DNA from: Clostridiales bacterium 1_7_47FAA
GTDB taxonomy: Bacteria; Bacillota; Clostridia; Lachnospirales; Lachnospiraceae
Reading direction: 5' to 3'
Length of the DNA: 59,881 nucleotides
Assembly: GCA_000155435.1 (NCBI GenBank)
Contig: DS990260.1
Span: 2,953,147 to 3,013,027, forward strand
The position numbers were made by a program, and so were the translations under genes. The notes beneath the pieces are model-generated. The model was not told where the DNA came from. It did not search any database and saw only the letters and a program-made list of their open reading frames with translations. Below are positions 1-59,881 of this stretch, one piece after another (the stretch's first letter is position 1; each line of letters opens with the position of its first letter).

Positions 1-138
1 TGCCTCACCGCCCACGATTTCCTCTGCGAATGACACGGTCATACATGAACCCACATTTGTAAATGCGAGCACAAACGCAGTCAGGAATGCCATATGGCGG
101 CAATGTTTTTTTGATAAATTCCTTTTAAACACAGCCAT
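1..138 (-). CDS. Secreted protein, N-terminal part only (runs off the window)
   Basis: The minus strand is open from an ATG at 138 to the window edge (46 codons). The start has a GGAGG site two bases upstream, which is unusually close. The peptide has a Lys/Arg-rich n-region, a hydrophobic core (MAFLTAFVLAF) and small residues before a plausible cleavage site (VSFA then EE), so a secreted or lipid-free exported protein is likely. Nothing of the mature domain is visible, so no function can be given. An ATG eleven bases upstream is out of frame and closes after 22 codons. Confidence 0.5.
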   Translation of the reverse strand, partial: MAVFKRNLSKKHCRHMAFLTAFVLAFTNVGSCMTVSFAEEIVGGEA

Positions 139-341
139 TTCCTCCTCATATCCCAAAAATACGTGCTTCGAACAAACTCTTGGTATAATCATACAGGAAA
201 AGGCATTTCACAAACCATTTCATAAAAACATTTTTTTACTGATATTATGGTTTTTTTTCTATTTTGTGACCAGGTTGTAACCGCCCGCCCTTTTACAATG
301 CATATTAAGGTATGCTTGAAGATCCATTCCCACCATCAGCC

Positions 342-1652
342 CTATCGCTGCATATAGTATTTCTTACTCCGCTTCCGCTTTCCGGCATCCCGCCGTTTCT
401 GCAGCTTTTCCGCTTCTTCGCTCTTCCCGCCCCACTCCCCCAGATCCACATTCTGCAGATGCAGGATAACCTTTTGCCCGCACCGGCTCCTCATGCTGTT
501 TGCAATGCGGTTCTCTATCATACGGCATTTATCCTTCTTTAAATCGCTGGCCATGATCAGGAACTGGTCCGGACTGTATTTTGTATAGATGTCCCCCCTT
601 CTCAGGGAATCATGGATGACCTGGTTTAGTATATCGCTGTACTCCTGAAGCCTGATTTGGTTCTCTATGGGACAATCCCTGCCATCCCTGATGGTACATA
701 TAATCAGGATGCCCTTCCTCCTGCCCCGTTCCGTCAGCCGGTTCTCCCTACGGAAGCAGTCAATGAAACCCGGATATGAACAATAGTACGCGCCGGCTGA
801 CCATTCCTTTTCCTCCAGGCTTTTCCGTATATCCTCAATTCCTCCTGATGCATTCTGAAGCTGGGCACCCACCTGCTTTAAACGGGCCAGCACATAGTCC
901 GAAGGGATATTGCCTGTCTCCCCAATGAACATGCTCAGGGCATTTTCATAGGCCTTCAGCGCCTCCCCGTATCTCTTGAGGGATAACAGCGCCTCCATTT
1001 TTTCTTCCACCCACTCCACCAGAGGATATATCTCAAGGGCCGTATCACACAATTTTACTATCTTTTCATAATCCCTGTGCCGGGCCATCAATGCGCAGGC
1101 CTCCCTGACACTTTTAAAATAAACGTCCTGATAATGGCTCCTGCTGCTTTCCACCCATGCCTCTCCGGACATAACCGGCAGAAAATCCCCGTTGTATAAA
1201 CGGCATACGGACTCCAGCAGCTGCTGGCGGCAGGTATCTGTTTCAGCCCTTTGGGACTGTTGGTAGTAATTGTCCATCAGGACGGCATCCATCCTGATTT
1301 TCAGGTGTTCATCATATACATTGAGATAATAGGTGCTTTTGTACACCTCAATCTTTATCTTATCCTGTAAGATGGACTGGAAAAGCATTTTCCTCAAACG
1401 TGAAACCGTAATTCTTAATGCATTGGCCGCATCCGTATTCTTCCTATCATATAGGGAATCCTGAAGCTTCACCCGGCTTATCCCCTCTTTTCCCGCCCAG
1501 ATAAGCAGGAGAAACAGCTGGATTACCTTACCTCCTGCTGAAAGCGGGATATCCAGAGGTTCGCCTCCATAGCGCGCATCCAATGTTCCAAGGGTACAGA
1601 CATAAAGTTCCTTCCCTTCCGTTTCTTCCTTAACATCACAATCATTTTCCAT
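342..1652 (-). CDS. BTAD-domain (SARP/DnrI-like) transcriptional regulator with degenerate GGDEF-like C-terminus
   Basis: Probable DNA-binding regulator of 436 aa. Residues about 20-115 form an OmpR-type winged helix (ALRITVSRLRKML is the recognition region). Residues about 125-265 form a bacterial transcriptional activator domain of TPR-like helices. The last third contains RRGDIYTKYSPDQFLIM, which has the spacing of a GGDEF strand-turn-strand but YSPDQ where GGDEE/F would be, so it is probably a catalytically dead cyclase-like fold. I chose the ATG at 1652 because AGGTG lies five bases upstream; the frame stays open to 1874, but that stretch has no ribosome site and overlaps the divergent promoter. 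It is divergent from the ROK gene. Confidence 0.75.
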   Translation of the reverse strand: MENDCDVKEETEGKELYVCTLGTLDARYGGEPLDIPLSAGGKVIQLFLLLIWAGKEGISRVKLQDSLYDRKNTDAANALRITVSRLRKMLFQSILQDKIKIEVYKSTYYLNVYDEHLKIRMDAVLMDNYYQQSQRAETDTCRQQLLESVCRLYNGDFLPVMSGEAWVESSRSHYQDVYFKSVREACALMARHRDYEKIVKLCDTALEIYPLVEWVEEKMEALLSLKRYGEALKAYENALSMFIGETGNIPSDYVLARLKQVGAQLQNASGGIEDIRKSLEEKEWSAGAYYCSYPGFIDCFRRENRLTERGRRKGILIICTIRDGRDCPIENQIRLQEYSDILNQVIHDSLRRGDIYTKYSPDQFLIMASDLKKDKCRMIENRIANSMRSRCGQKVILHLQNVDLGEWGGKSEEAEKLQKRRDAGKRKRSKKYYMQR

Positions 1653-1800
1653 ATGTACACCTGCCTTTGATAACCGGTGGCCTGTCTGCGGTTTTCCATT
1701 TGTTTCCATTATATCACGGTTTATCCCTAAACGTATCCCAAAATCACATTTATGAAAATACTCAGAAACGGAAATGCACCAGTTGGAAACAAGCTGGTCC

Positions 1801-1829
1801 TTGCAGCCATTTTCTCTATATGCTATTAT
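1801..1829 (+). promoter_or_regulatory. Sigma-A promoter of the ROK regulator
   Basis: A -35 TTGCAG at 1801-1806 and a -10 TATTAT at 1824-1829 are separated by 17 bases and lie 47 bases before the ROK start. The match is good but not perfect. Confidence 0.5.
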
Positions 1830-1876
1830 AAAAACATGCTGAAAAACCATAATCCATCCATATTCGAGGCACACCT

Positions 1877-3028
1877 ATGAAAATATCACAGACCAAAGAT
1901 ATACGTTCCGCTAACCGGCTGACCATCATCAAGCACATACTGAATAAAAAACAGATTTCCCGCGCCCGCATTTCCGAGGAGACGGGCCTTAATAAGGCCA
2001 CCGTGTCCACCATCGTGAAAGAGTGGATGAGCCTTAAGCTGGTGGAGGAAACCACCATGGGGGATTCCAGTGGCGGAAGGCGTCCCATCATCCTTACACT
2101 GGCTGCCAAGGCAGGGTACTGCATAGCCATTGATATCGGCGCCCGCCGCCTGGGCCTCATCCTCACGGATTTGAATAACGAAATCATCAGCCGCCAGTCC
2201 ATACCGATTGAGAAGCAGGCATTTTCCCATGTATACCAGCAGATTTACATTGCCATCGACAGGATGATACGGGAAATCCCGCCCTGTCCCTACGGTCTTA
2301 TCGGCATCAGCCTGGCTGTAAGGGGAATCATTGACCTGGACGGGGTCATCCGCTTCATTCCCAAGCTCCAGTGGCATAACATCGATATCAAATCCCTTCT
2401 GGAACAGCGGTATCATGTGCCTGTGTATATTGACAATGACGGCAATCTGGCTGCCTCCATGGAATCCAGGCTCCATCCACAATATGAGGAACTGACCGTG
2501 CTGTGCTTAACCGACGTCATTTCCTGCGGCATGATATCCAACGGCCGCCTTATCCGCGGATACCTGGGATTCGCCAATGCAGTGGGTCACCACACCATCA
2601 ACATCCAGGAGACAAAGCAATGTTCCTGCGGCAAATACGGCTGCTGGGAACAGTACTGTTCCGACCAGTATCTTCTGGACGAGGCCAACCTGCATCTGGA
2701 AACCCCATTGGAAGACATTGACGGGTTTATTGAGCTGGTCAGGAAGCAGAATCCCCTTGCCTTGGGAATCCTTGATACCTACATTAAGAATCTGGCCATT
2801 GGGTTATCCAACATCATATTTTTTGTGAACTGTGAGATGATCATCCTTAACTCCCATCTTATCCAGTCACTGCCTTACCTGATGCCGGAGATCATGAAGG
2901 ATATCATCCTGCCCATCACCCATACCCAGGAAATCCTTATCTCCACCCTTGGAAATGAAGCCCCCATCCTTGGCGCATCCCTTAAGGCCATCGAGGAGTT
3001 TTTCGAGATATTGTCGGCCCATGGTTAA
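1877..3028 (+). CDS. ROK family transcriptional repressor (NagC/XylR-like)
   Basis: 383 aa. Residues about 10-65 form a MarR-like winged helix (ISRARISEETGLNKATVSTIVKEW) and the rest is a ROK sugar-kinase-like fold. The zinc-binding signature CSCGKYGCWEQY is present near residue 250, and the nucleotide-fold motif AIDIGARRLGLIL is near residue 95. ROK repressors sense sugars or amino sugars and release DNA. The start has GAGG seven bases upstream. No sugar operon adjoins it, so its regulon lies elsewhere or off this window. The gene upstream is divergent and the gene downstream convergent, so it is transcribed alone. Confidence 0.88.
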   Translation: MKISQTKDIRSANRLTIIKHILNKKQISRARISEETGLNKATVSTIVKEWMSLKLVEETTMGDSSGGRRPIILTLAAKAGYCIAIDIGARRLGLILTDLNNEIISRQSIPIEKQAFSHVYQQIYIAIDRMIREIPPCPYGLIGISLAVRGIIDLDGVIRFIPKLQWHNIDIKSLLEQRYHVPVYIDNDGNLAASMESRLHPQYEELTVLCLTDVISCGMISNGRLIRGYLGFANAVGHHTINIQETKQCSCGKYGCWEQYCSDQYLLDEANLHLETPLEDIDGFIELVRKQNPLALGILDTYIKNLAIGLSNIIFFVNCEMIILNSHLIQSLPYLMPEIMKDIILPITHTQEILISTLGNEAPILGASLKAIEEFFEILSAHG

Positions 3029-3036
3029 TACATCAG

Positions 3037-3064
3037 AAAAAAGGGACCTGGAAATCCAAGTCCC
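3037..3064 (-). terminator. Intrinsic terminator of the NCS2/tautomerase operon
   Basis: On the minus strand a stem (GGGAC-TTGGA paired with TCCAG-GTCCC, one mismatch) is followed by six T. It lies 28 bases after the tautomerase stop and may also stop ROK transcription from the other side. Confidence 0.75.
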
Positions 3065-3091
3065 TCTTAAACGGTTGGCGAATCCGGCTTA

Positions 3092-3439
3092 TCAGAAATT
3101 CGTCCCGTTCCATCCCCAGTCCGGGGATGCTTCATATTTAATATACATATCGTCAGGCGATACCCCCAATGTCCCGCCTAACGCCCTGGTAATCTCCCCG
3201 GTCATGCGCTCCGCGCCTTCCTTATCAATGGAATTTCCCAGAATCTTAACTTCCACCATGGCAATAGGACGTCCGCCCCGGCCGCCAAAATACATCTGAC
3301 ATCCGTCCTCAATGGCGACCATGAGCCAGTCCTCGCTTTTGCCGGGAAGGAGGCTGATGGCCTGTCCTAAGGCGGTCTTAACCGCCTCTGCCTTTTCCCC
3401 GGAAGTATTAACGTTTGTTTTTACCTGTATACACGGCAT
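3092..3439 (-). CDS. MIF / phenylpyruvate tautomerase family protein
   Basis: 115 aa, the usual size of the trimeric tautomerase/MIF fold. After the initiator Met the protein begins PCIQVKTNV, giving the N-terminal Pro that acts as general base in this superfamily. KSEDWLMVAIEDG and the C-terminal aromatic segment fit MIF homologues. It would interconvert keto and enol forms of an aromatic or heterocyclic acid. It is the last gene of a seven-gene minus-strand operon, 17 bases after the RibD-like reductase; AGGAG lies eight bases before the start. The real substrate is unknown. Confidence 0.8.
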   Translation of the reverse strand: MPCIQVKTNVNTSGEKAEAVKTALGQAISLLPGKSEDWLMVAIEDGCQMYFGGRGGRPIAMVEVKILGNSIDKEGAERMTGEITRALGGTLGVSPDDMYIKYEASPDWGWNGTNF

Positions 3440-3456
3440 GCTATCTGCTCCTCTCC

Positions 3457-4410
3457 CTAATCGTAAATCAGCTTATGCCTGAAATAAAAGAAATGGTCGC
3501 TGTGGGAATGGATGCTCAGCATCCTTGTATGCGGATGGTCCTTGGAACCGAATTCCTGCCCGGATTTTCCAATGGTCAATGCCTGTCCGCCCACATAGAT
3601 GCAGGAGTAGTTAAAGAAAAGCTCGTCCATCATTTTCTGGGATACCAGATAATGCATGTAAGACGGTGTCTCGACCAGGACCTTATCAAGACCGAACTTC
3701 TTCATGATATAAAGAGCCACTTTGGAGTCAGGCGCCTTGTCCCCGGTTGCAATTACCAGGATTTTGTCCCGGTTGGCCTTCATGGCCTCTATCATTTCCC
3801 CGGTCACCTCAGATATGTCATGAACCGGGCCTGTCAGATAGTAGTCCTCCTTCATCTTTTCCTGTATGACCGGTATCCCGGCCGCGCTGGTGCTGATCAT
3901 CACCGGGACTTCCTTTGTCTTAAACAGCAGATGGTCAAACGGAATATCGGTTGCATCCAGGGAGGAGATGATGTTCCACGGGACCGGCTGCATCCCCGCA
4001 GCCATCCTTGCGTCCTCCAACTGCCTGGAAAATACATGGGCCGTGTAATCGCTCTCTGCATTCATGGTCCCAGCCCCAATGATATCGCCGTCCGATACAG
4101 CCCTTAACATGTTAAGAATCCACCAGTCAGCCCCTGCGCCGTCGCCGTCGTACTGGTTCAGCTTAGCGATAAGCGGCCCCTGGGGCGCGTCTGTAAATGC
4201 AATCCTGCCGTCAATGGACGTTACCAGGGATGTGTATGTATAGGGACGGTCCTCATAAAGCTTATCAAACTTAAGCTCCCCGTAGATTTCCTTCATCTCA
4301 TCACAGGTAATGGTCTCCACCTGGGCCTGGTTTAAAGTCTCACTCCTGTAAATCTGATGAACCCTTGTCTTATCAATGTCAAAGGGCATTTTAAATAAAG
4401 ATGTTGCCAT
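3457..4410 (-). CDS. RibD C-terminal / dihydrofolate-reductase-like oxidoreductase
   Basis: 317 aa. The segment TYTSLVTSIDGRIAF followed by DGDIIGAGTMNAE is the signature of the RibD C-terminal reductase domain (DHFR fold, NADPH-binding), and VLVETPSYMHYLVSQKMMDEL matches the later strand-helix. The protein is longer than the plain domain (about 220 aa), with an extra N-terminal 60 residues. Members reduce diverse heterocyclic substrates, so this is probably not riboflavin synthesis: no rib genes are near. The start at 4410 has AGGAGG seven bases upstream; the preceding in-frame ATG lies inside the SDR gene. Confidence 0.75.
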   Translation of the reverse strand: MATSLFKMPFDIDKTRVHQIYRSETLNQAQVETITCDEMKEIYGELKFDKLYEDRPYTYTSLVTSIDGRIAFTDAPQGPLIAKLNQYDGDGAGADWWILNMLRAVSDGDIIGAGTMNAESDYTAHVFSRQLEDARMAAGMQPVPWNIISSLDATDIPFDHLLFKTKEVPVMISTSAAGIPVIQEKMKEDYYLTGPVHDISEVTGEMIEAMKANRDKILVIATGDKAPDSKVALYIMKKFGLDKVLVETPSYMHYLVSQKMMDELFFNYSCIYVGGQALTIGKSGQEFGSKDHPHTRMLSIHSHSDHFFYFRHKLIYD

Positions 4411-4421
4411 GTCTTTCCTCC

Positions 4422-5153
4422 TTAAATCAGGCTGCCGCCGCACACATGCATGATCTCACCTGTCATGAATCCGCTTTCATCGCTGGACAGGAATGCGATT
4501 GCATTGGCCATATCCTCGACTTTTCCCATCTTGTGAAGGGGGTAAAGGCTTGCATATGCCTCTTCTAAGGCCGCCGGGTCCTCTGCCTCTGTAAATCTCT
4601 GCTCAATCATAGGTGTGCGCACCAGTCCGGGAAGGATGGCGTTGGCACGGATGGACGGGGCATACTCCAGGGCAATGCACTTGGTCAGCATGATGACGCC
4701 TGCCTTGGACGGGCAGTAGCCAATCCGCTCCGGAATCGGGCGGACACCCAGGTCTGAGCCAACCGTGACAATGGTGGAGCCTTCCTGCTTTTTCAGTTCA
4801 GGCACAGCTGCCTTACACATGTTGAACACGCCGCCCATGTTGATGGAAAGCTCCCGCATGAACATATCATAACCCGTTGTCTCCAGGGAGCCTACAAAGG
4901 TAACGCCCGCACAGCAGACCAGCTTGTTAACCCTTCCAAAGGCCCTGACCGCTTCCTCCACCACATGCTGCGCCTGGGAAAAATCAGTCAGGTCCGCCTG
5001 GACATAGATTGCATGTTCATTCCGGATGTGCATCTCAGGTTCAATGCCGCACCCCACAACCAGTGCGCCCTCTTCCAGGAACTTCTTTGCAACGCCTTCG
5101 CCGATACCGGAACTTGCCCCGGTAATGATTACCACTTTATCTTCAAATCTCAT
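4422..5153 (-). CDS. Short-chain dehydrogenase/reductase (SDR)
   Basis: 243 aa classical SDR. The Rossmann motif TGASSGIGEGVAKKF is at residues about 11-25, the active-site Ser is in TVGSDLGV, the catalytic Tyr-Lys pair is YCPSKAG, and the structural Asn is in SINMGGV. It would oxidise or reduce an alcohol/ketone with NAD(P). ATG 5153 is preceded by GAGG at seven bases; a GTG codon directly before it is less well placed. It sits between the RibD-like reductase and the TIGR03792 gene in the same operon. Confidence 0.85.
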   Translation of the reverse strand: MRFEDKVVIITGASSGIGEGVAKKFLEEGALVVGCGIEPEMHIRNEHAIYVQADLTDFSQAQHVVEEAVRAFGRVNKLVCCAGVTFVGSLETTGYDMFMRELSINMGGVFNMCKAAVPELKKQEGSTIVTVGSDLGVRPIPERIGYCPSKAGVIMLTKCIALEYAPSIRANAILPGLVRTPMIEQRFTEAEDPAALEEAYASLYPLHKMGKVEDMANAIAFLSSDESGFMTGEIMHVCGGSLI

Positions 5154-5191
5154 CACTTTACCTCACTTTCCAGATTCCATCCACAATTGCA

Positions 5192-5572
5192 TCAGATCCG
5201 CTCAAAACGGCTTACACGGTGTACGCCGAAATTCTCTTCATTCTGTACGCAGCGCACGAACTCATATGGCCTTCCGAACTTCTCATCGAATTCCTTAATC
5301 AGTTTGGCCTGATATTCCTTGTCATCAATCTTTCTCCAGGATTCAATGCTCTCCCATACAAAGATAAAATGGATTTCCCCCGGCTTGTTGTCATTGACCC
5401 AGACCTCCTTATAAAGGAACGGGATATGGTCGAACCCAGGCGCATATGCCTCCTTTAATGTCCAGATTTCATGGTCAACCGCCAGATAGTGCTCAACGTC
5501 CTCCGGCGCCACCTTGAAAACCAGATGCTCCACCGGATAATGTTCTCCCTTTGTGTAAGTATAACCCTGCAT
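5192..5572 (-). CDS. TIGR03792-like small protein (dimeric alpha-beta barrel type)
   Basis: 126 aa. The sequence VEHLVFKVAPEDVEHYL, then DHEIWTLKEAYAPGF and YKEVWVNDNKPGEIHFIFVW, resembles TIGR03792 and related dimeric ferredoxin-like proteins (antibiotic monooxygenase/EthD-like folds). Such proteins often act on aromatic or reactive small molecules, but no catalytic residue can be named here. It lies within the seven-gene operon with AGGAGG before the ATG. The family call is from sequence memory and is moderately sure; the reaction is unknown. Confidence 0.6.
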   Translation of the reverse strand: MQGYTYTKGEHYPVEHLVFKVAPEDVEHYLAVDHEIWTLKEAYAPGFDHIPFLYKEVWVNDNKPGEIHFIFVWESIESWRKIDDKEYQAKLIKEFDEKFGRPYEFVRCVQNEENFGVHRVSRFERI

Positions 5573-5605
5573 GATACTTCCTCCTTATATGTTTGTTTTT
5601 ATTTT

Positions 5606-6166
5606 TTATCTTGATGCCTGATTCATCTTTTCAGCCAGTGCAGCCACCTGGTCTGCAATGTCTTTCCTTGTCTCAAGGCTGTCCCTGTCGCTGTTTGGCA
5701 GACAGACCTGGCCCAGGCACTCCGTGCTCAGGTCATTTAGCAGGTTCTTAAGGACGATTTCCCCTCCCAGGAACTGGTTCTCAAAGGAAGGCGCGCCGCC
5801 TACCATCAGGATTGCGCCCTTGCGGAGCATCTTCTTTGGCATGTCCTGTCTCACATGGCCTGCCCAGTATACCTGGAAACGGTCAATCAGCGCCTTCATC
5901 CTGCCTGTTATGGAATGGAAATACATGGGTGAAGCCAGCACTATGTTGTCAGCCTCCTCCAGCTTCTGATAGATATCCTGCATCCCATCCTTAATCACAC
6001 ATTCTTTTTTCTTCCAGCAGAAACGGCAGTCCATGCACGGCTGTACCTCTGTGCGGTAAGCGTCAATGATTTCCTTTTCCCCGTCCAGATGCTCCAGGAA
6101 CAGATCCACCATCTGGCGTGTATGTCCGTTCTTTCTTGCTGCTCCAATAATTACCAAGGTCTTCAC
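5606..6166 (-). CDS. Flavodoxin-family NAD(P)H:FMN oxidoreductase
   Basis: 186 aa. The FMN phosphate-binding segment IIGAARKNGHTRQMV is at the N-terminus and ASPMYFHSITGRMKALIDRF is the isoalloxazine-side motif of WrbA/NADPH-dependent FMN reductases. A Cys pair (PCMDCRFCWKKKECVIKDGM) typical of clostridial members of this family is present. It probably reduces a small organic substrate or passes electrons to operon partners. GTG start with AGGAGG nine bases upstream. It follows the permease gene by 18 bases. Confidence 0.82.
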   Translation of the reverse strand: MKTLVIIGAARKNGHTRQMVDLFLEHLDGEKEIIDAYRTEVQPCMDCRFCWKKKECVIKDGMQDIYQKLEEADNIVLASPMYFHSITGRMKALIDRFQVYWAGHVRQDMPKKMLRKGAILMVGGAPSFENQFLGGEIVLKNLLNDLSTECLGQVCLPNSDRDSLETRKDIADQVAALAEKMNQASR

Positions 6167-6184
6167 TTCTTAAGTCCTCCTGTT

Positions 6185-7654
6185 TTACGCTGTCTTTTTC
6201 TTATTAAATCCTATAAAATGCATAATTGCAAATACAATAATCAGTACAACATACACCTGGATGAATCCCATGTCCGGGGCATAGGTTTCCGTTCCCAGAA
6301 TGCCCGGTGAATGGATCATCCCGATACCGGTCAGGGCCAGGGCCGCTGCATTGGTGATGGATGCATTTTTCCAGTTATTATCAATGATGAATACAAATAC
6401 ACAGCCCACCAGCAGTCCCACAAACGCGGAACCAGGGTCAAAGGCGGTAAACCCGGGCAGCGCCCCTTCCCTCATGTTGTCCACGATAAAGTCCATGACA
6501 ACGGGCAGGGAGGCCATGATGACAGCCGGGAAATATTTCTTATCCACCACCTCGAATGCCTGGGAGTAGCTGGATATCCCAACAAACACCAGGATAGGCA
6601 GCACAACGGCCTCGGGTATGAATGCATTGATGATGGCTGACAGGCCTGTCAGGCCCACCAGGGCGTACAGCGCCACGATTCCCAGGTGATACCCTGTGCC
6701 GGATTCCATTTTCTTCCATCCCGGGTATCCCCAGTACAATCCCACTGCCAGGGGATTTCCAAAACATGCGCCCACAATGCTTGCCAGTCCGCAGAGCACC
6801 AGCGGCTTTGTTGTTGTAAAGAAAGTATCCCCGCATTCCCTGGCCTGTTCCACTGCCTGGATTCCCGTGATTACCTCGTTCAGGGAGAAAACAATGATGA
6901 TGGGAAGGAAAGGAATCATGGAGCCCACAACCTGGGGATTGAAAATATCCAGTACCGGGTGCGGTATGTAAAAATTCAGGTTGCCCAGGGATTCCGTCAC
7001 CGCGCCAAATCCCATAACACCGCTGACCCAGGCCACCGCTGAACCGATGACGATTGCAATCAATGCAGCAGGGAGCTTTACCTCCACCTTGCCCAGATAG
7101 ATGACAAAGAGCACCATCAGGGACAGCCAGCCCACAAGAGGCATTTTCAGCACGCCGTTCATGGACTGCATGATCAGGAAGGCCATGGCCCCGCCTGCCA
7201 GCGAGCCGAACAGGGCGCCTGCCGGTACAATCCGTAGAATCACCGGAACCACAAACGCGCCGATGATGAAGATGATTCCTCCCACCAGATGCGCCAGGAC
7301 ACCTGTCTTAAATGCCAGATCAGCATTGCCCGTACTGAGGAACACGGGCAGCATGATGCTGTAAAGCCATATGAACATACGGCCGGCCTGAAGACCTGCC
7401 GGTATGGCCGTCAGGTCAGAATCCCCCCGGTCAGCGGCTATCTTCCTGTAATAAAGCCACAGGCCGCCGTTTAATATGACCACGGTGAGGAATACGCCCG
7501 GCATCATGGTGCCGAATATCGTGCCTCCATCCAGTCCGAATGTTCCTGCTAAAATAGCGATTGCAACAATTACCTTGGAAAACCCATCAAAGAAAACACC
7601 GATGGATGCATCCAGGTCCGCCTTTTTGAAAAAGGGTATACTAGCCTTTCCCAT
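6185..7654 (-). CDS. NCS2-type nucleobase/ascorbate-family permease, copy 1
   Basis: 489 aa, about 12-14 hydrophobic segments, inner membrane. The N-terminus (FFKKADLDASIGVFFDGFSKV) aligns with that of the neighbouring permease (WGKGDIDASFGIFFDGFSKI), so the two are paralogues from an old duplication. The DLTAIPAGLQ segment and the conserved FNPQVV/LNEVITGIQ region suggest the xanthine-uracil-ascorbate (NCS2) superfamily. The substrate is unknown; tautomerase and reductases in the operon suggest an aromatic or heterocyclic compound. Confidence 0.65.
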   Translation of the reverse strand: MGKASIPFFKKADLDASIGVFFDGFSKVIVAIAILAGTFGLDGGTIFGTMMPGVFLTVVILNGGLWLYYRKIAADRGDSDLTAIPAGLQAGRMFIWLYSIMLPVFLSTGNADLAFKTGVLAHLVGGIIFIIGAFVVPVILRIVPAGALFGSLAGGAMAFLIMQSMNGVLKMPLVGWLSLMVLFVIYLGKVEVKLPAALIAIVIGSAVAWVSGVMGFGAVTESLGNLNFYIPHPVLDIFNPQVVGSMIPFLPIIIVFSLNEVITGIQAVEQARECGDTFFTTTKPLVLCGLASIVGACFGNPLAVGLYWGYPGWKKMESGTGYHLGIVALYALVGLTGLSAIINAFIPEAVVLPILVFVGISSYSQAFEVVDKKYFPAVIMASLPVVMDFIVDNMREGALPGFTAFDPGSAFVGLLVGCVFVFIIDNNWKNASITNAAALALTGIGMIHSPGILGTETYAPDMGFIQVYVVLIIVFAIMHFIGFNKKKTA

Positions 7655-7709
7655 ACTTATTTCCTCCTATAATGAAAATGATATATGATCCTGCATGTCC
7701 GGGCCTGTT

Positions 7710-9290
7710 TTACCCCACAGCCCGCTTTCCCAATGCCTGGTCCGGCCTCCCCTCCGCCTGTCCATCCGGCTGGTGTTCAAAGTAACAGCCCTTGGAAAAG
7801 AGGAAAATGGCCACCGTGAGATAGATGACGCCGAATATGATGCCAGGCCGTGACAGCAGCTCAATTCCCGGACAGTGTATCATGCCAATGGCCGCGCACC
7901 CGGACATGACCAGTGCAAAACTTCCCGCCATCTTATACCTGCGGTCCACCACACAGGCCAGAAGCCCGGCCAGCAGAAGGCTGGTAAGGAAACCGCCGTT
8001 CCCAAGATACATGATTCCCTCAATGGGCACGGAATACTCGGCAAAGTCCTGGGCCGGTATGGCTTCCAGCACACCTCCCGCGGCCTGGACCGCTGAACTG
8101 ATTAGGGTCTGCATGTATTGGAACAGGATGGGCATCAATGACAGGAATATGACCTGATAATACTTCTTATCCATGGAACGGAAGGTGCTGTCCGTCACGG
8201 AAAATCCAACGAAGATAAGAAGCACCATGACGGCTTCCGTGGGTATGACGGCCATCAACACCCCGGTCAGCCCGGTGGTACAGATAAGCAGGTAAAGACA
8301 GCCATTCACAAGGGAAAATCCAGCCCTTGCCCCCAGTTCCTTCCAGCCCGGATGTCCGAAATACACGGTGGTTGGAAAGGGATTGCCAAACAGGGATCCT
8401 GCAATGGTGGAAACCCCGTCCATTATCATGGAACGGCGCTCCGGATATGTATCCCCCGCCATCCTGGCCGACTCAAGTCCCTGAAGTGTTGACAGGAAAT
8501 TATTTATCTGCAGCGGGATAATCACAGGCAGGAAGGGAACAATGCCCTTAAAACCAGCAGCTATATCCCCGGCGCTTAAGGATGGAGGATAGAAACCAAG
8601 GCTTGCAAAAGACTGTTCAAACTGCCCCCAGGTCTGGTATCCCCCGGCCCAGGCCACCGCGGTTCCAATGAGGATTGCCGCCACGCCTGAAGGAATCTTC
8701 GCAAAACGTTTATCCGCCTTACCTAAGTAATCAATAATGATGATAAACAAGGGAAGGAGTCCATACACCGGCTTATCAAACACCATGGCCAGGCCCACAA
8801 TGGAGAGCCACACCATTGCAGATGAGGCCATGTTCCCCATCAGCGCGCAGTTGGGAATATTATCAATGATCCACCGGCCCGCAAACCCGCCTGCAATCTC
8901 CACCATGCCTCCGATAAAGGCAGCTGCCAGCCCGACCTGGAAGGCCAGTTCCGCATCCTTTGTCTGCCAATACACCGGCCCTATGATCAGGTACAGCCAG
9001 CCCGACAGCTGGGATGCACCGATCCCAAAGGGCTGGGACGTCACATCCTGACGTTTTTCCCTGACCGCCAGCTGTCTGGCCTCATAGAAATACCACAGGT
9101 TCCCAAGGAAAATCGCCAGCCCGATTCCCGGAACCACCTTTCCTATGACAATCCTGGCCGGCATGCCGAACACCATGGTCATGATGCCTGTGGCGGTGAG
9201 TATTTTCGAAAAGCCATCAAAGAATATACCAAAGGAAGCATCGATATCTCCCTTCCCCCACCAGTGATACTTAAATCCTTCTTTTCCCAT
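7710..9290 (-). CDS. NCS2-type permease, copy 2
   Basis: 526 aa multi-span membrane protein, paralogue of the next gene. It has DVTSQPFGIGASQ where copy 1 has the shorter DLTAIPAGLQ, and LQINNFLSTLQGLESAR in the conserved substrate-side helix. I chose ATG 9290 because the resulting N-terminus (MGKEGFKYHWW) matches the start of copy 1 and GGAG lies eleven bases upstream; a longer frame to 9362 covers the leader. It is the first gene of the operon, 55 bases ahead of copy 1. Two different paralogues suggest two related substrates or a heteromeric/exchange arrangement. Confidence 0.65.
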   Translation of the reverse strand: MGKEGFKYHWWGKGDIDASFGIFFDGFSKILTATGIMTMVFGMPARIVIGKVVPGIGLAIFLGNLWYFYEARQLAVREKRQDVTSQPFGIGASQLSGWLYLIIGPVYWQTKDAELAFQVGLAAAFIGGMVEIAGGFAGRWIIDNIPNCALMGNMASSAMVWLSIVGLAMVFDKPVYGLLPLFIIIIDYLGKADKRFAKIPSGVAAILIGTAVAWAGGYQTWGQFEQSFASLGFYPPSLSAGDIAAGFKGIVPFLPVIIPLQINNFLSTLQGLESARMAGDTYPERRSMIMDGVSTIAGSLFGNPFPTTVYFGHPGWKELGARAGFSLVNGCLYLLICTTGLTGVLMAVIPTEAVMVLLIFVGFSVTDSTFRSMDKKYYQVIFLSLMPILFQYMQTLISSAVQAAGGVLEAIPAQDFAEYSVPIEGIMYLGNGGFLTSLLLAGLLACVVDRRYKMAGSFALVMSGCAAIGMIHCPGIELLSRPGIIFGVIYLTVAIFLFSKGCYFEHQPDGQAEGRPDQALGKRAVG

Positions 9291-9310
9291 TGTTAAAAGT
9301 TCTCCATTTA

Positions 9311-9331
9311 TTTGTTTGTGAATTAAACAAA
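9311..9331. promoter_or_regulatory. Dyad in the NCS2-operon leader (possible operator)
   Basis: TTTGTTT-N7-AAACAAA is a perfect inverted repeat 20 bases before the first gene. An imperfect copy (TTTATTTG-N6-AAACAAAC) lies at 9399-9419. Two similar dyads in one leader suggest a regulator-binding pair; the regulator is not identified. Confidence 0.4.
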
Positions 9332-9344
9332 GTTTGCAAAGAAA

Positions 9345-9369
9345 AATAAACGATAAATTCAACGTTTAT
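9345..9369 (-). promoter_or_regulatory. Hairpin with T-run in the NCS2-operon leader (possible attenuator)
   Basis: On the minus strand ATAAACG and CGTTTAT pair across about ten bases and are followed by TTTTTC. It lies inside a leader of about 160 nt. It is weak for a terminator. Confidence 0.3.
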
Positions 9370-9454
9370 ATTATCTGGTTATGGAAAATATTTCATTCTT
9401 TATTTGAGTATTAAACAAACTATATATTTAAAAATGGATACCTAATCCTTTTTT

Positions 9455-9483
9455 AATATATCACTTCGTTATTTATTTGTCAA
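9455..9483 (-). promoter_or_regulatory. Sigma-A promoter of the NCS2/tautomerase operon
   Basis: TTGACA (9483-9478) and TATATT (9460-9455) on the minus strand are 17 bases apart. This predicts a leader of about 160 nt before the first permease gene. Confidence 0.65.
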
Positions 9484-9593
9484 TACTTTTTTGTGAAACC
9501 TTCCTGCTTTTTATGGATGGATATTTAATGATTATCCAGGTGATTATTTGACGGATATTTGGCGGACAATAATGAAAATTATTGGCAAACCTC

Positions 9594-9622
9594 TTGATTT
9601 TTCCTGATGTCTGTGGTATTAT
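9594..9622 (+). promoter_or_regulatory. Possible promoter of tRNA-Tyr/tRNA-Leu
   Basis: TTGATT and TATTAT with a 17-base spacer lie 27 bases before tRNA-Tyr. An overlapping TATAAT at 9620-9625 is the alternative -10. Confidence 0.45.
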
Positions 9623-9648
9623 AATCACTGCTTATCAACGCATTCATT

Positions 9649-9730
9649 GGGCGAATTCCCGAGTGGCCAAAGGGGACAGACTGTAAATCTGCTGCTAATA
9701 GCTTCGGTGGTTCGAATCCACCTTCGCCCA
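9649..9730 (+). tRNA. tRNA-Tyr (GTA)
   Basis: 82 nt with acceptor stem GGGCGAA/TTCGCCC, anticodon GTA at 9683-9685, a long class II variable arm and the T-loop GGTTCGAATCC. CCA is not encoded. Confidence 0.96.
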
Positions 9731-9824
9731 TTAGCGTGCCGGTCATAGCTTAAGGACATCAGTGCACAGCGCGTAAAGGTCCTCGTTTTCAGCCGCGGCA
9801 TGCATATAAGTACATCCGTACGTT

Positions 9825-9908
9825 GCGGGTGTGGTGGAATAGGCAGACACAAGGGACTTAAAATCCCTCGGTAGCGATACCGTGCCGGTTCAAGTCCGGC
9901 CACCCGCA
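9825..9908 (+). tRNA. tRNA-Leu (TAA)
   Basis: 84 nt with acceptor GCGGGTG/CACCCGC, anticodon TAA at 9859-9861, a long variable arm and a T-arm GGTTCAAGTCC. It lies 94 bases after tRNA-Tyr and probably shares its transcript. Confidence 0.96.
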
Positions 9909-9914
9909 TGTGGG

Positions 9915-9947
9915 AAAGACCTGGAACGTATGTTCCAGGTCTTTTTA
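9915..9947 (+). terminator. Intrinsic terminator after the tRNA pair
   Basis: A 13-bp perfect stem AAAGACCTGGAAC with a four-base loop is followed by a T-run, six bases after tRNA-Leu. Confidence 0.9.
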
Positions 9948-9966
9948 TGTCCATCACATCCATTTC

Positions 9967-11409
9967 TTACAGAAGTCCTACCAGCTGCCACCATATTAAC
10001 GCAGCTGCGCCGCACATAAGCGACGGGATTGTATAAGCCAGCCCAAACCTGGACGCGGTTCCAGTGGAATATCCGCTTCCTCCCTCCCCCAGGCCAATGG
10101 TAAGGCTCAGGCTCTGATAGGGAAAAAACCATTGCCCCACCGTCAGTACATAGACCAGAAGCCCTACTGCCAAAGGTGATACGCCTGTTGTTATTGTTAA
10201 AAGCGCAGGCACAGCCAGGGAAAAGACCGCCATGATACTTCCCAACAGCAGGTGTAGCAGGATACAGGCCGCCGCAGTGACAAGAAACAGCCCGGCCAGG
10301 CTGTCACCCAGATGCGCGGGAAGAAGATGCCCGGCCAAATAGGAGCTCATACCAGTCTTTGTACCCACATTCCCGATTGCCATGCTGGCACACAAAAACA
10401 GCAGGGTGTTGAGATTTACCTCTTTTATCTGTGTCCCGTCAATCAGATCCCCAATCACGGGAAGCGCCATGCCAATGGTTATCCCGACACTGATCCAGCC
10501 AATATCAATTCCATGGATTGTATCTGTAAGCCATAATCCAATCGCAGCCAGCAGCCATACCATCATACGGATTTCCTGTGCTGACAGCCCCTTTAGCTTG
10601 TCCAGTTCTTCCTTTGCCTTTCCCCTGTCAAGACAAAAGGAGGCAGGCTGCCCAAATAAAAACAGCTGTAGTGCGCACATACATGCTCCAGTAAGAAGGG
10701 CAGGTACTGCCATATAGAAAAGCCACTGTCCCCAGGAAGGCCTGAATGCCTCCGGTATCTGGCTGAGAATCATCATATTAAGAGAGCTGTCTCCTGTCAG
10801 GACCATCATTCCTGCCCCATTCTGGGCCGCAAAAACAGCCAGTGCGATATTGGCAGTATATTTCCGTTCCAGACCAGAATCCTTTAAAAGCAGCTGCATG
10901 ATGGACAAGATTAAAAACGCCCTTGCAAATGGCTGCGGAATCATTACCGCCATAATATAGCTTAGCAGATAGCAACAGATAATCACATGCCTGTAATCTG
11001 ATATGTACCTGCTTATGAGATACAGCGCAAGCCTCCTGGCCAGGCCCGAAGCCCTGACAGCACCAGCTATGATAAAACCGCTTATAATCATATAAGCCAT
11101 GGGTTTTGTGAAGAATCCGAATATGACCTCAGGTCCGGCCACCGAAGGATTGATTGCCAGGGAATACCCCATCAAAAGTCCCAGTGCGGTATACCCCAGC
11201 GGAAACACCTCCAGCGCCCATAAAATGATTCCCATTGCAGACAATGCCAGGCATTTCTGTCCGTCCCGGGAAAGCCCGTCCAGAGGAAGTTTCCACAATA
11301 TCACACATGATAGCAGCGCAATACAAAGCCCCACTCCCCTCCTGCAGGTGTTTCCCCTCCGGCAGGTGCTTCTCCCCCAAAACTGGATCCATTTCCCCCT
11401 AACTGACAT
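9967..11409 (-). CDS. DASS / SLC13-family anion permease
   Basis: 480 aa with 11-12 hydrophobic segments. KCLALSAMGIILWALEVFP near the start and the conserved central segments (GFFTKPMAYMIISGF; AQNGAGMMVLTGDSS) fit the divalent anion:sodium symporters that import C4-dicarboxylates, citrate or sulfate. It is the last gene of the GntR operon and starts three bases after the dehydrogenase stop, so the two are translationally linked. It probably imports the carboxylate acted on by the operon, whose identity is not known. Confidence 0.78.
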   Translation of the reverse strand: MSVRGKWIQFWGRSTCRRGNTCRRGVGLCIALLSCVILWKLPLDGLSRDGQKCLALSAMGIILWALEVFPLGYTALGLLMGYSLAINPSVAGPEVIFGFFTKPMAYMIISGFIIAGAVRASGLARRLALYLISRYISDYRHVIICCYLLSYIMAVMIPQPFARAFLILSIMQLLLKDSGLERKYTANIALAVFAAQNGAGMMVLTGDSSLNMMILSQIPEAFRPSWGQWLFYMAVPALLTGACMCALQLFLFGQPASFCLDRGKAKEELDKLKGLSAQEIRMMVWLLAAIGLWLTDTIHGIDIGWISVGITIGMALPVIGDLIDGTQIKEVNLNTLLFLCASMAIGNVGTKTGMSSYLAGHLLPAHLGDSLAGLFLVTAAACILLHLLLGSIMAVFSLAVPALLTITTGVSPLAVGLLVYVLTVGQWFFPYQSLSLTIGLGEGGSGYSTGTASRFGLAYTIPSLMCGAAALIWWQLVGLL

Positions 11410-11412
11410 ACC

Positions 11413-12498
11413 CTATCCCCCAGCCACTGCCAGGGATTCCAGATATTGGTTCAGGTTTTCCCTGGACATCCCCGACATTCCCATATTCTTCAGTGTACGG
11501 CCATGTTCATAGTAATCAAATCCATTAACCGTATTTGCAATGGTCATAAGCGCTTTACATACCGGAACCTCAATCCCGTACTCGTCTGCCAGGGACACAA
11601 GCAGGGCCATGGAACATGAGGCATCCTCGCTGATGTACCTTTCCTCCAGACTGGCAGGTCCTTTCAGGGACCGGAAGTAATTCAGCTCGTCATGATGTCC
11701 ATAGTCCATCATCTGATGCATTTTTGACACCGTACTTGTATACGCGCTGTAATCCAATTCCTTCAGGACCTGGTTCCGTTCCTTTTCAACCGCATCCGCA
11801 CACCTTAACAGGGATGGTGTCAGTCCATTTGTGTACAGCGCAAACTCCTGCCCCATTTTCTCAATAGACGTGGTGTTCAGCAGGGTACCTGCCACATGGA
11901 TCACCAGATTGGGGGAATTCAGCATTCCCTCAAAAATATTCCTGGCCGCCCGGAACCTGAACATATCCTCAAACGCCTGGATTGCCATCTGCGTCCGGCA
12001 GGCGGGAAATGCCGCAATCCTCTTTTCCCCCACCGGCATGGCCATAAGCACCCTTGCCCTTCCGGTTATACGGCACGGGCAGATGTTTCCCACAAGTTCC
12101 GCAACCGTGATTTCCCTTTTCCCCTCTTTGTAAAACCTGTCAACAAATATGACAGCGCCCAGATTGCCCGGACTTATGACATAGGTCTGTCCATCCCGGG
12201 CGTATGGGAAACACAGGTCCATAATCTCCCTGTGCCTGTCCGCTGAAACACACACCAGGATCCGGCTGGCATTACCCACAGCTTTCTGAAAATCATCCGT
12301 CATACAGCAGGGAAGCACTGGAACTTCTGTTTCCATGACCCCTTCCAGGGTAATCCCTCCCGCATCCTCAATATACCGGAACCTCTGTTCCTGCTCCCTG
12401 TCGCACAGGATAACCTGATTTCCTTTTATTGTCAGATATGCAGCTGCTGCCATCGCAGTGGCTCCGCTGCCGATTACTGTTATACTGTTATCCGTCAT
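11413..12498 (-). CDS. Octopine/nopaline dehydrogenase family NAD(P)-dependent enzyme
   Basis: 361 aa. The N-terminus ITVIGSGATAMAAAAYL is a Rossmann GxGxxA motif. The C-terminal half carries the octopine-dehydrogenase domain with NSPNLVIHVAGTLLN, where the His is the expected catalytic base. The family makes or splits N-(carboxyalkyl) amino acids (opines) using NAD(P)H. Next to a cysteine/serine-degrading enzyme and carboxylate permease, a catabolic opine-like or hydroxy-acid reaction is plausible but not shown. ATG 12498 has only a weak GGGG upstream; 84 bases separate it from the previous gene and contain a strong hairpin. Confidence 0.78.
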   Translation of the reverse strand: MTDNSITVIGSGATAMAAAAYLTIKGNQVILCDREQEQRFRYIEDAGGITLEGVMETEVPVLPCCMTDDFQKAVGNASRILVCVSADRHREIMDLCFPYARDGQTYVISPGNLGAVIFVDRFYKEGKREITVAELVGNICPCRITGRARVLMAMPVGEKRIAAFPACRTQMAIQAFEDMFRFRAARNIFEGMLNSPNLVIHVAGTLLNTTSIEKMGQEFALYTNGLTPSLLRCADAVEKERNQVLKELDYSAYTSTVSKMHQMMDYGHHDELNYFRSLKGPASLEERYISEDASCSMALLVSLADEYGIEVPVCKALMTIANTVNGFDYYEHGRTLKNMGMSGMSRENLNQYLESLAVAGG

Positions 12499-12522
12499 TA
12501 TACTTTACCCCTTTTACGTGCA

Positions 12523-12550
12523 AATGGGCTGAGACGCCACTCAGCCCATT
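12523..12550. terminator. Intra-operon hairpin
   Basis: An 11-bp perfect inverted repeat (AATGGGCTGAG) with a six-base loop lies between the membrane-protein and dehydrogenase genes. There is no long T-run on the transcribed strand, so it is more likely a processing or mRNA-stability hairpin, or a leaky attenuator, than a full terminator. Confidence 0.5.
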
Positions 12551-12581
12551 GCCAGAACATGTTTACACCCTGGAAATCCAT

Positions 12582-13319
12582 CTACAGTCTGCCGCCAGAT
12601 TTGATTTTCCCTTTTTTGAATAAATAGTAAGCCCATACCACAGCCGTACCCATGAAGAACAGATTCAGGTACATGGAGTTCTTACTGGCAAATGGAAGAC
12701 CGAATACCGCAAGCATGACCAGGCACAAAATGGAGGGTAAGGTAGCTACCTTTGGGCTGCCTAAAAATACAGTGACAAACATATACCCGAACAGCGCCGG
12801 AATGATATTGCCAAACCCCGGAGAAAGCACTGGATTGGATATGACCGGATAAATAATGGTCACCGCTACCATGCCCAAGGTACACACGGCCACTGATACC
12901 AGTGACGAGATGCCTACTGCTATGGTGGCTACAATATCGCCCTCCTTTGTCCCCATGTCCACTCCCATGATTTCCTGACAGCTTGTGGCGCATGGAAGAC
13001 GCTGCTGGGGTACATTGCCGAATATAAAGGACAGGTAGGTCCCGCCCGCCCCCAGCATGGGGAAAAATGTAAATGGCTGGAAGAATCCCTGTAAACCAAA
13101 TGCGGATACCACCGCAATGGTCGCTGCCAGGATCTGTCCCCAATTCAGATGGACCTTATAAATAAGGGTAATGCCAATGGCAGGAAGGAACCAGGTAATC
13201 AAAGATACAAACGTACCAATCCGCCCCATCCTGTGGATTTTATGGTCGTATTCATCAAAGACACCGTCACGCTTTGTTCCCTTTACCTGTGCATCATCCT
13301 TCGCAATCTGTTCACTCAT
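12582..13319 (-). CDS. Membrane protein, probable partner subunit of the DUF5058 protein
   Basis: 245 aa. A 35-residue charged N-terminal tail precedes about six or seven hydrophobic segments (for example IGTFVSLITWFLPAIGITLIY; MLGAGGTYLSFIFGNV; VATIAVGISSLVSVAV). I do not recognise a named family. It follows the DUF5058 gene by 18 bases with a strong AGGAGG. Two small co-encoded membrane proteins next to a degradative enzyme suggest a two-component transporter, in the manner of the DUF969/DUF979 pair; this is inference. Confidence 0.6.
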   Translation of the reverse strand: MSEQIAKDDAQVKGTKRDGVFDEYDHKIHRMGRIGTFVSLITWFLPAIGITLIYKVHLNWGQILAATIAVVSAFGLQGFFQPFTFFPMLGAGGTYLSFIFGNVPQQRLPCATSCQEIMGVDMGTKEGDIVATIAVGISSLVSVAVCTLGMVAVTIIYPVISNPVLSPGFGNIIPALFGYMFVTVFLGSPKVATLPSILCLVMLAVFGLPFASKNSMYLNLFFMGTAVVWAYYLFKKGKIKSGGRL

Positions 13320-13337
13320 ACCTCTGTGCCTCCTTCC

Positions 13338-14048
13338 TTATGTGAATATCCCTGCCTGGGTAAGCGCGATACACGCCACCATGGCCAGAAGCAGGGAAAG
13401 GGTCATCGAGAATTCCTGAAGGAACGGGAACCGCGCCTTCAGCTTTACGCACAGGAACCGGACAGAACCGCCCACCAGCAATGCCACGATTGCCAGCGGC
13501 TTCTTGGTATTCACCGCGTATGGCAGTGCTGAAAATGCAATAAACCCTGTATACAGAGCAGAGGTCGCTATGTTCATGAAAGGCTTGGAGCCCTTGGCCA
13601 CCTTCAGTGTTGAATCAAATTTCTTAATGGTAAAGATACAGAGAATGGGTGCAATACACATACCAAAGTTCATGACCAGCATAATCAGGACATATCCGGC
13701 CAGGGTAAGGGCTTTCCAATCACCGGCCCCCGATGCCTGCATGCCTATATTAGCCGCAACCGCTTCGTACTGTCCCGCGCCAATGTTAATCATGCGCATC
13801 CAGGGATAGAATTTTCCTATGGTGGGCGCCAAGCCCACCATCAGAATAAGCAGTGAAAGGGTCGGGACAATGGAAAATGTAACTGAGGTGGTAACACACT
13901 TTTTCAATTTTTCATTTGACATACCCAGTTCCAGCCCGCGTTTCCATGCGGTCCTGATAAATAAAACAGCCACGGAAACAATGGTCAGCGCCGGAATCAA
14001 GCACAGCAAAAACATGGTTTTGCTATTGGCTACATCTAAATAATTCAC
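13338..14048 (-). CDS. DUF5058 family membrane protein
   Basis: 236 aa with six predicted helices (FLLCLIPALTIVSVAVLF; LSLLILMVGLAPTIG; VLIMLVMNFGMCIAPIL and others) and the cytoplasmic loop AWKRGLELGMSNEKLKK that marks DUF5058. GTG start with GGAGG eight bases upstream. It stands between the CyuA-like enzyme and a second membrane protein. The likely role is one half of a substrate transporter; no experimental function is known to me. Confidence 0.7.
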   Translation of the reverse strand: MNYLDVANSKTMFLLCLIPALTIVSVAVLFIRTAWKRGLELGMSNEKLKKCVTTSVTFSIVPTLSLLILMVGLAPTIGKFYPWMRMINIGAGQYEAVAANIGMQASGAGDWKALTLAGYVLIMLVMNFGMCIAPILCIFTIKKFDSTLKVAKGSKPFMNIATSALYTGFIAFSALPYAVNTKKPLAIVALLVGGSVRFLCVKLKARFPFLQEFSMTLSLLLAMVACIALTQAGIFT

Positions 14049-14074
14049 TCAGATCCCCTCCTTTTCCCCGGTCC

Positions 14075-15358
14075 CTACTTTTTACTCATGGGAGCCTTTT
14101 CAAAAAGCGCTTCGCACAGTGCCACATCCGTTGCAATCATTGGTCCCTGTCCGATTACACCTAAAAACCTGAGGGAATCTTCCATATCCACGCCCAGCAC
14201 TCCCATATTAAAAGGAAGATGGACATTTTTCATGGCCAGCCTTGCCGCATCCACCGCCACACCTGTGCCCACCGCAAGTCTCATGGCACATGCCTGGCGC
14301 GCGCCGTCACAGACCACACCAAAGGAATTGACAAAGGTATTGCTGAATGCATATTGGACCTGCTCATAGGAACCGTCCATCATCAGCACCAGACCGCAAG
14401 CCACTCCCAATGCAGCTGATACCATACAGGAACACATGGCCGGGGATTTTCCGATATTGCTGATTGTCATGATGGACACCAGGCAGCTTAAAGCAACCGC
14501 CCTCAACAGAACCTCCTCACTGACCTTCATGGAATCCGCCATACTGACCAGTGGAAGGGAGGATGCCAATCCCACATTCCCCTTGTTGCACACTGACATC
14601 GCAGTAAGCTGCACACCTGCCATACGCGTCTCACATCCAGCCGCGGCATATGCTTTGGCCCGCATCAGCATGTCATCCGGGCTGATTTCCAGCAGGCCCC
14701 TGCCGATTCCTGCTCCCGTATCTGATTGAAGGGCATAATCAGCCATCTTGGAATTATAACTCACCGTATCCCTGAGAAAATACAATTCCTCAATCGGACA
14801 GTTCTTTGCAAACTCATAGCATTCCTTTATCGTGTGCTGGCGGATGAGGGCCTTACTGTGGTCATTAAGCTTCTTGATATCATAGGGCTTATCCAGAAGG
14901 ACCTTGCCGTTCACTTCCTGATAAACCACGTTGTCAACCTCTGTGGCAACGATAACCTTGCTGGTTCCCTTCTCCGTTTCCAGCACAAGTTCCACATACC
15001 GTCCGTTAATGGACAGATCCATCTCCACTTCCACAATCCCGGAATCCGCCAGGCGTTCTGCAATCTCCTTTTGCTCCGGGGTCACGTTCCTCAACACCTC
15101 CAGTCCGGCGCTGGCATCCCCTCCTACCGCGCCGATACAGACCGCCATGGGAATGCCCGTCTTTGAAACGCCTGGTATCCCAACATCTGCGTTGCGTCCC
15201 ACCGTGTTCTTACTTCCCCTGATATGTATATGCTTAATGTCACTCCCCCCAAGGATTGACATGGCGGATGCCGCTGCATACACCGGACCTAACGGTCCCG
15301 TACATCCAAGTGCTGGCTTTACCTCTTTGTGAAGAATATCATAAAAATCCTGATACAT
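14075..15358 (-). CDS. CyuA/YhaM-like Fe-S L-cysteine desulfidase or L-serine deaminase
   Basis: 427 aa. MYQDFYDILHKEVKPALGCTGPLGP is the N-terminus of the UPF0597/YhaM family, in which Cys residues (ALGCTGP, MCSCMVS, VCDGARQAC) bind a 4Fe-4S cluster that acts as Lewis acid in removing H2S or water and ammonia. Product would be pyruvate or a related keto acid. ATG 15358 has GAGGA four bases upstream; an in-frame extension to 15433 has no ribosome site. It is the first enzyme of the operon after the GntR regulator. Substrate may not be cysteine, given the opine-type dehydrogenase beside it. Confidence 0.78.
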   Translation of the reverse strand: MYQDFYDILHKEVKPALGCTGPLGPVYAAASAMSILGGSDIKHIHIRGSKNTVGRNADVGIPGVSKTGIPMAVCIGAVGGDASAGLEVLRNVTPEQKEIAERLADSGIVEVEMDLSINGRYVELVLETEKGTSKVIVATEVDNVVYQEVNGKVLLDKPYDIKKLNDHSKALIRQHTIKECYEFAKNCPIEELYFLRDTVSYNSKMADYALQSDTGAGIGRGLLEISPDDMLMRAKAYAAAGCETRMAGVQLTAMSVCNKGNVGLASSLPLVSMADSMKVSEEVLLRAVALSCLVSIMTISNIGKSPAMCSCMVSAALGVACGLVLMMDGSYEQVQYAFSNTFVNSFGVVCDGARQACAMRLAVGTGVAVDAARLAMKNVHLPFNMGVLGVDMEDSLRFLGVIGQGPMIATDVALCEALFEKAPMSKK

Positions 15359-15456
15359 ACGTCCTCTTCCTTTCTTCCTCTGTTCACATGTACAATATTC
15401 TTTAATTAAACATGCAGTAAGGCCGGCACTCACTCCATGAGATAATTCTTCTTAAA

Positions 15457-16137
15457 TTACTGTTCTTTTTCCTGATTACGGAAAATAGATAAATGCACCC
15501 TCATTGTCTCAATTGCCTTTTCCTTGTCCCGGTTCTTAAATGCCTCTATAATCTGGCTGTGGGATGAAACCGCGTTATCCCGCTTCAGCGTGACGTTGGA
15601 CATATAATCCAGGTTCTTGACAGTTACCAACTGCACTGCCTTGATAAGTTCTTTTATAATGGTATTGCCCGTTGCCTCTGCAAATGCACAGTGCAGCTGG
15701 ATATCCAGTTCCCTTGATTCATCGGGCTGAAGGTCCGGATTCTGCATCTTCCATAGAATCCGTTCCATATTCTTAATATCTTCATCCGTTGCCCTTTCCA
15801 CTGCGGTTGCAATCATGCTTACTTCCAGCATCTCACGCAGCTCTATAAGGTCATTAATCTGTCCGATATCCATGGTAATCAGCAGGTCCAGAGGTGCAAT
15901 CAGACAGTCCTTCACACGGTCTGACACAAATGTCCCATCCTTTTTCCTCACAATCAAGCCCTTGGATGACAGGGCCTTCAGGCTTTCCCGAATGGTTGAC
16001 CTGCCCACGGAATACATTTCTGCCAATACCATCTCCGTGGGAAGCCGGTCCCCGGCTTTCATCTGGGTCGTAATCATATCTTCCAGTTTCTTGCTAACTG
16101 TGTCTGACAATGTTTCCTTTTTATTTTTAGTCTCCAT
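15457..16137 (-). CDS. GntR/FadR-family transcriptional regulator
   Basis: 226 aa. Residues about 1-75 form the GntR winged helix (LAEMYSVGRSTIRESLKALSSKGLI) and residues about 90-220 an FCD ligand domain with the metal-binding pattern D...H in ELDIQLHCAFAEATGN and a later SHSQII His. FCD proteins usually sense organic acids. It heads the operon, 98 bases before the CyuA-like gene, and has a FadR-type palindrome at its own promoter, so it probably represses itself and the genes downstream. Confidence 0.88.
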   Translation of the reverse strand: METKNKKETLSDTVSKKLEDMITTQMKAGDRLPTEMVLAEMYSVGRSTIRESLKALSSKGLIVRKKDGTFVSDRVKDCLIAPLDLLITMDIGQINDLIELREMLEVSMIATAVERATDEDIKNMERILWKMQNPDLQPDESRELDIQLHCAFAEATGNTIIKELIKAVQLVTVKNLDYMSNVTLKRDNAVSSHSQIIEAFKNRDKEKAIETMRVHLSIFRNQEKEQ

Positions 16138-16283
16138 AAATCATCAGCCTCCGTATCACTAATTTGTTTTATTATATATTGAATATCCCCCCAGCACAAT
16201 AAGGCTGATTATTGTAATACATATATTTTCATAAGTCTTACTACATTCTTTTTTATTTTATTATACTCTGATGTTATTTTTTG

Positions 16284-16327
16284 TTGTCTGACAATATAAT
16301 ACTATCATCATACATCATTGTTGTAAA
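16284..16327 (-). promoter_or_regulatory. Promoter and FadR-type operator of the GntR operon
   Basis: On the minus strand TTTACA (16327-16322) and TAGTAT (16304-16299) are 17 bases apart. TTGTCTGACAA at 16284-16294, an exact palindrome fitting the FadR-subfamily pattern TNGTNNNACNA, covers the predicted start. A second near-copy (10 of 11) lies inside the regulator gene at 16100-16110. The placement predicts autorepression. Confidence 0.65.
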
Positions 16328-16442
16328 TTGACTAACTTTACAAAAAACAACTTTCATTATTGTGTGAATTCACCAAAGCACAATCCGGACAACCAAGCCC
16401 AGGCCTAAATTCAAATCCCACCCCAACGATTGACAAAGAGCC

Positions 16443-16497
16443 AAAAGGAAAAGCGCCTCATGGCCGCATCCTGATATCTGCCGCCACAAAGCGCTCT
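16443..16497 (-). terminator. Terminator of the GH13 gene
   Basis: A stem of about 17 bp with several G-U pairs (AGCGC...GGCA paired with TGC...GCGCT) followed by TTTTCCTTTT on the minus strand, about 70 bases after the amylase stop. The rest of 16328-16442 shows nothing recognisable. Confidence 0.6.
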
Positions 16498-16564
16498 CCC
16501 TTTCAATTCCCTATCTATATTCCCATGAATCCTCTGCACATCCCCGGATTCTTCTTCCTCACTC

Positions 16565-18685
16565 CTACTTCTCCTCCCCCACGCCATCGGCAAACCGCGA
16601 ATCCACAACCGGGTAAAAATCCTCGGGCCTGGAGATAAACACCGCCGCACTGTATGAAGGCATGTTAACCTTCAGGATACCTTCCCTTACACGGTACATC
16701 ATGATTCCGGCGTTATACCCATCCTCCGTGGACAGGATAGGGCGTCCAAGAATCATGTCATCCGTTATGCCCAGCTGCCACACCGGAATCTCCATGGTCT
16801 GAGCCTCAGGGCTGTTGCACACAACGATCACTGCCTGATAGTTCTCATACATGCGCCCATAGGCAATCTTCTGATACCCTGCCACCAGCGGCTTCACGCT
16901 TCCCTTGCGGAACGCCGGGACCCTTTTATGGATACCGGTCATATAGCGGTGGAACTCAATCAGTTCCAGGTCCTCACTGCCCCAGGGATACGTCCTTCTG
17001 CTGTCCGGGTCGGTCCAGCCGCACACGCCAGCCTCATCACCATAATAGAAAGTGGGGGCGCCCGGCCATGTCATCTGGATTACCACCGCCTCCCGAAGCA
17101 CGCACAGCTTTATGTTCTCTCCTGCCCTGTCAGGCCCCATGGTTCCGGTCCTGCCCACCATCTGGTTGGTTCTTGTAAGGAACCTTGAATGATCATGGTT
17201 GGACAGCTGGTTCATGGCCGTCATCACGGTGTTGGTCTGCATACGGCTCATATGGAACTTCATTGCATTAAAAAATGCTTCCCCATCTCCCCACAGGCCG
17301 CCGTTATAGCTGTCGCTGTGCTTCTCCATACCGGTCAGGAACCAAGTGACCGGCTCCATGAACGCATCATAATTCATGATGGAGTCCCACTGGTCGCCTT
17401 CCAGCCAGGACGCCGGGTCACCGTAATGCTCTGCAAGAATCAGCACATCCGGATTAACCTCCTTCACGGCCTGCCTGAACCTGCGCCAGAAGGAATGGTT
17501 ATATTCCGAGGTGTGGCCCAGATCGGCAGCCACATCCAGACGCCATCCGTCAATTGAATACGGCGGGGAAACCCACTTCCTTGCAACATTCAGTATATAC
17601 TCCACCAGCTTGTCGGAATTTTCATAATTCAGCTTGGGCAGGGTGTCATGCCCCCACCAGCCGTCATATGTGGTGTTGCGGGGCCATGCCTGGTCCCTCT
17701 CATCATGAAAGTGGAAAAAGCTGCGGTAAGGGCTGTCCTTGGATTCATAGGCCCCCGGTTCATAATCCCCTGAATGCTTATACACTTCTTCCGCATCCAG
17801 CCATTTATTAAAAGAACCGCAGTGGTTAAACACGCCGTCCAGTATGATTTTCATGCCGCGCCTGTGGATTTCCTGGACAAATTCAGCAAAGAACGCATCA
17901 CTGGCTTCCAGGTTCTCCCTTCCCGCACTGCGTACCACATACTTCTCCGCGTCCTGGTTATCAGTGGCATTCTCATCCACCAGCCTGCCGCCGTCCTTCA
18001 CAATCCTGCCAAAATGGGGATCGATATGTTCATAATCCTGGCAGTCATACTTATGGTTGGACGGGGATACGAAAATCGGGTTCAGGTAAATGACCTCCAC
18101 GCCAAGACTTTTGATATAGTCCAGTTTATCCCAGACCCCCTTTAAGTCGCCGCCGTAAAAATATCCCACGTCCATTGCGGACGGGTTCCTGCCCCAGTCC
18201 TCAACCCGCTGGACCGGACGGCCTATATATACATACTCACAGGTCTCCACATCATTACTTTTATCGCCATTGCAGAACCGGTCCACAAATATCTGATACA
18301 TCACCGCACCCTTGGCCCATTCCGGTGTATGGAACCCCGGGGTAATCTTAAAATCAAACCCTGGCTGGGCCTCATCCACGGCGCCCAGGCGGTTAAATAT
18401 ACAGACATCCTGTCCGGATACAACTTTAAAGTGATAAAGCACCTGATCGGTGCCTACTGTAATTTCATATTCATAATAGTCGAACAATTCGTCTGAAAGG
18501 ACCTTGCTCATCTCAACCTCAGCATTGTCCTCTACGTAATATACATGTTCTGCGTTGCCCTTACCTGTCCGCATATGGAGGATTACATCGTCATCTGCGT
18601 CCGGCTCAGCCGGAAAACGGTAGTCCTCTGTCTCTGAGGAAAATAGGGCCTCCCTGTTGATTAGTCCGTTTATATTGTCTTCCAC
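16565..18685 (-). CDS. Glycoside hydrolase family 13 (neopullulanase/cyclomaltodextrinase-like)
   Basis: 706 aa, intracellular (no signal peptide). An N-terminal beta-sandwich of about 120 residues resembling CBM34 precedes the (beta/alpha)8 barrel that starts near GAVMYQIFVDRF. The catalytic set is complete: Asp384 in DGWRLDVAAD, Glu419 in LILAEHYGD and Asp498 in SNHDHSR. The N-domain, cytoplasmic location and length fit enzymes that hydrolyse maltodextrins, cyclodextrins or pullulan. GTG start with AAGGA eight bases upstream. Transcribed alone; no maltose transporter adjoins it. Confidence 0.9.
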   Translation of the reverse strand: MEDNINGLINREALFSSETEDYRFPAEPDADDDVILHMRTGKGNAEHVYYVEDNAEVEMSKVLSDELFDYYEYEITVGTDQVLYHFKVVSGQDVCIFNRLGAVDEAQPGFDFKITPGFHTPEWAKGAVMYQIFVDRFCNGDKSNDVETCEYVYIGRPVQRVEDWGRNPSAMDVGYFYGGDLKGVWDKLDYIKSLGVEVIYLNPIFVSPSNHKYDCQDYEHIDPHFGRIVKDGGRLVDENATDNQDAEKYVVRSAGRENLEASDAFFAEFVQEIHRRGMKIILDGVFNHCGSFNKWLDAEEVYKHSGDYEPGAYESKDSPYRSFFHFHDERDQAWPRNTTYDGWWGHDTLPKLNYENSDKLVEYILNVARKWVSPPYSIDGWRLDVAADLGHTSEYNHSFWRRFRQAVKEVNPDVLILAEHYGDPASWLEGDQWDSIMNYDAFMEPVTWFLTGMEKHSDSYNGGLWGDGEAFFNAMKFHMSRMQTNTVMTAMNQLSNHDHSRFLTRTNQMVGRTGTMGPDRAGENIKLCVLREAVVIQMTWPGAPTFYYGDEAGVCGWTDPDSRRTYPWGSEDLELIEFHRYMTGIHKRVPAFRKGSVKPLVAGYQKIAYGRMYENYQAVIVVCNSPEAQTMEIPVWQLGITDDMILGRPILSTEDGYNAGIMMYRVREGILKVNMPSYSAAVFISRPEDFYPVVDSRFADGVGEEK

Positions 18686-18823
18686 TCTTTATATCCTTTT
18701 CCTTATTTGTTCAAAAAATACTTCCCTTCCATCTATTGTATATGAATTCCCACAATTGCACAAGACGAATAATAGTAGAAAAACCGCGATAACGGTGGCA
18801 TTTTTGCACACCTGCCACAAAGT

Positions 18824-18853
18824 GAAAAGCCTGGCGGGGTAGCCAGGCTTTTC
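18824..18853. terminator. Hairpin between the PadR locus and GH13, likely bidirectional terminator
   Basis: A 12-bp perfect stem GAAAAGCCTGGC with a six-base loop. Both sides carry AAAA/TTTT, so it may stop transcription from the PadR side. The rest of 18686-19049 holds a G8 run near 18906 and nothing else I recognise. Confidence 0.6.
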
Positions 18854-19049
18854 AGGAGAAGGTATTTCGTTTCTTATGGGGTGTAGCAAAAACTATATAA
18901 TGTATTGGGGGGGGTTACGTCTATTATAATATCACAGGTATGAAAAAAAGTGTGCACAAAGATGCAATTTTTTCCAGGTGGTTTGTGGTGAAAATAGACA
19001 AAGGAGGGGGGCTTATTCGAGGAAACACACCCTTTTAATCAAAAACCAC

Positions 19050-19118
19050 TCAGTAATTATACTTTTGGGAGCAGTTATTCCAGTAACGGTTCATGGAAAA
19101 TGTAGCAATCAGGCTCAT
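19050..19118 (-). CDS. Possible 22-aa peptide translationally coupled to PadR
   Basis: The ATG overlaps the PadR stop (ATGA), and GGAGGAAAATC immediately precedes it. The 22-residue product begins MSLIATFSMNRYW and ends in a Tyr-rich tail (SQKYNY); no transmembrane segment. PadR genes are often followed by a membrane-protein gene, so this may be a real small peptide or the stub left after such a gene was lost. Only the ribosome site and overlap support it. Confidence 0.35.
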   Translation of the reverse strand: MSLIATFSMNRYWNNCSQKYNY

Positions 19119-19441
19119 GATTTTCCTCCTTCAAATATATGATTGACCGATTTGCTTATCTCCTGCCAGACGGTTCCAAAATCATTGAGATATCCATGGC
19201 CTTCGCCGGTCAGTGTATAGTACTTGCGGCTAGGTCCCAGGGGACTGGGTTTATAGGTGGCGGTAATCAGTCCCTTCTTCTCCAGCCGAAGCAGGAGAGG
19301 ATAAAGGGTACCTTCCCTTACTTCCGTAAAACCATTATCCTGCAGCTGCGAAACAATATCATATCCGTAGGTTTCACGGCTTTCAATGATTTTCAGGATG
19401 CAGCCTTCCAGGATGCCTTTCATTAATTGGGTTCTGTCCAC
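19115..19441 (-). CDS. PadR family transcriptional regulator
   Basis: 108 aa. The whole protein is the PadR winged helix: LMKGILEGCILKIIES, ETYGYDIVSQLQ, REGTLYPLLLRLEKKGLI and the wing GPSRKYYTLT. The start is a GTG at 19441 with AGGAGG eight bases upstream, giving the standard PadR N-terminus. An upstream in-frame extension is open but is made of a repeat-element fragment and leader sequence, so I excluded it. PadR proteins usually sense a drug or lipid and control an adjacent transporter; none is present here. Confidence 0.85.
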   Translation of the reverse strand: MDRTQLMKGILEGCILKIIESRETYGYDIVSQLQDNGFTEVREGTLYPLLLRLEKKGLITATYKPSPLGPSRKYYTLTGEGHGYLNDFGTVWQEISKSVNHIFEGGKS

Positions 19442-19460
19442 GCAGGTTTCCTCCTCCCCG

Positions 19461-19501
19461 GGATGTGTCTGATATTTCATTCCCGCCATCTGCACGCCCC
19501 A
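19461..19501. repeat. Solo left end of the 27.7-kb palindromic element, in the padR leader
   Basis: About 37 of 41 bases match 27736-27776, including an exact stretch from TTCATTCCCGCC to GCACGCCCCA. No partner arm follows. It lies in the untranslated leader between the padR promoter and ribosome site. Confidence 0.75.
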
Positions 19502-19508
19502 GACTACA

Positions 19509-19561
19509 TTGTAATACAATATACCTTACTACATTGTATCACAAGGTAGTGGATTGGTCAA
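19509..19561 (-). promoter_or_regulatory. padR promoter with two PadR-type dyads
   Basis: TTGACC (19561-19556) and TACAAT (19538-19533) have a 17-base spacer. Two dyads, TTGTAATACAA (19509-19519) and TTGTATCACAA (19534-19544), are 25 bases apart; one covers the -10 and the other lies just past the start. This is the usual layout of PadR autorepression. Confidence 0.6.
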
Positions 19562-19699
19562 TATACAGGTATGGCATAAGGGAACATTTTGGCAGGAACA
19601 TAACCGGAAACAGCGCAGACAAAAGTCCGCGCTGTTTCCGGTATTCCCCATATATCCTAAATCTTTATCATATTCTTCCTGACACAGTCCACATACCGC

Positions 19700-21514
19700 T
19701 TACTGGGCCGGATTAAATAACGCCTCGAATTCTTCCTGGTTAATCTTTTCCTTTTCAATCAAAAGGCTGGCACAGGAATGCAGGACGTAATCATATTCCT
19801 TGATGATATCCTTTGCCTTCTGGTAGCACTCGTCGATAATCCGCTTTACCTCAGTATCAATGGTATCCGCCACACCGTTGCCATAGGACTTGGTGTGTGC
19901 CAGGTCGCGTCCGATGAACACTTCATTGTCATCCCCGCCGTACTGGATCATGCCCACCTTGTCGGACATACCGTACTGGGTAACCATGGCCCTGGCAATC
20001 TGGGTTGCCTGCTTGATGTCCTGGGATGCCCCTGTAGTGATATCGTCAAATATCAGTTCCTCGGCAATCCTACCGCCTAAGTCCACCATGATGTTCTGCA
20101 TCATGCGTCCCCTGGAGTTGAACATCTCGTCATTCTCAGGAAGAGGCATAGTATATCCGGCTGCGCCGATTCCGGTCGGGATAATGGAGACCGTGTGCAC
20201 AGGACCCACGTCCGGAAGCACATGGAACAGGATTGCATGGCCCGCCTCATGGTATGCCGTAATCTTCTTATCCTTTTCGGAAATCACCTTACTCTTCTTC
20301 TCAGCGCCGATTCCCACCTTTACAAATGCCCTGTCAATATCGCTCTGCTTGATGAACCTGCGGTTCTCCCTTGCAGAGACAATGGCTGCCTCGTTCATCA
20401 GGTTCTCCAAGTCGGCGCCTGTAAACCCTGCCGTGGTCTGCGCCACCCTGCGCAGGTCCACATCCTCGCTGAGAGGTTTCTCCTTGGAGTGCACCTTGAG
20501 GATTTCCTCGCGTCCCTTTACATCCGGACGGCCCACCGCAACCTTCCTGTCAAAACGTCCCGGCCGCAGGATTGCAGGATCCAGTATATCCACGCGGTTG
20601 GTGGCTGCCATGACAATGATTCCCTCATTGACGCCAAAACCGTCCATCTCAACCAGCAGCTGGTTCAGGGTCTGTTCCCTCTCATCGTGGCCGCCGCCCA
20701 TGCCGGTTCCCCTGCGGCGCGCAACCGCGTCAATCTCATCGATGAACACGATACAGGGTGAATTCTTCTTGGCCTCCTCAAACAGGTCGCGGACACGGGA
20801 TGCGCCCACACCTACGAACATTTCCACAAAGTCAGAACCGGAGATGGAAAAGAAGGGCACCCCGGCCTCACCGGCCACTGCCTTGGCCAACAGCGTCTTA
20901 CCGGTTCCAGGCGGTCCCACAAGAAGCAGCCCCTTGGGGATCCTGGCTCCGACACTGGTATACTTCTGTGGATTCTTAAGGAAATCCACCACCTCTTCCA
21001 GTTCTTCCTTTTCCTCCACAAGGCCCGCCACATTGGAGAAATTCACCTTGCTGTCACGGCTCATCCTGGCCCTGCTCTTGCCAAAATTCATCATCCTGGC
21101 ATTGGCTCCCCCGCCTCCCGCGCTGCGGTTCATCACCATGATGATGATGACCACCACCACGATGGAAAGCATGAAGGGAAGGATGATGGTCACCAGATAG
21201 TTCTCCTGGGGCACATCCATCACCACATACTCCATCTGATGGTCATCCAGAAGCTTCTGGGTATCCTTTACATCTGTCACATACAGGCGTTTCACCTGTC
21301 CGTCTGTCAGGGTAATGACCACCTCACCCGTAGGTGTCTGCGGATTCTGATGGATGGCAACCTCTGCTGCCTGGCCATCATCCAATATCCTGACAAAATC
21401 CTGATTCGTAACCTTATCCGCCTGTCTTGCATATGGCAGCCGCACTGCCGTGGCGATTAAGATCAGCATCAGGAGTATGAAAATAAAACCTCTAAATGTC
21501 TGCTGCTGTCTCAC
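19700..21514 (-). CDS. ftsH: ATP-dependent zinc metalloprotease FtsH
   Basis: 604 aa membrane-anchored AAA+ protease that degrades misfolded and regulatory membrane and cytosolic proteins. TM1 is at about residues 8-25, an extracytoplasmic domain follows, TM2 is at about residues 107-128. Walker A GPPGTGKT lies near residue 205, then Walker B IVFIDEID, the pore motif MFVGVG, the second region of homology RPGRFDR and the zinc site HEAGH at residue 422. All key residues are present. It follows hpt by 25 bases in the conserved tilS-hpt-ftsH order. Confidence 0.97.
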
Positions 21515-21539
21515 CGAATTGCCTCCTTAGACCTTCTTT

Positions 21540-22073
21540 CTACTTATTGTCCAGCTCTACTACTCCGATGTAAGGCAGGTTACGGTACTTCTGGTCATAG
21601 TCAAGTCCATATCCCACTACAAATTCATCCGGTATTGTAAAACAGGTATAATCCACCTTCACCTGCTTCTTCACACGGCGCTCCGGCTTATCTAAAAGCG
21701 TGCACAGACGGATGCTCTTTGGCCCTCTCTGCTTCAGCACCTCAATCAGATATGCCAGGGTACGGCCGGAGTCAATGATATCCTCCACAATCAGTACATC
21801 CTTGCCTGCCAGCGGTTCATCCAGGTCCTTGAGTATCCGCACGACACCGCTGGACTCAGTTCCCGCGCCATAGCTGGAAACCGACATGAAGTCCAGGGAT
21901 ACGGGAACCGTAAGCCTCTTGGCCAGTTCACAGGTAAAGAATACCCCTCCCTTTAATATACAGATCAGGTGGATCTGTCTGCCCTCATACTCCTCGCTGA
22001 TTTTTGCCGCTACCTCATTAATGCGTCTGTCAACCTCTTCTTCGGTCAGTAACACACGAATCCTATCCGCCAT
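21540..22073 (-). CDS. hpt: Hypoxanthine phosphoribosyltransferase
   Basis: 177 aa purine-salvage enzyme: hypoxanthine or guanine plus PRPP gives IMP or GMP. The PRPP loop VLIVEDIIDSGRT and the SSYG flexible-loop motif are present. ATG 22073 (MADRIRV) has GGAGG eight bases upstream. An ATG eight codons earlier (22097) overlaps the tilS stop as ATGA but has a poor ribosome site, so either start is possible. Confidence 0.95.
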   Translation of the reverse strand: MADRIRVLLTEEEVDRRINEVAAKISEEYEGRQIHLICILKGGVFFTCELAKRLTVPVSLDFMSVSSYGAGTESSGVVRILKDLDEPLAGKDVLIVEDIIDSGRTLAYLIEVLKQRGPKSIRLCTLLDKPERRVKKQVKVDYTCFTIPDEFVVGYGLDYDQKYRNLPYIGVVELDNK

Positions 22074-22093
22074 CACTTTATCCTCCGTTTCAC

Positions 22094-23638
22094 TCATTCT
22101 TTTCTTCTACCGCCTGCCTCTGCCTGCAGTACCTTGGTGGTATCAGGACCAATCTTGTAAAACTCACTGATCCTATATCCGATTATCCACATCACATGAC
22201 TGCCATCTGTCAGAAGGGGGACCTGGTCCCGCAGCTGTCTCGGTATCTTCTCATCAATCATAAACCGTTTTAACGCCTTATGGCTTCCATCGGCCAGGGT
22301 TATATAGTCTCCTGGGCGCCTGGTTCTTACCACGGGCGTACCCTCTATTCTATCACAGTCAAACCATTTCGTATACATATTTTTCGGAAATTGTGACCCT
22401 TTTTTATAGGGAAAAACACACATCCTGACCTGGGGCAGGCATACCTCTTTGTCCTTTTCCTGTAAAATGCTCCTGCCCACGGAAATCTCCCTGTATTCCC
22501 TCCTGGCCATAAGCGAATATGGCAGGTCCACTTCTTTTCCCACCGGCCGTCCGGCCAGGGCCAGCACCTGCTGCACATGGATGAGGCCAAGGTCCCTGGC
22601 TGACCCTGCCAGGCGTTTTAACAGCTCCATCACCACATAGGAGCGGATGATTTCCGGCTCTGCCTGAAGCAGGTCACAGGGAATCAGGAAATGCTCCGGG
22701 CCATCACGTACAACATGCCCTTTTATCCAGCATTCCCCCTGAGCCCGCAGATATTCATCTGCCTGGGATGCCAGCTTCCCCATGCGCAGGATATTACCGG
22801 CCGCGCCCTGGTTTACCTCCGCCTCAATCAGCGGAAGGAGATTGCTCCGTATCCGGTTACGGGTATAGTGGCCGGAGCTGTTGGTGGAGTCCTGTACCCA
22901 GGCGCATCCATTTTCCTCCAGCCACTCCACGATATCCCGGCGTCCTATATCCAGAAGAGGCCGTATGATCCTCCCCCGTACATAAGAAATCCCTTTCAGC
23001 CCACCAAGCCCGCTTCCCCGGAACAGGTTGTGGAGTATGGTTTCCGCCTGGTCATCGCTGTGGTGGGCCACTGCAATCTTCACCCTTTTATTCCGGCAGT
23101 CCCCTGTCTCACCGCCGCAGCGCTGCCGCCCGCTATCACAATCCCGGCCTTCACCGTCCCGGCGCTGCCGCCCGCCATCACAATCCCGGCCTTCACCGTC
23201 CCGGCGCTGCCGCCCGCCATCACAATCCCAGTCTTCACCGCCGCAGCCATCGCTGTCTTCCCACCAGCGGGCCTCCCGCTCCAATGCCTCATATCTCAGG
23301 TACCGGCCGGCTTCCTCCTCGGACATACCGTTTTCCGATGCATACTTACGCACATCTACCTTTATGATATGACAGGTGACCTCCAGTTCTTCACACAATG
23401 CCCTGACAAAATCCGCATCCCTGTCAGCTTCCTGTCCCCTCAGACCATGATGGACATGGACCGCCATAAGCTTAAGGTCCCAGTCCTTTTTCATACCGCA
23501 TAACAACGTTAAGAGGCAGACGGAATCTGCCCCTCCTGATACTGCTGCGATGACCCGGTCCCCCGGGTCCAGCATATGATATTCTTCAATGGTCCTTCTG
23601 ACCCTCTGCTCTGCCTCGTCCATTCGTCCCACCTGCAT
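22094..23638 (-). CDS. tilS: tRNA(Ile)-lysidine synthetase with internal tandem-repeat insertion
   Basis: 514 aa. TilS converts C34 of the CAU-anticodon tRNA-Ile to lysidine; it is essential in most bacteria. The P-loop SGGADS is at residue about 35, the HVHHGLRG and AHHSDDQAETIL motifs are intact, and the C-terminal RPGDYI...KRFMIDEKIP domain is present. Between EREARWWE and KIAVAHHSDD there is an extra Asp/Gly/Arg-rich stretch of about 50 residues built from three 14-residue repeats (DCDGGRQRRDGEGR). The start may be 23638 or the Met five codons later. Confidence 0.93.
   Translation of the reverse strand: MQVGRMDEAEQRVRRTIEEYHMLDPGDRVIAAVSGGADSVCLLTLLCGMKKDWDLKLMAVHVHHGLRGQEADRDADFVRALCEELEVTCHIIKVDVRKYASENGMSEEEAGRYLRYEALEREARWWEDSDGCGGEDWDCDGGRQRRDGEGRDCDGGRQRRDGEGRDCDSGRQRCGGETGDCRNKRVKIAVAHHSDDQAETILHNLFRGSGLGGLKGISYVRGRIIRPLLDIGRRDIVEWLEENGCAWVQDSTNSSGHYTRNRIRSNLLPLIEAEVNQGAAGNILRMGKLASQADEYLRAQGECWIKGHVVRDGPEHFLIPCDLLQAEPEIIRSYVVMELLKRLAGSARDLGLIHVQQVLALAGRPVGKEVDLPYSLMARREYREISVGRSILQEKDKEVCLPQVRMCVFPYKKGSQFPKNMYTKWFDCDRIEGTPVVRTRRPGDYITLADGSHKALKRFMIDEKIPRQLRDQVPLLTDGSHVMWIIGYRISEFYKIGPDTTKVLQAEAGGRRKE
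23118..23243. repeat. Three 42-bp tandem repeats inside tilS
   Basis: Copies at 23118-23159, 23160-23201 and 23202-23243 differ at few bases. The 42-bp period keeps the frame and encodes 14-residue units. Confidence 0.9.
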
Positions 23639-23692
23639 CCGGTTATTCTCCAGGCCGTCAAAAAACGCCCTCCATACAAAATAAACCAGGAT

Positions 23693-23725
23693 GCTGCCGG
23701 AAAGCGATTTTCAAACACGCCTTAG
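23693..23725. repeat. Solo right end of the 27.7-kb palindromic element
   Basis: Matches 27867-27899 at about 28 of 33 bases, including ATTTTCAAACACGCC and TAG at the end. It lies between spoIIE and tilS, just ahead of tilS. Confidence 0.7.
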
Positions 23726-23787
23726 GTGTCTTATTATAATATACCCGCAAATCCCCGGCCGCGCAAGCCCCATAATACTGTCTTTCC

Positions 23788-25209
23788 CTACGGGTGCCGT
23801 TTCCACAGCCCTGCTGTCAGCACCGTCATGTCATCCCTCGGCGCCGGAATGAAGGACACCGCAAAATCCAGTATCTGGTCAGCCAGTTCCTGTGGCCCCA
23901 TCTCATCCACGCTTTCCAGGTACTGTTTCATCACCTGCTCCTTGTCATCCCCCGGCAGCGCGTCCAGCACCCCGTCGCTGACCATGATGATACGGTTCCC
24001 ATCCCACAGCTTCCTGGACATGAGCACCGGCTCCACCCCGTTCATGATACCCATGGGGACCTGTCCTGCTTCCAGGATTTCCACACCCTCATCGCCAATG
24101 ATGAAGGTTGGTACCGCCCCCAGCTTCATCACCTCCAGAACGCCGGTGTGCAGGTCGATGCAGCTCACATCCAGCGTAGCCGGGTGCTGCTCCGCACCTG
24201 CCAGCAAAAGGACCGTGTTCACCAGCTTAAGGGCTGCCCTTGCCGAGAAGCCCGTCTCCAGCAGCTGCTCCGTCAGTTCCACCACCTGCCTGCTTTCCTT
24301 AGAAGCAGTTTCCCCGCTTCCCATGCCGTCGGAAAGGCTCATCACCACCTGGCTTCCCTGGCTTTCGCAGAACGTATAATTATCCCCTGAATACTTCTCA
24401 CCCTGGCGCGGTATCCTGGACGCGCCGTAAAGCATGCGGTAGCCGCCGTCCTCCAGCAGCCGGATGGTGGCGTACTGTTTTGTTATGATGCTGCGGCTGT
24501 CCTTGGCAGGGCTCCACCTGGAATCATCCACCACCTCGCCCATAAGCTCAGCCGCTTCCTTGGATGTTATGCACCTGCCGTTGGTGGTCCTGGCGGTCAG
24601 GAACGCCTCCTTCTGACCATTCTCATACTCCAGCAAAAGCAGGTTCCCCACCGCTATATGATACCTTCTGAAATGCTTTTTTATTATGTAATCAAACTCC
24701 TCACTGATATCCCTGGCCTGGTCAATCTGATGGGAAAATTCCTCCAGGATGACAGACAGTTCCCTGAACTGTGACACCACCGCGTCCCTGCTCTCTAAGA
24801 AACGGTTTTTCCAGGACAGATTCATGGTAGCCCGTCCCAGGCTGCGGTTGAGCTGGGCCAGGTACGCGTCCTGTTTCCTGCACCCGGTCTGGAACATCTG
24901 GGGCATGTCCTCATAATCAATACGGCCCTTCTGTTCAAATGCCCGCAGCAGGTAATACAGGTAATAGCTGTCCTCCTTTTCACTGTCAGCATACAGATTA
25001 CACTTGCTGCAGCTCTCGCACACCAGGGCAGCGCTTGCCTGCATGGCAGCCAGTCCATCCACACGGGACAGCTGTCCGCTCTTTTCCACCTCATCGTCAA
25101 ATGCCTTGGCCAGCTGGTTCAGCGACTCCGCCATATCCCCCAGCCTTCTGGCCGTATAATGATTCACATCCACTTTATTTTTTATATCTCTGCTATTTCT
25201 TGAAAACAC
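23788..25209 (-). CDS. spoIIE: Soluble SpoIIE-type serine phosphatase
   Basis: 473 aa PP2C-type phosphatase that dephosphorylates SpoIIAA and so activates sigma-F in the forespore. The C-terminal domain has MSLSDGMGSGETASKES, the Asp in VSDGVLDALPG and the final DDMTVL motif. The central region (CESCSKCNLYAD, then a coiled-coil-like helix) fits SpoIIE. The usual N-terminal block of about ten membrane helices is missing; divIC ends about 100 bases upstream, so no room exists for it. GTG start with AGGAGG seven bases upstream. Confidence 0.85.
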   Translation of the reverse strand: MFSRNSRDIKNKVDVNHYTARRLGDMAESLNQLAKAFDDEVEKSGQLSRVDGLAAMQASAALVCESCSKCNLYADSEKEDSYYLYYLLRAFEQKGRIDYEDMPQMFQTGCRKQDAYLAQLNRSLGRATMNLSWKNRFLESRDAVVSQFRELSVILEEFSHQIDQARDISEEFDYIIKKHFRRYHIAVGNLLLLEYENGQKEAFLTARTTNGRCITSKEAAELMGEVVDDSRWSPAKDSRSIITKQYATIRLLEDGGYRMLYGASRIPRQGEKYSGDNYTFCESQGSQVVMSLSDGMGSGETASKESRQVVELTEQLLETGFSARAALKLVNTVLLLAGAEQHPATLDVSCIDLHTGVLEVMKLGAVPTFIIGDEGVEILEAGQVPMGIMNGVEPVLMSRKLWDGNRIIMVSDGVLDALPGDDKEQVMKQYLESVDEMGPQELADQILDFAVSFIPAPRDDMTVLTAGLWKRHP

Positions 25210-25313
25210 AAAAATCCCTCCTAATCCGCGTAACTTTCAGTATACGCATCATGGAGGGAAATAAATGTCTAATCATGAACCGATTATTAAAAATGTTTCG
25301 CCTGTTTTCGTCA

Positions 25314-25631
25314 TTACTCCGTTGGCTTTAAGAGTATCTCATCCGGGTTCACCAGTCCCAGCTTTTCCTTGGCCACTTCCTCGGCATACTGCTTGGTCTT
25401 GACGTAAATCTTGTATTCCTGCAGCTCGCTGGTCCGCTTCTCCTCCTCCGCCACCTGCTTTGCCAGATTCTCTTCCCTTATCTGGTAATCCAGGTCAGAC
25501 TGCTTAAGATCCGCGCCCTTTATGTTAATGGCCACTGCAAGGCACATGACAACAAGGGTAATACCCATGATAGCCATGCGGTTTGCCCATTTATCCTTTT
25601 TTATGCGTCTTGATTTACCATAGGATCTCAT
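25314..25631 (-). CDS. divIC: Septum formation initiator DivIC/FtsB-like
   Basis: 105 aa bitopic division protein. A basic cytoplasmic tail (KSRRIKKDKWANR) is followed by one TM helix (AIMGITLVVMCLAVAI) and a coiled coil ending KEKLGLVNPDEILL, the conserved DivIC/FtsL closing motif. It would help assemble the FtsW/PBP complex at septa. The start is uncertain: ATG 25631 is 15 bases from GGAG, while GTG 25643 and TTG 25646 overlap the yabQ end. Confidence 0.85.
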   Translation of the reverse strand: MRSYGKSRRIKKDKWANRMAIMGITLVVMCLAVAINIKGADLKQSDLDYQIREENLAKQVAEEEKRTSELQEYKIYVKTKQYAEEVAKEKLGLVNPDEILLKPTE

Positions 25632-25635
25632 CTGT

Positions 25636-26016
25636 CTATTCACCAACTCCGCTTTGTTTCTGGTTACAAATCTTTGTATGTTTGTTCCTGTTTAATATCA
25701 TTTTAAGACATTTACCTATCTTTTTCAAGCACTTAAAGAAAATTCTGCTGATGAGCCTGTCATATAGGATCATGCCCATAAACACCCCGCCTACCACATA
25801 CGCCCGGAAGACCCCGTCGTTCTGTTCATACAGAAGGATGAACGTCACAAGGCCCGCATACAGCCAATATATGAAATCCTCCACCCCCGTCCAGAAGCTA
25901 CCGTGCCGGATGACCAGACGGAATACCCTCAGGGTATCATAGGCCAGCATCAGCCATGCCCCGGTCACCAGGCTCAGCACCATAAGCCAGACTTCGTACT
26001 GAATCCTGCCGCTCAC
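25636..26016 (-). CDS. yabQ: Spore cortex biosynthesis protein YabQ
   Basis: 126 aa membrane protein. Four hydrophobic segments (VWLMVLSLVTGAWLMLAYD; FIYWLYAGLVTFILLY; VVGGVFMGMILYD) and a basic tail match YabQ. In Bacillus it is made under sigma-E and is needed for cortex formation. GTG start with AGGAGG seven bases upstream, 11 bases after yabP; the two genes form one unit. Confidence 0.88.
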   Translation of the reverse strand: MSGRIQYEVWLMVLSLVTGAWLMLAYDTLRVFRLVIRHGSFWTGVEDFIYWLYAGLVTFILLYEQNDGVFRAYVVGGVFMGMILYDRLISRIFFKCLKKIGKCLKMILNRNKHTKICNQKQSGVGE

Positions 26017-26027
26017 ATCCTTACCTC

Positions 26028-26315
26028 CTATTTAAACAGCCTGGTAAACAGGGATTCCCCGGACTTGCGCAGGGCCTCATTGGAGCTGTACACACAGCTG
26101 TCAATGGTCCCCTCTATATCCACTTCCCCCTTTTCAAGGGTAAGCCTGCTCACATGCAGGTCCTTTCCCTTAATGGTGAGAAGCCCCATATCCGTATCCA
26201 GGACAATGGCATTCTCATCAAAGGACACCACGTCGCAGATTCCTGTTATGTTTCCTGTTCCACGGTTCTGAAATATAAGTTTGTGCTGGCGTCCGCCAAC
26301 GCTTCTTTCTTCCAT
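26028..26315 (-). CDS. yabP: Sporulation protein YabP
   Basis: 95 aa. FQNRGTGNITGICDVVSFDE and ILDTDMGLLTIKGKDLHV-type strands with LEKGEVDIEGTID are typical of YabP/YqfC sporulation proteins that act in the mother cell. Its ribosome site CCTCCCC (plus strand, 26323-26329) lies inside the 3' arm of a 20-bp hairpin and seven T separate it from the ATG. Confidence 0.9.
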   Translation of the reverse strand: MEERSVGGRQHKLIFQNRGTGNITGICDVVSFDENAIVLDTDMGLLTIKGKDLHVSRLTLEKGEVDIEGTIDSCVYSSNEALRKSGESLFTRLFK

Positions 26316-26364
26316 AAAAAAACCTCCCCATATATCTAACCTAAGTTAAATATATGGGGAGGTT
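26316..26364 (-). terminator. Terminator of hup-rqcP that buries the yabP ribosome site
   Basis: On the minus strand 26364-26345 pairs with 26340-26321 (15 perfect bp, then one T-G pair and four more bp) around a TTAG tetraloop, followed by seven T. The 3' arm carries the GGGGAGG of yabP. It should end hup-rqcP transcripts and hide the yabP site in any read-through RNA. Confidence 0.85.
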
Positions 26365-26378
26365 GGCCATTCTATGCC
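26349..26378 (-). promoter_or_regulatory. Sigma-E-like promoter of yabPQ, -10 inside the terminator arm
   Basis: GGCATAGA (26378-26371), 14 bases, then CATATATT (26356-26349) on the minus strand, compared with the Bacillus sigma-E pattern GKMATATT-N14-CATACAnT (about 6 of 8 in each half). The predicted start falls in the hairpin tetraloop. Confidence 0.5.
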
Positions 26379-26385
26379 TTTTATC

Positions 26386-26625
26386 TCAGATATAACGGTA
26401 AAGCTCTTTGGCTTCATCCTTTTTCACGGTTTCCTGCACGTCCAGGACCTCGACCTTCACAGCCTTGGCGCCAAACTGAATCTCAATCATATCCCCTGTC
26501 TTCACATTCAGGGAAGCCTTTGCCGGCTTATCATTCACCAGCACGCGGCCTGCATCACACGCCTCATTGGCAATGGTCCTGCGCTTAATCAAACGGGAAA
26601 CCTTGAGAAACTTGTCCAGTCTCAT
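26386..26625 (-). CDS. rqcP: S4-domain ribosome quality control protein RqcP
   Basis: 79 aa. The complete protein is one S4 RNA-binding domain (MRLDKFLKVSRLIKRRTIANE, then GRVLVNDKPAKASLNVKTGD) as in RqcP/YabO, which binds 50S-tRNA complexes and helps RqcH add Ala tails to stalled chains. It starts three bases after the hup stop and is co-transcribed with it. Confidence 0.92.
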   Translation of the reverse strand: MRLDKFLKVSRLIKRRTIANEACDAGRVLVNDKPAKASLNVKTGDMIEIQFGAKAVKVEVLDVQETVKKDEAKELYRYI

Positions 26626-26628
26626 GAA

Positions 26629-26904
26629 TTATTTGTTAACCTCATCCTTCAGGGCCTTGCCTGCTTTGAACTTTGGAGTCTTGGAAGCAGGGATAGGCAT
26701 AGCGTTACCAGTCTTAGGATTCCTGCCCTCTCTTGCAGCCCTCTCAGCAACCTCGAAAGTACCAAAGCCAACCAGCTGTACTTTTCCGCCCTTTACAAGT
26801 TCTTCTGCTACTGCATCAGTGAAAGCCTTAACAGCCTTCTCTGCATCTTTCTTGGAAAGTTCTGCCTTCTCAGCAACTGCTGCGATTAATTCTGTCTTGT
26901 TCAT
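26629..26904 (-). CDS. hup: Histone-like DNA-binding protein HU
   Basis: 91 aa. [20 protein letters not shown] and the arm motif [21 protein letters not shown] are classical HU; the dimer bends and compacts DNA. ATG 26904 has GGAGG eight bases upstream. It has its own promoter within the end of mazG. Confidence 0.97.
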
Positions 26905-26979
26905 CAATTTGTCCTCCTGAATATAGTCCCGGGAACCTCCCGGATTCATTACTTAATTAATGTCTGGTATACTTAATCA

Positions 26980-27008
26980 TTTATAGCCTTTTTGCTTTGA
27001 TTTGTCAA
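26980..27008 (-). promoter_or_regulatory. Sigma-A promoter of hup
   Basis: TTGACA (27008-27003) overlaps the mazG stop and TATAAA (26985-26980) follows after 17 bases on the minus strand. Confidence 0.75.
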
Positions 27009-27385
27009 GGTTTTTTGGCTTTTTCCTGCATTTTTATCTGATTCCAGAGAGCGGTCCCTTCCTCCACTGAATTTATCTTAACATTTCCAAAGACGTGGGG
27101 GTGTCTTCGCACCATTTTCCTGCACACACCGTCAATCACATCCTCAATGGTAAAGCAGCCCTGCTCACTTGCAATCTGGCTGTTAATCATCACCTGGAAC
27201 AGCACATCCCCCAATTCCTCACACAGATTCTCCATATCCCCCCGATCCACAGCCTCAAACACTTCCTCAGCCTCCGAAGCCAAATGCTTCTTCAGACTCC
27301 CAAACGTCTGCTCCCTATCCCAGGGACACCCCTCCTCCGACCGAAGCTTCGCCGTAATCCCCTTCAATTCCTCAAATGTATACAT
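27005..27385 (-). CDS. mazG: MazG-type nucleoside triphosphate pyrophosphohydrolase
   Basis: 126 aa single-domain MazG. EEGCPWDREQTFGSLKKHL and the metal-binding EAEEVFEA...EELGDVLFQV (ExxE-x12-ExxD pattern) are complete. It hydrolyses NTPs or dNTPs to monophosphate and PPi, cleaning the nucleotide pool. It is half the length of E. coli MazG, which has two such domains. ATG 27385 has GGAGG nine bases upstream. Confidence 0.92.
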   Translation of the reverse strand: MYTFEELKGITAKLRSEEGCPWDREQTFGSLKKHLASEAEEVFEAVDRGDMENLCEELGDVLFQVMINSQIASEQGCFTIEDVIDGVCRKMVRRHPHVFGNVKINSVEEGTALWNQIKMQEKAKKP

Positions 27386-27497
27386 ACAAACCAACCTCCT
27401 ACCAAAAATCCCATACCCAATGTTCCCGCCACCCCCATATCCCCCACTCCTTTTTCACTACCATCCGTTTCGCGCATGTCACTGCCGGAATCCCTCA

Positions 27498-27995
27498 GTC
27501 TGCGAAGCGGGCCAGGGAGGGTCTCCTGCTGCGGGACCGGGAGGGGGCCTTGGGGCGGCAGTGGTCCGGACGCGTAGTGGAGGAGGGAGCAGCTTCTTAG
27601 TCCCTGTCAGCCTGAAAACCGGGGGTGGACGAATGCATCAAAGCATGAGTCCAAGGGGCTCTGAACGTAGAAAGTCCTTCAGGATTTCTACGTGAATAGC
27701 CCCGATCCCCCGGTTATCAGGCTGGCAGGGACTTAGGGTGTGTTTGAAAATTCATTCCCGCCATCTGCACGCCCCACTTCGCGGGAGATTTGGCCCCAAT
27801 TCGGTCAACGTAGCCCGCTACGCCTCCCTCACCGGGACCAAATCTCCCACAAAGTGGGACGCACAGCTGACGGAAAGCAATTTTCAAACACGCCCTAGAA
27901 GCTGCCCCTCCGGAACCCAGCGTCCGGGCCACTGCCGCCCCAAGGCCCCCGCCCGGTCCCGCAGCAGGAGGCCCTCCCTGGCCCGCTTCGCAGAC
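27498..27995. repeat. Branched palindromic repeat element (three-stem junction)
   Basis: An outer inverted repeat (27498-27600 with 27897-27995; about 77 bp with four mismatches, then a variable 14 bp, then GCAGCTTCT) encloses two adjacent long hairpins. Hairpin B spans 27597-27736; its left arm also carries a small stem at 27626-27653 with facing GA/GA bases. Hairpin C spans 27736-27899. Solo ends of C occur at 19461-19501 and 23693-23725. No transposase is encoded. It may be a non-autonomous mobile element or a structured RNA. Confidence 0.8.
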
Positions 27996-28022
27996 GCAGC
28001 CCCCCGCCACATTCGCCAAACC

Positions 28023-28640
28023 CTACTCCCCTTTATTCCTCTTAATCACCTTAAGCCTGGTAAACTCCTCCCTCTCCTTCTCTTCCAGCGCATCCGAGAT
28101 GGATTTGCTCAGATCGGTATAGTGGGGAATGGTGATATTCTTAAGGGCATTGGCCCTTTTCTGTGTCTTCTTAATGGAGTTAGCCAGGCGGTAAGCGGAA
28201 TTTTCCACCATGGACAGCTTGATGGTCAGTTCCTTCACCTTTTCAAAATGGTATCTGGCCTCGTCCAGGGACTCGGTGGTGTTATAAAACCCGTAAGTCA
28301 GGGCCAGAGGCTTCACCTCATGCTGCACCAGCGGGATTTCCGTTCCCATGATGCTCCTGGCCTTAATCTTCACCCTGTCATCCACCGGCACGGATGCGCC
28401 GATTTCCTGGACATAGTTGATTCCCAGCTCGATGTTGGCCTTCTGCAGCGCGGCATAGGCGGCCCGGAACGTGGAATCAATTTCGGACTGGATGCCCTTT
28501 GCCTCGTCAATCAGGCCCATAAGCTCACGGATAAGGATATTCCTCTTCTTATCCATAAGCCCATAGCCCATGTTTGCCAGGTTCAGTGAGTTCTTGGCCG
28601 CAATCAGATTACCTTTTGTGGGAAATGTATTTGGATCCAT
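28023..28640 (-). CDS. atpD: V-type ATPase subunit D (central rotor stalk)
   Basis: 205 aa, nearly all helical. MDPNTFPTKGNLIAAKNSL and GYGLMDKKRNILIREL are the conserved N-terminus of subunit D, and a second long helix at the C-terminus completes the antiparallel coiled coil that turns inside the A3B3 head. Last gene of the nine-gene operon; the branched repeat lies directly after it. Confidence 0.95.
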   Translation of the reverse strand: MDPNTFPTKGNLIAAKNSLNLANMGYGLMDKKRNILIRELMGLIDEAKGIQSEIDSTFRAAYAALQKANIELGINYVQEIGASVPVDDRVKIKARSIMGTEIPLVQHEVKPLALTYGFYNTTESLDEARYHFEKVKELTIKLSMVENSAYRLANSIKKTQKRANALKNITIPHYTDLSKSISDALEEKEREEFTRLKVIKRNKGE

Positions 28641-28665
28641 TTACATCACTCCTTACGCTGCCATG

Positions 28666-30048
28666 TCATTCTTCCTCTGGCTTATAAAACTGGTCAAGTA
28701 TCTTAGTGTCAATACGGTCAAGCTCTTCCCTGGGCAGCATGCCAAGGAGCTTCCAGCCAATGTCCAGTGTCTCCAGTATGGTCCTGTTCTCATGGCGCTC
28801 CTGGCCCACGAAATTCTCTTCAAACTCCCTGCCGAACACAAGATACTTCTTGTCCGTGGGAGACAATTCATCCTCGCCGATAACCGATGCAAGGGCCCTG
28901 GCGTCCCCCACCTTTGCATAGCAGGAGAACAGCTGGTTGGCCACGTCCTGATGGTCGGCCCTTGTATACCCCTCGCCGATACCGTCCTTCATCAGACGCG
29001 ACAGGGAGGGCAGCACATTGATGGGCGGATAGATGGACTGCCCGTTTAACTGGCGGTCCAGTACGATCTGCCCCTCCGTGATGTATCCGGTCAGGTCAGG
29101 GATGGGATGGGTGATATCGTCATTGGGCATGGTAAGGATTGGAATCTGGGTAACAGATCCCGGCCGTCCCGCCACAATCCCAGCCCTCTCATAAAGGGAG
29201 GCCAGGTCACTGTACAGATACCCCGGGAATCCCTTCCTGGAAGGAATCTCACCCTTGGATGATGAAACCTCACGCAGCGCCTCTGCATAGCTTGTCATGT
29301 CGGTCAGTATGACCAGTATATGCATACCCTTTTCAAAGGCAAGGTACTCCGCCAGCGTCAGGGCAATCTTGGGCGTGATCAGACGCTCCACCACCGGGTC
29401 ATTGGCCAGGTTGATGAACATGGCCACATGCTCGGACACGCCGCTCTCCTCAAAGGTGCGGCGGAAGAAATCAGCCACGTCATACTTAACGCCCATGGCC
29501 CCGAACACAATGGCAAACTTCTCATCTGAATTATCCCCCAGGGATGCCTGCTGCACGATCTGGGCAGCCAGCTGGTCATGGGGCAGTCCGTTGCCTGAGA
29601 ATATGGGCAGCTTCTGTCCCCTTATAAGCGTTGTAAGCCCGTCAATGGCGGAGATACCCGTGCGGATATAGTTCCTGGGATACTCACGTGTAACCGGGTT
29701 TAAAGGTTTTCCGTTGATATCCAGCTTCACATCGGATATGATGTCGCCCAATCCGTCAATGGGCTGCCCGATACCGTTAAAGGTACGCCCCAGCATTTCC
29801 TCGGAAACTTCAATCTCCATGGGATGTCCGGTCAGCCTTGTATGGGTGTTGCGCAGGGCCATGCCCTCGGTGCCCTCAAAGACCTGGATGATTGCCTTGT
29901 CCCCGTAAATCTCAATGATACGTCCAATCTTGTGGGTACTGCCGTTTACCGTCATCTCCACGATTTCATCGAAAGCCGCATTCTGAACGCCCTCAAGGAC
30001 GACCAGCGGGCCATTGATTTCACTTAAACCTAAATATTCAATTGCCAT
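28666..30048 (-). CDS. atpB: V-type ATPase subunit B (regulatory head subunit)
   Basis: 460 aa. Lacks a P-loop, as expected of B. Characteristic stretches are [45 protein letters not shown]-like segment and [16 protein letters not shown]. It forms the alternating A3B3 ring and contributes the arginine finger. It follows subunit A by 14 bases. Confidence 0.97.
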
Positions 30049-30062
30049 ATGTCCGTCCTCCT

Positions 30063-31829
30063 TTACGCGTTCCTCTCCATTACCCTGTCATAGAACGCGT
30101 CAATCTGCTGTTTATAATCGTCAAACATATCCAGGCGGTCGTTGGGGACATCATACTTAATGGATATGATCTTATCAAAAATATTCTCTTCCTTTAACAC
30201 GGAAACAGGCATGCCCATGGAAATCAGCGCCCTGCACTTCTTATTCAGGTACAGGATGATTTCCATCATTTTGAACTGCTTAATCAGGGGCACGGACGTG
30301 TCTTCTTTATGGAACGCATTCTGCTGCAGGAAGCCCAGGCGGATTACCCTTGCAATCTCAAGCACCAGCTTCTGGTCGTCCGGCAGCACGTCCGCCCCAA
30401 TCAGCTTTACAATCTCCATCAGGCTGCTCTCCTGGGTCAGAAGCGCCATCAGACGGTTGCGGTAATCCACAAACTTCTTATCCACATTGTCCATGTACCA
30501 GGACGCCAGGTCGTTGATGTACTCGGAATAGCTGGTCAGCCAGTGGATGGCCGGGAAATGTCTGGCATAGGCCAGGGATTTATCCAGTCCCCAGAAACAG
30601 CGCACGAAACGCTTGGTGTTCATGGTCACAGGCTCTGAGAAGTCACCGCCCTGTGGTGAAACAGCGCCGATGATGGTCACGGAGCCTTCGGTTCCGTTTA
30701 AGTTCTGCATCATGCCCGCCCTCTCATAGAACGCGGACAGACGGGACGCCAGATATGCCGGGAAACCTTCCTCTGCCGGCATTTCCTCCAGACGGCCCGA
30801 AAGCTCACGCAGCGCCTCCGCCCACCTGGAAGTGGAGTCTGCCATGATGGCCACATGATATCCCATGTCCCTGTAGTATTCCGCCAGGGTCAGGCCGGAA
30901 TACAGGCTGGCCTCACGGGCAGCCACGGGCATGTTGGATGTATTGGCAATCAGCGTGGTCCTGTCCATCAGGGGATTGCCTGTCTTGGGATCGATCAGCT
31001 CCGAGAACTCCTCCAGCACCTGGGTCATCTCGTTGCCGCGCTCCCCGCAGCCGATGTAGATGATCACATCCGCGTCCGACCACTTGGCAACCTGGTGCTG
31101 GGTCATAGTCTTGCCCGTGCCGAAACCGCCCGGAATGGCAGCCGTTCCGCCCTTTGCCAGCGGGAACATGGTATCCAGGATACGCTGTCCCGTAATCAGC
31201 GGCTTTACGGCAGGGAAACGCTTGGCGGACGGCCTTGGGATACGGATGGGCCACTTCTGGGTCATGGTAAGCTTTTTCTCCGTCCCGTCCATCAGCTGTA
31301 CGGTGAGCAGCGTCTCCTCAATGGTATACTGTCCGTCCGGCATGACCTCAAGGACATAGCCCTCCACATCCGGCGGCACCATCACCTTATGGGTAATGGC
31401 CCTTGTCTCAGGCACCTCGGCGATAATGGTCCCAGGCATCAGGCGGTCGCCCTTCTTTACCACCATGTGTGTCTCCCACTTCTTGGAAGTATCCAGGCTG
31501 TCCACGGAGATACCGCGGCTGATATAATATCCGCTGCCCTTGGCAATCTCGCTTAAGGGCCTTTCAATACCGTCAAAAATATTGCTCAGGATTCCGGGGG
31601 CCAGTGTAACGGACACGGGCGCGCCCGTACCGGTCACGGTTTCTCCCGGTTTGATGCCGCTGGTTTCCTCGTATACCTGAACCGTTGTTTTTTCTGAAGT
31701 AAGTCCGATGACCTCGCCCACCAGGTTCTCCGCTCCCACATAAACCATTTCATTCATCTGGAATCCCGGATCGCCCAGCAAGGAAACGACAGGACCATTA
31801 ATGCCGTGTATCACACCTGTCTTAGCCAC
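30063..31829 (-). CDS. atpA: V-type ATPase subunit A (catalytic)
   Basis: 588 aa. Walker [10 protein letters not shown] lies near residue 232, the non-homologous insertion of A subunits precedes it, and the catalytic Glu is in [34 protein letters not shown] is the arginine-side signature. It couples ATP turnover to rotation of D/F and the K ring. Two bases after subunit E, so tightly coupled. Confidence 0.97.
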
Positions 31830-31830
31830 T

Positions 31831-32412
31831 TTACTTACCTCCTAAATCGAATTTGAACTCATGACGCGCTTCATTTAACTTAGTCTCAAATGAATTGTCA
31901 ATCAGTATATGTTTACCCGGGATCACGGCCCTGGTACCGCCGTCAAAGGAATATTCGCTGATCTTGATAGATGCGTTGTGATGCAGGGCAATCCTCTGCA
32001 CCTTATCCACATCAGACGGATCCATATACACAATCAGCTCCTCGTTTCCCGCAAACTCCTTTACCGCCTTTACCTGGCGGTCCAGAAGGCGCTGGTATTC
32101 CTGAGTCTCCATGAAATTAGCCAGCTTATCCCTAAGCTCCACAAACAGCTTATCCTTAAGTTCCTCCTGCCTGCGGCTGAATTCCCTCTTAAGGTCCAGC
32201 TGTCCGATGGAAAGCCGTTTATTAATCTCACGTTCCAGCTTCTCTGTTTCTGCCTCCACCTGCATGTCGGCCCGCCGTCTTGCGTCAGCGGTATGCTCCT
32301 CATAGGCGCTCTCCAGGGCGTTCATATAATCGTCCAGCATCCTGGCGCTGCGCTCCCTGGCATCCTCCATACAGATATCCTGGAAATGCTTCAGCTTCTC
32401 CTCTGTTGTCAA
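31831..32412 (-). CDS. atpE: V-type ATPase subunit E (peripheral stalk)
   Basis: 193 aa. A long charged N-terminal helix (MEDARERSARMLDDYMNALESAYEE) and a globular C-terminal domain with FDGGTRAVIPGKHILIDNSFETKL. With subunit G/H it forms the stator stalks that hold the head. Confidence 0.93.
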   Translation of the reverse strand: MTTEEKLKHFQDICMEDARERSARMLDDYMNALESAYEEHTADARRRADMQVEAETEKLEREINKRLSIGQLDLKREFSRRQEELKDKLFVELRDKLANFMETQEYQRLLDRQVKAVKEFAGNEELIVYMDPSDVDKVQRIALHHNASIKISEYSFDGGTRAVIPGKHILIDNSFETKLNEARHEFKFDLGGK

Positions 32413-32466
32413 GCTGCCTCACCTGCTTTCTCTATTCTTGTCCGTTCAGATATGTCTGAACCCTGC

Positions 32467-32775
32467 TTACAGTTTCAGTCCAATGGCCTCGTTCACATAG
32501 GAGGTGATAAAGTCCGGCTTGCGGCCGGTTCCATGGCGGTCCGGTATCTCGATGATCAGTGGGAGTTTCCGCTCCAGCTTCACGTCATCGATTATCTCCG
32601 GGAACTCCCTGCCGAACTTCTCTGTCAGCAGGATGATGCCAATGGATTTATCGGCCAAAACCTTATCCAGCTCATTCTTAAGCTCTTCCCTCTCATGGAC
32701 CACAGCGCCCTCCACACCTGCCAGGCGCATCCCGGTCAGGGTGTCCACATTGTCGCTGATAAGGTACATCTTCAT
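32467..32775 (-). CDS. atpF: V-type ATPase subunit F (rotor)
   Basis: 102 aa Rossmann-like protein: MYLISDNVDTLTGMRLAGVEG and IGIILLTEKFGREFPEII are typical. It binds the tip of subunit D and tunes ATP hydrolysis. Confidence 0.93.
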   Translation of the reverse strand: MKMYLISDNVDTLTGMRLAGVEGAVVHEREELKNELDKVLADKSIGIILLTEKFGREFPEIIDDVKLERKLPLIIEIPDRHGTGRKPDFITSYVNEAIGLKL

Positions 32776-32779
32776 AGAC

Positions 32780-33214
32780 TTACAGCTTGCCCAGGATCAT
32801 AAAGGAAATGATCAGGCCATACAGACACACACCTTCGGCAAGACCTACGAAGATTAATGATTTACCAAGAATGGAGCTGTCCTCACTGATTGCCCCAAGG
32901 GCAGCGCTGGCAGCAGCGGATACCGCGATGCCGCCGCCCAGGCAGGAAAGCCCGGTTGAAAGGGCGGCTGAAAGATATCCCATGCCTGCCGCGGAGGATC
33001 CTGCTGCCTGGGCCCCTGCCTCTGCCGCCTGGGCATTGCCGGAAAACATGACAACCGCTGCAAAGACCATGGTGCCAAAGAACAGGAACATATTGGCTGC
33101 CAGCGCCGTCTTATAGCGTCCCTTTGTCTTTTCCCCTGCTGCAAATGCCCCAAATGGTACTGCGATGCTCAAAATCAGTGCTGCACTCAGTGTGATCTTA
33201 ACTAATAAACTCAT
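32780..33214 (-). CDS. atpK: V-type ATPase subunit K (membrane rotor ring)
   Basis: 144 aa with four helices. The ion-binding Glu is in the last helix (IFVGLAEGVCLYG). In the helix before it GGIAVSAAAS has Val where the sodium-binding Enterococcus hirae NtpK has Gln, and helix 2 has no Thr-Gln pair, so sodium ligands look absent and proton coupling is more likely. The first hairpin has no acidic residue, giving one site per four helices. It is four bases ahead of subunit F. Confidence 0.93.
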   Translation of the reverse strand: MSLLVKITLSAALILSIAVPFGAFAAGEKTKGRYKTALAANMFLFFGTMVFAAVVMFSGNAQAAEAGAQAAGSSAAGMGYLSAALSTGLSCLGGGIAVSAAASAALGAISEDSSILGKSLIFVGLAEGVCLYGLIISFMILGKL

Positions 33215-33282
33215 ATCTCATTTCTCCTTTTTAATCCCCGGCCCCTCTGGCAGACGCCAGTGTCCGGCAGTATTTTTTATGT

Positions 33283-35223
33283 TTACTGCTCTCCGGCAGC
33301 TTTTCCATATGGTTCAAAGGCCCGGCCGCTGCCGCGGTAGAACCGGCTGAACAGCTCATAATATTCCAGACGGAGTACCTGAATCCCTACAATCAGGCCC
33401 TCCATGCCGCACACAAACAGGTTGCCGCCGATGACCACGGCCCAGTTGGTGCTTCCTCCTGCCTCCGCGCCTGCAAGCATCAGCACCACCTGCATCATGG
33501 CGGCGTGGCTCACTGCAAATGCGCCCACACGGACAAAGGAAAGTGTGTTGGAAAAATAGCTTAAAAGCACTTCAAACAGTTCAAATATCCCCTGGGTAAT
33601 GAACATACCCATACCGCCCTCTATCCGTTCCGACTTCTTCTCCACAATGGCCGTAAGAGGTTCCTTGAAGAACATGATGATCAGCGGTATCAAAAACATG
33701 ACAACCAGTATGAACGTGGCAGGAAGCGCATTGCCCGTCATATAAAGGACCAGCACAACGGTCAGGGCAAGATAAAACACAAACCCGGCCACGCCGTTGG
33801 TATCAAAGTAAATCTTCTCCATATCATGGGAACGGACGCTGTTGATGATGTTAAGCACCATACACATCAGGATGATTCCCATACCGATGGCCACAGCCAC
33901 CACGAACACGGTGTTCAGCTTGCCGATGAAGGGAAGGTTCACCATGGCTTCCTGGGGCCTGAGCCAGACAGCGTCGATAATATCCTCGAACCCGAAGATA
34001 CTGCCAAACAGGAAACCGAATATGGTGGAGAACACACCGCAGCAGGAAATGATGCCTGCCAGGCGCACCTTCCTGAAACGGTACAGCAGGTATCCCCCGA
34101 TAAGCAGGCACAATCCCTGTCCCGCATCCCCGAACATGAACCCGAACAGGATGGAGTAGGTGATGCCAATCAGGATGGTGGGATCCAGTTCATTATAGGA
34201 CGGAAGCCCGTACATCTCCACATACATCTCAAATGGCTTGAACAGCCCGGGATTCTTCATCTTGGTAGGAGGATTGCTCATGATATTATTATGGTCATCC
34301 TCAATGATACAGAACGTATCATCATCCCGTTCAATCTCCTTCTGGAAGGCCGCCGCATCCTTCTGGGTCATCCACCCGCACAGGATATAGAAGTTATGGC
34401 GGTCATGCTTGGTAACCGCCGCCATCTTGCGCACATCGAAATTAGTGGAAAATGTCCGCACCGTGAAATAGGCGGCAACCAATTCATCCTTCCTGCTGCT
34501 GATGGCCTCCACGATTTCCTTGTCAATCCCGTCAATCTCCTTCTGGAAGGCGCTGATACGGTCGTCCAGGATATGTCCGGCCTCCACCGGCGTGCCCTCA
34601 TATTCATCCGGAAGGTAACAGCGCTCAAAATGCATGGATGCATAGATGGCGTCTATCTTATCAGCCAGCTTTTCAGGCACGAAGTAGACCACCCACACAT
34701 ACTCGTCATTTTCCTCACACTTAAACATCACAGTGTCAATGCTGTCATACACATAGGCGTAGAATTTTTCATAATATTCCCTGGAAATGCGGCCGAACCG
34801 GAACTTCATGAACCGGAATCCAAGTATCTTCTTCACATCATAATTAAGCCCGTTAAACGGAGCCACCTTGTCCCTGGATGCCTGCAGTTCATCCCTCTGT
34901 CCCACAAGCCCGCTTTTTTTATCGGTCAGCTCCTTAAGCTCGCTGTCCAGGGCGTGGATTAGGTCCACCGCCTCCTCCAGTTTAAGCTTCCGGTCCGTGT
35001 GTTCAGGCAGCAGCTCATGGTAGCTTTCCACCAGCTCGCCCGCCTTTGCAAGCTCCTCCTTATAAGGATTGGACTCAATATAGGGCCGCAGGTCCTTAAC
35101 CGTCTTGAGCTCCGACAAGGCGTTCTCCAGGTGGATCTCATATCTGGAAAGATAGGTGTACACCACCCGGTCAATATCTGCCTTGGGACCGGTAATACTC
35201 AGGAATTTCATTTTCTCAATCAC
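33283..35223 (-). CDS. atpI: V-type ATPase subunit I (membrane stator, a-subunit)
   Basis: 646 aa. An N-terminal cytoplasmic half of about 350 residues with coiled coils (DLIHALDSELKELTDKK) is followed by seven or eight membrane helices (ITYSILFGFMFGDAGQGLCLLIGG; FVRVGAFAVSHAAMMQVVLMLAG). The essential Arg is in LSFVRVGAFA. It forms the ion half-channels next to the K ring. Confidence 0.95.
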   Translation of the reverse strand: MIEKMKFLSITGPKADIDRVVYTYLSRYEIHLENALSELKTVKDLRPYIESNPYKEELAKAGELVESYHELLPEHTDRKLKLEEAVDLIHALDSELKELTDKKSGLVGQRDELQASRDKVAPFNGLNYDVKKILGFRFMKFRFGRISREYYEKFYAYVYDSIDTVMFKCEENDEYVWVVYFVPEKLADKIDAIYASMHFERCYLPDEYEGTPVEAGHILDDRISAFQKEIDGIDKEIVEAISSRKDELVAAYFTVRTFSTNFDVRKMAAVTKHDRHNFYILCGWMTQKDAAAFQKEIERDDDTFCIIEDDHNNIMSNPPTKMKNPGLFKPFEMYVEMYGLPSYNELDPTILIGITYSILFGFMFGDAGQGLCLLIGGYLLYRFRKVRLAGIISCCGVFSTIFGFLFGSIFGFEDIIDAVWLRPQEAMVNLPFIGKLNTVFVVAVAIGMGIILMCMVLNIINSVRSHDMEKIYFDTNGVAGFVFYLALTVVLVLYMTGNALPATFILVVMFLIPLIIMFFKEPLTAIVEKKSERIEGGMGMFITQGIFELFEVLLSYFSNTLSFVRVGAFAVSHAAMMQVVLMLAGAEAGGSTNWAVVIGGNLFVCGMEGLIVGIQVLRLEYYELFSRFYRGSGRAFEPYGKAAGEQ

Positions 35224-35240
35224 ATCTTAACCCCCTTTAG

Positions 35241-36260
35241 TCAATTTGCCGCCAGGCCATACCGTATCTTCTCAATGGTATTGATGATATGTGCAATCTC
35301 CCTCTCCTTGAAGTAAAGATAGGAGTTGAGTATGGCGATGGAGTATGGGTCTTTTCTTCTGGTCATCTGGTAAATCCTGTCAATAATCTCAAACGTCAGA
35401 TGGTCCAGATCCGGTTCCTCTGACTGGCGGATGACATCCAGCTTCCCATACCAGCTTCCCCGTATCAGCTCATAGAGCTGTGAAAGGTTCTCGGCCTCAG
35501 CCATCTTATTGATTTCCGCCTTGGTCAGATGAAGCTGTATGGGAATCAGCATGGCATATATCTCTCCCGGGGAAAGCTGGTAAAACTTCTTGGAGCGGCA
35601 CAGCCACTCAAGGTTCAGCATATCCATCCTGGTCCCAAAGCACTGGGACAGGATCCTGCGCTCCTCCTTGGACAGATACTTATCCTTTATCTTCCACATG
35701 GTCCTGAAATAAAGCATATCCAGGGCCGTCTCACAGGCCGGCAGGCTGGCCTTGCCGTTCTCAAGCATGAGATTTAACGGGCTGTAATACGGCGACCCTT
35801 TCAGGTTGCCCACAAACTCCGCCATCGAACCTGACTGGGACAGAAGAATCAGGTCAATGCTGGAATGGCGCTCGAAAAAGTCCTTAAACATGGACAGGTC
35901 CTGGCGCTGTTCCCTGTGTCCCACCGCGTTCCTTAAACAGGTCTTTATGATGCTTATCTCATAGTGCATGAAATACAGGTCCAGGAAACGTCTCTGCTTC
36001 AGGTTTGCGAACTTATACAGCTTTGCAAAATCCCTGTACTGTGAAAGGTTCAGGCGCTGCTCAATGCTGCCCCTGTGCATGTCCTTTTCCTCCGCCTCTT
36101 CGAATATCTCCCTGTAAGGCAGGAAGCGGCGCAGGTAATCCACTGCTTCAGGCACGCTTTCCAACGCGGCCATCTCTTCAAACTGTTCATCCTTAATGCG
36201 CCAACGCTCCATGGCTTTCACCTTGGTCGCAATGCCGCTGTAGGTAATCAGGCTGCCCAT
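35241..36260 (-). CDS. atpC: V-type ATPase subunit C (rotor-ring adaptor, d-type)
   Basis: 339 aa, all-helical. The three-fold repeated helical pattern and segments such as DLYFMHYEISIIKTCLRNAV, EERRILSQCFGTRMDMLNLEW and SPGEIYAMLIPIQLHLTKAEI match archaeal/bacterial subunit C, the funnel that seats the D/F shaft on the K ring. Start ATG 36260 lies four bases after the G/H gene. Confidence 0.93.
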   Translation of the reverse strand: MGSLITYSGIATKVKAMERWRIKDEQFEEMAALESVPEAVDYLRRFLPYREIFEEAEEKDMHRGSIEQRLNLSQYRDFAKLYKFANLKQRRFLDLYFMHYEISIIKTCLRNAVGHREQRQDLSMFKDFFERHSSIDLILLSQSGSMAEFVGNLKGSPYYSPLNLMLENGKASLPACETALDMLYFRTMWKIKDKYLSKEERRILSQCFGTRMDMLNLEWLCRSKKFYQLSPGEIYAMLIPIQLHLTKAEINKMAEAENLSQLYELIRGSWYGKLDVIRQSEEPDLDHLTFEIIDRIYQMTRRKDPYSIAILNSYLYFKEREIAHIINTIEKIRYGLAAN

Positions 36261-36264
36261 ACGC

Positions 36265-36576
36265 TCACTCCTTTATCATCTTCTGGAACAGGGCATCTGC
36301 ATACGCTGTGTGATAACGGTTATAATTATCTTCCAACTGTTTAAGAAGTGTCTCAAAATCCGATTTCTGCCGGGCAAGCATGGCTTCCATATCTGCTTCC
36401 ATCTTATGCCCGATATCAGCAATCCTGTGGGCTGTTTCCTGTTCAAGGCCGGCATCAAAAGAGGCAGTCTTGTCTTCCATCTCTTTGGCAAATGCTTTCT
36501 TGCGCACATTGGCCTCGTCCGCAATCGCACCGGCTGCTTCCTCTATCTCCCATAACTTGTTGATTACAGTATCCAT
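36265..36576 (-). CDS. V-type ATPase subunit G/H (peripheral stalk)
   Basis: 103 aa single long amphipathic helix (MDTVINKLWEIEEAAGAIADEA...KQLEDNYNRYHTAYADALF). It pairs with E in the stator. First gene of the operon G/H-C-I-K-F-E-A-B-D; GGAGG precedes it. Confidence 0.85.
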   Translation of the reverse strand: MDTVINKLWEIEEAAGAIADEANVRKKAFAKEMEDKTASFDAGLEQETAHRIADIGHKMEADMEAMLARQKSDFETLLKQLEDNYNRYHTAYADALFQKMIKE

Positions 36577-36627
36577 AGAGCTCCTCCTTTATAAATTCAT
36601 ATCACTTCATGATACTACTTTTTTCGA

Positions 36628-36645
36628 AAAAAACCAGAGGTTTTT
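36628..36645. terminator. Short hairpin upstream of the V-ATPase operon
   Basis: AAAAAACC and GGTTTTTT flank a three-base loop. It could stop transcripts coming from the DUF4145/SH3 gene. I could not fix a promoter for the V-ATPase operon in 36577-36826. Confidence 0.5.
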
Positions 36646-36826
36646 TAGAATTAGAATAAAATTTTAACAATTTCCTTATGGCAAAATGCCAAAAAGAGAA
36701 AGGATATTTTTTATCCTTCCTCTTTTTACCAGCATATATTCCAATATTTCCTATACAACTTCTACAAATTCCATATTATGGGACATTTCCAGCTTCTGAC
36801 AGTCCCGTCCGGCTCCTGTCCGGCCC

Positions 36827-37828
36827 CTACTGTCCGCCTGTCTCCCCGCCCTCAGTTGGCGCCACCTCGGTTTCGGCGACCGGCTCCACTTTTTCCAGGA
36901 ACCTGCTGGACACATACGCTTCCTGTCCCTCGTAGTTAATCACATCCCAGTCATTGCTGTAGCGCTTAACATAATCCACCTCATAACCGTTGGTAAGCTG
37001 GACCAGGATACGGCTGTCCGTGGACGGCTCCTTGCGGACATTCACGCTGTTGCCCTTAATCCGGTAAACCACTGCCGGCGGCTCTGTCTCCGGTTCAGTC
37101 TCGGGTTCCGGCGGCGGCGTGGGCGCAGGTTCAGTGGCAGCCGTGGTAACGGTAGGCGCCGTGGTGGTCTTATCCTTATCCTTGCCTCCCTTGGACCCCA
37201 AGGTCTGTATGACAACAATCAGCAGCACCACCGCAAGCACGGGAATCAGAAGTCTCCAGATATAATATACGGGGGACACCCGTCTGCGTTTTTTCTTCCT
37301 GGGCGCTCCCTGGCGGGAACCTCCTGAACCGGAAGGACGTCCCTGGCTTCTGCCTCCGCCCTGTCCGCCCCTTGAACCGGAACCTGACCGGCCCCCGGAA
37401 CCGGATGTCCTCACCGGCTGGCGGGAAGAACCTCCCCTGGATGCCTGTGACGGCCTGGATGACCGCCCCCCTGAAAACTCGTTGGCAAACACATAGACCT
37501 CCTGGGTCAGCAGCTGGTATGCCTGATTGGCATCATACGCGGCATCATCCCCTTCATGGACAGCCTTGTTGCCCAGGATACGGATGGTATGGTAATTATC
37601 CTTGGTTGCCTTATTAATCCACTGGCCCTCATAGAGCTGGTCAATGGTATCCGACAGATCCCCTTCCACCAGGCACGCGCGTTCCGCCATGCACCGCACC
37701 ATATACTCCAGGACCTGCCTTGCCTTAACCATCACAAGATTATATTCTTTTCGTACAATTAAACGTTCTGCCTCTTTCACGCCCAGTTGAATCTGCTGCC
37801 AGCTGGTCGTCCGCTCCATATTCGACAT
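36827..37828 (-). CDS. DUF4145 - linker - TM - SH3 membrane protein
   Basis: 333 aa. Residues about 5-115 form a DUF4145-like helical domain (ARQVLEYMVRCMAERACL; HTIRILGNKAVHEGDDA). A Ser/Gly/Arg-rich linker of about 75 residues ending KKKRRR leads to one TM helix (LLIPVLAVVLLIVVIQTL), then a Thr/Pro/Glu spacer and a bacterial SH3 domain (GNSVNVRKEPSTDSRILVQL) outside the cell. It may link a cytoplasmic nucleic-acid-type or partner-binding domain to the wall. The basic linker is likely disordered. ATG 37828 has AGGAGG six bases upstream. Confidence 0.75.
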   Translation of the reverse strand: MSNMERTTSWQQIQLGVKEAERLIVRKEYNLVMVKARQVLEYMVRCMAERACLVEGDLSDTIDQLYEGQWINKATKDNYHTIRILGNKAVHEGDDAAYDANQAYQLLTQEVYVFANEFSGGRSSRPSQASRGGSSRQPVRTSGSGGRSGSGSRGGQGGGRSQGRPSGSGGSRQGAPRKKKRRRVSPVYYIWRLLIPVLAVVLLIVVIQTLGSKGGKDKDKTTTAPTVTTAATEPAPTPPPEPETEPETEPPAVVYRIKGNSVNVRKEPSTDSRILVQLTNGYEVDYVKRYSNDWDVINYEGQEAYVSSRFLEKVEPVAETEVAPTEGGETGGQ

Positions 37829-38027
37829 AGCCTTCCTCCTTAGTATCGCAGATATCCGCCTATTATGTATAGTATAATCGATTTTTGGCAATTTTGCACT
37901 ATTAATTATAAAAAATCAGAAAAATAAGAAAAAAGTAAATTTTGTTGCAAATAGGCACTTCCAATGATAAAATAAGGCCTGCGGTTACTCAATAATAGTA
38001 CTGTTTTGGAAAGAAAGGAAAAATAAC

Positions 38028-38672
38028 ATGCGATTACGCCATATCCGCGGTGCAGAAGAGTCCATTGCATCCAGTCCCTATGTAATCCAGGAGCCGGAGA
38101 CAAGGCGCGGGAACTGGAACCAGGTCTTCTGCAACAGCAATCCCATCGAGATAGAGGTGGGGATGGGAAAAGGACGCTTCATCATGGAGCTGGCACAGAC
38201 CCATCCCGATATCAATTATATAGGCATAGAACGCTATTCCAGCGTACTCTTAAGAGGATTGGAAAAGCGTTCACAGCTGGAGCTTGACAACATCTACTTC
38301 ATGTGCATCGATGCCAAAACCCTGCCCGACATTTTTGCCCCCGGCGAGGTCAGCCGCATCTACCTGAACTTCTCAGATCCCTGGCCCAAGGACCGCCATG
38401 CCAAGCGCAGGCTGACTTCCCCTGCCTTCATGGGCGTGTACGGCAGGATCCTGGCCCCCGGCGGCACCGTGGAGTTTAAAACGGACAACCGGGAATTGTT
38501 TGAATATTCCCTGGAATCCATTCCCGCCTCAGGCTGGAACATCCTGGCCCATACATTTGACCTGCACGGCAGCCCCATGGCTGAAGGCAACGTGATGACT
38601 GAATATGAAATGAAATTCGCAGGAGAGGGCAAACCCATCTGCAAACTGATTGCCTCAAAACCCCAGCCTTAG
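38028..38672 (+). CDS. trmB: tRNA (guanine-N7-)-methyltransferase
   Basis: 214 aa. Methylates G46 of tRNA with SAM. EVGMGKGRFIMELA is the SAM loop, NYIGIERYSSVL follows, and FSDPWPKDRHAKRRL is the family signature with the catalytic Asp. Transcribed alone, divergent from the DUF4145 gene. Confidence 0.95.
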   Translation: MRLRHIRGAEESIASSPYVIQEPETRRGNWNQVFCNSNPIEIEVGMGKGRFIMELAQTHPDINYIGIERYSSVLLRGLEKRSQLELDNIYFMCIDAKTLPDIFAPGEVSRIYLNFSDPWPKDRHAKRRLTSPAFMGVYGRILAPGGTVEFKTDNRELFEYSLESIPASGWNILAHTFDLHGSPMAEGNVMTEYEMKFAGEGKPICKLIASKPQP

Positions 38673-38784
38673 GGAGCGCCGGGGGATGCATGTCCAGACA
38701 GGCCCGGTGACGCGGTGTCTGCACCAACTGACAGGGCGCGTCATATACTGTTACTAACAGAACCTTCTGCCGGAGGCGGTTTAT

Positions 38785-38937
38785 ATGGCATTGCCACCAG
38801 GAATCACAAAAAAGCTGTTACAGGCAACCAGTGACAAAACAGATTTAAACAAGCAGGCGCTCCGCCTGAGCCGTTCCTTTAAGGAAGTGAATAAAATCAT
38901 TGGTCCTGGTTCCAAAGCAAAGAAAAAAGAAAAATAA
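38785..38937 (+). CDS. Small basic protein of unknown function (50 aa)
   Basis: ATG 38785 has GGAGG eight bases upstream and the frame ends at 38937. The peptide (MALPPGITKKLLQATSDKT...) has a helical middle rich in Leu, Arg and Ser and ends in KAKKKEK. It has no TM segment. It is too short for most gene finders. Good ribosome site and clean composition support a real gene; I recognise no family. Confidence 0.6.
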   Translation: MALPPGITKKLLQATSDKTDLNKQALRLSRSFKEVNKIIGPGSKAKKKEK

Positions 38938-38955
38938 TTTTTTTGGCGAAAATGG

Positions 38956-38984
38956 TTGACATTTAACTTTCAAAGAGATATAAT
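38956..38984 (+). promoter_or_regulatory. Consensus sigma-A promoter of tRNA-Lys copy 1
   Basis: TTGACA and TATAAT, both perfect, with a 17-base spacer. Confidence 0.9.
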
Positions 38985-39027
38985 GTCGTTCGTGTCACCC
39001 GCAAGGGTTGAATGAAAACACGGGCAT

Positions 39028-39100
39028 GCGCCTTTAGCTCAGTTGGTAGAGCAGTAGACTCTTAATCTATTTGTCCAGGGTTCGAGTCCCTGAAGGCGCA
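39028..39100 (+). tRNA. tRNA-Lys (CTT), copy 1
   Basis: 73 nt, acceptor GCGCCTT/AAGGCGC, anticodon loop CTCTTAA (anticodon CTT), T-arm CAGGGTTCGAGTCCCTG. CCA not encoded. Confidence 0.96.
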
Positions 39101-39103
39101 CTT

Positions 39104-39152
39104 AAAAGGTCTGATTTTGCAGATATCGGAAGCTGCGGGGTCGGACTTTTTT
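39104..39152 (+). terminator. Terminator after tRNA-Lys copy 1
   Basis: A stem of about 15 bp (GGTCTGATTTTGCAG with CTGCGGGGTCGGAC) has a TTTT/GGGG wobble run and is followed by six T. Confidence 0.75.
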
Positions 39153-39236
39153 GTGGCTTTTTTGTGGCATGGAAGCGGCACAGGACGGAACGGGATTTGA
39201 AAGAATCTGAAAAATAAATTTTTTCTTAAAATATTC

Positions 39237-39265
39237 TTGACATTTTCTATGCATGGATATATAAT
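39237..39265 (+). promoter_or_regulatory. Consensus sigma-A promoter of tRNA-Lys copy 2
   Basis: TTGACA and TATAAT, both perfect, 17-base spacer. Copy 2 therefore has its own full transcription unit. Confidence 0.9.
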
Positions 39266-39302
39266 AGTGGACGTGTCACTTAAAGAAACAAAATAAACAT
39301 AT

Positions 39303-39375
39303 GCGCCTTTAGCTCAGTTGGTAGAGCAGTAGACTCTTAATCTATTTGTCCAGGGTTCGAGTCCCTGAAGGCGCA
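39303..39375 (+). tRNA. tRNA-Lys (CTT), copy 2
   Basis: Identical over all 73 nt to copy 1, 202 bases downstream. Confidence 0.96.
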
Positions 39376-39377
39376 CT

Positions 39378-39428
39378 AAAAGGTCTGACTTTGCAGATAC
39401 ATGAAGCTGCGGGGTCGGGCTTTTCTTT
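39378..39428 (+). terminator. Terminator after tRNA-Lys copy 2
   Basis: Homologous to the copy 1 terminator; one T of the wobble run is C, giving a C-G pair. Followed by TTTTCTTT. Confidence 0.75.
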
Positions 39429-39498
39429 GTTACGGACAAGTTTTCCTGTCACAGACAAATTTTATTTTAACCAGATTTTATTTTAATTAGGAGGCCTT

Positions 39499-40194
39499 AT
39501 GAAATATTTACACAGACTTGCCGGGATTGCGGCCGCATTCTGCATCATGATTGTCCTGTTCATCACTTCTGTGGAGGCAGTGGTCTACTGGACACCTGGA
39601 TATTTTGAAAAAGAATACACCAAATACAACGTGCTGGACAGCCTTCCGGCCATGACCATGGACGACCTTCTCCATGTGACGGACGAGATGATGGATTACC
39701 TGCGCGGGGACCGGGAAGACCTGCACGTGGAAACCACCATGGGCGGACAGCAGCGGGAGTTCTTCAATGAGCGGGAAATCGCCCATATGGAAGACGTGCA
39801 GGTGCTTTTCCTGAAGGCCATGTCCATCCGCACGGTCTGCCTCGTGCTCACGGTCCTGCTCCTGGCATTCATGGCAGCCACAAAGGCGCGGATGAGGAAG
39901 GTCCTGCCTCCTTCCCTCTGCATGGGCACAGGCCTGTTCTTTGGCCTTATAACGGCCCTGGGGCTTATCATATCCACGGACTTTTCCAGGTATTTCATCA
40001 TGTTCCACCATATTTTCTTTACCAATGACCTGTGGATCTTAGACCCGTCCACGGATATGCTGATCAACATTGTCCCGGAAGGATTTTTCATGGACACGGC
40101 CGCCCGTATTGCCCTTCTCTTCGGCTCATTATCCCTGATCCTCTTCGGTATATGCCTGTTCCTTACCATAAAAAACCAGAAAAAAGCCGCTTAA
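39499..40194 (+). CDS. TIGR01906 family integral membrane protein
   Basis: 231 aa. TM1 at residues about 8-30, then an extracytoplasmic domain with YTKYNV and MTMDDLLHVTDEMMDYLRG (the family mark), and three more TM helices (VCLVLTVLLLAFMAATK; GTGLFFGLITALGLII; IALLFGSLSLILFGICLF). Function is unknown across Firmicutes. AGGAGG lies six bases before the ATG. It is followed 78 bases later by the D,D-carboxypeptidase in the same direction. Confidence 0.75.
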   Translation: MKYLHRLAGIAAAFCIMIVLFITSVEAVVYWTPGYFEKEYTKYNVLDSLPAMTMDDLLHVTDEMMDYLRGDREDLHVETTMGGQQREFFNEREIAHMEDVQVLFLKAMSIRTVCLVLTVLLLAFMAATKARMRKVLPPSLCMGTGLFFGLITALGLIISTDFSRYFIMFHHIFFTNDLWILDPSTDMLINIVPEGFFMDTAARIALLFGSLSLILFGICLFLTIKNQKKAA

Positions 40195-40272
40195 TCCCCA
40201 TCCAGCCTTTACTTAAATCCAGAAATCTTTTATACTGTACAATAGGCTATTTATATGATTGGAGATTGTTGG

Positions 40273-41847
40273 ATGAAGCGATTATTCTCACTGTTCCTCT
40301 GTCTCTGTCTGTCCATGGGTGTTTTTACCATACGTGCGCTGGCTGCGCCGGAGTGGCCCTCCGATGTTTCCATTCAGGCGGACGGCGGTATTGTCATGGA
40401 CGCGGACACGGGAACCGTACTATACGGAAAGAATATGGACCAGCAGTATTATCCGGCCAGTATCACCAAGATACTGACTGCCTTGATTGTGCTGGAACGA
40501 TGTGACCTGGATGAAATGGTATCTTTTTCCCACGATGACGTGTATAACGTAGAAGCCGGCAGCAGCAGCGCGGGCATTGACGAAGGCGACGTGCTGACGG
40601 TCCGGGACTGTCTCTACGCCCTCATGCTGGCTTCTGCCAATGAAAGCGCCAATGCCCTGGCCTGCCATGTAAGCGGCTCCCGGGAGGAATTTGCAAAGCT
40701 GATGAACGAAAAGGCGGCAAGCCTTGGCTGTACCGGAAGCCATTTTGCCAACCCCAGCGGCCTTAATGATGAAAACCATTATACCACGGCCCATGACATG
40801 GCCCTGATTGCCAGGGAGGCCATCAAGAATCCTGAATTCCTGGCCATCAACGGCACCCGCAGCTACAAACTGGCCCCCACCAAGCGGACGCCGGAAGGCG
40901 GGTACGTGGCCAACCACCACAAGATGCTTAACAAGAATGAATCCGTCTACTATCCAGGCGCATTCGCAGGCAAGACAGGCTATACGTCCCTGGCCGGCAA
41001 CACCCTTGTGACCTGCGCCAAAAAAGACGGTATGACGCTGATTGCAGTGGTCCTTAACGGACACCAGTCACACTATTCTGACACAAAGGCCATGTTTGAC
41101 TTCGCCTTCCGCAACTTCCAGTCTTTAAAGGCAGTGGACTATGAGACCCAGTACAGGTCCGTGGAAAATGACATGACCATCGCGGGCATGACGGCCCGGG
41201 ACAGCATTTCCCTTGAACTGGACAAGAACGGGCGGGTGGTGATTCCCAAATCCGGGGATTTTGCGGATGTTAAGTCCACCCTCACCTATGACCTGGACAG
41301 CCAAAGTCCTTCGGACGCAGTGGCCTGCATCCGCTATACTTACAATGAACGCCCTGTTGGCTTCGTATACCTCTGTTCCGCCGGAATCAGGTCTGATGCC
41401 CGGACCGCCACACCGGCGGACGCAGGCGGGATTGGCGGACCGGTTCCGGACGGCGCCCACACGCCGTCACAGGACGGGGCTGGTAATCCTTCCCCGGCTG
41501 CCAATCCGGCCTCCCGGGACCAGACCCCGGCAGCGCCCACACGCCAGGACATCACCACCAAGGAAGGCACTGCCTCCAGTATACGCATACCGGCCAACAC
41601 GCTGACCATACTGGGAATCGTCTTTTCCCTGTGCGTCATCATAGCAATCGTGGCCGCCGTGAAAATACATGTAAAGCGCAAGGAAGAGGCCGACCTTCTG
41701 TTACGGCGGCAGCGGAGGCTTGAGCGTCTGGAGGACATCGGCTATTCCTCCTCTGAGTTTGACCGGCTTCTGGCTGAGCGCAGGGTATCATCCCCATCCA
41801 CACGCAAAACCAGAAGAAGCCGGCGCAAAAAATCTATTTTCCGTTGA
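40273..41847 (+). CDS. D-alanyl-D-alanine carboxypeptidase (DacF-like, class A low-MW PBP)
   Basis: 524 aa exported protein. Signal peptide at residues 1-25 (cleavage near RALAA). Serine active site S63-I-T-K66, SAN motif near residue 126 and KTG (AGKTGYTS) near residue 237 are all present. A Pro/Ala/Thr-rich spacer of about 80 residues leads to a C-terminal TM (LTILGIVFSLCVIIAIVAAV) and a basic cytoplasmic tail, so it is anchored by a true TM instead of the usual amphipathic helix. It trims pentapeptides in peptidoglycan. ATG 40273 has TTGGAG eight bases upstream. Confidence 0.9.
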   Translation: MKRLFSLFLCLCLSMGVFTIRALAAPEWPSDVSIQADGGIVMDADTGTVLYGKNMDQQYYPASITKILTALIVLERCDLDEMVSFSHDDVYNVEAGSSSAGIDEGDVLTVRDCLYALMLASANESANALACHVSGSREEFAKLMNEKAASLGCTGSHFANPSGLNDENHYTTAHDMALIAREAIKNPEFLAINGTRSYKLAPTKRTPEGGYVANHHKMLNKNESVYYPGAFAGKTGYTSLAGNTLVTCAKKDGMTLIAVVLNGHQSHYSDTKAMFDFAFRNFQSLKAVDYETQYRSVENDMTIAGMTARDSISLELDKNGRVVIPKSGDFADVKSTLTYDLDSQSPSDAVACIRYTYNERPVGFVYLCSAGIRSDARTATPADAGGIGGPVPDGAHTPSQDGAGNPSPAANPASRDQTPAAPTRQDITTKEGTASSIRIPANTLTILGIVFSLCVIIAIVAAVKIHVKRKEEADLLLRRQRRLERLEDIGYSSSEFDRLLAERRVSSPSTRKTRRSRRKKSIFR

Positions 41848-41932
41848 ACTTGCCATACCCATAGGTTATAATGTAGGGGGTTATCTGTAACGCCTACTTT
41901 AAAAGGAACCGCAGTTTGCAGGGGAGTGTGCA

Positions 41933-43042
41933 ATGAAAATCTTCCATAAGGAAAAGAGTGACCTGAAGGCTGCTGTCATGAACCTGGTTAGGAATCTTCC
42001 TATTACCATAGAGTATATGGCCGCAGCCACTTTAGTCTCTACCGTGTTTTTTTATTTCAGCACAAATGTAACCAATATTTCCATCATTTACACCCTGGCC
42101 ATCATCCTGATTGCCCGTGCAACAAGCTGTTACGGAGCCGGCATACTTGCATCGCTGTTCGGGGTCTTCTGGGTGAATTTTGCATTTACCTATCCTTATA
42201 TGACCCTTAATTTTACCATGTCAGGATATCCGATTACATTTGTGGGCATGATGCTGATTTCCTGCCTTGCCAGCAGTATATGCATCATGATTACCAAGCA
42301 GAACGTACAGCTCCAGGAAAAGGACCGTATGCTGCTGAATGCGGAAAAGGAGACCATGAAGGCCAACCTCATGCGCGCCATGTCCCATGACCTGCGCACC
42401 CCGCTTACCACAATCATCGGTTCCAGTTCCACCTATCTGAACCAGGAAGGTTCCATGACCGCCGAAGAAAAGCGTAAGCTGGTGCAGAACATAGAAGAAG
42501 ATGCCCAGTGGCTTCTCACCATGGTGGAGAACCTGCTGTCCGTTACCAGGATCCAGGACGAGCGCGGCGTGGCCACTGTAATTAAGACAGAGGAATCCCT
42601 GGAGGAGGTCATTTCCTCAGCCGTGGAGCGGTTCCGCAAACGGTTTCCGGATGTCCACGTCCACGTCTCCATACCGGAAAGCTTTATCATGGTCCCCATG
42701 GACCCCACCCTCATCGAGCAGGTCATCAACAATCTTCTGGAAAATGCATACTTCCATTCCGGAAGCCATGGACCCATTGACCTGCTGGCGGCAGCGGACG
42801 GTCCCTATGCGTCCATCACCATCCGTGACTATGGCAACGGCATCCGGCCGGAACTGTTAGACACCCTGTTTGACGGCGGAGGCGTCTCCGGCAACCAGAC
42901 CGGTGACAGCCACAAGGGGATGGGAATCGGCCTTACGCTCTGTAAAACCATCATAAATGCCCACGGCGGCCACATAGAGGCCAGCAATTACGAAAAAGGC
43001 GCCCTATTTACTTTTACCTTACCAGATTGGAGGGAATATTAG
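41933..43042 (+). CDS. KdpD-like sensor histidine kinase lacking the N-terminal Kdp domains
   Basis: 369 aa. Four short TM helices of the DUF4118 type (residues about 28-120), then HisKA with His152 in MSHDLRTPL and a HATPase domain (NNLLENA; GNGIRPELL; MGIGLTLCKTII). The KdpD-specific N-terminal sensor and Usp regions of about 370 residues are absent. It overlaps nothing and precedes its response regulator by three bases. Confidence 0.88.
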   Translation: MKIFHKEKSDLKAAVMNLVRNLPITIEYMAAATLVSTVFFYFSTNVTNISIIYTLAIILIARATSCYGAGILASLFGVFWVNFAFTYPYMTLNFTMSGYPITFVGMMLISCLASSICIMITKQNVQLQEKDRMLLNAEKETMKANLMRAMSHDLRTPLTTIIGSSSTYLNQEGSMTAEEKRKLVQNIEEDAQWLLTMVENLLSVTRIQDERGVATVIKTEESLEEVISSAVERFRKRFPDVHVHVSIPESFIMVPMDPTLIEQVINNLLENAYFHSGSHGPIDLLAAADGPYASITIRDYGNGIRPELLDTLFDGGGVSGNQTGDSHKGMGIGLTLCKTIINAHGGHIEASNYEKGALFTFTLPDWREY

Positions 43043-43045
43043 CTT

Positions 43046-43735
43046 ATGAACACAAGAGCCAGTATTATCATCATTGAGGACGAAAAGAACATCTGCAATT
43101 TCATAGAAACAGTCCTGACCCCGCAGAACTATCAGGTGACCTGTGCATATACGGGTACGGATGGACTGAAACTGATCAACACACACAAACCGGATGTGGT
43201 CCTGCTGGACCTGGGCCTTCCCGACATGGACGGCCTGGAGATCATACAGGAGGTCAGGGCCTACAGCTCTGTGCCCATCATCGTGATTTCCGCCAGGACC
43301 ATGGAGCGCAGCAAGGTGGCTGCCCTGGATATGGGCGCTGACGATTACCTTACCAAGCCGTTCGGCACAGCGGAGCTTCTGGCCCGCATCCGCACGGCCC
43401 TGCGCCACAGCCAGCGCAATGTCAGCGAAAACTCCAAATACGACGTGGGCGGCCTGCTGATTGACTTTGAGCGCCGTCTTGTCAAGGTGAATGACCAGGA
43501 AGTGCATCTGACACAGATTGAATACAAGCTGGTATCCCTGCTGGCCCAGAACGCAGGCAGGGTGCTGACCTATGAAACCATCATTTCCAAGATATGGGGG
43601 CCATTTGCGGACAGCGATAACCAGATACTCCGCGTGAACATGGCGCATATACGCAGGAAACTGGAAGAGAACCCAGCCGAGCCAAAGTATATTTTTACGG
43701 AGATTGGGGTGGGGTATAGGATGAGGGAGGAGTAA
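43046..43735 (+). CDS. OmpR-family response regulator (KdpE-like)
   Basis: 229 aa. Receiver with acidic pair E11-D12, phospho-Asp55 in VVLLDLGLPD and Lys in YLTKPFG; the C-terminal winged helix has EYKLVSLLAQNAGRVLTYETI and VNMAHIRRKLE. Partner of the upstream kinase. No kdpFABC operon is in the window, so the target is not visible. Confidence 0.92.
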   Translation: MNTRASIIIIEDEKNICNFIETVLTPQNYQVTCAYTGTDGLKLINTHKPDVVLLDLGLPDMDGLEIIQEVRAYSSVPIIVISARTMERSKVAALDMGADDYLTKPFGTAELLARIRTALRHSQRNVSENSKYDVGGLLIDFERRLVKVNDQEVHLTQIEYKLVSLLAQNAGRVLTYETIISKIWGPFADSDNQILRVNMAHIRRKLEENPAEPKYIFTEIGVGYRMREE

Positions 43736-43755
43736 GGGAGAAATTGGATTTGACG

Positions 43756-43800
43756 AGGCAGGGGATTGCGGGGAGGTACGCAACCTCTGCCTTGTTTTGT
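43756..43800 (+). terminator. Terminator of the two-component operon
   Basis: AGGCAGGGG-A-TTGCG pairs with CGCAA-CCTCTGCCT around an eight-base loop and is followed by a T-rich tail. Confidence 0.75.
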
Positions 43801-43809
43801 TCCCGGAGA

Positions 43810-44052
43810 CAGGGGCGGGAGGCGGACGGGGGTGGGATTCCTGGTTCCGGAAGCCTGGCCTGCTAACTCAAAAAGACGGCAAAAACAGGGCACCGCGCCA
43901 ACTCCCGAAGAAATCTTGATGATTTTTCGTCCGTGGGCGCTCTGCGCTCGGGCTTGGAAGCCCTCGCTCGACCCTGTTTTTGCCGCCTTTTTGAGTAAGC
44001 AGACCGGGCTTCCTCCACAAGGAATCCCACCCCCGCCCGCCTCCCGCCCCTG
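43810..44052. repeat. Second large branched palindrome (243 bp)
   Basis: Arms 43810-43890 and 43972-44052 are inverted copies over about 81 bp with few mismatches (shared blocks include AGGGGCGGGAGGCGG, GGTGGGATTCC and GGCAAAAACAGGG). The 81-base centre holds further stems, for example CGAAGAAATC with GATTTTTCG and GGGCTTGGAAGCCC. The sequence differs from the 27.5-kb element but the plan (long outer stem, inner hairpins) is the same. No open frame or transposase. Confidence 0.8.
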
Positions 44053-44120
44053 CCTCCTGCTAAGGTTGTGAAGAGGTTGCTGTGGCTTCCGGGCGCTGTC
44101 TGTGAAATATCAATGGATGG

Positions 44121-44172
44121 AAGATTGATAGTTAAAATTGATAGCTAAGATTAACAGCTAAGATTAATAGCT
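44121..44172. repeat. Four 13-bp tandem repeats
   Basis: AAGATTRAYAGCT-type units repeated four times, just past the exonuclease stop. Confidence 0.7.
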
Positions 44173-44184
44173 AATGGGGGTTGC

Positions 44185-45132
44185 TTAGTGTTTGGCGTTG
44201 CGGCGTTTGCGGCCGTCTTCTTTGCGCTGTGTGAGAAGTTCCACATCTTCTTCTCCGGCCATTTTGGTGGTCTTGATTACGTAGTATCTGTCGTCTTCTG
44301 ATTTTTTGACGCGGATCTTTCCTTTGACATATCCGTGTTCGGGACAGACGGCCAGGCAGAAGTAGAATCTTTGGCTGTAGGGGAACCAGCGGATTTTCTT
44401 GCGGAGCATGCGCCTGCATTTCAGACATACCATGTCTGTGATGTTCTTGTCTTTCATGATGTCTTCCCTGGAGTTGAATTCCCTGGATACGAATTTCGTG
44501 TATTCGGGGAAAAACAGCCTGTACTCGTTTTCTTTTGTCTCCGGCAGCCCATAATAGTCTACGGATACGTATACACCGTACTTCTCCATGTCCAGCACGG
44601 ATAGGATTTTCCCGGTGTAATATGCATCGTCCAATGCCCGGTGGAAGGGCCGGTCCTCCGCCATGCCCTGTAGCTGCACAGCCTGGTCAAGGGACACCTT
44701 ATTCTTGCCGTCCCCGTACTGGAGACAGTACAGCTTCTGGATGTCATAATATAAAAGCGGACGGGGAAATGGTATCTCCATCTTGTGGTATATCATGTTC
44801 CTCTGCAGCTCCGTCAGATCCATGGACCCCCATGTGCAGAAACGGAAATCCCCTTCCCCGCACCAGTCCAGGAATTCCTGCATCACTGCCTTGAAGGGCT
44901 GTCCCTCCTGGCATAGCTTTTTCATGTCCATATGTGTTACTTCTGATATTTTAAAATGCATCTTTTTATATACCTGGGGCTTTATCAGTTTATGGAATTC
45001 CCCTGCGGCCCGGAACTGATGGTCCAGCATCACCGCGCCTATCTCAATAATCTCAAAGGGAAGATGCTCTACGGAGTCTTCCTTTCCGTTGGGACTCTGA
45101 TTCCACTCAAGGTCTAATACAATGTAATTCAT
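44185..45132 (-). CDS. DEDDh 3'-5' exonuclease with C-terminal zinc-ribbon-like tail
   Basis: 315 aa. Exo I motif VLDLEWNQ (DxE), FEIIEIGAV, the Asp in FCTWGSMDL and the exo III HRALDDAYYTG (H-x4-D) give the ERI-1/KapD-like DEDDh active site. Residues about 230-270 have CLKC and C-x3-CPEH, a possible zinc ribbon, and a very basic end. It could degrade RNA or DNA 3' ends. Transcribed alone, divergent from the bioY operon. Confidence 0.82.
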   Translation of the reverse strand: MNYIVLDLEWNQSPNGKEDSVEHLPFEIIEIGAVMLDHQFRAAGEFHKLIKPQVYKKMHFKISEVTHMDMKKLCQEGQPFKAVMQEFLDWCGEGDFRFCTWGSMDLTELQRNMIYHKMEIPFPRPLLYYDIQKLYCLQYGDGKNKVSLDQAVQLQGMAEDRPFHRALDDAYYTGKILSVLDMEKYGVYVSVDYYGLPETKENEYRLFFPEYTKFVSREFNSREDIMKDKNITDMVCLKCRRMLRKKIRWFPYSQRFYFCLAVCPEHGYVKGKIRVKKSEDDRYYVIKTTKMAGEEDVELLTQRKEDGRKRRNAKH

Positions 45133-45255
45133 ATTTTCATCCTGTCACTCTATAATCTCGATTTACCTTCCTATCTTACCATACCGAAAAGAATATGGAA
45201 AGGGGCTATCTTCATACATCCGTGTGGTGTCCTTTCCTCCTGGTCCGCGGGCGGA

Positions 45256-45308
45256 TTGTTAACCATATAAGTTTTTGAGTTGACAAACAGGCTGTGCGGC
45301 TCTATAAT
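45256..45308 (+). promoter_or_regulatory. Promoter of the bioY operon, with a BirA-like half site upstream
   Basis: TTGACA (45280-45285) and TATAAT (45303-45308), both perfect, 17-base spacer. TTGTTAACC at 45256-45264, an exact BirA left half, is followed after 13 bases by AGTTGACAA, which overlaps the -35. Confidence 0.7.
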
Positions 45309-45315
45309 AAATAAA

Positions 45316-45347
45316 ATGTAAACCACATTTTATGAATAGGGTGACAA
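45316..45347 (+). promoter_or_regulatory. BirA (biotin repressor) operator
   Basis: ATGTAAACC-N14-GGGTGACAA matches the bipartite BirA signal TTGTAAACC-N14/16-GGTTTACAA at 8 of 9 and 7 of 9 bases. It covers the predicted transcription start and the ribosome site of the first gene. Confidence 0.6.
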
Positions 45348-45349
45348 TT

Positions 45350-46051
45350 ATGATGCAGATGATACATGCAGCATGTGCCCATGGACAGCGCCAGTTTGAT
45401 GGGTGGGTGATAGGAAAGGCTTTTTATGGGAAATATGATGGCCAGGAACCTGTGTCCTTTGAAACGCAGACGCAAAGGATGCGGCAGGGTTTTGCCAGAC
45501 TGTCCACCAAAGGATATGGCAAAGGACACAATGTCGTGCAGGGCCTGGAACTGGTATTGGTCCGTCCGTCTTGCGCGGATGGGGATGCACGGGGGAATGC
45601 GTGTGCCGGCGCATTTCCCGGCAGGCATGGATGCAGGCTTTTGCGGGACAGGCTTGAGGCCGGGGACGGCATAAGGGCTGCTGCTGAAGACTCCCATGGA
45701 TGCCTCTTATCTGGCGCGCCTCATTTCAGGCCCGATGTGCTCACATTCTCTTCAGAGGGTTTAAAACGGTTCTTAAAGGATTCCGGCGATACCAACCCTA
45801 TTCATTATGGAGAAACAGCTGTTGTGCCGGGATTGTGGATTCTGGAGCGTTTACAGGGCCTTTGGGAATGTAAGGCGGCGCAGGGCGCGGATGCGGCACC
45901 AGGCCGTCATGATCTGCCCCAGGGATTCCATATCCGTTTTTTCCATCCGGTATATACAGGACAGCCAATCCAGCTGGTATGCTCTGAAAATACAATCACC
46001 GGGGTATGCGGCGGGCTTACTTATTTTCTTTTGCGGACAAACAACTTATGA
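45350..46051 (+). CDS. MaoC-like (R)-specific hydratase, possible double hotdog
   Basis: 233 aa. The C-terminal half has SGDTNPIHYGETAV, the R-hydratase motif with both catalytic Asp and His, then LWILERLQG and HIRFFHPVYTGQPI of the hotdog fold. The N-terminal half (FDGWVIGKAFYGKYDG; GLELVLVRPS) may be a worn second hotdog domain. It would hydrate an enoyl thioester or dehydrate a 3-hydroxyacyl thioester. ATG 45350 has AGGGTGA five bases upstream. First gene of the bioY operon. Confidence 0.65.
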   Translation: MMQMIHAACAHGQRQFDGWVIGKAFYGKYDGQEPVSFETQTQRMRQGFARLSTKGYGKGHNVVQGLELVLVRPSCADGDARGNACAGAFPGRHGCRLLRDRLEAGDGIRAAAEDSHGCLLSGAPHFRPDVLTFSSEGLKRFLKDSGDTNPIHYGETAVVPGLWILERLQGLWECKAAQGADAAPGRHDLPQGFHIRFFHPVYTGQPIQLVCSENTITGVCGGLTYFLLRTNNL

Positions 46052-46064
46052 TGTGGAGGTAATC

Positions 46065-46622
46065 ATGAATACAAAATCGAGATTCAATACAATGGAACTG
46101 ACAAAAATGGGGCTGCTCACCGCCCTGATCTGTGTATCTGCATATATTGTAATCCCTCTTCCGTTTTCCCCTGCCAGCCTGACTGCCCAGACCCTGGTGG
46201 TCAATCTGATTGCCCTTTTGCTGACCCCCAGGCAGGCGGCATTTACCATTATTGTATACATACTACTTGGACTTACCGGGCTTCCCGTCTTCTCAGGCGG
46301 CGTGGGCGGCCCAGGCAAACTGTTCGGCCCTACCGGGGGCTATATAATGGCATGGCTTATTGCTGTTATCTTAATGTCGTGGCTGAAAGGGCAACGCTAT
46401 AGTTTTGCGCGGTACTGCCTTGTCACTGTGTGCGTAGGAATGCCAATCATCTATCTGCTGGGAAGCGTCTACATGAAGTTCGTGACTGGCATGGACTGGA
46501 TTTCTACATTTACAGTTGCCGTTTTCCCCTTTATCCCGCTGGACCTGTTTAAATGCGCTGCTGCAGCCCTGATTGCAAAACCTGTCCAGGAAAGCCTTTC
46601 AAGGGCCAGATCCGTCATATAG
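46065..46622 (+). CDS. bioY: Biotin transporter substrate-binding protein BioY
   Basis: 185 aa S-component with six helices. GLPVFSGGVGGPGKLFGPTGGYIMAW is the BioY signature, and SPASLTAQTLVVNL the start of helix 2. It binds biotin and works alone or with an ECF module. ATG 46065 has GGAGG five bases upstream. It is followed eight bases later by the thiolase gene. Confidence 0.93.
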   Translation: MNTKSRFNTMELTKMGLLTALICVSAYIVIPLPFSPASLTAQTLVVNLIALLLTPRQAAFTIIVYILLGLTGLPVFSGGVGGPGKLFGPTGGYIMAWLIAVILMSWLKGQRYSFARYCLVTVCVGMPIIYLLGSVYMKFVTGMDWISTFTVAVFPFIPLDLFKCAAAALIAKPVQESLSRARSVI

Positions 46623-46630
46623 GAGAAGCC

Positions 46631-47764
46631 ATGGACAATGTATATGTATTAGGCGGACTGCGGAGCTATATCGGAATAAGGAACAGTGCCTACCGGCATG
46701 TCCCGGCGGAACAGCTGGGCGCTGCCGTGCTGAGGGAACTGGCAGCGCGATATCCATTTGATAAGGCAGATATGATAATTGGCGGGAACAGCGTTGGCTG
46801 CGGAGGCAACATCACCCGCCTGGCGGCGCTTAACGCCGGACTGCCTTCTTCCATCCCGTCCCTTACCATTGACCAGCAGTGCGCTTCCTCCCTTGCCGCC
46901 ATCACCACGGCTGCCGCCATGATTGAAAGCGGACTGTCCGGTCTTGTCATCGCAGGCGGATTTGAAAGTACATCCACCCAGCCCCTGCGTATGCACCATC
47001 CGAACCATCCTGATTGTACGGAGGATTCCCGCCCCTACACCACTGCCAGGTTCATACCAGGCCCCCAGCAAGAGGATGTAATGCTTCAGGGGGCTGAACG
47101 CACCATATGCCATCATCATATCTCCAAGGAAGAACTGGACAGCTGGACGCTGATAAGCCACCAGAGGGCCCTGCGCGCCCGTGAGGACGGGGCATTGAAG
47201 GATGTGGTATGCCCTGTATGGGGCCTGGAGATGGACGAGGGCATCCGTCCGCGGATGAGCCAGAAGCTGCTTGACAAACTTCCCCCTGTCCTGAAGGACG
47301 GCAGATATCTGAATGCAGCCAATGCCTGCACCATGAACGACGGCGCCGCCTTCCTCCTTCTTTGCTCCGGACGGTATCTTAAGGACCACGGCCTGACCCC
47401 CCGCTGCCGTCTGACCGGCGCCCTCAGTACGGGAGCCGACCCTCTTATGAGCCCTGTATCTGCTGTGGAGTCCATACGGCAGCTTCTGGAACAAACCCAT
47501 ACCTCCATGGACGATATCGGCTGTGTTGAATGCAATGAGGCGTTTGCTGCCATTGATGTACTTTTTCAAAGGGCATATCCTGATAAATGCAGCCGCTATA
47601 ACATGTTTGGAGGCGCCCTTGCCTATGGCCACCCGTATGGCGCATCCGGCGCAATTATTTTCCTGCATCTCATGAAGGCCATGGAACTGACTGAAAGCAG
47701 GAAAGGAATCTGTTCCGTGGCCGCTGCCGGGGGAATCGGCACCGCGGTGCTTCTGGAACGCTGA
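46631..47764 (+). CDS. Thiolase family protein (YhfS-like) without the usual C-terminal Cys
   Basis: 377 aa. Nucleophile Cys84 in DQQCASSLAAI, NEAFAAIDV and AYGHPYGASGA (catalytic His) are present. The end reads SVAAAGGIGTAV where CIGGG is expected, so the second catalytic Cys is replaced by Ala. The bioY-thiolase-ligase set resembles the BirA-controlled yhfUST genes of Bacillus subtilis. It could condense or cleave a short acyl-CoA; the missing Cys makes the direction doubtful. ATG 46631 has AGGAG five bases upstream. Confidence 0.85.
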   Translation: MDNVYVLGGLRSYIGIRNSAYRHVPAEQLGAAVLRELAARYPFDKADMIIGGNSVGCGGNITRLAALNAGLPSSIPSLTIDQQCASSLAAITTAAAMIESGLSGLVIAGGFESTSTQPLRMHHPNHPDCTEDSRPYTTARFIPGPQQEDVMLQGAERTICHHHISKEELDSWTLISHQRALRAREDGALKDVVCPVWGLEMDEGIRPRMSQKLLDKLPPVLKDGRYLNAANACTMNDGAAFLLLCSGRYLKDHGLTPRCRLTGALSTGADPLMSPVSAVESIRQLLEQTHTSMDDIGCVECNEAFAAIDVLFQRAYPDKCSRYNMFGGALAYGHPYGASGAIIFLHLMKAMELTESRKGICSVAAAGGIGTAVLLER

Positions 47765-47767
47765 TTT

Positions 47768-48014
47768 AGGACGCTGGCCCGGGACGCTGACCTGGGATGC
47801 TGGCCCGGGATGCTGACCTGGGATGCTGGCCCAGGACGCTGACCTGGGATGCTGGCCCGGGACGCTGGCCCGGGACGCTGACCTGGGATGCTGGCCCGGG
47901 ACGCTGACCTGGGATGCTGGCCCGGGACGCTGACCTGGGACGCTGGCCCGGGACGCTGACCTGGGATGCTGGCCCGGGACGCTGACCTGGGATGCTGATT
48001 TGGGACGCTGGCCC
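47768..48014. repeat. 13-bp minisatellite, 19 copies
   Basis: Units GGGAYGCTGRCCY run without a break from 47768 to 48014, with two alternating types (GGGACGCTGACCT and GGGATGCTGGCCC). It fills the gap between the thiolase stop and the ligase ribosome site and would be transcribed within the operon. Confidence 0.95.
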
Positions 48015-48075
48015 CGGGTCAGCAATCCTGAATACCGCCCATGATATCACGCAATGAACGGACAAGGAGTAACAC

Positions 48076-49395
48076 ATGAATTATCTTGAAATGCTGCGGG
48101 CTGTCCCGCCCCACCGGACAGCCCTTATTGAAGATTCCAGACAATATACCTACGGGGAAATGGTCATGGATGCCCAACGGTGTTCCGATGAACTTCTATC
48201 CCATCAGAAAACGGATAAGGATGGGACAGCAAATAAGCAGTCCACCGCAGCCGCAGCCGTATCATACCAGGCTGGTCTTCCCCTGCTGGCATGGATTAAA
48301 TCCCCTTCTGTCTATACACAGCTTATCTGCTTCCTCGCCTGCGGACAGATTGGGCGGATTCCGGTCATCCTGCCCCCTGATATGAGACATCCTCCCTCCA
48401 TCCCCTCTGGTTCATCCATTCCTGACAGGGTCTGTATGGGCGTCCTGACTTCAGGCACCACCGGGAATCCCAGGCTGCTGTTCCGTACGTTTGAAAGCTG
48501 GCATGGCTTTTTCCCTGTCCAGAACAGCATCTTTGGTGTGGACAGGAATACCAGGATGTTTGTGCACGGCAGCCTTGCATTTACAGGAAACCTGAACATG
48601 TACCTGGCCCTGCTGTCCGAGGGCGCTGCCCTTATCACATGTTCCGCGGTCCATCCCCCTGCGTGGAACGGCAGCATTTCCCTGAACCAGGCAAATGCCA
48701 TCTATCTCATCCCCTCCAAGCTGCGCCTCCTGTCCAGGACCTCCCCCGGGCCTGCGGATTACGTAAAAGCCATCCTGACCGGCTCCCAGAGCATGGATTT
48801 AAAGGATATGCATGGGCTGAAGCAGGCATTTCCACAAAGCAGATGTATCCTGTATTACGGCGCCAGTGAACTCAGCTATGTGTCATATCTCTGCGGCAAT
48901 GAAATGACCGGCAATCCCGCCTGTGTGGGCCGCCCTTTTCCCGGCGTCCATATCACCATACAGGATGGGGAAATCATGGCTGACACCCCTTACCGCGCCC
49001 TGGGGGTACGGACTCCCGCAAGCGCCGGGGACATAGGATACCTGGACAGCCACGGGTTCCTGTATCTTCTGGGGCGCCGGGATAATGTATACAATATCCA
49101 CGGTAGAAAAATCCCTGCCGCATTGGTAGAACACGCCCTCACTGACCTGGATGAAATCAGCGAGGCCGCCGTTGTACTGGAACATGGTTCACTGACCGCT
49201 TATGTGGTCCTCAACCCAGCATTCCATTCCATGGACGCCCCAAAACCTTCCCCGGACCTCAGCCGCCGTCTGATGGGAAGGCTTCAGGAAACCCTGGAAT
49301 ATTACCAGCTGCCCCGCAGGATACGGTTCCTTGATGCAATTCCAAAAAACAGCAGCGGAAAGCCGATCCTGTCATTGCTTTCCGCTGCTGAGTGA
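48076..49395 (+). CDS. AMP-forming acyl-CoA/ACP ligase (YhfT-like)
   Basis: 439 aa adenylating enzyme. P-loop GVLTSGTTGNPRLLF, YYGASELSYVSYL (A5), GDIGYLDSHGFLYLLGRRDN (A7/hinge Asp) and the catalytic Lys in NSSGKPIL are complete. Shorter than typical fatty-acid ligases (about 500-550). It activates an acyl chain, probably for the thiolase and hydratase of the same operon. AAGGAG lies six bases before the ATG. Its TGA directly abuts the stop of the convergent gene. Confidence 0.88.
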   Translation: MNYLEMLRAVPPHRTALIEDSRQYTYGEMVMDAQRCSDELLSHQKTDKDGTANKQSTAAAAVSYQAGLPLLAWIKSPSVYTQLICFLACGQIGRIPVILPPDMRHPPSIPSGSSIPDRVCMGVLTSGTTGNPRLLFRTFESWHGFFPVQNSIFGVDRNTRMFVHGSLAFTGNLNMYLALLSEGAALITCSAVHPPAWNGSISLNQANAIYLIPSKLRLLSRTSPGPADYVKAILTGSQSMDLKDMHGLKQAFPQSRCILYYGASELSYVSYLCGNEMTGNPACVGRPFPGVHITIQDGEIMADTPYRALGVRTPASAGDIGYLDSHGFLYLLGRRDNVYNIHGRKIPAALVEHALTDLDEISEAAVVLEHGSLTAYVVLNPAFHSMDAPKPSPDLSRRLMGRLQETLEYYQLPRRIRFLDAIPKNSSGKPILSLLSAAE

Positions 49396-50484
49396 TTATT
49401 GTGTTAAGCTGAATGTATGGGCCGGCTTATCATACTGACGTCCGGTCACCACCTTTGCCGTAAGGTCGGTGCAATTAAAGACAATGGACCACTGGGTCGC
49501 ATTTAACCGCCCGGAGGTCTCCGACACATGCCAGTCCTTTGACGCTGCCTGCAGCAGATCCATACCGGCCTGCTCATCCTTTACGACACCGCCGCAGCGG
49601 TTCAGGGACGATTCCAGGATTTCATACCGGTCCTGTCCGTTTCCGAAATTGAATTTCTTATCCGAAAGCAGGAAATTGGTCGCCATCTGATATCCCCCGT
49701 CCGCCTTCAGGACCACAAATTCATTATCGATGTATTCCACCACCGCGCTGTCCCCTGCCGCGTCTGCAAGCTGGAAATGGTAGCAGCTTCCTGCGGAGGA
49801 ATGCATGTCGTACTGCTCCAGAAGGCTCACCGCCTCATCCACCGTAGCCGCCTTATCAAGCATCAGCCGGATGGCCGTGGTCGTGGTAATATCCGTCTTC
49901 CCCGTATCCTGGTCCGTGGGCTCATCCGCAATGCGGAGCACCGCCACCGCCAGTCCCTTTTCATTTATCCCGTCCAGGGGCGCATAAGGCGCTGCCAGTG
50001 TGATAAGCTTCTGCTTCCATGTATCCGGCAGCTTATCCTCCCCAAACCCCAGGAAGGCAAGATTGACCGTGGATATGGAGCGGTATCCGTTGTCCGGCGC
50101 CGTCTCCACCACCAGGGCCGGCGAGTAGGTAAGGTCAAAATTCCTGCCGAATATACGGTCCCCATCCTCCGTCCAGGCGCTGAACGTGGAACAGCCCAGA
50201 TCCGGAATGGAAAACTCCAGCGGCAGGCCCCTTAACAGCCTGTCCGTCACAAACCTGACCAGCTCCCCATCGGTGCTGGCGCCTGTGAGCAGGAAATCAT
50301 CAAAACCATAATCCCCGTCATACTTCATGGTATAAAGCACATTGTCATCTATCTTCTCAAGCGTTGCAAGTGTCTTCAGCTCATGTCTGAACAGAAAGGC
50401 GCCTGCCAGGACCGCGGCCAATACAATGCCTGCCGCCCAGACAGCCGCCCATAGCAGCCGTTTTTTCCATCGTGTCTGTGTCAT
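49396..50484 (-). CDS. Membrane-anchored Ntn hydrolase (choloylglycine / C45-like amidase)
   Basis: 362 aa. A cytoplasmic start and TM anchor (LLWAAVWAAGIVLAAVLAGAF, residues about 10-30) lead to an outside Ntn domain with DLGCSTFSAW (Cys98, which would become the N-terminal nucleophile after cleavage) and GDRIFGRNFDLTY, the conserved Arg-Asn-Asp motif of linear amide hydrolases. Substrates in the family include bile-salt and N-acyl amides and penicillin V. The roughly 97-residue propeptide with a TM anchor is unusual. ATG 50484 has AGGGG six bases upstream. Confidence 0.78.
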   Translation of the reverse strand: MTQTRWKKRLLWAAVWAAGIVLAAVLAGAFLFRHELKTLATLEKIDDNVLYTMKYDGDYGFDDFLLTGASTDGELVRFVTDRLLRGLPLEFSIPDLGCSTFSAWTEDGDRIFGRNFDLTYSPALVVETAPDNGYRSISTVNLAFLGFGEDKLPDTWKQKLITLAAPYAPLDGINEKGLAVAVLRIADEPTDQDTGKTDITTTTAIRLMLDKAATVDEAVSLLEQYDMHSSAGSCYHFQLADAAGDSAVVEYIDNEFVVLKADGGYQMATNFLLSDKKFNFGNGQDRYEILESSLNRCGGVVKDEQAGMDLLQAASKDWHVSETSGRLNATQWSIVFNCTDLTAKVVTGRQYDKPAHTFSLTQ

Positions 50485-50571
50485 GATTTTCCCCTTGTCC
50501 ATAGTCCCTGCTTTACAGCAGAATATCTTTAAAATCATAACACCATGTACGGGAAATGTCAAATACACGCC

Positions 50572-50946
50572 TTACCTTAAATTCTCCTCACACTTAATCA
50601 TCCGTTCCTCATACCCGTCTAATTTCCAGTCCAGCCTTGCCAGAACAGCCTGAAGCTCCTCAATCCGGGCGGCAATCTGTTCCCGCTGTTCCAGAAGCAG
50701 GTTCTTCCTTGCCTGAATAGTCTCGTTTCCCTGATAGAATAAGGCCACATATTCCACTAACGTCTCAACGGACACCCCTGCGCTTCTCATACATTTTATA
50801 TATTCCACCCAGCGGCAGTCCTCCTCCGAATAATTGCGGATACCGCCGGAGGTACGGCCAATGCTTGGCAGAAGGCCCACGCGTTCATAATAGCGCAGCG
50901 TATCCGCGGATATATCATAGGCCCTGCTTACTTCTGCGATTGTCAT
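50572..50946 (-). CDS. MerR family transcriptional regulator
   Basis: 124 aa. MTIAEVSRAYDISADTLRYYERVGLLP and GGIRNYSEEDCRWVEYIKCMRSAGVSVE form the MerR HTH and wing; the rest is the dimer coiled coil. No Cys sensor cluster in the C-terminus, so it is of the small AdhR/NmlR-like kind that senses electrophiles or other small molecules. It probably acts at the dyad promoter at 52532-52562. Confidence 0.92.
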   Translation of the reverse strand: MTIAEVSRAYDISADTLRYYERVGLLPSIGRTSGGIRNYSEEDCRWVEYIKCMRSAGVSVETLVEYVALFYQGNETIQARKNLLLEQREQIAARIEELQAVLARLDWKLDGYEERMIKCEENLR

Positions 50947-51043
50947 ATCACCATCTCCTGATTATCTGCTTTTTATTTTATTGTAACCATATTCATCCAC
51001 GGAGGCAAGGAAATAAATACATATCAATGAATGTCCGCGGAAA

Positions 51044-51916
51044 TTAACCGATTTTTACCAGTTCATAATCGCGGCTTCCAAGCCCAAGGGCATGCGCCGC
51101 CTCCACGGTATGGATTCCATGGCGTGATTCCATCCTTTCAATCAGCGCCGCCTTGCCTGTATCCAGGGAACTGTATACCGCATCCACACACGCCTGGTCC
51201 AGTGAAACAGGATCCGTGGATGCAAAAATGCCGATATCGCCCATTTCCGGGTCATGGGGATGGGCGTCACAGTCGCAGTCCACCGAAAGCCGGTTCGCCA
51301 CATTAATGTAAACAATCTTGCCGCGTCCCACAAAATCCATCACTGATTTATCCGCATCGGCCATGGACTCCAAAAATGAATCATGGTCTGCCGTGAAAGC
51401 ATCTTCAAACCGTTCACTGGTGGCAGACGTATGGATCCACACCTTGCCCCGTGAAGAAGCAAGGCCGATGGACATATTCTTTAATGCCCCTCCGAATCCT
51501 CCCATTGCATGCCCTTTAAAATGGGACAGCATAAGTATGGAATCATAATCCGTCAAATGGCTTCCCACATAATTCTCGCGAAGATGGTACCCGCCTTCCA
51601 CAGGAATTGCCATGTCCCCGTCCTCATCCAGTATATCGCATGGGGCAATGGCCGCAAATCCATGGTCGCGGATGGTCTGCCAATGGGCCTGCGTGGTATT
51701 GCGGCGGCCTTCATAGGCCGTGTTACATTCAACAATTGTGCCGTTCAGCCTGTTAACCAGATCCTTAATCAGATCTGGCTGTAAAAAATTATGCCCGCCA
51801 GGTTCACCTGTCGAAATCTTAACCGCCACCCGGCCCGGCAGTGTTACGCCCATTGCTTCATAGATACGCACCAGGCTTTCCGCGGTAATCCTGTCTGTCA
51901 TATATACCTTTGTCAT
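51044..51916 (-). CDS. DUF362 domain protein
   Basis: 290 aa. MTKVYMTDRITAESLVRIYEAMG, SILMLSHFKGHAMGGFGGALKNMSIGLASSRGK and the STDPVSLDQACVDAVYS segment are typical of DUF362. No ferredoxin Cys set (CxxCxxC) is present, unlike longer family members. Some DUF362 proteins accompany redox enzymes; the function is unknown. It follows the flavodoxin gene by 12 bases. Confidence 0.85.
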   Translation of the reverse strand: MTKVYMTDRITAESLVRIYEAMGVTLPGRVAVKISTGEPGGHNFLQPDLIKDLVNRLNGTIVECNTAYEGRRNTTQAHWQTIRDHGFAAIAPCDILDEDGDMAIPVEGGYHLRENYVGSHLTDYDSILMLSHFKGHAMGGFGGALKNMSIGLASSRGKVWIHTSATSERFEDAFTADHDSFLESMADADKSVMDFVGRGKIVYINVANRLSVDCDCDAHPHDPEMGDIGIFASTDPVSLDQACVDAVYSSLDTGKAALIERMESRHGIHTVEAAHALGLGSRDYELVKIG

Positions 51917-51928
51917 GTTAAATACCTC

Positions 51929-52468
51929 CTATATCCGTTTTCCCATCTCATACGCCTGCTTCATCGCCGGGCTGCTCTCGATATCTCCCACCTGCCAGGC
52001 GCCTGTTCCATAAATAATCCCTTTTTCACGCGCCCCCGGCAGGCAATCCTGGGTGAACCCGCGGAACCCTTCAATGGTGCGTTCCATCATGGACGCCTGC
52101 GTATCAGCTGCCGCTACAATGAAATAAAAATCCTTGTCCCTGATTTCCCCATAACGCGGCACCGTGCGGTCAATCAACGTCTTCATCTGCCCATCCATTG
52201 TATAAAAATACACAGGCGTTGCCATGACAATCACATCTGCATTTACCATCTTCTCAAGGATGGACGCCATATCGTCATTCTGGACGCACTTATGGGTGCT
52301 GTTACAGACACCGCAGCCTAAACAATAATGAATCTTACAATCCTTCAGGAACACCTTTTCCGCCGCGTTCCCGCCATCCACGGCCCCTCTCATGAATTCA
52401 TCACATAACGTATCCGAGTTTCCCCTCCTTCTGGGGCTGCCTGAAAGTATTAAAACTTTTTTGTCCAC
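51929..52468 (-). CDS. Flavodoxin-family NAD(P)H-dependent oxidoreductase
   Basis: 179 aa. VLILSGSPRRRGNSDTLCDEF is the FMN phosphate loop, GCGVCNSTHKCVQNDDM the Cys motif and MATPVYFYTMDGQMKTLIDR the FMN-side motif. The GTG at 52468 has AGGA eight bases upstream and gives the normal N-terminus; an ATG further up at 52525 would add 19 atypical residues and start at the predicted RNA start. First gene of the MerR operon. Confidence 0.85.
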   Translation of the reverse strand: MDKKVLILSGSPRRRGNSDTLCDEFMRGAVDGGNAAEKVFLKDCKIHYCLGCGVCNSTHKCVQNDDMASILEKMVNADVIVMATPVYFYTMDGQMKTLIDRTVPRYGEIRDKDFYFIVAAADTQASMMERTIEGFRGFTQDCLPGAREKGIIYGTGAWQVGDIESSPAMKQAYEMGKRI

Positions 52469-52531
52469 TATGATCTTCCTTTCTTTCTGTTGGTAAAGCC
52501 TGTTTTGTAAGTTTTTGTTTTGCATAACTAT

Positions 52532-52562
52532 AGCCTACTACCTGGAGTCGGCTCCAAGTCAA
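52532..52562 (-). promoter_or_regulatory. MerR-type promoter with dyad in a 19-base spacer
   Basis: On the minus strand TTGACT (52562-52557) and TAGGCT (52537-52532) are 19 bases apart. The dyad CCTGGAG-TCGG-CTCCAAG (52541-52558) sits between and overlaps the -35. This is the standard MerR-activated layout. In the gap 52563-52840 I see AT-rich sequence and two copies of CAACTAAATTCRT only. Confidence 0.8.
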
Positions 52563-52852
52563 CAACTAAATTCATTTTTTTCGTAAAATGTAATATTAAT
52601 TTCGTGTTTCACCAACTAAATTCGTACAAAACCTTACTATAAAAAAGAGGCAGGAAATCTCCCGCCCCTTCATTCTGCATTATCGAATCCAACCATTTTT
52701 CCAGAAACACAGATTATCTGTTCATATTTTTTCCCATACCGCCTTTCCGGCATTTTATCCCGGCAGGACAGTGCCCCTGTCCAGACCTCGTACATACCCA
52801 ATCCTTCGGAAAATAGAAAAAAGTAAGTCCATTGGCAATATTAGACAAATGT

Positions 52853-52870
52853 TTTGAACATATGTTCAAA
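52853..52870. promoter_or_regulatory. SorC operator O1
   Basis: TTTGAACATATGTTCAAA is a perfect 18-bp palindrome 15 bases ahead of the -35 of the sugar operon. Confidence 0.65.
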
Positions 52871-52884
52871 TTTTCTCACTTCCA

Positions 52885-52913
52885 TTTACAGCCTGTATTA
52901 GGAGCTGTATAAT
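52885..52913 (+). promoter_or_regulatory. Sigma-A promoter of the aldolase operon
   Basis: TTTACA and TATAAT with a 17-base spacer; the predicted start is near 52920. Confidence 0.8.
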
Positions 52914-52919
52914 CAGGAT

Positions 52920-52933
52920 TGAACAAAAGTTCA
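52920..52933. promoter_or_regulatory. SorC operator O2 over the transcription start
   Basis: TGAAC-AAAA-GTTCA lies on the predicted start, 67 bases after O1 (dyad to dyad about 65), which suits repression with looping. Confidence 0.6.
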
Positions 52934-52964
52934 GAACAAATATCACAAACAGGAGGAGAAACAT

Positions 52965-53810
52965 ATGTCACTGGTTACAATGGCATCCATCTTAAGGAAT
53001 GCCATGCAGGGGAATTATGCAGTGCCGGCGTTTGATGCGCTGGAAAAAGATTCTGTAGATGCAATTATAAAAGCTGCAGAAGCGGTAGACCGGCCTGTCA
53101 TTTTGATGGTGCCGGAAGCTGGTCTGCCTTTAATCAACATGGAACAATTTTTCCAGTATATGGTAGAGTCCGCAAAAAGAGCACGGATTCCGGTTGCTCT
53201 GGAACTGGATCATGGAAAATGTTATGAAACGATTGTAAAAGCTATCCACTACGGGTTTACAGGGGTTATGATTGACGGTTCGGAACTATCCTATGAGGAT
53301 AATGCAGCCCTCACCAGGCGGGTCGTAGAGGTTGCACATGCGGCCGGTGTCAGCGTGGAGGCAGAAATCGGACATGTAGCTGGCGGCGAAGGTAATATGG
53401 AAGAAGGCAGCGAGGTGGACGTCAGTATGTATACGGACCCTGACAGCGCCAGACATTTTGCAATGGACACTCAGGTGGACGCTTTGGCAATTGCGTTCGG
53501 TACCGTGCACGGAATCTATAAGGGAACACCCAAGCTGGATTTAGGACGTTTGTCTGAAATCAGACGGCAGGTATCCATTCCACTGGTCATGCATGGCGGT
53601 TCCGGGGTGTCAGATGAGGAATTCCAAAAAGCAGTAGCGGCCGGCATCAACAAAGTGAATTTTTTCACAGAAATATCAATGTCGGCAGCTATACGTGCGG
53701 CAGAATTTTGTAAAGAAAGGAATTACAGGCTTCATTACGCCGAGATGGTATTTGCAGCCCAAAAGAAAATTGAGGAAATCACGGGGCACTATTTAGAGTT
53801 ACTAAAGTAA
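52965..53810 (+). CDS. Class II (zinc) ketose-bisphosphate aldolase family protein
   Basis: 281 aa barrel of the FbaA/KbaY/GatY type. Zinc ligands are seen in ELDHGKC, EAEIGH, AFGTVHGIYKG and MHGGSGVSD; YAVPAFDALEKDS is the N-terminal motif. It likely splits a ketose phosphate to DHAP plus an aldehyde. AGGAGG lies nine bases before the ATG. First gene of the SorC operon. Confidence 0.9.
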   Translation: MSLVTMASILRNAMQGNYAVPAFDALEKDSVDAIIKAAEAVDRPVILMVPEAGLPLINMEQFFQYMVESAKRARIPVALELDHGKCYETIVKAIHYGFTGVMIDGSELSYEDNAALTRRVVEVAHAAGVSVEAEIGHVAGGEGNMEEGSEVDVSMYTDPDSARHFAMDTQVDALAIAFGTVHGIYKGTPKLDLGRLSEIRRQVSIPLVMHGGSGVSDEEFQKAVAAGINKVNFFTEISMSAAIRAAEFCKERNYRLHYAEMVFAAQKKIEEITGHYLELLK

Positions 53811-53837
53811 GGATTATAATGTATGGGAGGGGAAGTT

Positions 53838-54359
53838 ATGTTAAGAAAAGCAAGCGGACAGGAAGTATTTGTATCTTCATTTGTTTTTTTATGGATTTTC
53901 ATTGTCAATATAGTTGCGCCTATGGTTACATCAGCACCCACATGGCCGATGTATTTTGTAACCATATTCTTCTTTACCATGGATGCGGATGTAAAAAAGA
54001 TTTCCTCTATTTTTTTGAGCGGGGCCATGGGGATATTGCTTGCATGGATATTATTGAAAGCAATTATAATAATGGGTCCTGTCACCGGGGAAACCGCAGC
54101 GGTAGCGGTTCTGCTGTTCATCATACTGGGGCTGGTGATTGTAGGAGGGAATTATTGTCCTGCTGTATTTAATAATATAACGTTTGCTTATCTGACAATC
54201 GCTACGATTAATATTGAACTTGTGGAGGACTATGCGATTCCATGGGTGCTCATGCTTTTGATTGAGGGCGGAATTATCCTGACCGGAGCCAGAGGATCCA
54301 TTGCCATTGCGGAAAAATTCCTTGCAAGGCCACATGGGGAAAGAGCAAAGGAGGTATGA
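53838..54359 (+). CDS. Small integral membrane protein (DUF1097-like)
   Basis: 173 aa with five hydrophobic segments (SSFVFLWIFIVNIVAPMV; MYFVTIFFFTM; GAMGILLAWILLKAIIIM; VAVLLFIILGLVIVGG; WVLMLLIEGGIIL). It looks like DUF1097 (E. coli YcdZ) proteins, but the match is weak. As the only membrane protein in this operon it is the candidate for uptake. ATG 53838 has GGAGG seven bases upstream. Confidence 0.6.
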   Translation: MLRKASGQEVFVSSFVFLWIFIVNIVAPMVTSAPTWPMYFVTIFFFTMDADVKKISSIFLSGAMGILLAWILLKAIIIMGPVTGETAAVAVLLFIILGLVIVGGNYCPAVFNNITFAYLTIATINIELVEDYAIPWVLMLLIEGGIILTGARGSIAIAEKFLARPHGERAKEV

Positions 54360-54360
54360 C

Positions 54361-55878
54361 ATGGGAAAATATGTATTGGTAGTTGACCGGGGCAGTACGA
54401 ATGTGAAAGCTGTCCTTGTAGACGTAAATGGAAAGGAGACAGCAGTTTCCTCCTGCCCCAGCCAGAAGCCGGTTTCTTTGAAACCGGGCTGGTGGGAACA
54501 GGACATGGAAATGATATGGGAAAACAGTGTCCAGGCAATCAGGGGGATTTTTAGCAAGGGCTATCTGCCGGAAGACATCCTGGGTGTCTTTGTCACCGGA
54601 CAGGGAAATGGGATGATGCCGGTTGGCCAGGATGGAAAACCGTCCAGGATGGGCATTTTATCCTTAGACAGCCGGGCAGCTGAAATCCAGTCCGGCTGGA
54701 TTGAGGACGGCCGGTACGGCAAGGCAGTAGAAACAGTTAAGATGCCATTCGGGACAGGGGCACCTTTACCCCTGCTTGCATGGTTTTTACAACAGGAGCC
54801 GGAGGAATTTAAAAAAATACATACGGTCCTGTTCTCAAAGGACTGGATCCGGTATAAATTATGCGGGGTACTTTGCACGGACCGGACAGAAGCCAGCGGG
54901 GCCGGTTTAATGGATTTATCGAAGAATGATTACGCATATGAGGTATTCCGCCTTCTTGGTTTGGATGCAATCATTGAAAAGCTGCCGCCCATCCATCTCC
55001 CTCATGAGATAGTGGGGGCTGTGACCGGCCAGGCAGCCATGGAAACCGGATTAAACGAGGGGACGCCTGTCTTATGCGGGGCACATGATACGGCAGCTTA
55101 TCCGTTCGGAGTCGGGACCATAGATTCCAAACAGCTGGTTTCCGTGATTGGGACATGGGGGATGAATGTTGTACCGGTAAAGGACCTGGCAGGAGCGCCT
55201 GCGGGGCTGTATCATACCGTTCCCGGATATTTCCTATCCATAGCCGGGGACGGCAATTCCGGCGGATGTTTTGATCTTATGATTGACCGTCTATGCCAGC
55301 ATGAAAAGGCTGAAGCAAAAGAAAAGGATCTTTCAGTCTATCAATATCTGGAAGACATGGTGCTGTCTGCGCCTCCTACCGGAATCCTGTTCCAGCCGTT
55401 TGTTTTCGGTCATGCTTTTAACAGCAGTGCATGTGCAGGATTTTATGGAATCCGGAACTGGCATACCAAGGCGGATTATATGCGTGCGGTTTATGAGGGA
55501 ATCGTCATGGGGCATTATTACTATATCCGTCTGATACCTGACTACGGTAAATTCGAATCTGTCTGGCTGATTGGGGGCGGTTCGCAAAGCAGGATTTTTG
55601 GACAGATGTTTGCGGATATTACAGGATTGAAGGTAAAAGTCCCAGAGGTAAAGGAGGTTACAGCCAGAGGAGGCGCCCTGGCAGCCCTGGTAGGTCTTGG
55701 GATTTATGAGGGATACGACAAGGCCGCTATCCCGTCTGAAGTGGCAGTGGAGTATACCCCTAATCCGAAATTGAGGGAGTTTTACCAAAAGAAATACGAA
55801 ATCTTTATTAAAACGTTGGACATGAACCGCGGAGTATGGGATGAATTAAATCAAATGAATTTAGGAGGTTTATCATGA
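54361..55878 (+). CDS. FGGY-family carbohydrate kinase
   Basis: 505 aa ASKHA kinase. VLVVDRGSTNVKAVLVD is the phosphate-1 loop (Arg for the usual Gly/Ser next to Asp), GVFVTGQGNGMMP and LCGAHDTAAYPFG the substrate and catalytic region with Asp, and VWLIGGGSQSRIFGQM the adenosine motif. It would phosphorylate a ketose, polyol or sugar acid. AGGAGG is eight bases before ATG 54361, two bases after the previous stop. Confidence 0.9.
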   Translation: MGKYVLVVDRGSTNVKAVLVDVNGKETAVSSCPSQKPVSLKPGWWEQDMEMIWENSVQAIRGIFSKGYLPEDILGVFVTGQGNGMMPVGQDGKPSRMGILSLDSRAAEIQSGWIEDGRYGKAVETVKMPFGTGAPLPLLAWFLQQEPEEFKKIHTVLFSKDWIRYKLCGVLCTDRTEASGAGLMDLSKNDYAYEVFRLLGLDAIIEKLPPIHLPHEIVGAVTGQAAMETGLNEGTPVLCGAHDTAAYPFGVGTIDSKQLVSVIGTWGMNVVPVKDLAGAPAGLYHTVPGYFLSIAGDGNSGGCFDLMIDRLCQHEKAEAKEKDLSVYQYLEDMVLSAPPTGILFQPFVFGHAFNSSACAGFYGIRNWHTKADYMRAVYEGIVMGHYYYIRLIPDYGKFESVWLIGGGSQSRIFGQMFADITGLKVKVPEVKEVTARGGALAALVGLGIYEGYDKAAIPSEVAVEYTPNPKLREFYQKKYEIFIKTLDMNRGVWDELNQMNLGGLS

Positions 55879-56876
55879 AAATTGTATGCGTTTGCGATAC
55901 CGCCATTCCAGCAGAGGTGATGGCTCCTATGAAAAAGCTGGAAAAAAACGGGGTAGAGGTCGTGATTTTTGAAGATGAGATGATAAAAACAGTAAATCAA
56001 ATCACAACCATCATGCTAAAGGCAGAAAAAGAAGGGGCCGAGGCATGCCCCTTTAATGAAAAGCTTGCGGAAACCGCAGCAGATGCCGACATCCTGGTGG
56101 TACATTCAACACCGGTCAATTCAGGAATCCTGAATCGTGCCCGTAACCTGAAATATGTCATGGTGATGCGCAGCGGCATAGAAAATATAAATGAAGCGCT
56201 TTGTAAGGACATGGGGATTCCAGTCATCAATGCTCCCGGCCGCAGCGCTCCGGCAGTTGCGGATATGACAATCGGCCTGATGCTGGCGGAAAATAAAAAC
56301 ATTGCGCGCGGCCATAAGGCATTGATGGAAGGGAAATGGGAGAAACAGTTCGTGAATGTGAATTACATCCACGATATGCGCAGATGTACGGTGGGAATCA
56401 TTGGAGCGGGCCAGATTGGAAGGCAGGTGGCAGCCCGGTTAACTGGCTTCGGCTCCCGCGTAATTGTTTATGACCCTTTCATGAGCAGGGAAGAAGTGGA
56501 GGCATCCGGTTTTTGTGCGGTGACATTGGAAGAACTGCTGACACAGTCTGACTTTGTTACCATCCATCTGAGGCTTTCCGATAAAACCAGATGTTTCATC
56601 GGAAAGAAGGAGCTGGCATTCATGAAAAAGACAGCATATTTTATCAATACAGCCCGCGCCGGACTGGTGGATGAGGAAGCTTTGGCCGGAGCGCTAGCCC
56701 GCAGGGAAATTGGCGGGGCGGCAGTGGATGTATACCAGGAAGAACCTCTCAGACCTGACCATCCGTATCTGAAGCTGGACAATATCACGCTGACGCCTCA
56801 TGCAGCCGGGACTTCAGCCGATACCTTTGCTAATTCTGTGGAAATTATATATAACAAATTAGAAAAATTATTATAA
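55875..56876 (+). CDS. D-isomer-specific 2-hydroxyacid dehydrogenase
   Basis: 333 aa. NAD motif VGIIGAGQIGRQVAARL, catalytic Arg in NTARAGLVDEEAL, Glu in DVYQEEPL and His in LTPHAAGTSAD. The start overlaps the kinase stop (ATGA). It would interconvert a 2-hydroxy acid and keto acid such as glycolate/glyoxylate or glycerate/hydroxypyruvate; an aldehyde or acid from the aldolase step could be its source. Confidence 0.92.
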   Translation: MKIVCVCDTAIPAEVMAPMKKLEKNGVEVVIFEDEMIKTVNQITTIMLKAEKEGAEACPFNEKLAETAADADILVVHSTPVNSGILNRARNLKYVMVMRSGIENINEALCKDMGIPVINAPGRSAPAVADMTIGLMLAENKNIARGHKALMEGKWEKQFVNVNYIHDMRRCTVGIIGAGQIGRQVAARLTGFGSRVIVYDPFMSREEVEASGFCAVTLEELLTQSDFVTIHLRLSDKTRCFIGKKELAFMKKTAYFINTARAGLVDEEALAGALARREIGGAAVDVYQEEPLRPDHPYLKLDNITLTPHAAGTSADTFANSVEIIYNKLEKLL

Positions 56877-56929
56877 TTGACGCTGCCGGTAAACCAGTAC
56901 TATAATGAATCCAGAACAAAATTTCAGAA
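56877..56929 (+). promoter_or_regulatory. Promoter and operator O3 of the SorC regulator gene
   Basis: TTGACG (56877-56882) and TATAAT (56901-56906), 18-base spacer. Right after it, CAGAACAAAATTTCAGAA (56912-56929) matches O2 at 14 of 18 bases. The regulator thus has its own autoregulated promoter. Confidence 0.6.
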
Positions 56930-56950
56930 ATGATGATAGGTGTGAATATT

Positions 56951-57889
56951 ATGAATATATTGGAAGATACCATGCTGGTTTACCGGATTGCAAAAAATTA
57001 TTATATTGATGGATATGGACAGAAGGAAATCGCAAAGATGACAGGTATATCCAGACCCCAAATCAGCCGGTTAATCAAGCGGGGCCAGGAAATGGGGATT
57101 GTAAAAATTGAAGTCTCCCTTCCTGAAACAATTGAAGTCAAAGAACTGGAAATGGAACTGGCATCCTGCCTGGGAGTGGGCAGCAGTATCATCATACCGT
57201 CTGACCGGACTGCAGATATCGATAACTTTTTCCCGCTGGCAGCGGGGCGGGTGGAGGAGTGCCTTCAGGGACACCATTATATCGGTATCGGATGGGGGCA
57301 TTCCCTCTATGAAATATCGCGGAATCTTTCTTTTCAGGAAAACCATACCGAGTTGGTTTTTTATCCCCTGATAGGCTGCTCCGGAAGCATAAATCCTTAT
57401 CTGCAGGTGGGGAGCATAGTAGACCGTTTTGCGGAGCGCTACCGGGCCAAAGCACGCTACCTGAACCTGCCTGTATATTTAAGGGAGTCAAATATCTCTA
57501 GGGATGAGGTTGGGAAATGGCAGGCTTTCCAAAAAAGATGGGAACGCCTGGATGCAGCGGTCATCGGAATCGGTACATTGGGGATGAAAGACCCGATTTA
57601 TATCGATGAAGTCTCCAAAGACCCCTATCTCATAAAGTGGAAAAAGGATATTGAAGGGGATGTGCTGGCATATATGATGTTAAAAGATGGAAGTATCCTG
57701 CATATCCCCGGTTATCAACACATAGCCTGTCCCATTGATACCCTTAAAAAGATTCCAAGGGTGATTGCGGTGGCGAAAGGGGTTAATAAGGCAGAAGCCA
57801 TTTACAGGGCGGCTGCTAACAAATATTTCTCAACGTTGATTACAGACGAGAATACGGCGAAAGAAATCATCAGATTGTCGTCAAAATAA
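56951..57889 (+). CDS. SorC/DeoR-type sugar-binding transcriptional regulator
   Basis: 312 aa. N-terminal HTH (VYRIAKNYYIDGYGQKEIAKM, then SRPQISRLIKRG) and a large sugar-phosphate-binding domain (IGIGWGHSLYEISRNL; AVIGIGTLG; ARVIAVAKG-like segment near the end). These proteins repress until a phosphorylated sugar binds. It probably acts at O1-O3. ATG 56951 has AGGTG eight bases upstream. Confidence 0.92.
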   Translation: MNILEDTMLVYRIAKNYYIDGYGQKEIAKMTGISRPQISRLIKRGQEMGIVKIEVSLPETIEVKELEMELASCLGVGSSIIIPSDRTADIDNFFPLAAGRVEECLQGHHYIGIGWGHSLYEISRNLSFQENHTELVFYPLIGCSGSINPYLQVGSIVDRFAERYRAKARYLNLPVYLRESNISRDEVGKWQAFQKRWERLDAAVIGIGTLGMKDPIYIDEVSKDPYLIKWKKDIEGDVLAYMMLKDGSILHIPGYQHIACPIDTLKKIPRVIAVAKGVNKAEAIYRAAANKYFSTLITDENTAKEIIRLSSK

Positions 57890-57927
57890 AACAAAGTGTA
57901 ACAGGGACATCCTGAAGGAGGTACAAT

Positions 57928-58674
57928 GTGGCATATAAAATAGATCTGACAGACCAGGTAGCTGTTGTTACCGGTGCAAAAGGCGGTATTGGAGCGGCTG
58001 TTGCCACAATATTAGCAGAAGCCGGTGCAGACATTGCAATATGCGGAAGCAGTCCCAAGGAAAAAGCAGAGGAAGTATTATCAGGAATCCGGAGACTTGG
58101 CGCCAATGCGGAATATTGGCAGGTTGACTTGAGTCAAGAGGGAAATGGAAGGAAATTTGTCCAGGATGTCATCCGGCATTTCGGAAAAGTGGATATTGTG
58201 GTAAACAATGCGGCCCTGGCATCCCATGACTGGCATCAAAGCCAGATAATCAATGTTGCGTCACCATGTGAGATTATGGAAGAGTCGGCAAAAGACATGG
58301 CGAAAAGGTCATATGGACGCATTGTGAATATTTCCTCCAGCTGCATATTCAGCGGAGGCACAACATCCGCACCGTATAATGCCACAAAAGCCGCATTGGA
58401 TTCTGTAAGCAGGTTTATGGCAAAAAAATATGCAGGCAAGGGGATATTGATAAATATAATTGCACCGGGACCCGTTTTGACAGAGATGGCCCAGATGCGC
58501 TATTCAAAGGAAGAATTTTCAGAACATTATATACCCCAGATGCCGATTGGGCGCTGCCTTCTGCCGGAGGATATTGCCGGCTCAGTACTTTTTATGGCTT
58601 CAGCGCTTTGTAGCGCGGTTTGTGGGGAAACCCTGCTCTGTGATGGGGGACGTGTTAAATTAGGGGTCAAGTGA
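57928..58674 (+). CDS. Short-chain dehydrogenase/reductase, probable polyol/sugar dehydrogenase
   Basis: 248 aa classical SDR. VVTGAKGGIGAAVATIL is the cofactor loop, VVNNAAL the NNAG-like motif, Ser in NISSSCIFSG, and the Tyr-Lys pair YNATKAAL. GTG start with GGAGG six bases upstream. Last gene of the sugar locus, 38 bases after the regulator. It could oxidise a polyol to the ketose used by the kinase and aldolase. Confidence 0.88.
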   Translation: MAYKIDLTDQVAVVTGAKGGIGAAVATILAEAGADIAICGSSPKEKAEEVLSGIRRLGANAEYWQVDLSQEGNGRKFVQDVIRHFGKVDIVVNNAALASHDWHQSQIINVASPCEIMEESAKDMAKRSYGRIVNISSSCIFSGGTTSAPYNATKAALDSVSRFMAKKYAGKGILINIIAPGPVLTEMAQMRYSKEEFSEHYIPQMPIGRCLLPEDIAGSVLFMASALCSAVCGETLLCDGGRVKLGVK

Positions 58675-58907
58675 TTGGAGCCTCCAGGGAGCTGTATCCA
58701 TCCCCTGCCTTGGAATCCAGCACCCGGGAGCTGGCCACACAGGACAATATATCCCCTTCCGCCGCTTTCTTTTTTTATCAAAGGTTCCATCCTCCTCAGG
58801 CAGGATAATCCTGACTGGTATTGGATAGGTTTTAAACTCCTGATTCGCAGCGGTTCCCATTCCTGATGTAAGCTGTGTGGTCCTTCAATTCCCATAGCCG
58901 TAAAAGG

Positions 58908-59306
58908 CTATGTGGTTTTTTCCTGCATTAGCTTTACCCTGCTTTCCGCAATCCCTTTTTTATCCAAGGAATCCTCCTTATTTTCATCGGCGGAACGGGC
59001 TGAATGAATCCTGATTTCATTATTTAGGCAGTGGTCCGTAATCCCAACAGAAAAACGGACGCCTAAAATATCTAAAAAGTATTTTTCTAACAGACCGTAT
59101 ATTTCCTGGGCTTTCAATTCATCCGCACCATTTAGAAAATAACAGTCATAGCAATAGTCCATATCGCATGGATAATCCATACTGTCAAAGGAAATCCCGT
59201 CTATATGCTGTAAGATCCAGTCTTCGACTTCAACGCCATCCGTCACCCTGCCCTCAATAATGGAACATACATCCCTTGCATCTGTAAAAAATTGCACCTT
59301 TATCAT
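58908..59306 (-). CDS. Hypothetical protein (132 aa)
   Basis: Acidic soluble protein starting MIKVQFFTDARDVCSIIEG, with a Cys/Tyr-rich patch (CDMDYCYDCYFLNGADEL) and a charged tail. I do not recognise a family. The run of GGGGGG precedes the ATG. It may have belonged with the HTH fragment just upstream, but this cannot be shown. The 58675-58907 stretch shows nothing I can name. Confidence 0.55.
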   Translation of the reverse strand: MIKVQFFTDARDVCSIIEGRVTDGVEVEDWILQHIDGISFDSMDYPCDMDYCYDCYFLNGADELKAQEIYGLLEKYFLDILGVRFSVGITDHCLNNEIRIHSARSADENKEDSLDKKGIAESRVKLMQEKTT

Positions 59307-59336
59307 CCCATCCCCCCTTATGGTTTCATCGGAAAA

Positions 59337-59459
59337 TTAACCATGTCCTCTTTCCCATTTATTGGCCACCGGCGCAGTTACACCAAGCCGGACCGCCATC
59401 TCTTCCTGTGTCATACATTTACTTTTCCGGTGTTTACGGATTATCTGGCCTATTAGTAC
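59337..59459 (-). pseudogene. Fragment of a Cro/CI-type helix-turn-helix protein
   Basis: The minus strand reads IGQIIRKHRKSKCMTQEEMA then VRLGVTAPVANKWERGHG and a stop. This is a clear HTH_3 domain with no start codon before it (a stop is ten codons or fewer upstream) and no C-terminal part. A start at the internal Met would cut the first helix. Confidence 0.65.
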
Positions 59460-59487
59460 TTAAGGGTAATTCTATAAAACCAGATAA

Positions 59488-59516
59488 ACAAAAAACCTCG
59501 GATACCTTCCGAGGTT
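59488..59516 (-). terminator. Terminator of the tRNA-Asn-Glu-Cys unit
   Basis: AACCTCGG and CCGAGGTT flank a seven-base loop and are followed by TTTTT on the minus strand, nine bases after tRNA-Cys. Confidence 0.85.
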
Positions 59517-59524
59517 TAGATGAG

Positions 59525-59595
59525 AGGCGACGACCGGATTCGGACCGGTGGTGAGGGTGTTGCAGACCCGTGCCTTACCACTTGGCTACGTCGCC
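59525..59595 (-). tRNA. tRNA-Cys (GCA)
   Basis: 71 nt, acceptor GGCGACG/CGTCGCC, anticodon loop CTGCAAC, discriminator U. CCA not encoded. Confidence 0.95.
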
Positions 59596-59608
59596 ATATT
59601 ATATTAAA

Positions 59609-59680
59609 TGACCCCAAGGGGATTCGGACCCCTGTTACCGCCGTGAAAGGGCGATGTCTTAACCGCTTGACCATGGGGCC
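59609..59680 (-). tRNA. tRNA-Glu (TTC)
   Basis: 72 nt, acceptor GGCCCCA/TGGGGTC, anticodon loop CTTTCAC (TTC). Confidence 0.95.
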
Positions 59681-59705
59681 TTGCAAATAAATATATATAG
59701 AAAAA

Positions 59706-59778
59706 CTCCCCGAGTAGGACTTGAACCTACGACAGCGCGGTTAACAGCCGCGTGCTCTACCGACTGAGCTATCGAGGA
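59706..59778 (-). tRNA. tRNA-Asn (GTT)
   Basis: 73 nt, acceptor TCCTCGA/TCGGGGA with one G-U pair, anticodon loop CTGTTAA (GTT). Confidence 0.95.
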
Positions 59779-59804
59779 ATATTAAAAGTGCTCTCCGAGT
59801 CTTT

Positions 59805-59833
59805 ATTATACTTTATAATCAAAGATTCATCAA
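59805..59833 (-). promoter_or_regulatory. Promoter of the tRNA-Asn-Glu-Cys unit
   Basis: TTGATG (59833-59828) and TATAAT (59810-59805) on the minus strand, 17-base spacer. Confidence 0.7.
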
Positions 59834-59881
59834 GTACCTTCTGAAGATATTGTATGAAACTTTTGCTGATTTTATGCAAAA

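Follow-up and report, generated by a model that had tools for sequence, protein, structure and literature searches.

The palindrome directly upstream of the sporulation gene yabP in Clostridiales bacterium 1_7_47FAA probably encloses a sporulation promoter in a two-level lock: read-through transcripts would be both terminated and untranslatable, and sigma-E transcripts would escape both effects. The arrangement lies on the minus strand at positions 26378-26315 of the window, the whole stretch of 59,881 nucleotides that was analyzed. A first-pass annotation of the window had called the palindrome a growth/sporulation switch. That one palindrome carries both roles is supported by the sequence, but lock or insulator is the better name because sigma E does the switching.

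All of the genes around the hairpin are encoded on the minus strand. The hup gene (26629..26904; PF00216) encodes the HU DNA-binding protein and is followed by rqcP (yabO, 26386..26625), the last gene ahead of the hairpin, which encodes an S4-domain protein (PF01479) that we take to be RqcP/YabO. Behind the hairpin are yabP (26028..26315; 95 amino acids; TIGR02892, 90.1 bits against a cut-off of 75.4; PF07873) and yabQ (25636..26016; TIGR02893; PF09578), the second gene of the sporulation unit. Profile searches of the region called YabP, YabQ, HU, the S4-domain protein, a MazG-like protein, and SpoIIE. The rqcP stop is at 26386 and the yabP ATG is at 26315, with 70 nt between them.

Read along the minus strand, the arrangement begins with a sigma-E-type -35 octamer, GGCATAGA (26371..26378), followed by a 14-nt promoter spacer, ATGGCCAACCTCCC (26357..26370), that includes the anti-Shine-Dalgarno (anti-SD) motif CCTCCC, recognized by spacer shuffling and covariation. 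The conserved -10 octamer, CATATATT (26349..26356), lies within the 5' arm of the hairpin (26345..26364), as the first-pass annotation had noted for its sigma-E-like GGCATAGA-N14-CATATATT. By convention, the start site is the 7th nt after the -10 octamer. This places the predicted sigma-E start at A26342, within the tetraloop TTAG (26341..26344) of the fold, where the annotation had also put it. The 3' arm (26321..26340), delimited like the 5' arm by terminator scanning and folding, contains the yabP Shine-Dalgarno sequence (SD), GGGGAGG, 7 nt 5' of the ATG; its location in this arm (26329-26323) agrees with the annotation. The T run (26316..26322), read from the sequence and recognized by the terminator rule, also serves as the spacer between SD and ATG.

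The isolated hairpin (26364-26321) folds into 20 pairs, one of them G-U, with a predicted energy of -30.0 kcal/mol. When 166 nt of context is folded, the minimum free energy (MFE) structure retains 19 of the 20 pairs (z = -7.2), and 0 of 200 shuffled sequences were as good. A terminator scan of positions 22000-31000 returned 8 sites, among which 20 pairs are unique to the yabP hairpin. A stable stem-loop with a T run directly after it, downstream of rqcP, is the sequence form of an intrinsic terminator. The earlier description of a 20-bp hairpin with a tetraloop and seven T's that ends hup-rqcP holds for the pairs, the loop, and the position; one pair is G-U, however, and two of the seven T's are within the stem base, so that five follow the stem. 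Between 25000 and 28000, no Rfam family reached its gathering score, the match at the hairpin being mir-3688 with 22 bits of 84. A known RNA family was rejected because all matches in this interval were subthreshold, and a chance palindrome was rejected on the basis of conservation, covariation, and control comparisons.

The promoter reading is supported by the spacing of its elements in relatives. The yabP set comprises the best 80 of 128 confirmed loci, a choice biased toward YabP proteins close to that of the window, plus the window itself, for a total of 81. When elements were counted in these 81 upstream regions without preference for a spacer of 14, 65 of 99 -10 matches had [CA]ATA upstream at exactly 14 nt in octamer notation, and none of the alternative spacings between 4 and 39 gave more than 8. 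An ATA-core -35, a CATA-type -10, and a conserved spacing of 14 are together the sequence features of a sigma-E promoter. In C. difficile, excerpts of PMC3789822 describe -35 elements of ATA for sigma E and AC for sigma K, with similar -10 elements. The layout itself, its conservation, the covariation, and the excess over controls are established from sequence, whereas we infer recognition of the promoter by sigma E, the start position, the termination efficiency, and the translational repression in cells.

In folding predictions, the yabP SD is largely hidden in read-through RNA and much freer in sigma-E RNA. The mean unpaired probability of the SD in read-through RNA was 0.069 across 79 yabP loci, 63 of which were below 0.1, compared with a control mean of 0.43 and 11% below 0.1 for 280 other genes at the same loci. 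In the predicted sigma-E RNA, the mean was 0.50, and only 2 of 68 loci were below 0.1. The window itself follows this pattern (0.01 in read-through RNA, 0.51 in the predicted sigma-E RNA, close to the 0.43 of ordinary genes), although in the MFE structure of its predicted sigma-E RNA the SD is still partly base-paired to the coding region. The claim that the SD is hidden in read-through RNA and freer in sigma-E RNA is therefore in agreement with predicted folding (0.07 versus 0.50). As in the phage T4 and sigG systems considered below, the ribosome binding site (RBS) is predicted to be paired in read-through RNA, and the predicted start is downstream of the 5' arm, so that the RNA made from it would not contain that arm.

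A terminator-like hairpin that overlaps the SD and ends just before the start codon was found at 60 of the 81 yabP loci. A single rule for an SD inside a terminator hairpin, applied throughout, was satisfied at 61/80 yabP loci, 40/66 spoIVA loci, 0/26 gpr loci, and 9/280 other genes. A promoter was called in 55 of these 61 yabP hairpins and not in the other 6. Where both features were called, the predicted start was within the hairpin in every case (55/55), 50 times in the apical loop, compared with 5 of 324 other terminator-like hairpins at the same loci. The proposal was to be abandoned if close relatives lacked the overlap; the overlap is present, with covarying arms and anti-SD spacers that pair better than chance. 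The SD-overlapping terminator was lacking at 21 of the 81 close yabP loci, which indicates that the lock is dispensable.

The two arms appear to have changed together. When 30 hairpins were aligned, standard pairs were formed in 88.1% of cells, versus 79.7% when the 3' letters were shuffled and 36 to 54% when the arms were slid. Cells changed on both sides numbered 47 versus 14.3 in shuffles, although the rows are related, and these counts are inflated by kinship and do not represent independent events. Among 41 distinct yabP arms, native pairs had a mean energy of -20.7 kcal/mol versus -14.5 kcal/mol for arms swapped between species. Thirteen of the 41 natives beat at least 95% of their swaps, and five (L043, L055, L072, L074, and L078) were no better than swaps. 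The hairpin arms thus look selected for pairing. Shuffling only the 14-nt spacer at 66 yabP loci decreased pairing of the SD with the sequence preceding the start from 0.92 to 0.53, with 53 of 66 loci at ≤0.05, which indicates that the promoter spacer carries the anti-SD.

We propose the following mechanism. During growth, polymerase coming from hup-rqcP would transcribe the whole hairpin and terminate intrinsically. RNA that reads through would retain the hairpin, with the yabP SD hidden in its 3' arm, and ribosomes could not start. In the mother cell, sigma-E polymerase would initiate in the loop, at about A26342. Since the anti-SD is in the -35/-10 spacer, upstream of the start, it would never be transcribed in sigma-E RNA. 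The resulting mRNA would have a leader of ~27 nt, would not be terminated at this site, and would present an SD as accessible as those of ordinary genes.

Three further features of the region were recorded. A sigma-A-like TTGAAA-N17-TAAAAT is found on the minus strand at 25700-25728, at the 3' end of yabQ and ahead of divIC. Such a promoter occurs at 67 of 76 loci versus 11.7 expected from shuffles, a difference to which lysine-rich coding may contribute. With its own sigma-A-like promoter, divIC, the next vegetative gene, does not obviously need read-through into the sporulation unit, which could be sealed off while divIC stays supplied. The SpoIIE encoded at 23788-25209 on the minus strand has only 473 amino acids, and its match to TIGR02865 begins at model position 308, with the N-terminal part missing. 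The open frame ahead of this match is ≤53 codons in 29 of 30 relatives examined, and the short SpoIIE therefore looks lineage-wide. Upstream of mazG, nested long inverted repeats occupy 27498-27995, the arms measuring 90 nt (90% complementary), 81 nt (separated by 2 nt), and 30 nt. A translated stretch like this one is also found at another locus (L113), which suggests a dispersed palindromic element.

Within the 6.5-Mb genome, the strict layout pattern matched once, and a reversed-pattern control matched 0 times. The promoter pattern combined with GGAGG gave 9 matches (control, 1), including yabP and the start of a SpoIID-like gene (L237; PF08486, 21.1 bits of 23 on the first 80 amino acids). 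A looser pattern gave 25 matches, among which a clear hairpin, an SD, and a gene start were seen together by eye only at yabP. Another loose pattern gave 248 matches, about 100 of which were listed and three inspected; where inspected, matches to both loose patterns were mostly without a gene start.

A covariance model built from 30 yabP hairpins was searched against 299 Lachnospiraceae genomes with E values up to 0.01. Matches were found in 98 of the 299 genomes, some of them not at yabP, while YabP is present in 190. The strong form may therefore be in under half of yabP-bearing genera, although the strict filters of the genome search lose weak matches. Of the best 30 model loci, 27 adjoin yabP, counting that of the window. 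The exceptions are spoIIIAA (L269; TIGR02858 on a partial protein, E = 2.6e-24), dapF (L261; TIGR00652), and an 88-amino-acid open reading frame (ORF) found at L273, which is the same locus as L288.

Twenty matches without a listed yabP alongside, L288 included, were examined. On the hit strand, the start codon of an ORF of at least 60 amino acids is located at the end of the hairpin in 18 of the 20 and in two there is none; on the opposite strand, ORFs of at least 80 amino acids start at 5 of the 20. The genes at these matches include spoIVA (two; TIGR02836 at both), cwlD (TIGR02883), four SleC-type spore cortex-lytic enzymes (L283 by PDB 9h68, E = 8e-100; three by resemblance), three Csp-type proteases (L279 by CspBA/CspC models, E values of ~1e-46 to 1e-45, under the cut-offs; two by resemblance), YlmC/YmxH (TIGR02888), two TIGR04086/DUF3792 membrane proteins, and one each of a PrcB_C protein, a 74-amino-acid Cys-rich ORF, and the 88-amino-acid ORF. 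The protein at one further match (L284), which had no family match in NCBIfam or Pfam, is presumably SpmA-like. The same form of hairpin with SD and T run is also found ahead of a Y1 (IS200-like) transposase (L275, G511:C29), another of the 20, and ahead of dapF (L261, G693:C1), so not every match is a sporulation gene. Because CATATA-like stems and SD-like arms are favored by the model, the gene matches are not an unbiased sample. Excerpts of PMC517825 list cwlD, dacB-spmAB, spoIVA, and yabPQ of B. subtilis as sigma-E genes. In C. difficile, the csp operon is described as sigma-E dependent and sleC as sigma-K dependent in excerpts of PMC3789822; yabP was not found in the portions of that paper and of PMC7438776 consulted.

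The spoIVA gene was chosen because the model had matched it, but the loci themselves were picked independently of the model. It is present in 194 of the 299 genomes, from which 70 upstream regions were taken (30 best scoring and 40 lower in the list), 66 of them with a callable start and SD. The mean unpaired probability of the SD was 0.14, with 45 of 66 loci below 0.1 and 35 of 66 below 0.02. Of the 47 loci with a promoter call, 35 had a spacing of 14, and pairing of the SD with the sequence preceding the start was 0.84 versus 0.55 with shuffled spacers (27/47 at ≤0.05). Promoters were called for 31 of the 40 spoIVA SD-terminator hairpins and not for 9, and the predicted start was inside the hairpin in 30 of the 31, in 8 cases in the apical loop. 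At spoIVA of the window genome (L314), the form is weak: the SD is unpaired at 0.16, and its pairing is not better than with shuffled spacers. For gpr, which we take to be a forespore gene, the mean was 0.50 across 26 loci, and 2 of 26 were below 0.1.

Upstream of spoIVA, a same-strand open frame of at least 80 codons ends within 226 nt in 29 of 30 long-flank loci and at 515 nt in one. These frames end in differing C-termini, and short opposite-strand frames also occur; some of the frames we take to resemble GpsA and others LivF. The SD-terminator is kept in 20 of the 30 long-flank loci behind these differing frames, and the lock thus seems to stay with spoIVA when the neighbor changes. Judged from sequence, the arrangement is not special to yabP and is common to spoIVA and, by model matches, to other mother-cell genes.

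Of the other explanations considered, one in which the translational lock alone matters is unlikely but fares best. The anti-SD would silence read-through RNA, and the T run would be a mere unstructured spacer between SD and ATG with little termination. The SD pairs with the sequence preceding the start (0.96 to 1.0) without an SD-overlapping terminator at L043, L064, and L071, two of which (L043 and L071) are also positive in the spacer test. For the B. subtilis sigG and T4 genes, excerpts of PMC5942855 and PMC2988022 likewise describe a translational lock and mention no terminator role. Weighing against this explanation are the T run directly after the stem and the frequency with which the terminator rule is satisfied at yabP (61/80) and spoIVA (40/66) versus other genes (9/280). 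Two loci, L032 and L035, keep the yabP hairpin even though rqcP is immediately followed by another terminator, and at L060, which has a separate terminator, the yabP hairpin is gone. Together with L043, L064, and L071, these loci suggest that the terminator and translational parts can separate.

It is distinctly improbable that the hairpin is an ordinary hup-rqcP terminator in a crowded gap whose overlap with promoter and SD is an economy of space, with no lock selected. An HU operon is highly expressed and requires a terminator, and the distance from the rqcP stop to the yabP ATG is short in the window (70 nt). However, the overlap is retained at gaps of 107 to 117 nt (L004, L006, L029, and L031) and with the second terminator of L032 and L035, spoIVA has the lock behind different upstream frames, and the predicted start is consistently inside the hairpin (55/55 and 30/31). 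That the palindrome instead works at the DNA level, as a regulator site or in promoter shaping with RNA folding incidental, is very hard to credit: a palindrome this long could bind a dimer, and according to excerpts of PMC517825 SpoIIID additionally represses yabPQ and spoIVA in B. subtilis, but stem sequences vary across genes and species while pairing and T run persist, and no common operator sequence was seen by eye among the stems.

The two-level lock is our preferred reading at yabP, and its recurrence at spoIVA, and probably at other mother-cell genes, suggests a general device of Lachnospiraceae for barring sporulation proteins from growing cells when their genes are directly behind vegetative operons. 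A stronger version, which we favor only slightly over its negation, is that of a reusable mother-cell lock in which the promoter spacer both acts as the anti-SD and contributes to the 5' arm of the terminator. Every carrier (yabP, spoIVA, and, by the model, spoIIIAA, cwlD, SleC, Csp, and YlmC/YmxH) would then be doubly silenced in read-through RNA, and only transcripts initiated inside the hairpin would unlock it. Extension of the lock to all Bacillota yabP genes was unsupported. Among 90 loci sampled more widely from Bacillota, 85 of them usable, the mean SD unpaired probability was 0.29, with 22 loci below 0.1 (26%; controls, 11%), and outside the Lachnospiraceae the spacer effect was near background (0.67 versus 0.59; 6/33 pass), a sporadic occurrence. 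By eye, similar SD hairpins are present at five distant Bacillota yabP loci (L105, L110, L171, L172, and L185), two of which (L171 and L172) pass the spacer test; independent origins are possible.

A nested layout without a T run was also seen on the minus strand at G000:C106:69634-69695 (L228 and L240). Here, a sigma-G-like GAATA-N18-CATCCTA, read by the sigma-G promoter consensus, is inside a hairpin whose 16-bp stem is perfectly paired and whose 3' arm forms the SD of a 61-amino-acid ORF. Apart from this genome itself, a search of 40 other relatives gave one weak homolog of the ORF (E = 0.0035). This may be a forespore version of the lock.

Sporulation genes can be located directly behind strongly transcribed housekeeping operons. 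If our reading is correct, it explains how leaky transcription avoids making spore proteins in growing cells, and one short sequence would do three jobs under overlapping constraints. The layout would also allow mother-cell genes to be recognized by their sequence in gut bacteria that are difficult to handle experimentally.

The logic of the lock has precedents. Excerpts of PMC2988022 describe RBS hairpins that hide the RBS in early read-through RNA of the T4 late genes I-TevI, I-TevII, I-TevIII, and segB and of Aeh1 mobE, while RNA from a late promoter lacks the 5' part of the hairpin and can be translated; the same source reports sequestered RBSs for T4 soc, e, 39, 25, and 26 as well. This is the same logic as at yabP, but the genes are those of phages, and the hairpin is not described as a terminator in these excerpts. 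For B. subtilis sigG (spoIIIG), a hairpin of 20 or more pairs has been proposed to block translation of read-through RNA from PspoIIG, whereas RNA initiated at PsigG cannot fold into it (PMC5942855, in excerpt). Here the same logic would operate within sporulation, but for a single gene and with forespore sigma factors, and the excerpt mentions no terminator function. The B. subtilis yabPQ, spoIVA, cwlD, and dacB-spmAB genes are under sigma E as well, and hairpins are not mentioned for them in the excerpts of PMC517825. Intrinsic terminators and attenuators likewise have a G+C-paired stem followed by a T run; at yabP, however, no ligand or antiterminator is proposed, and what changes is the place at which transcription starts. 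Searches of open-licence papers returned no title or abstract on this layout at sporulation genes. While the logic is known from T4 and sigG, the fusion with a terminator and the repeated use at mother-cell genes appear to be new, and a principle established in phages and at a single B. subtilis gene would thereby reach several genes within one bacterial family.
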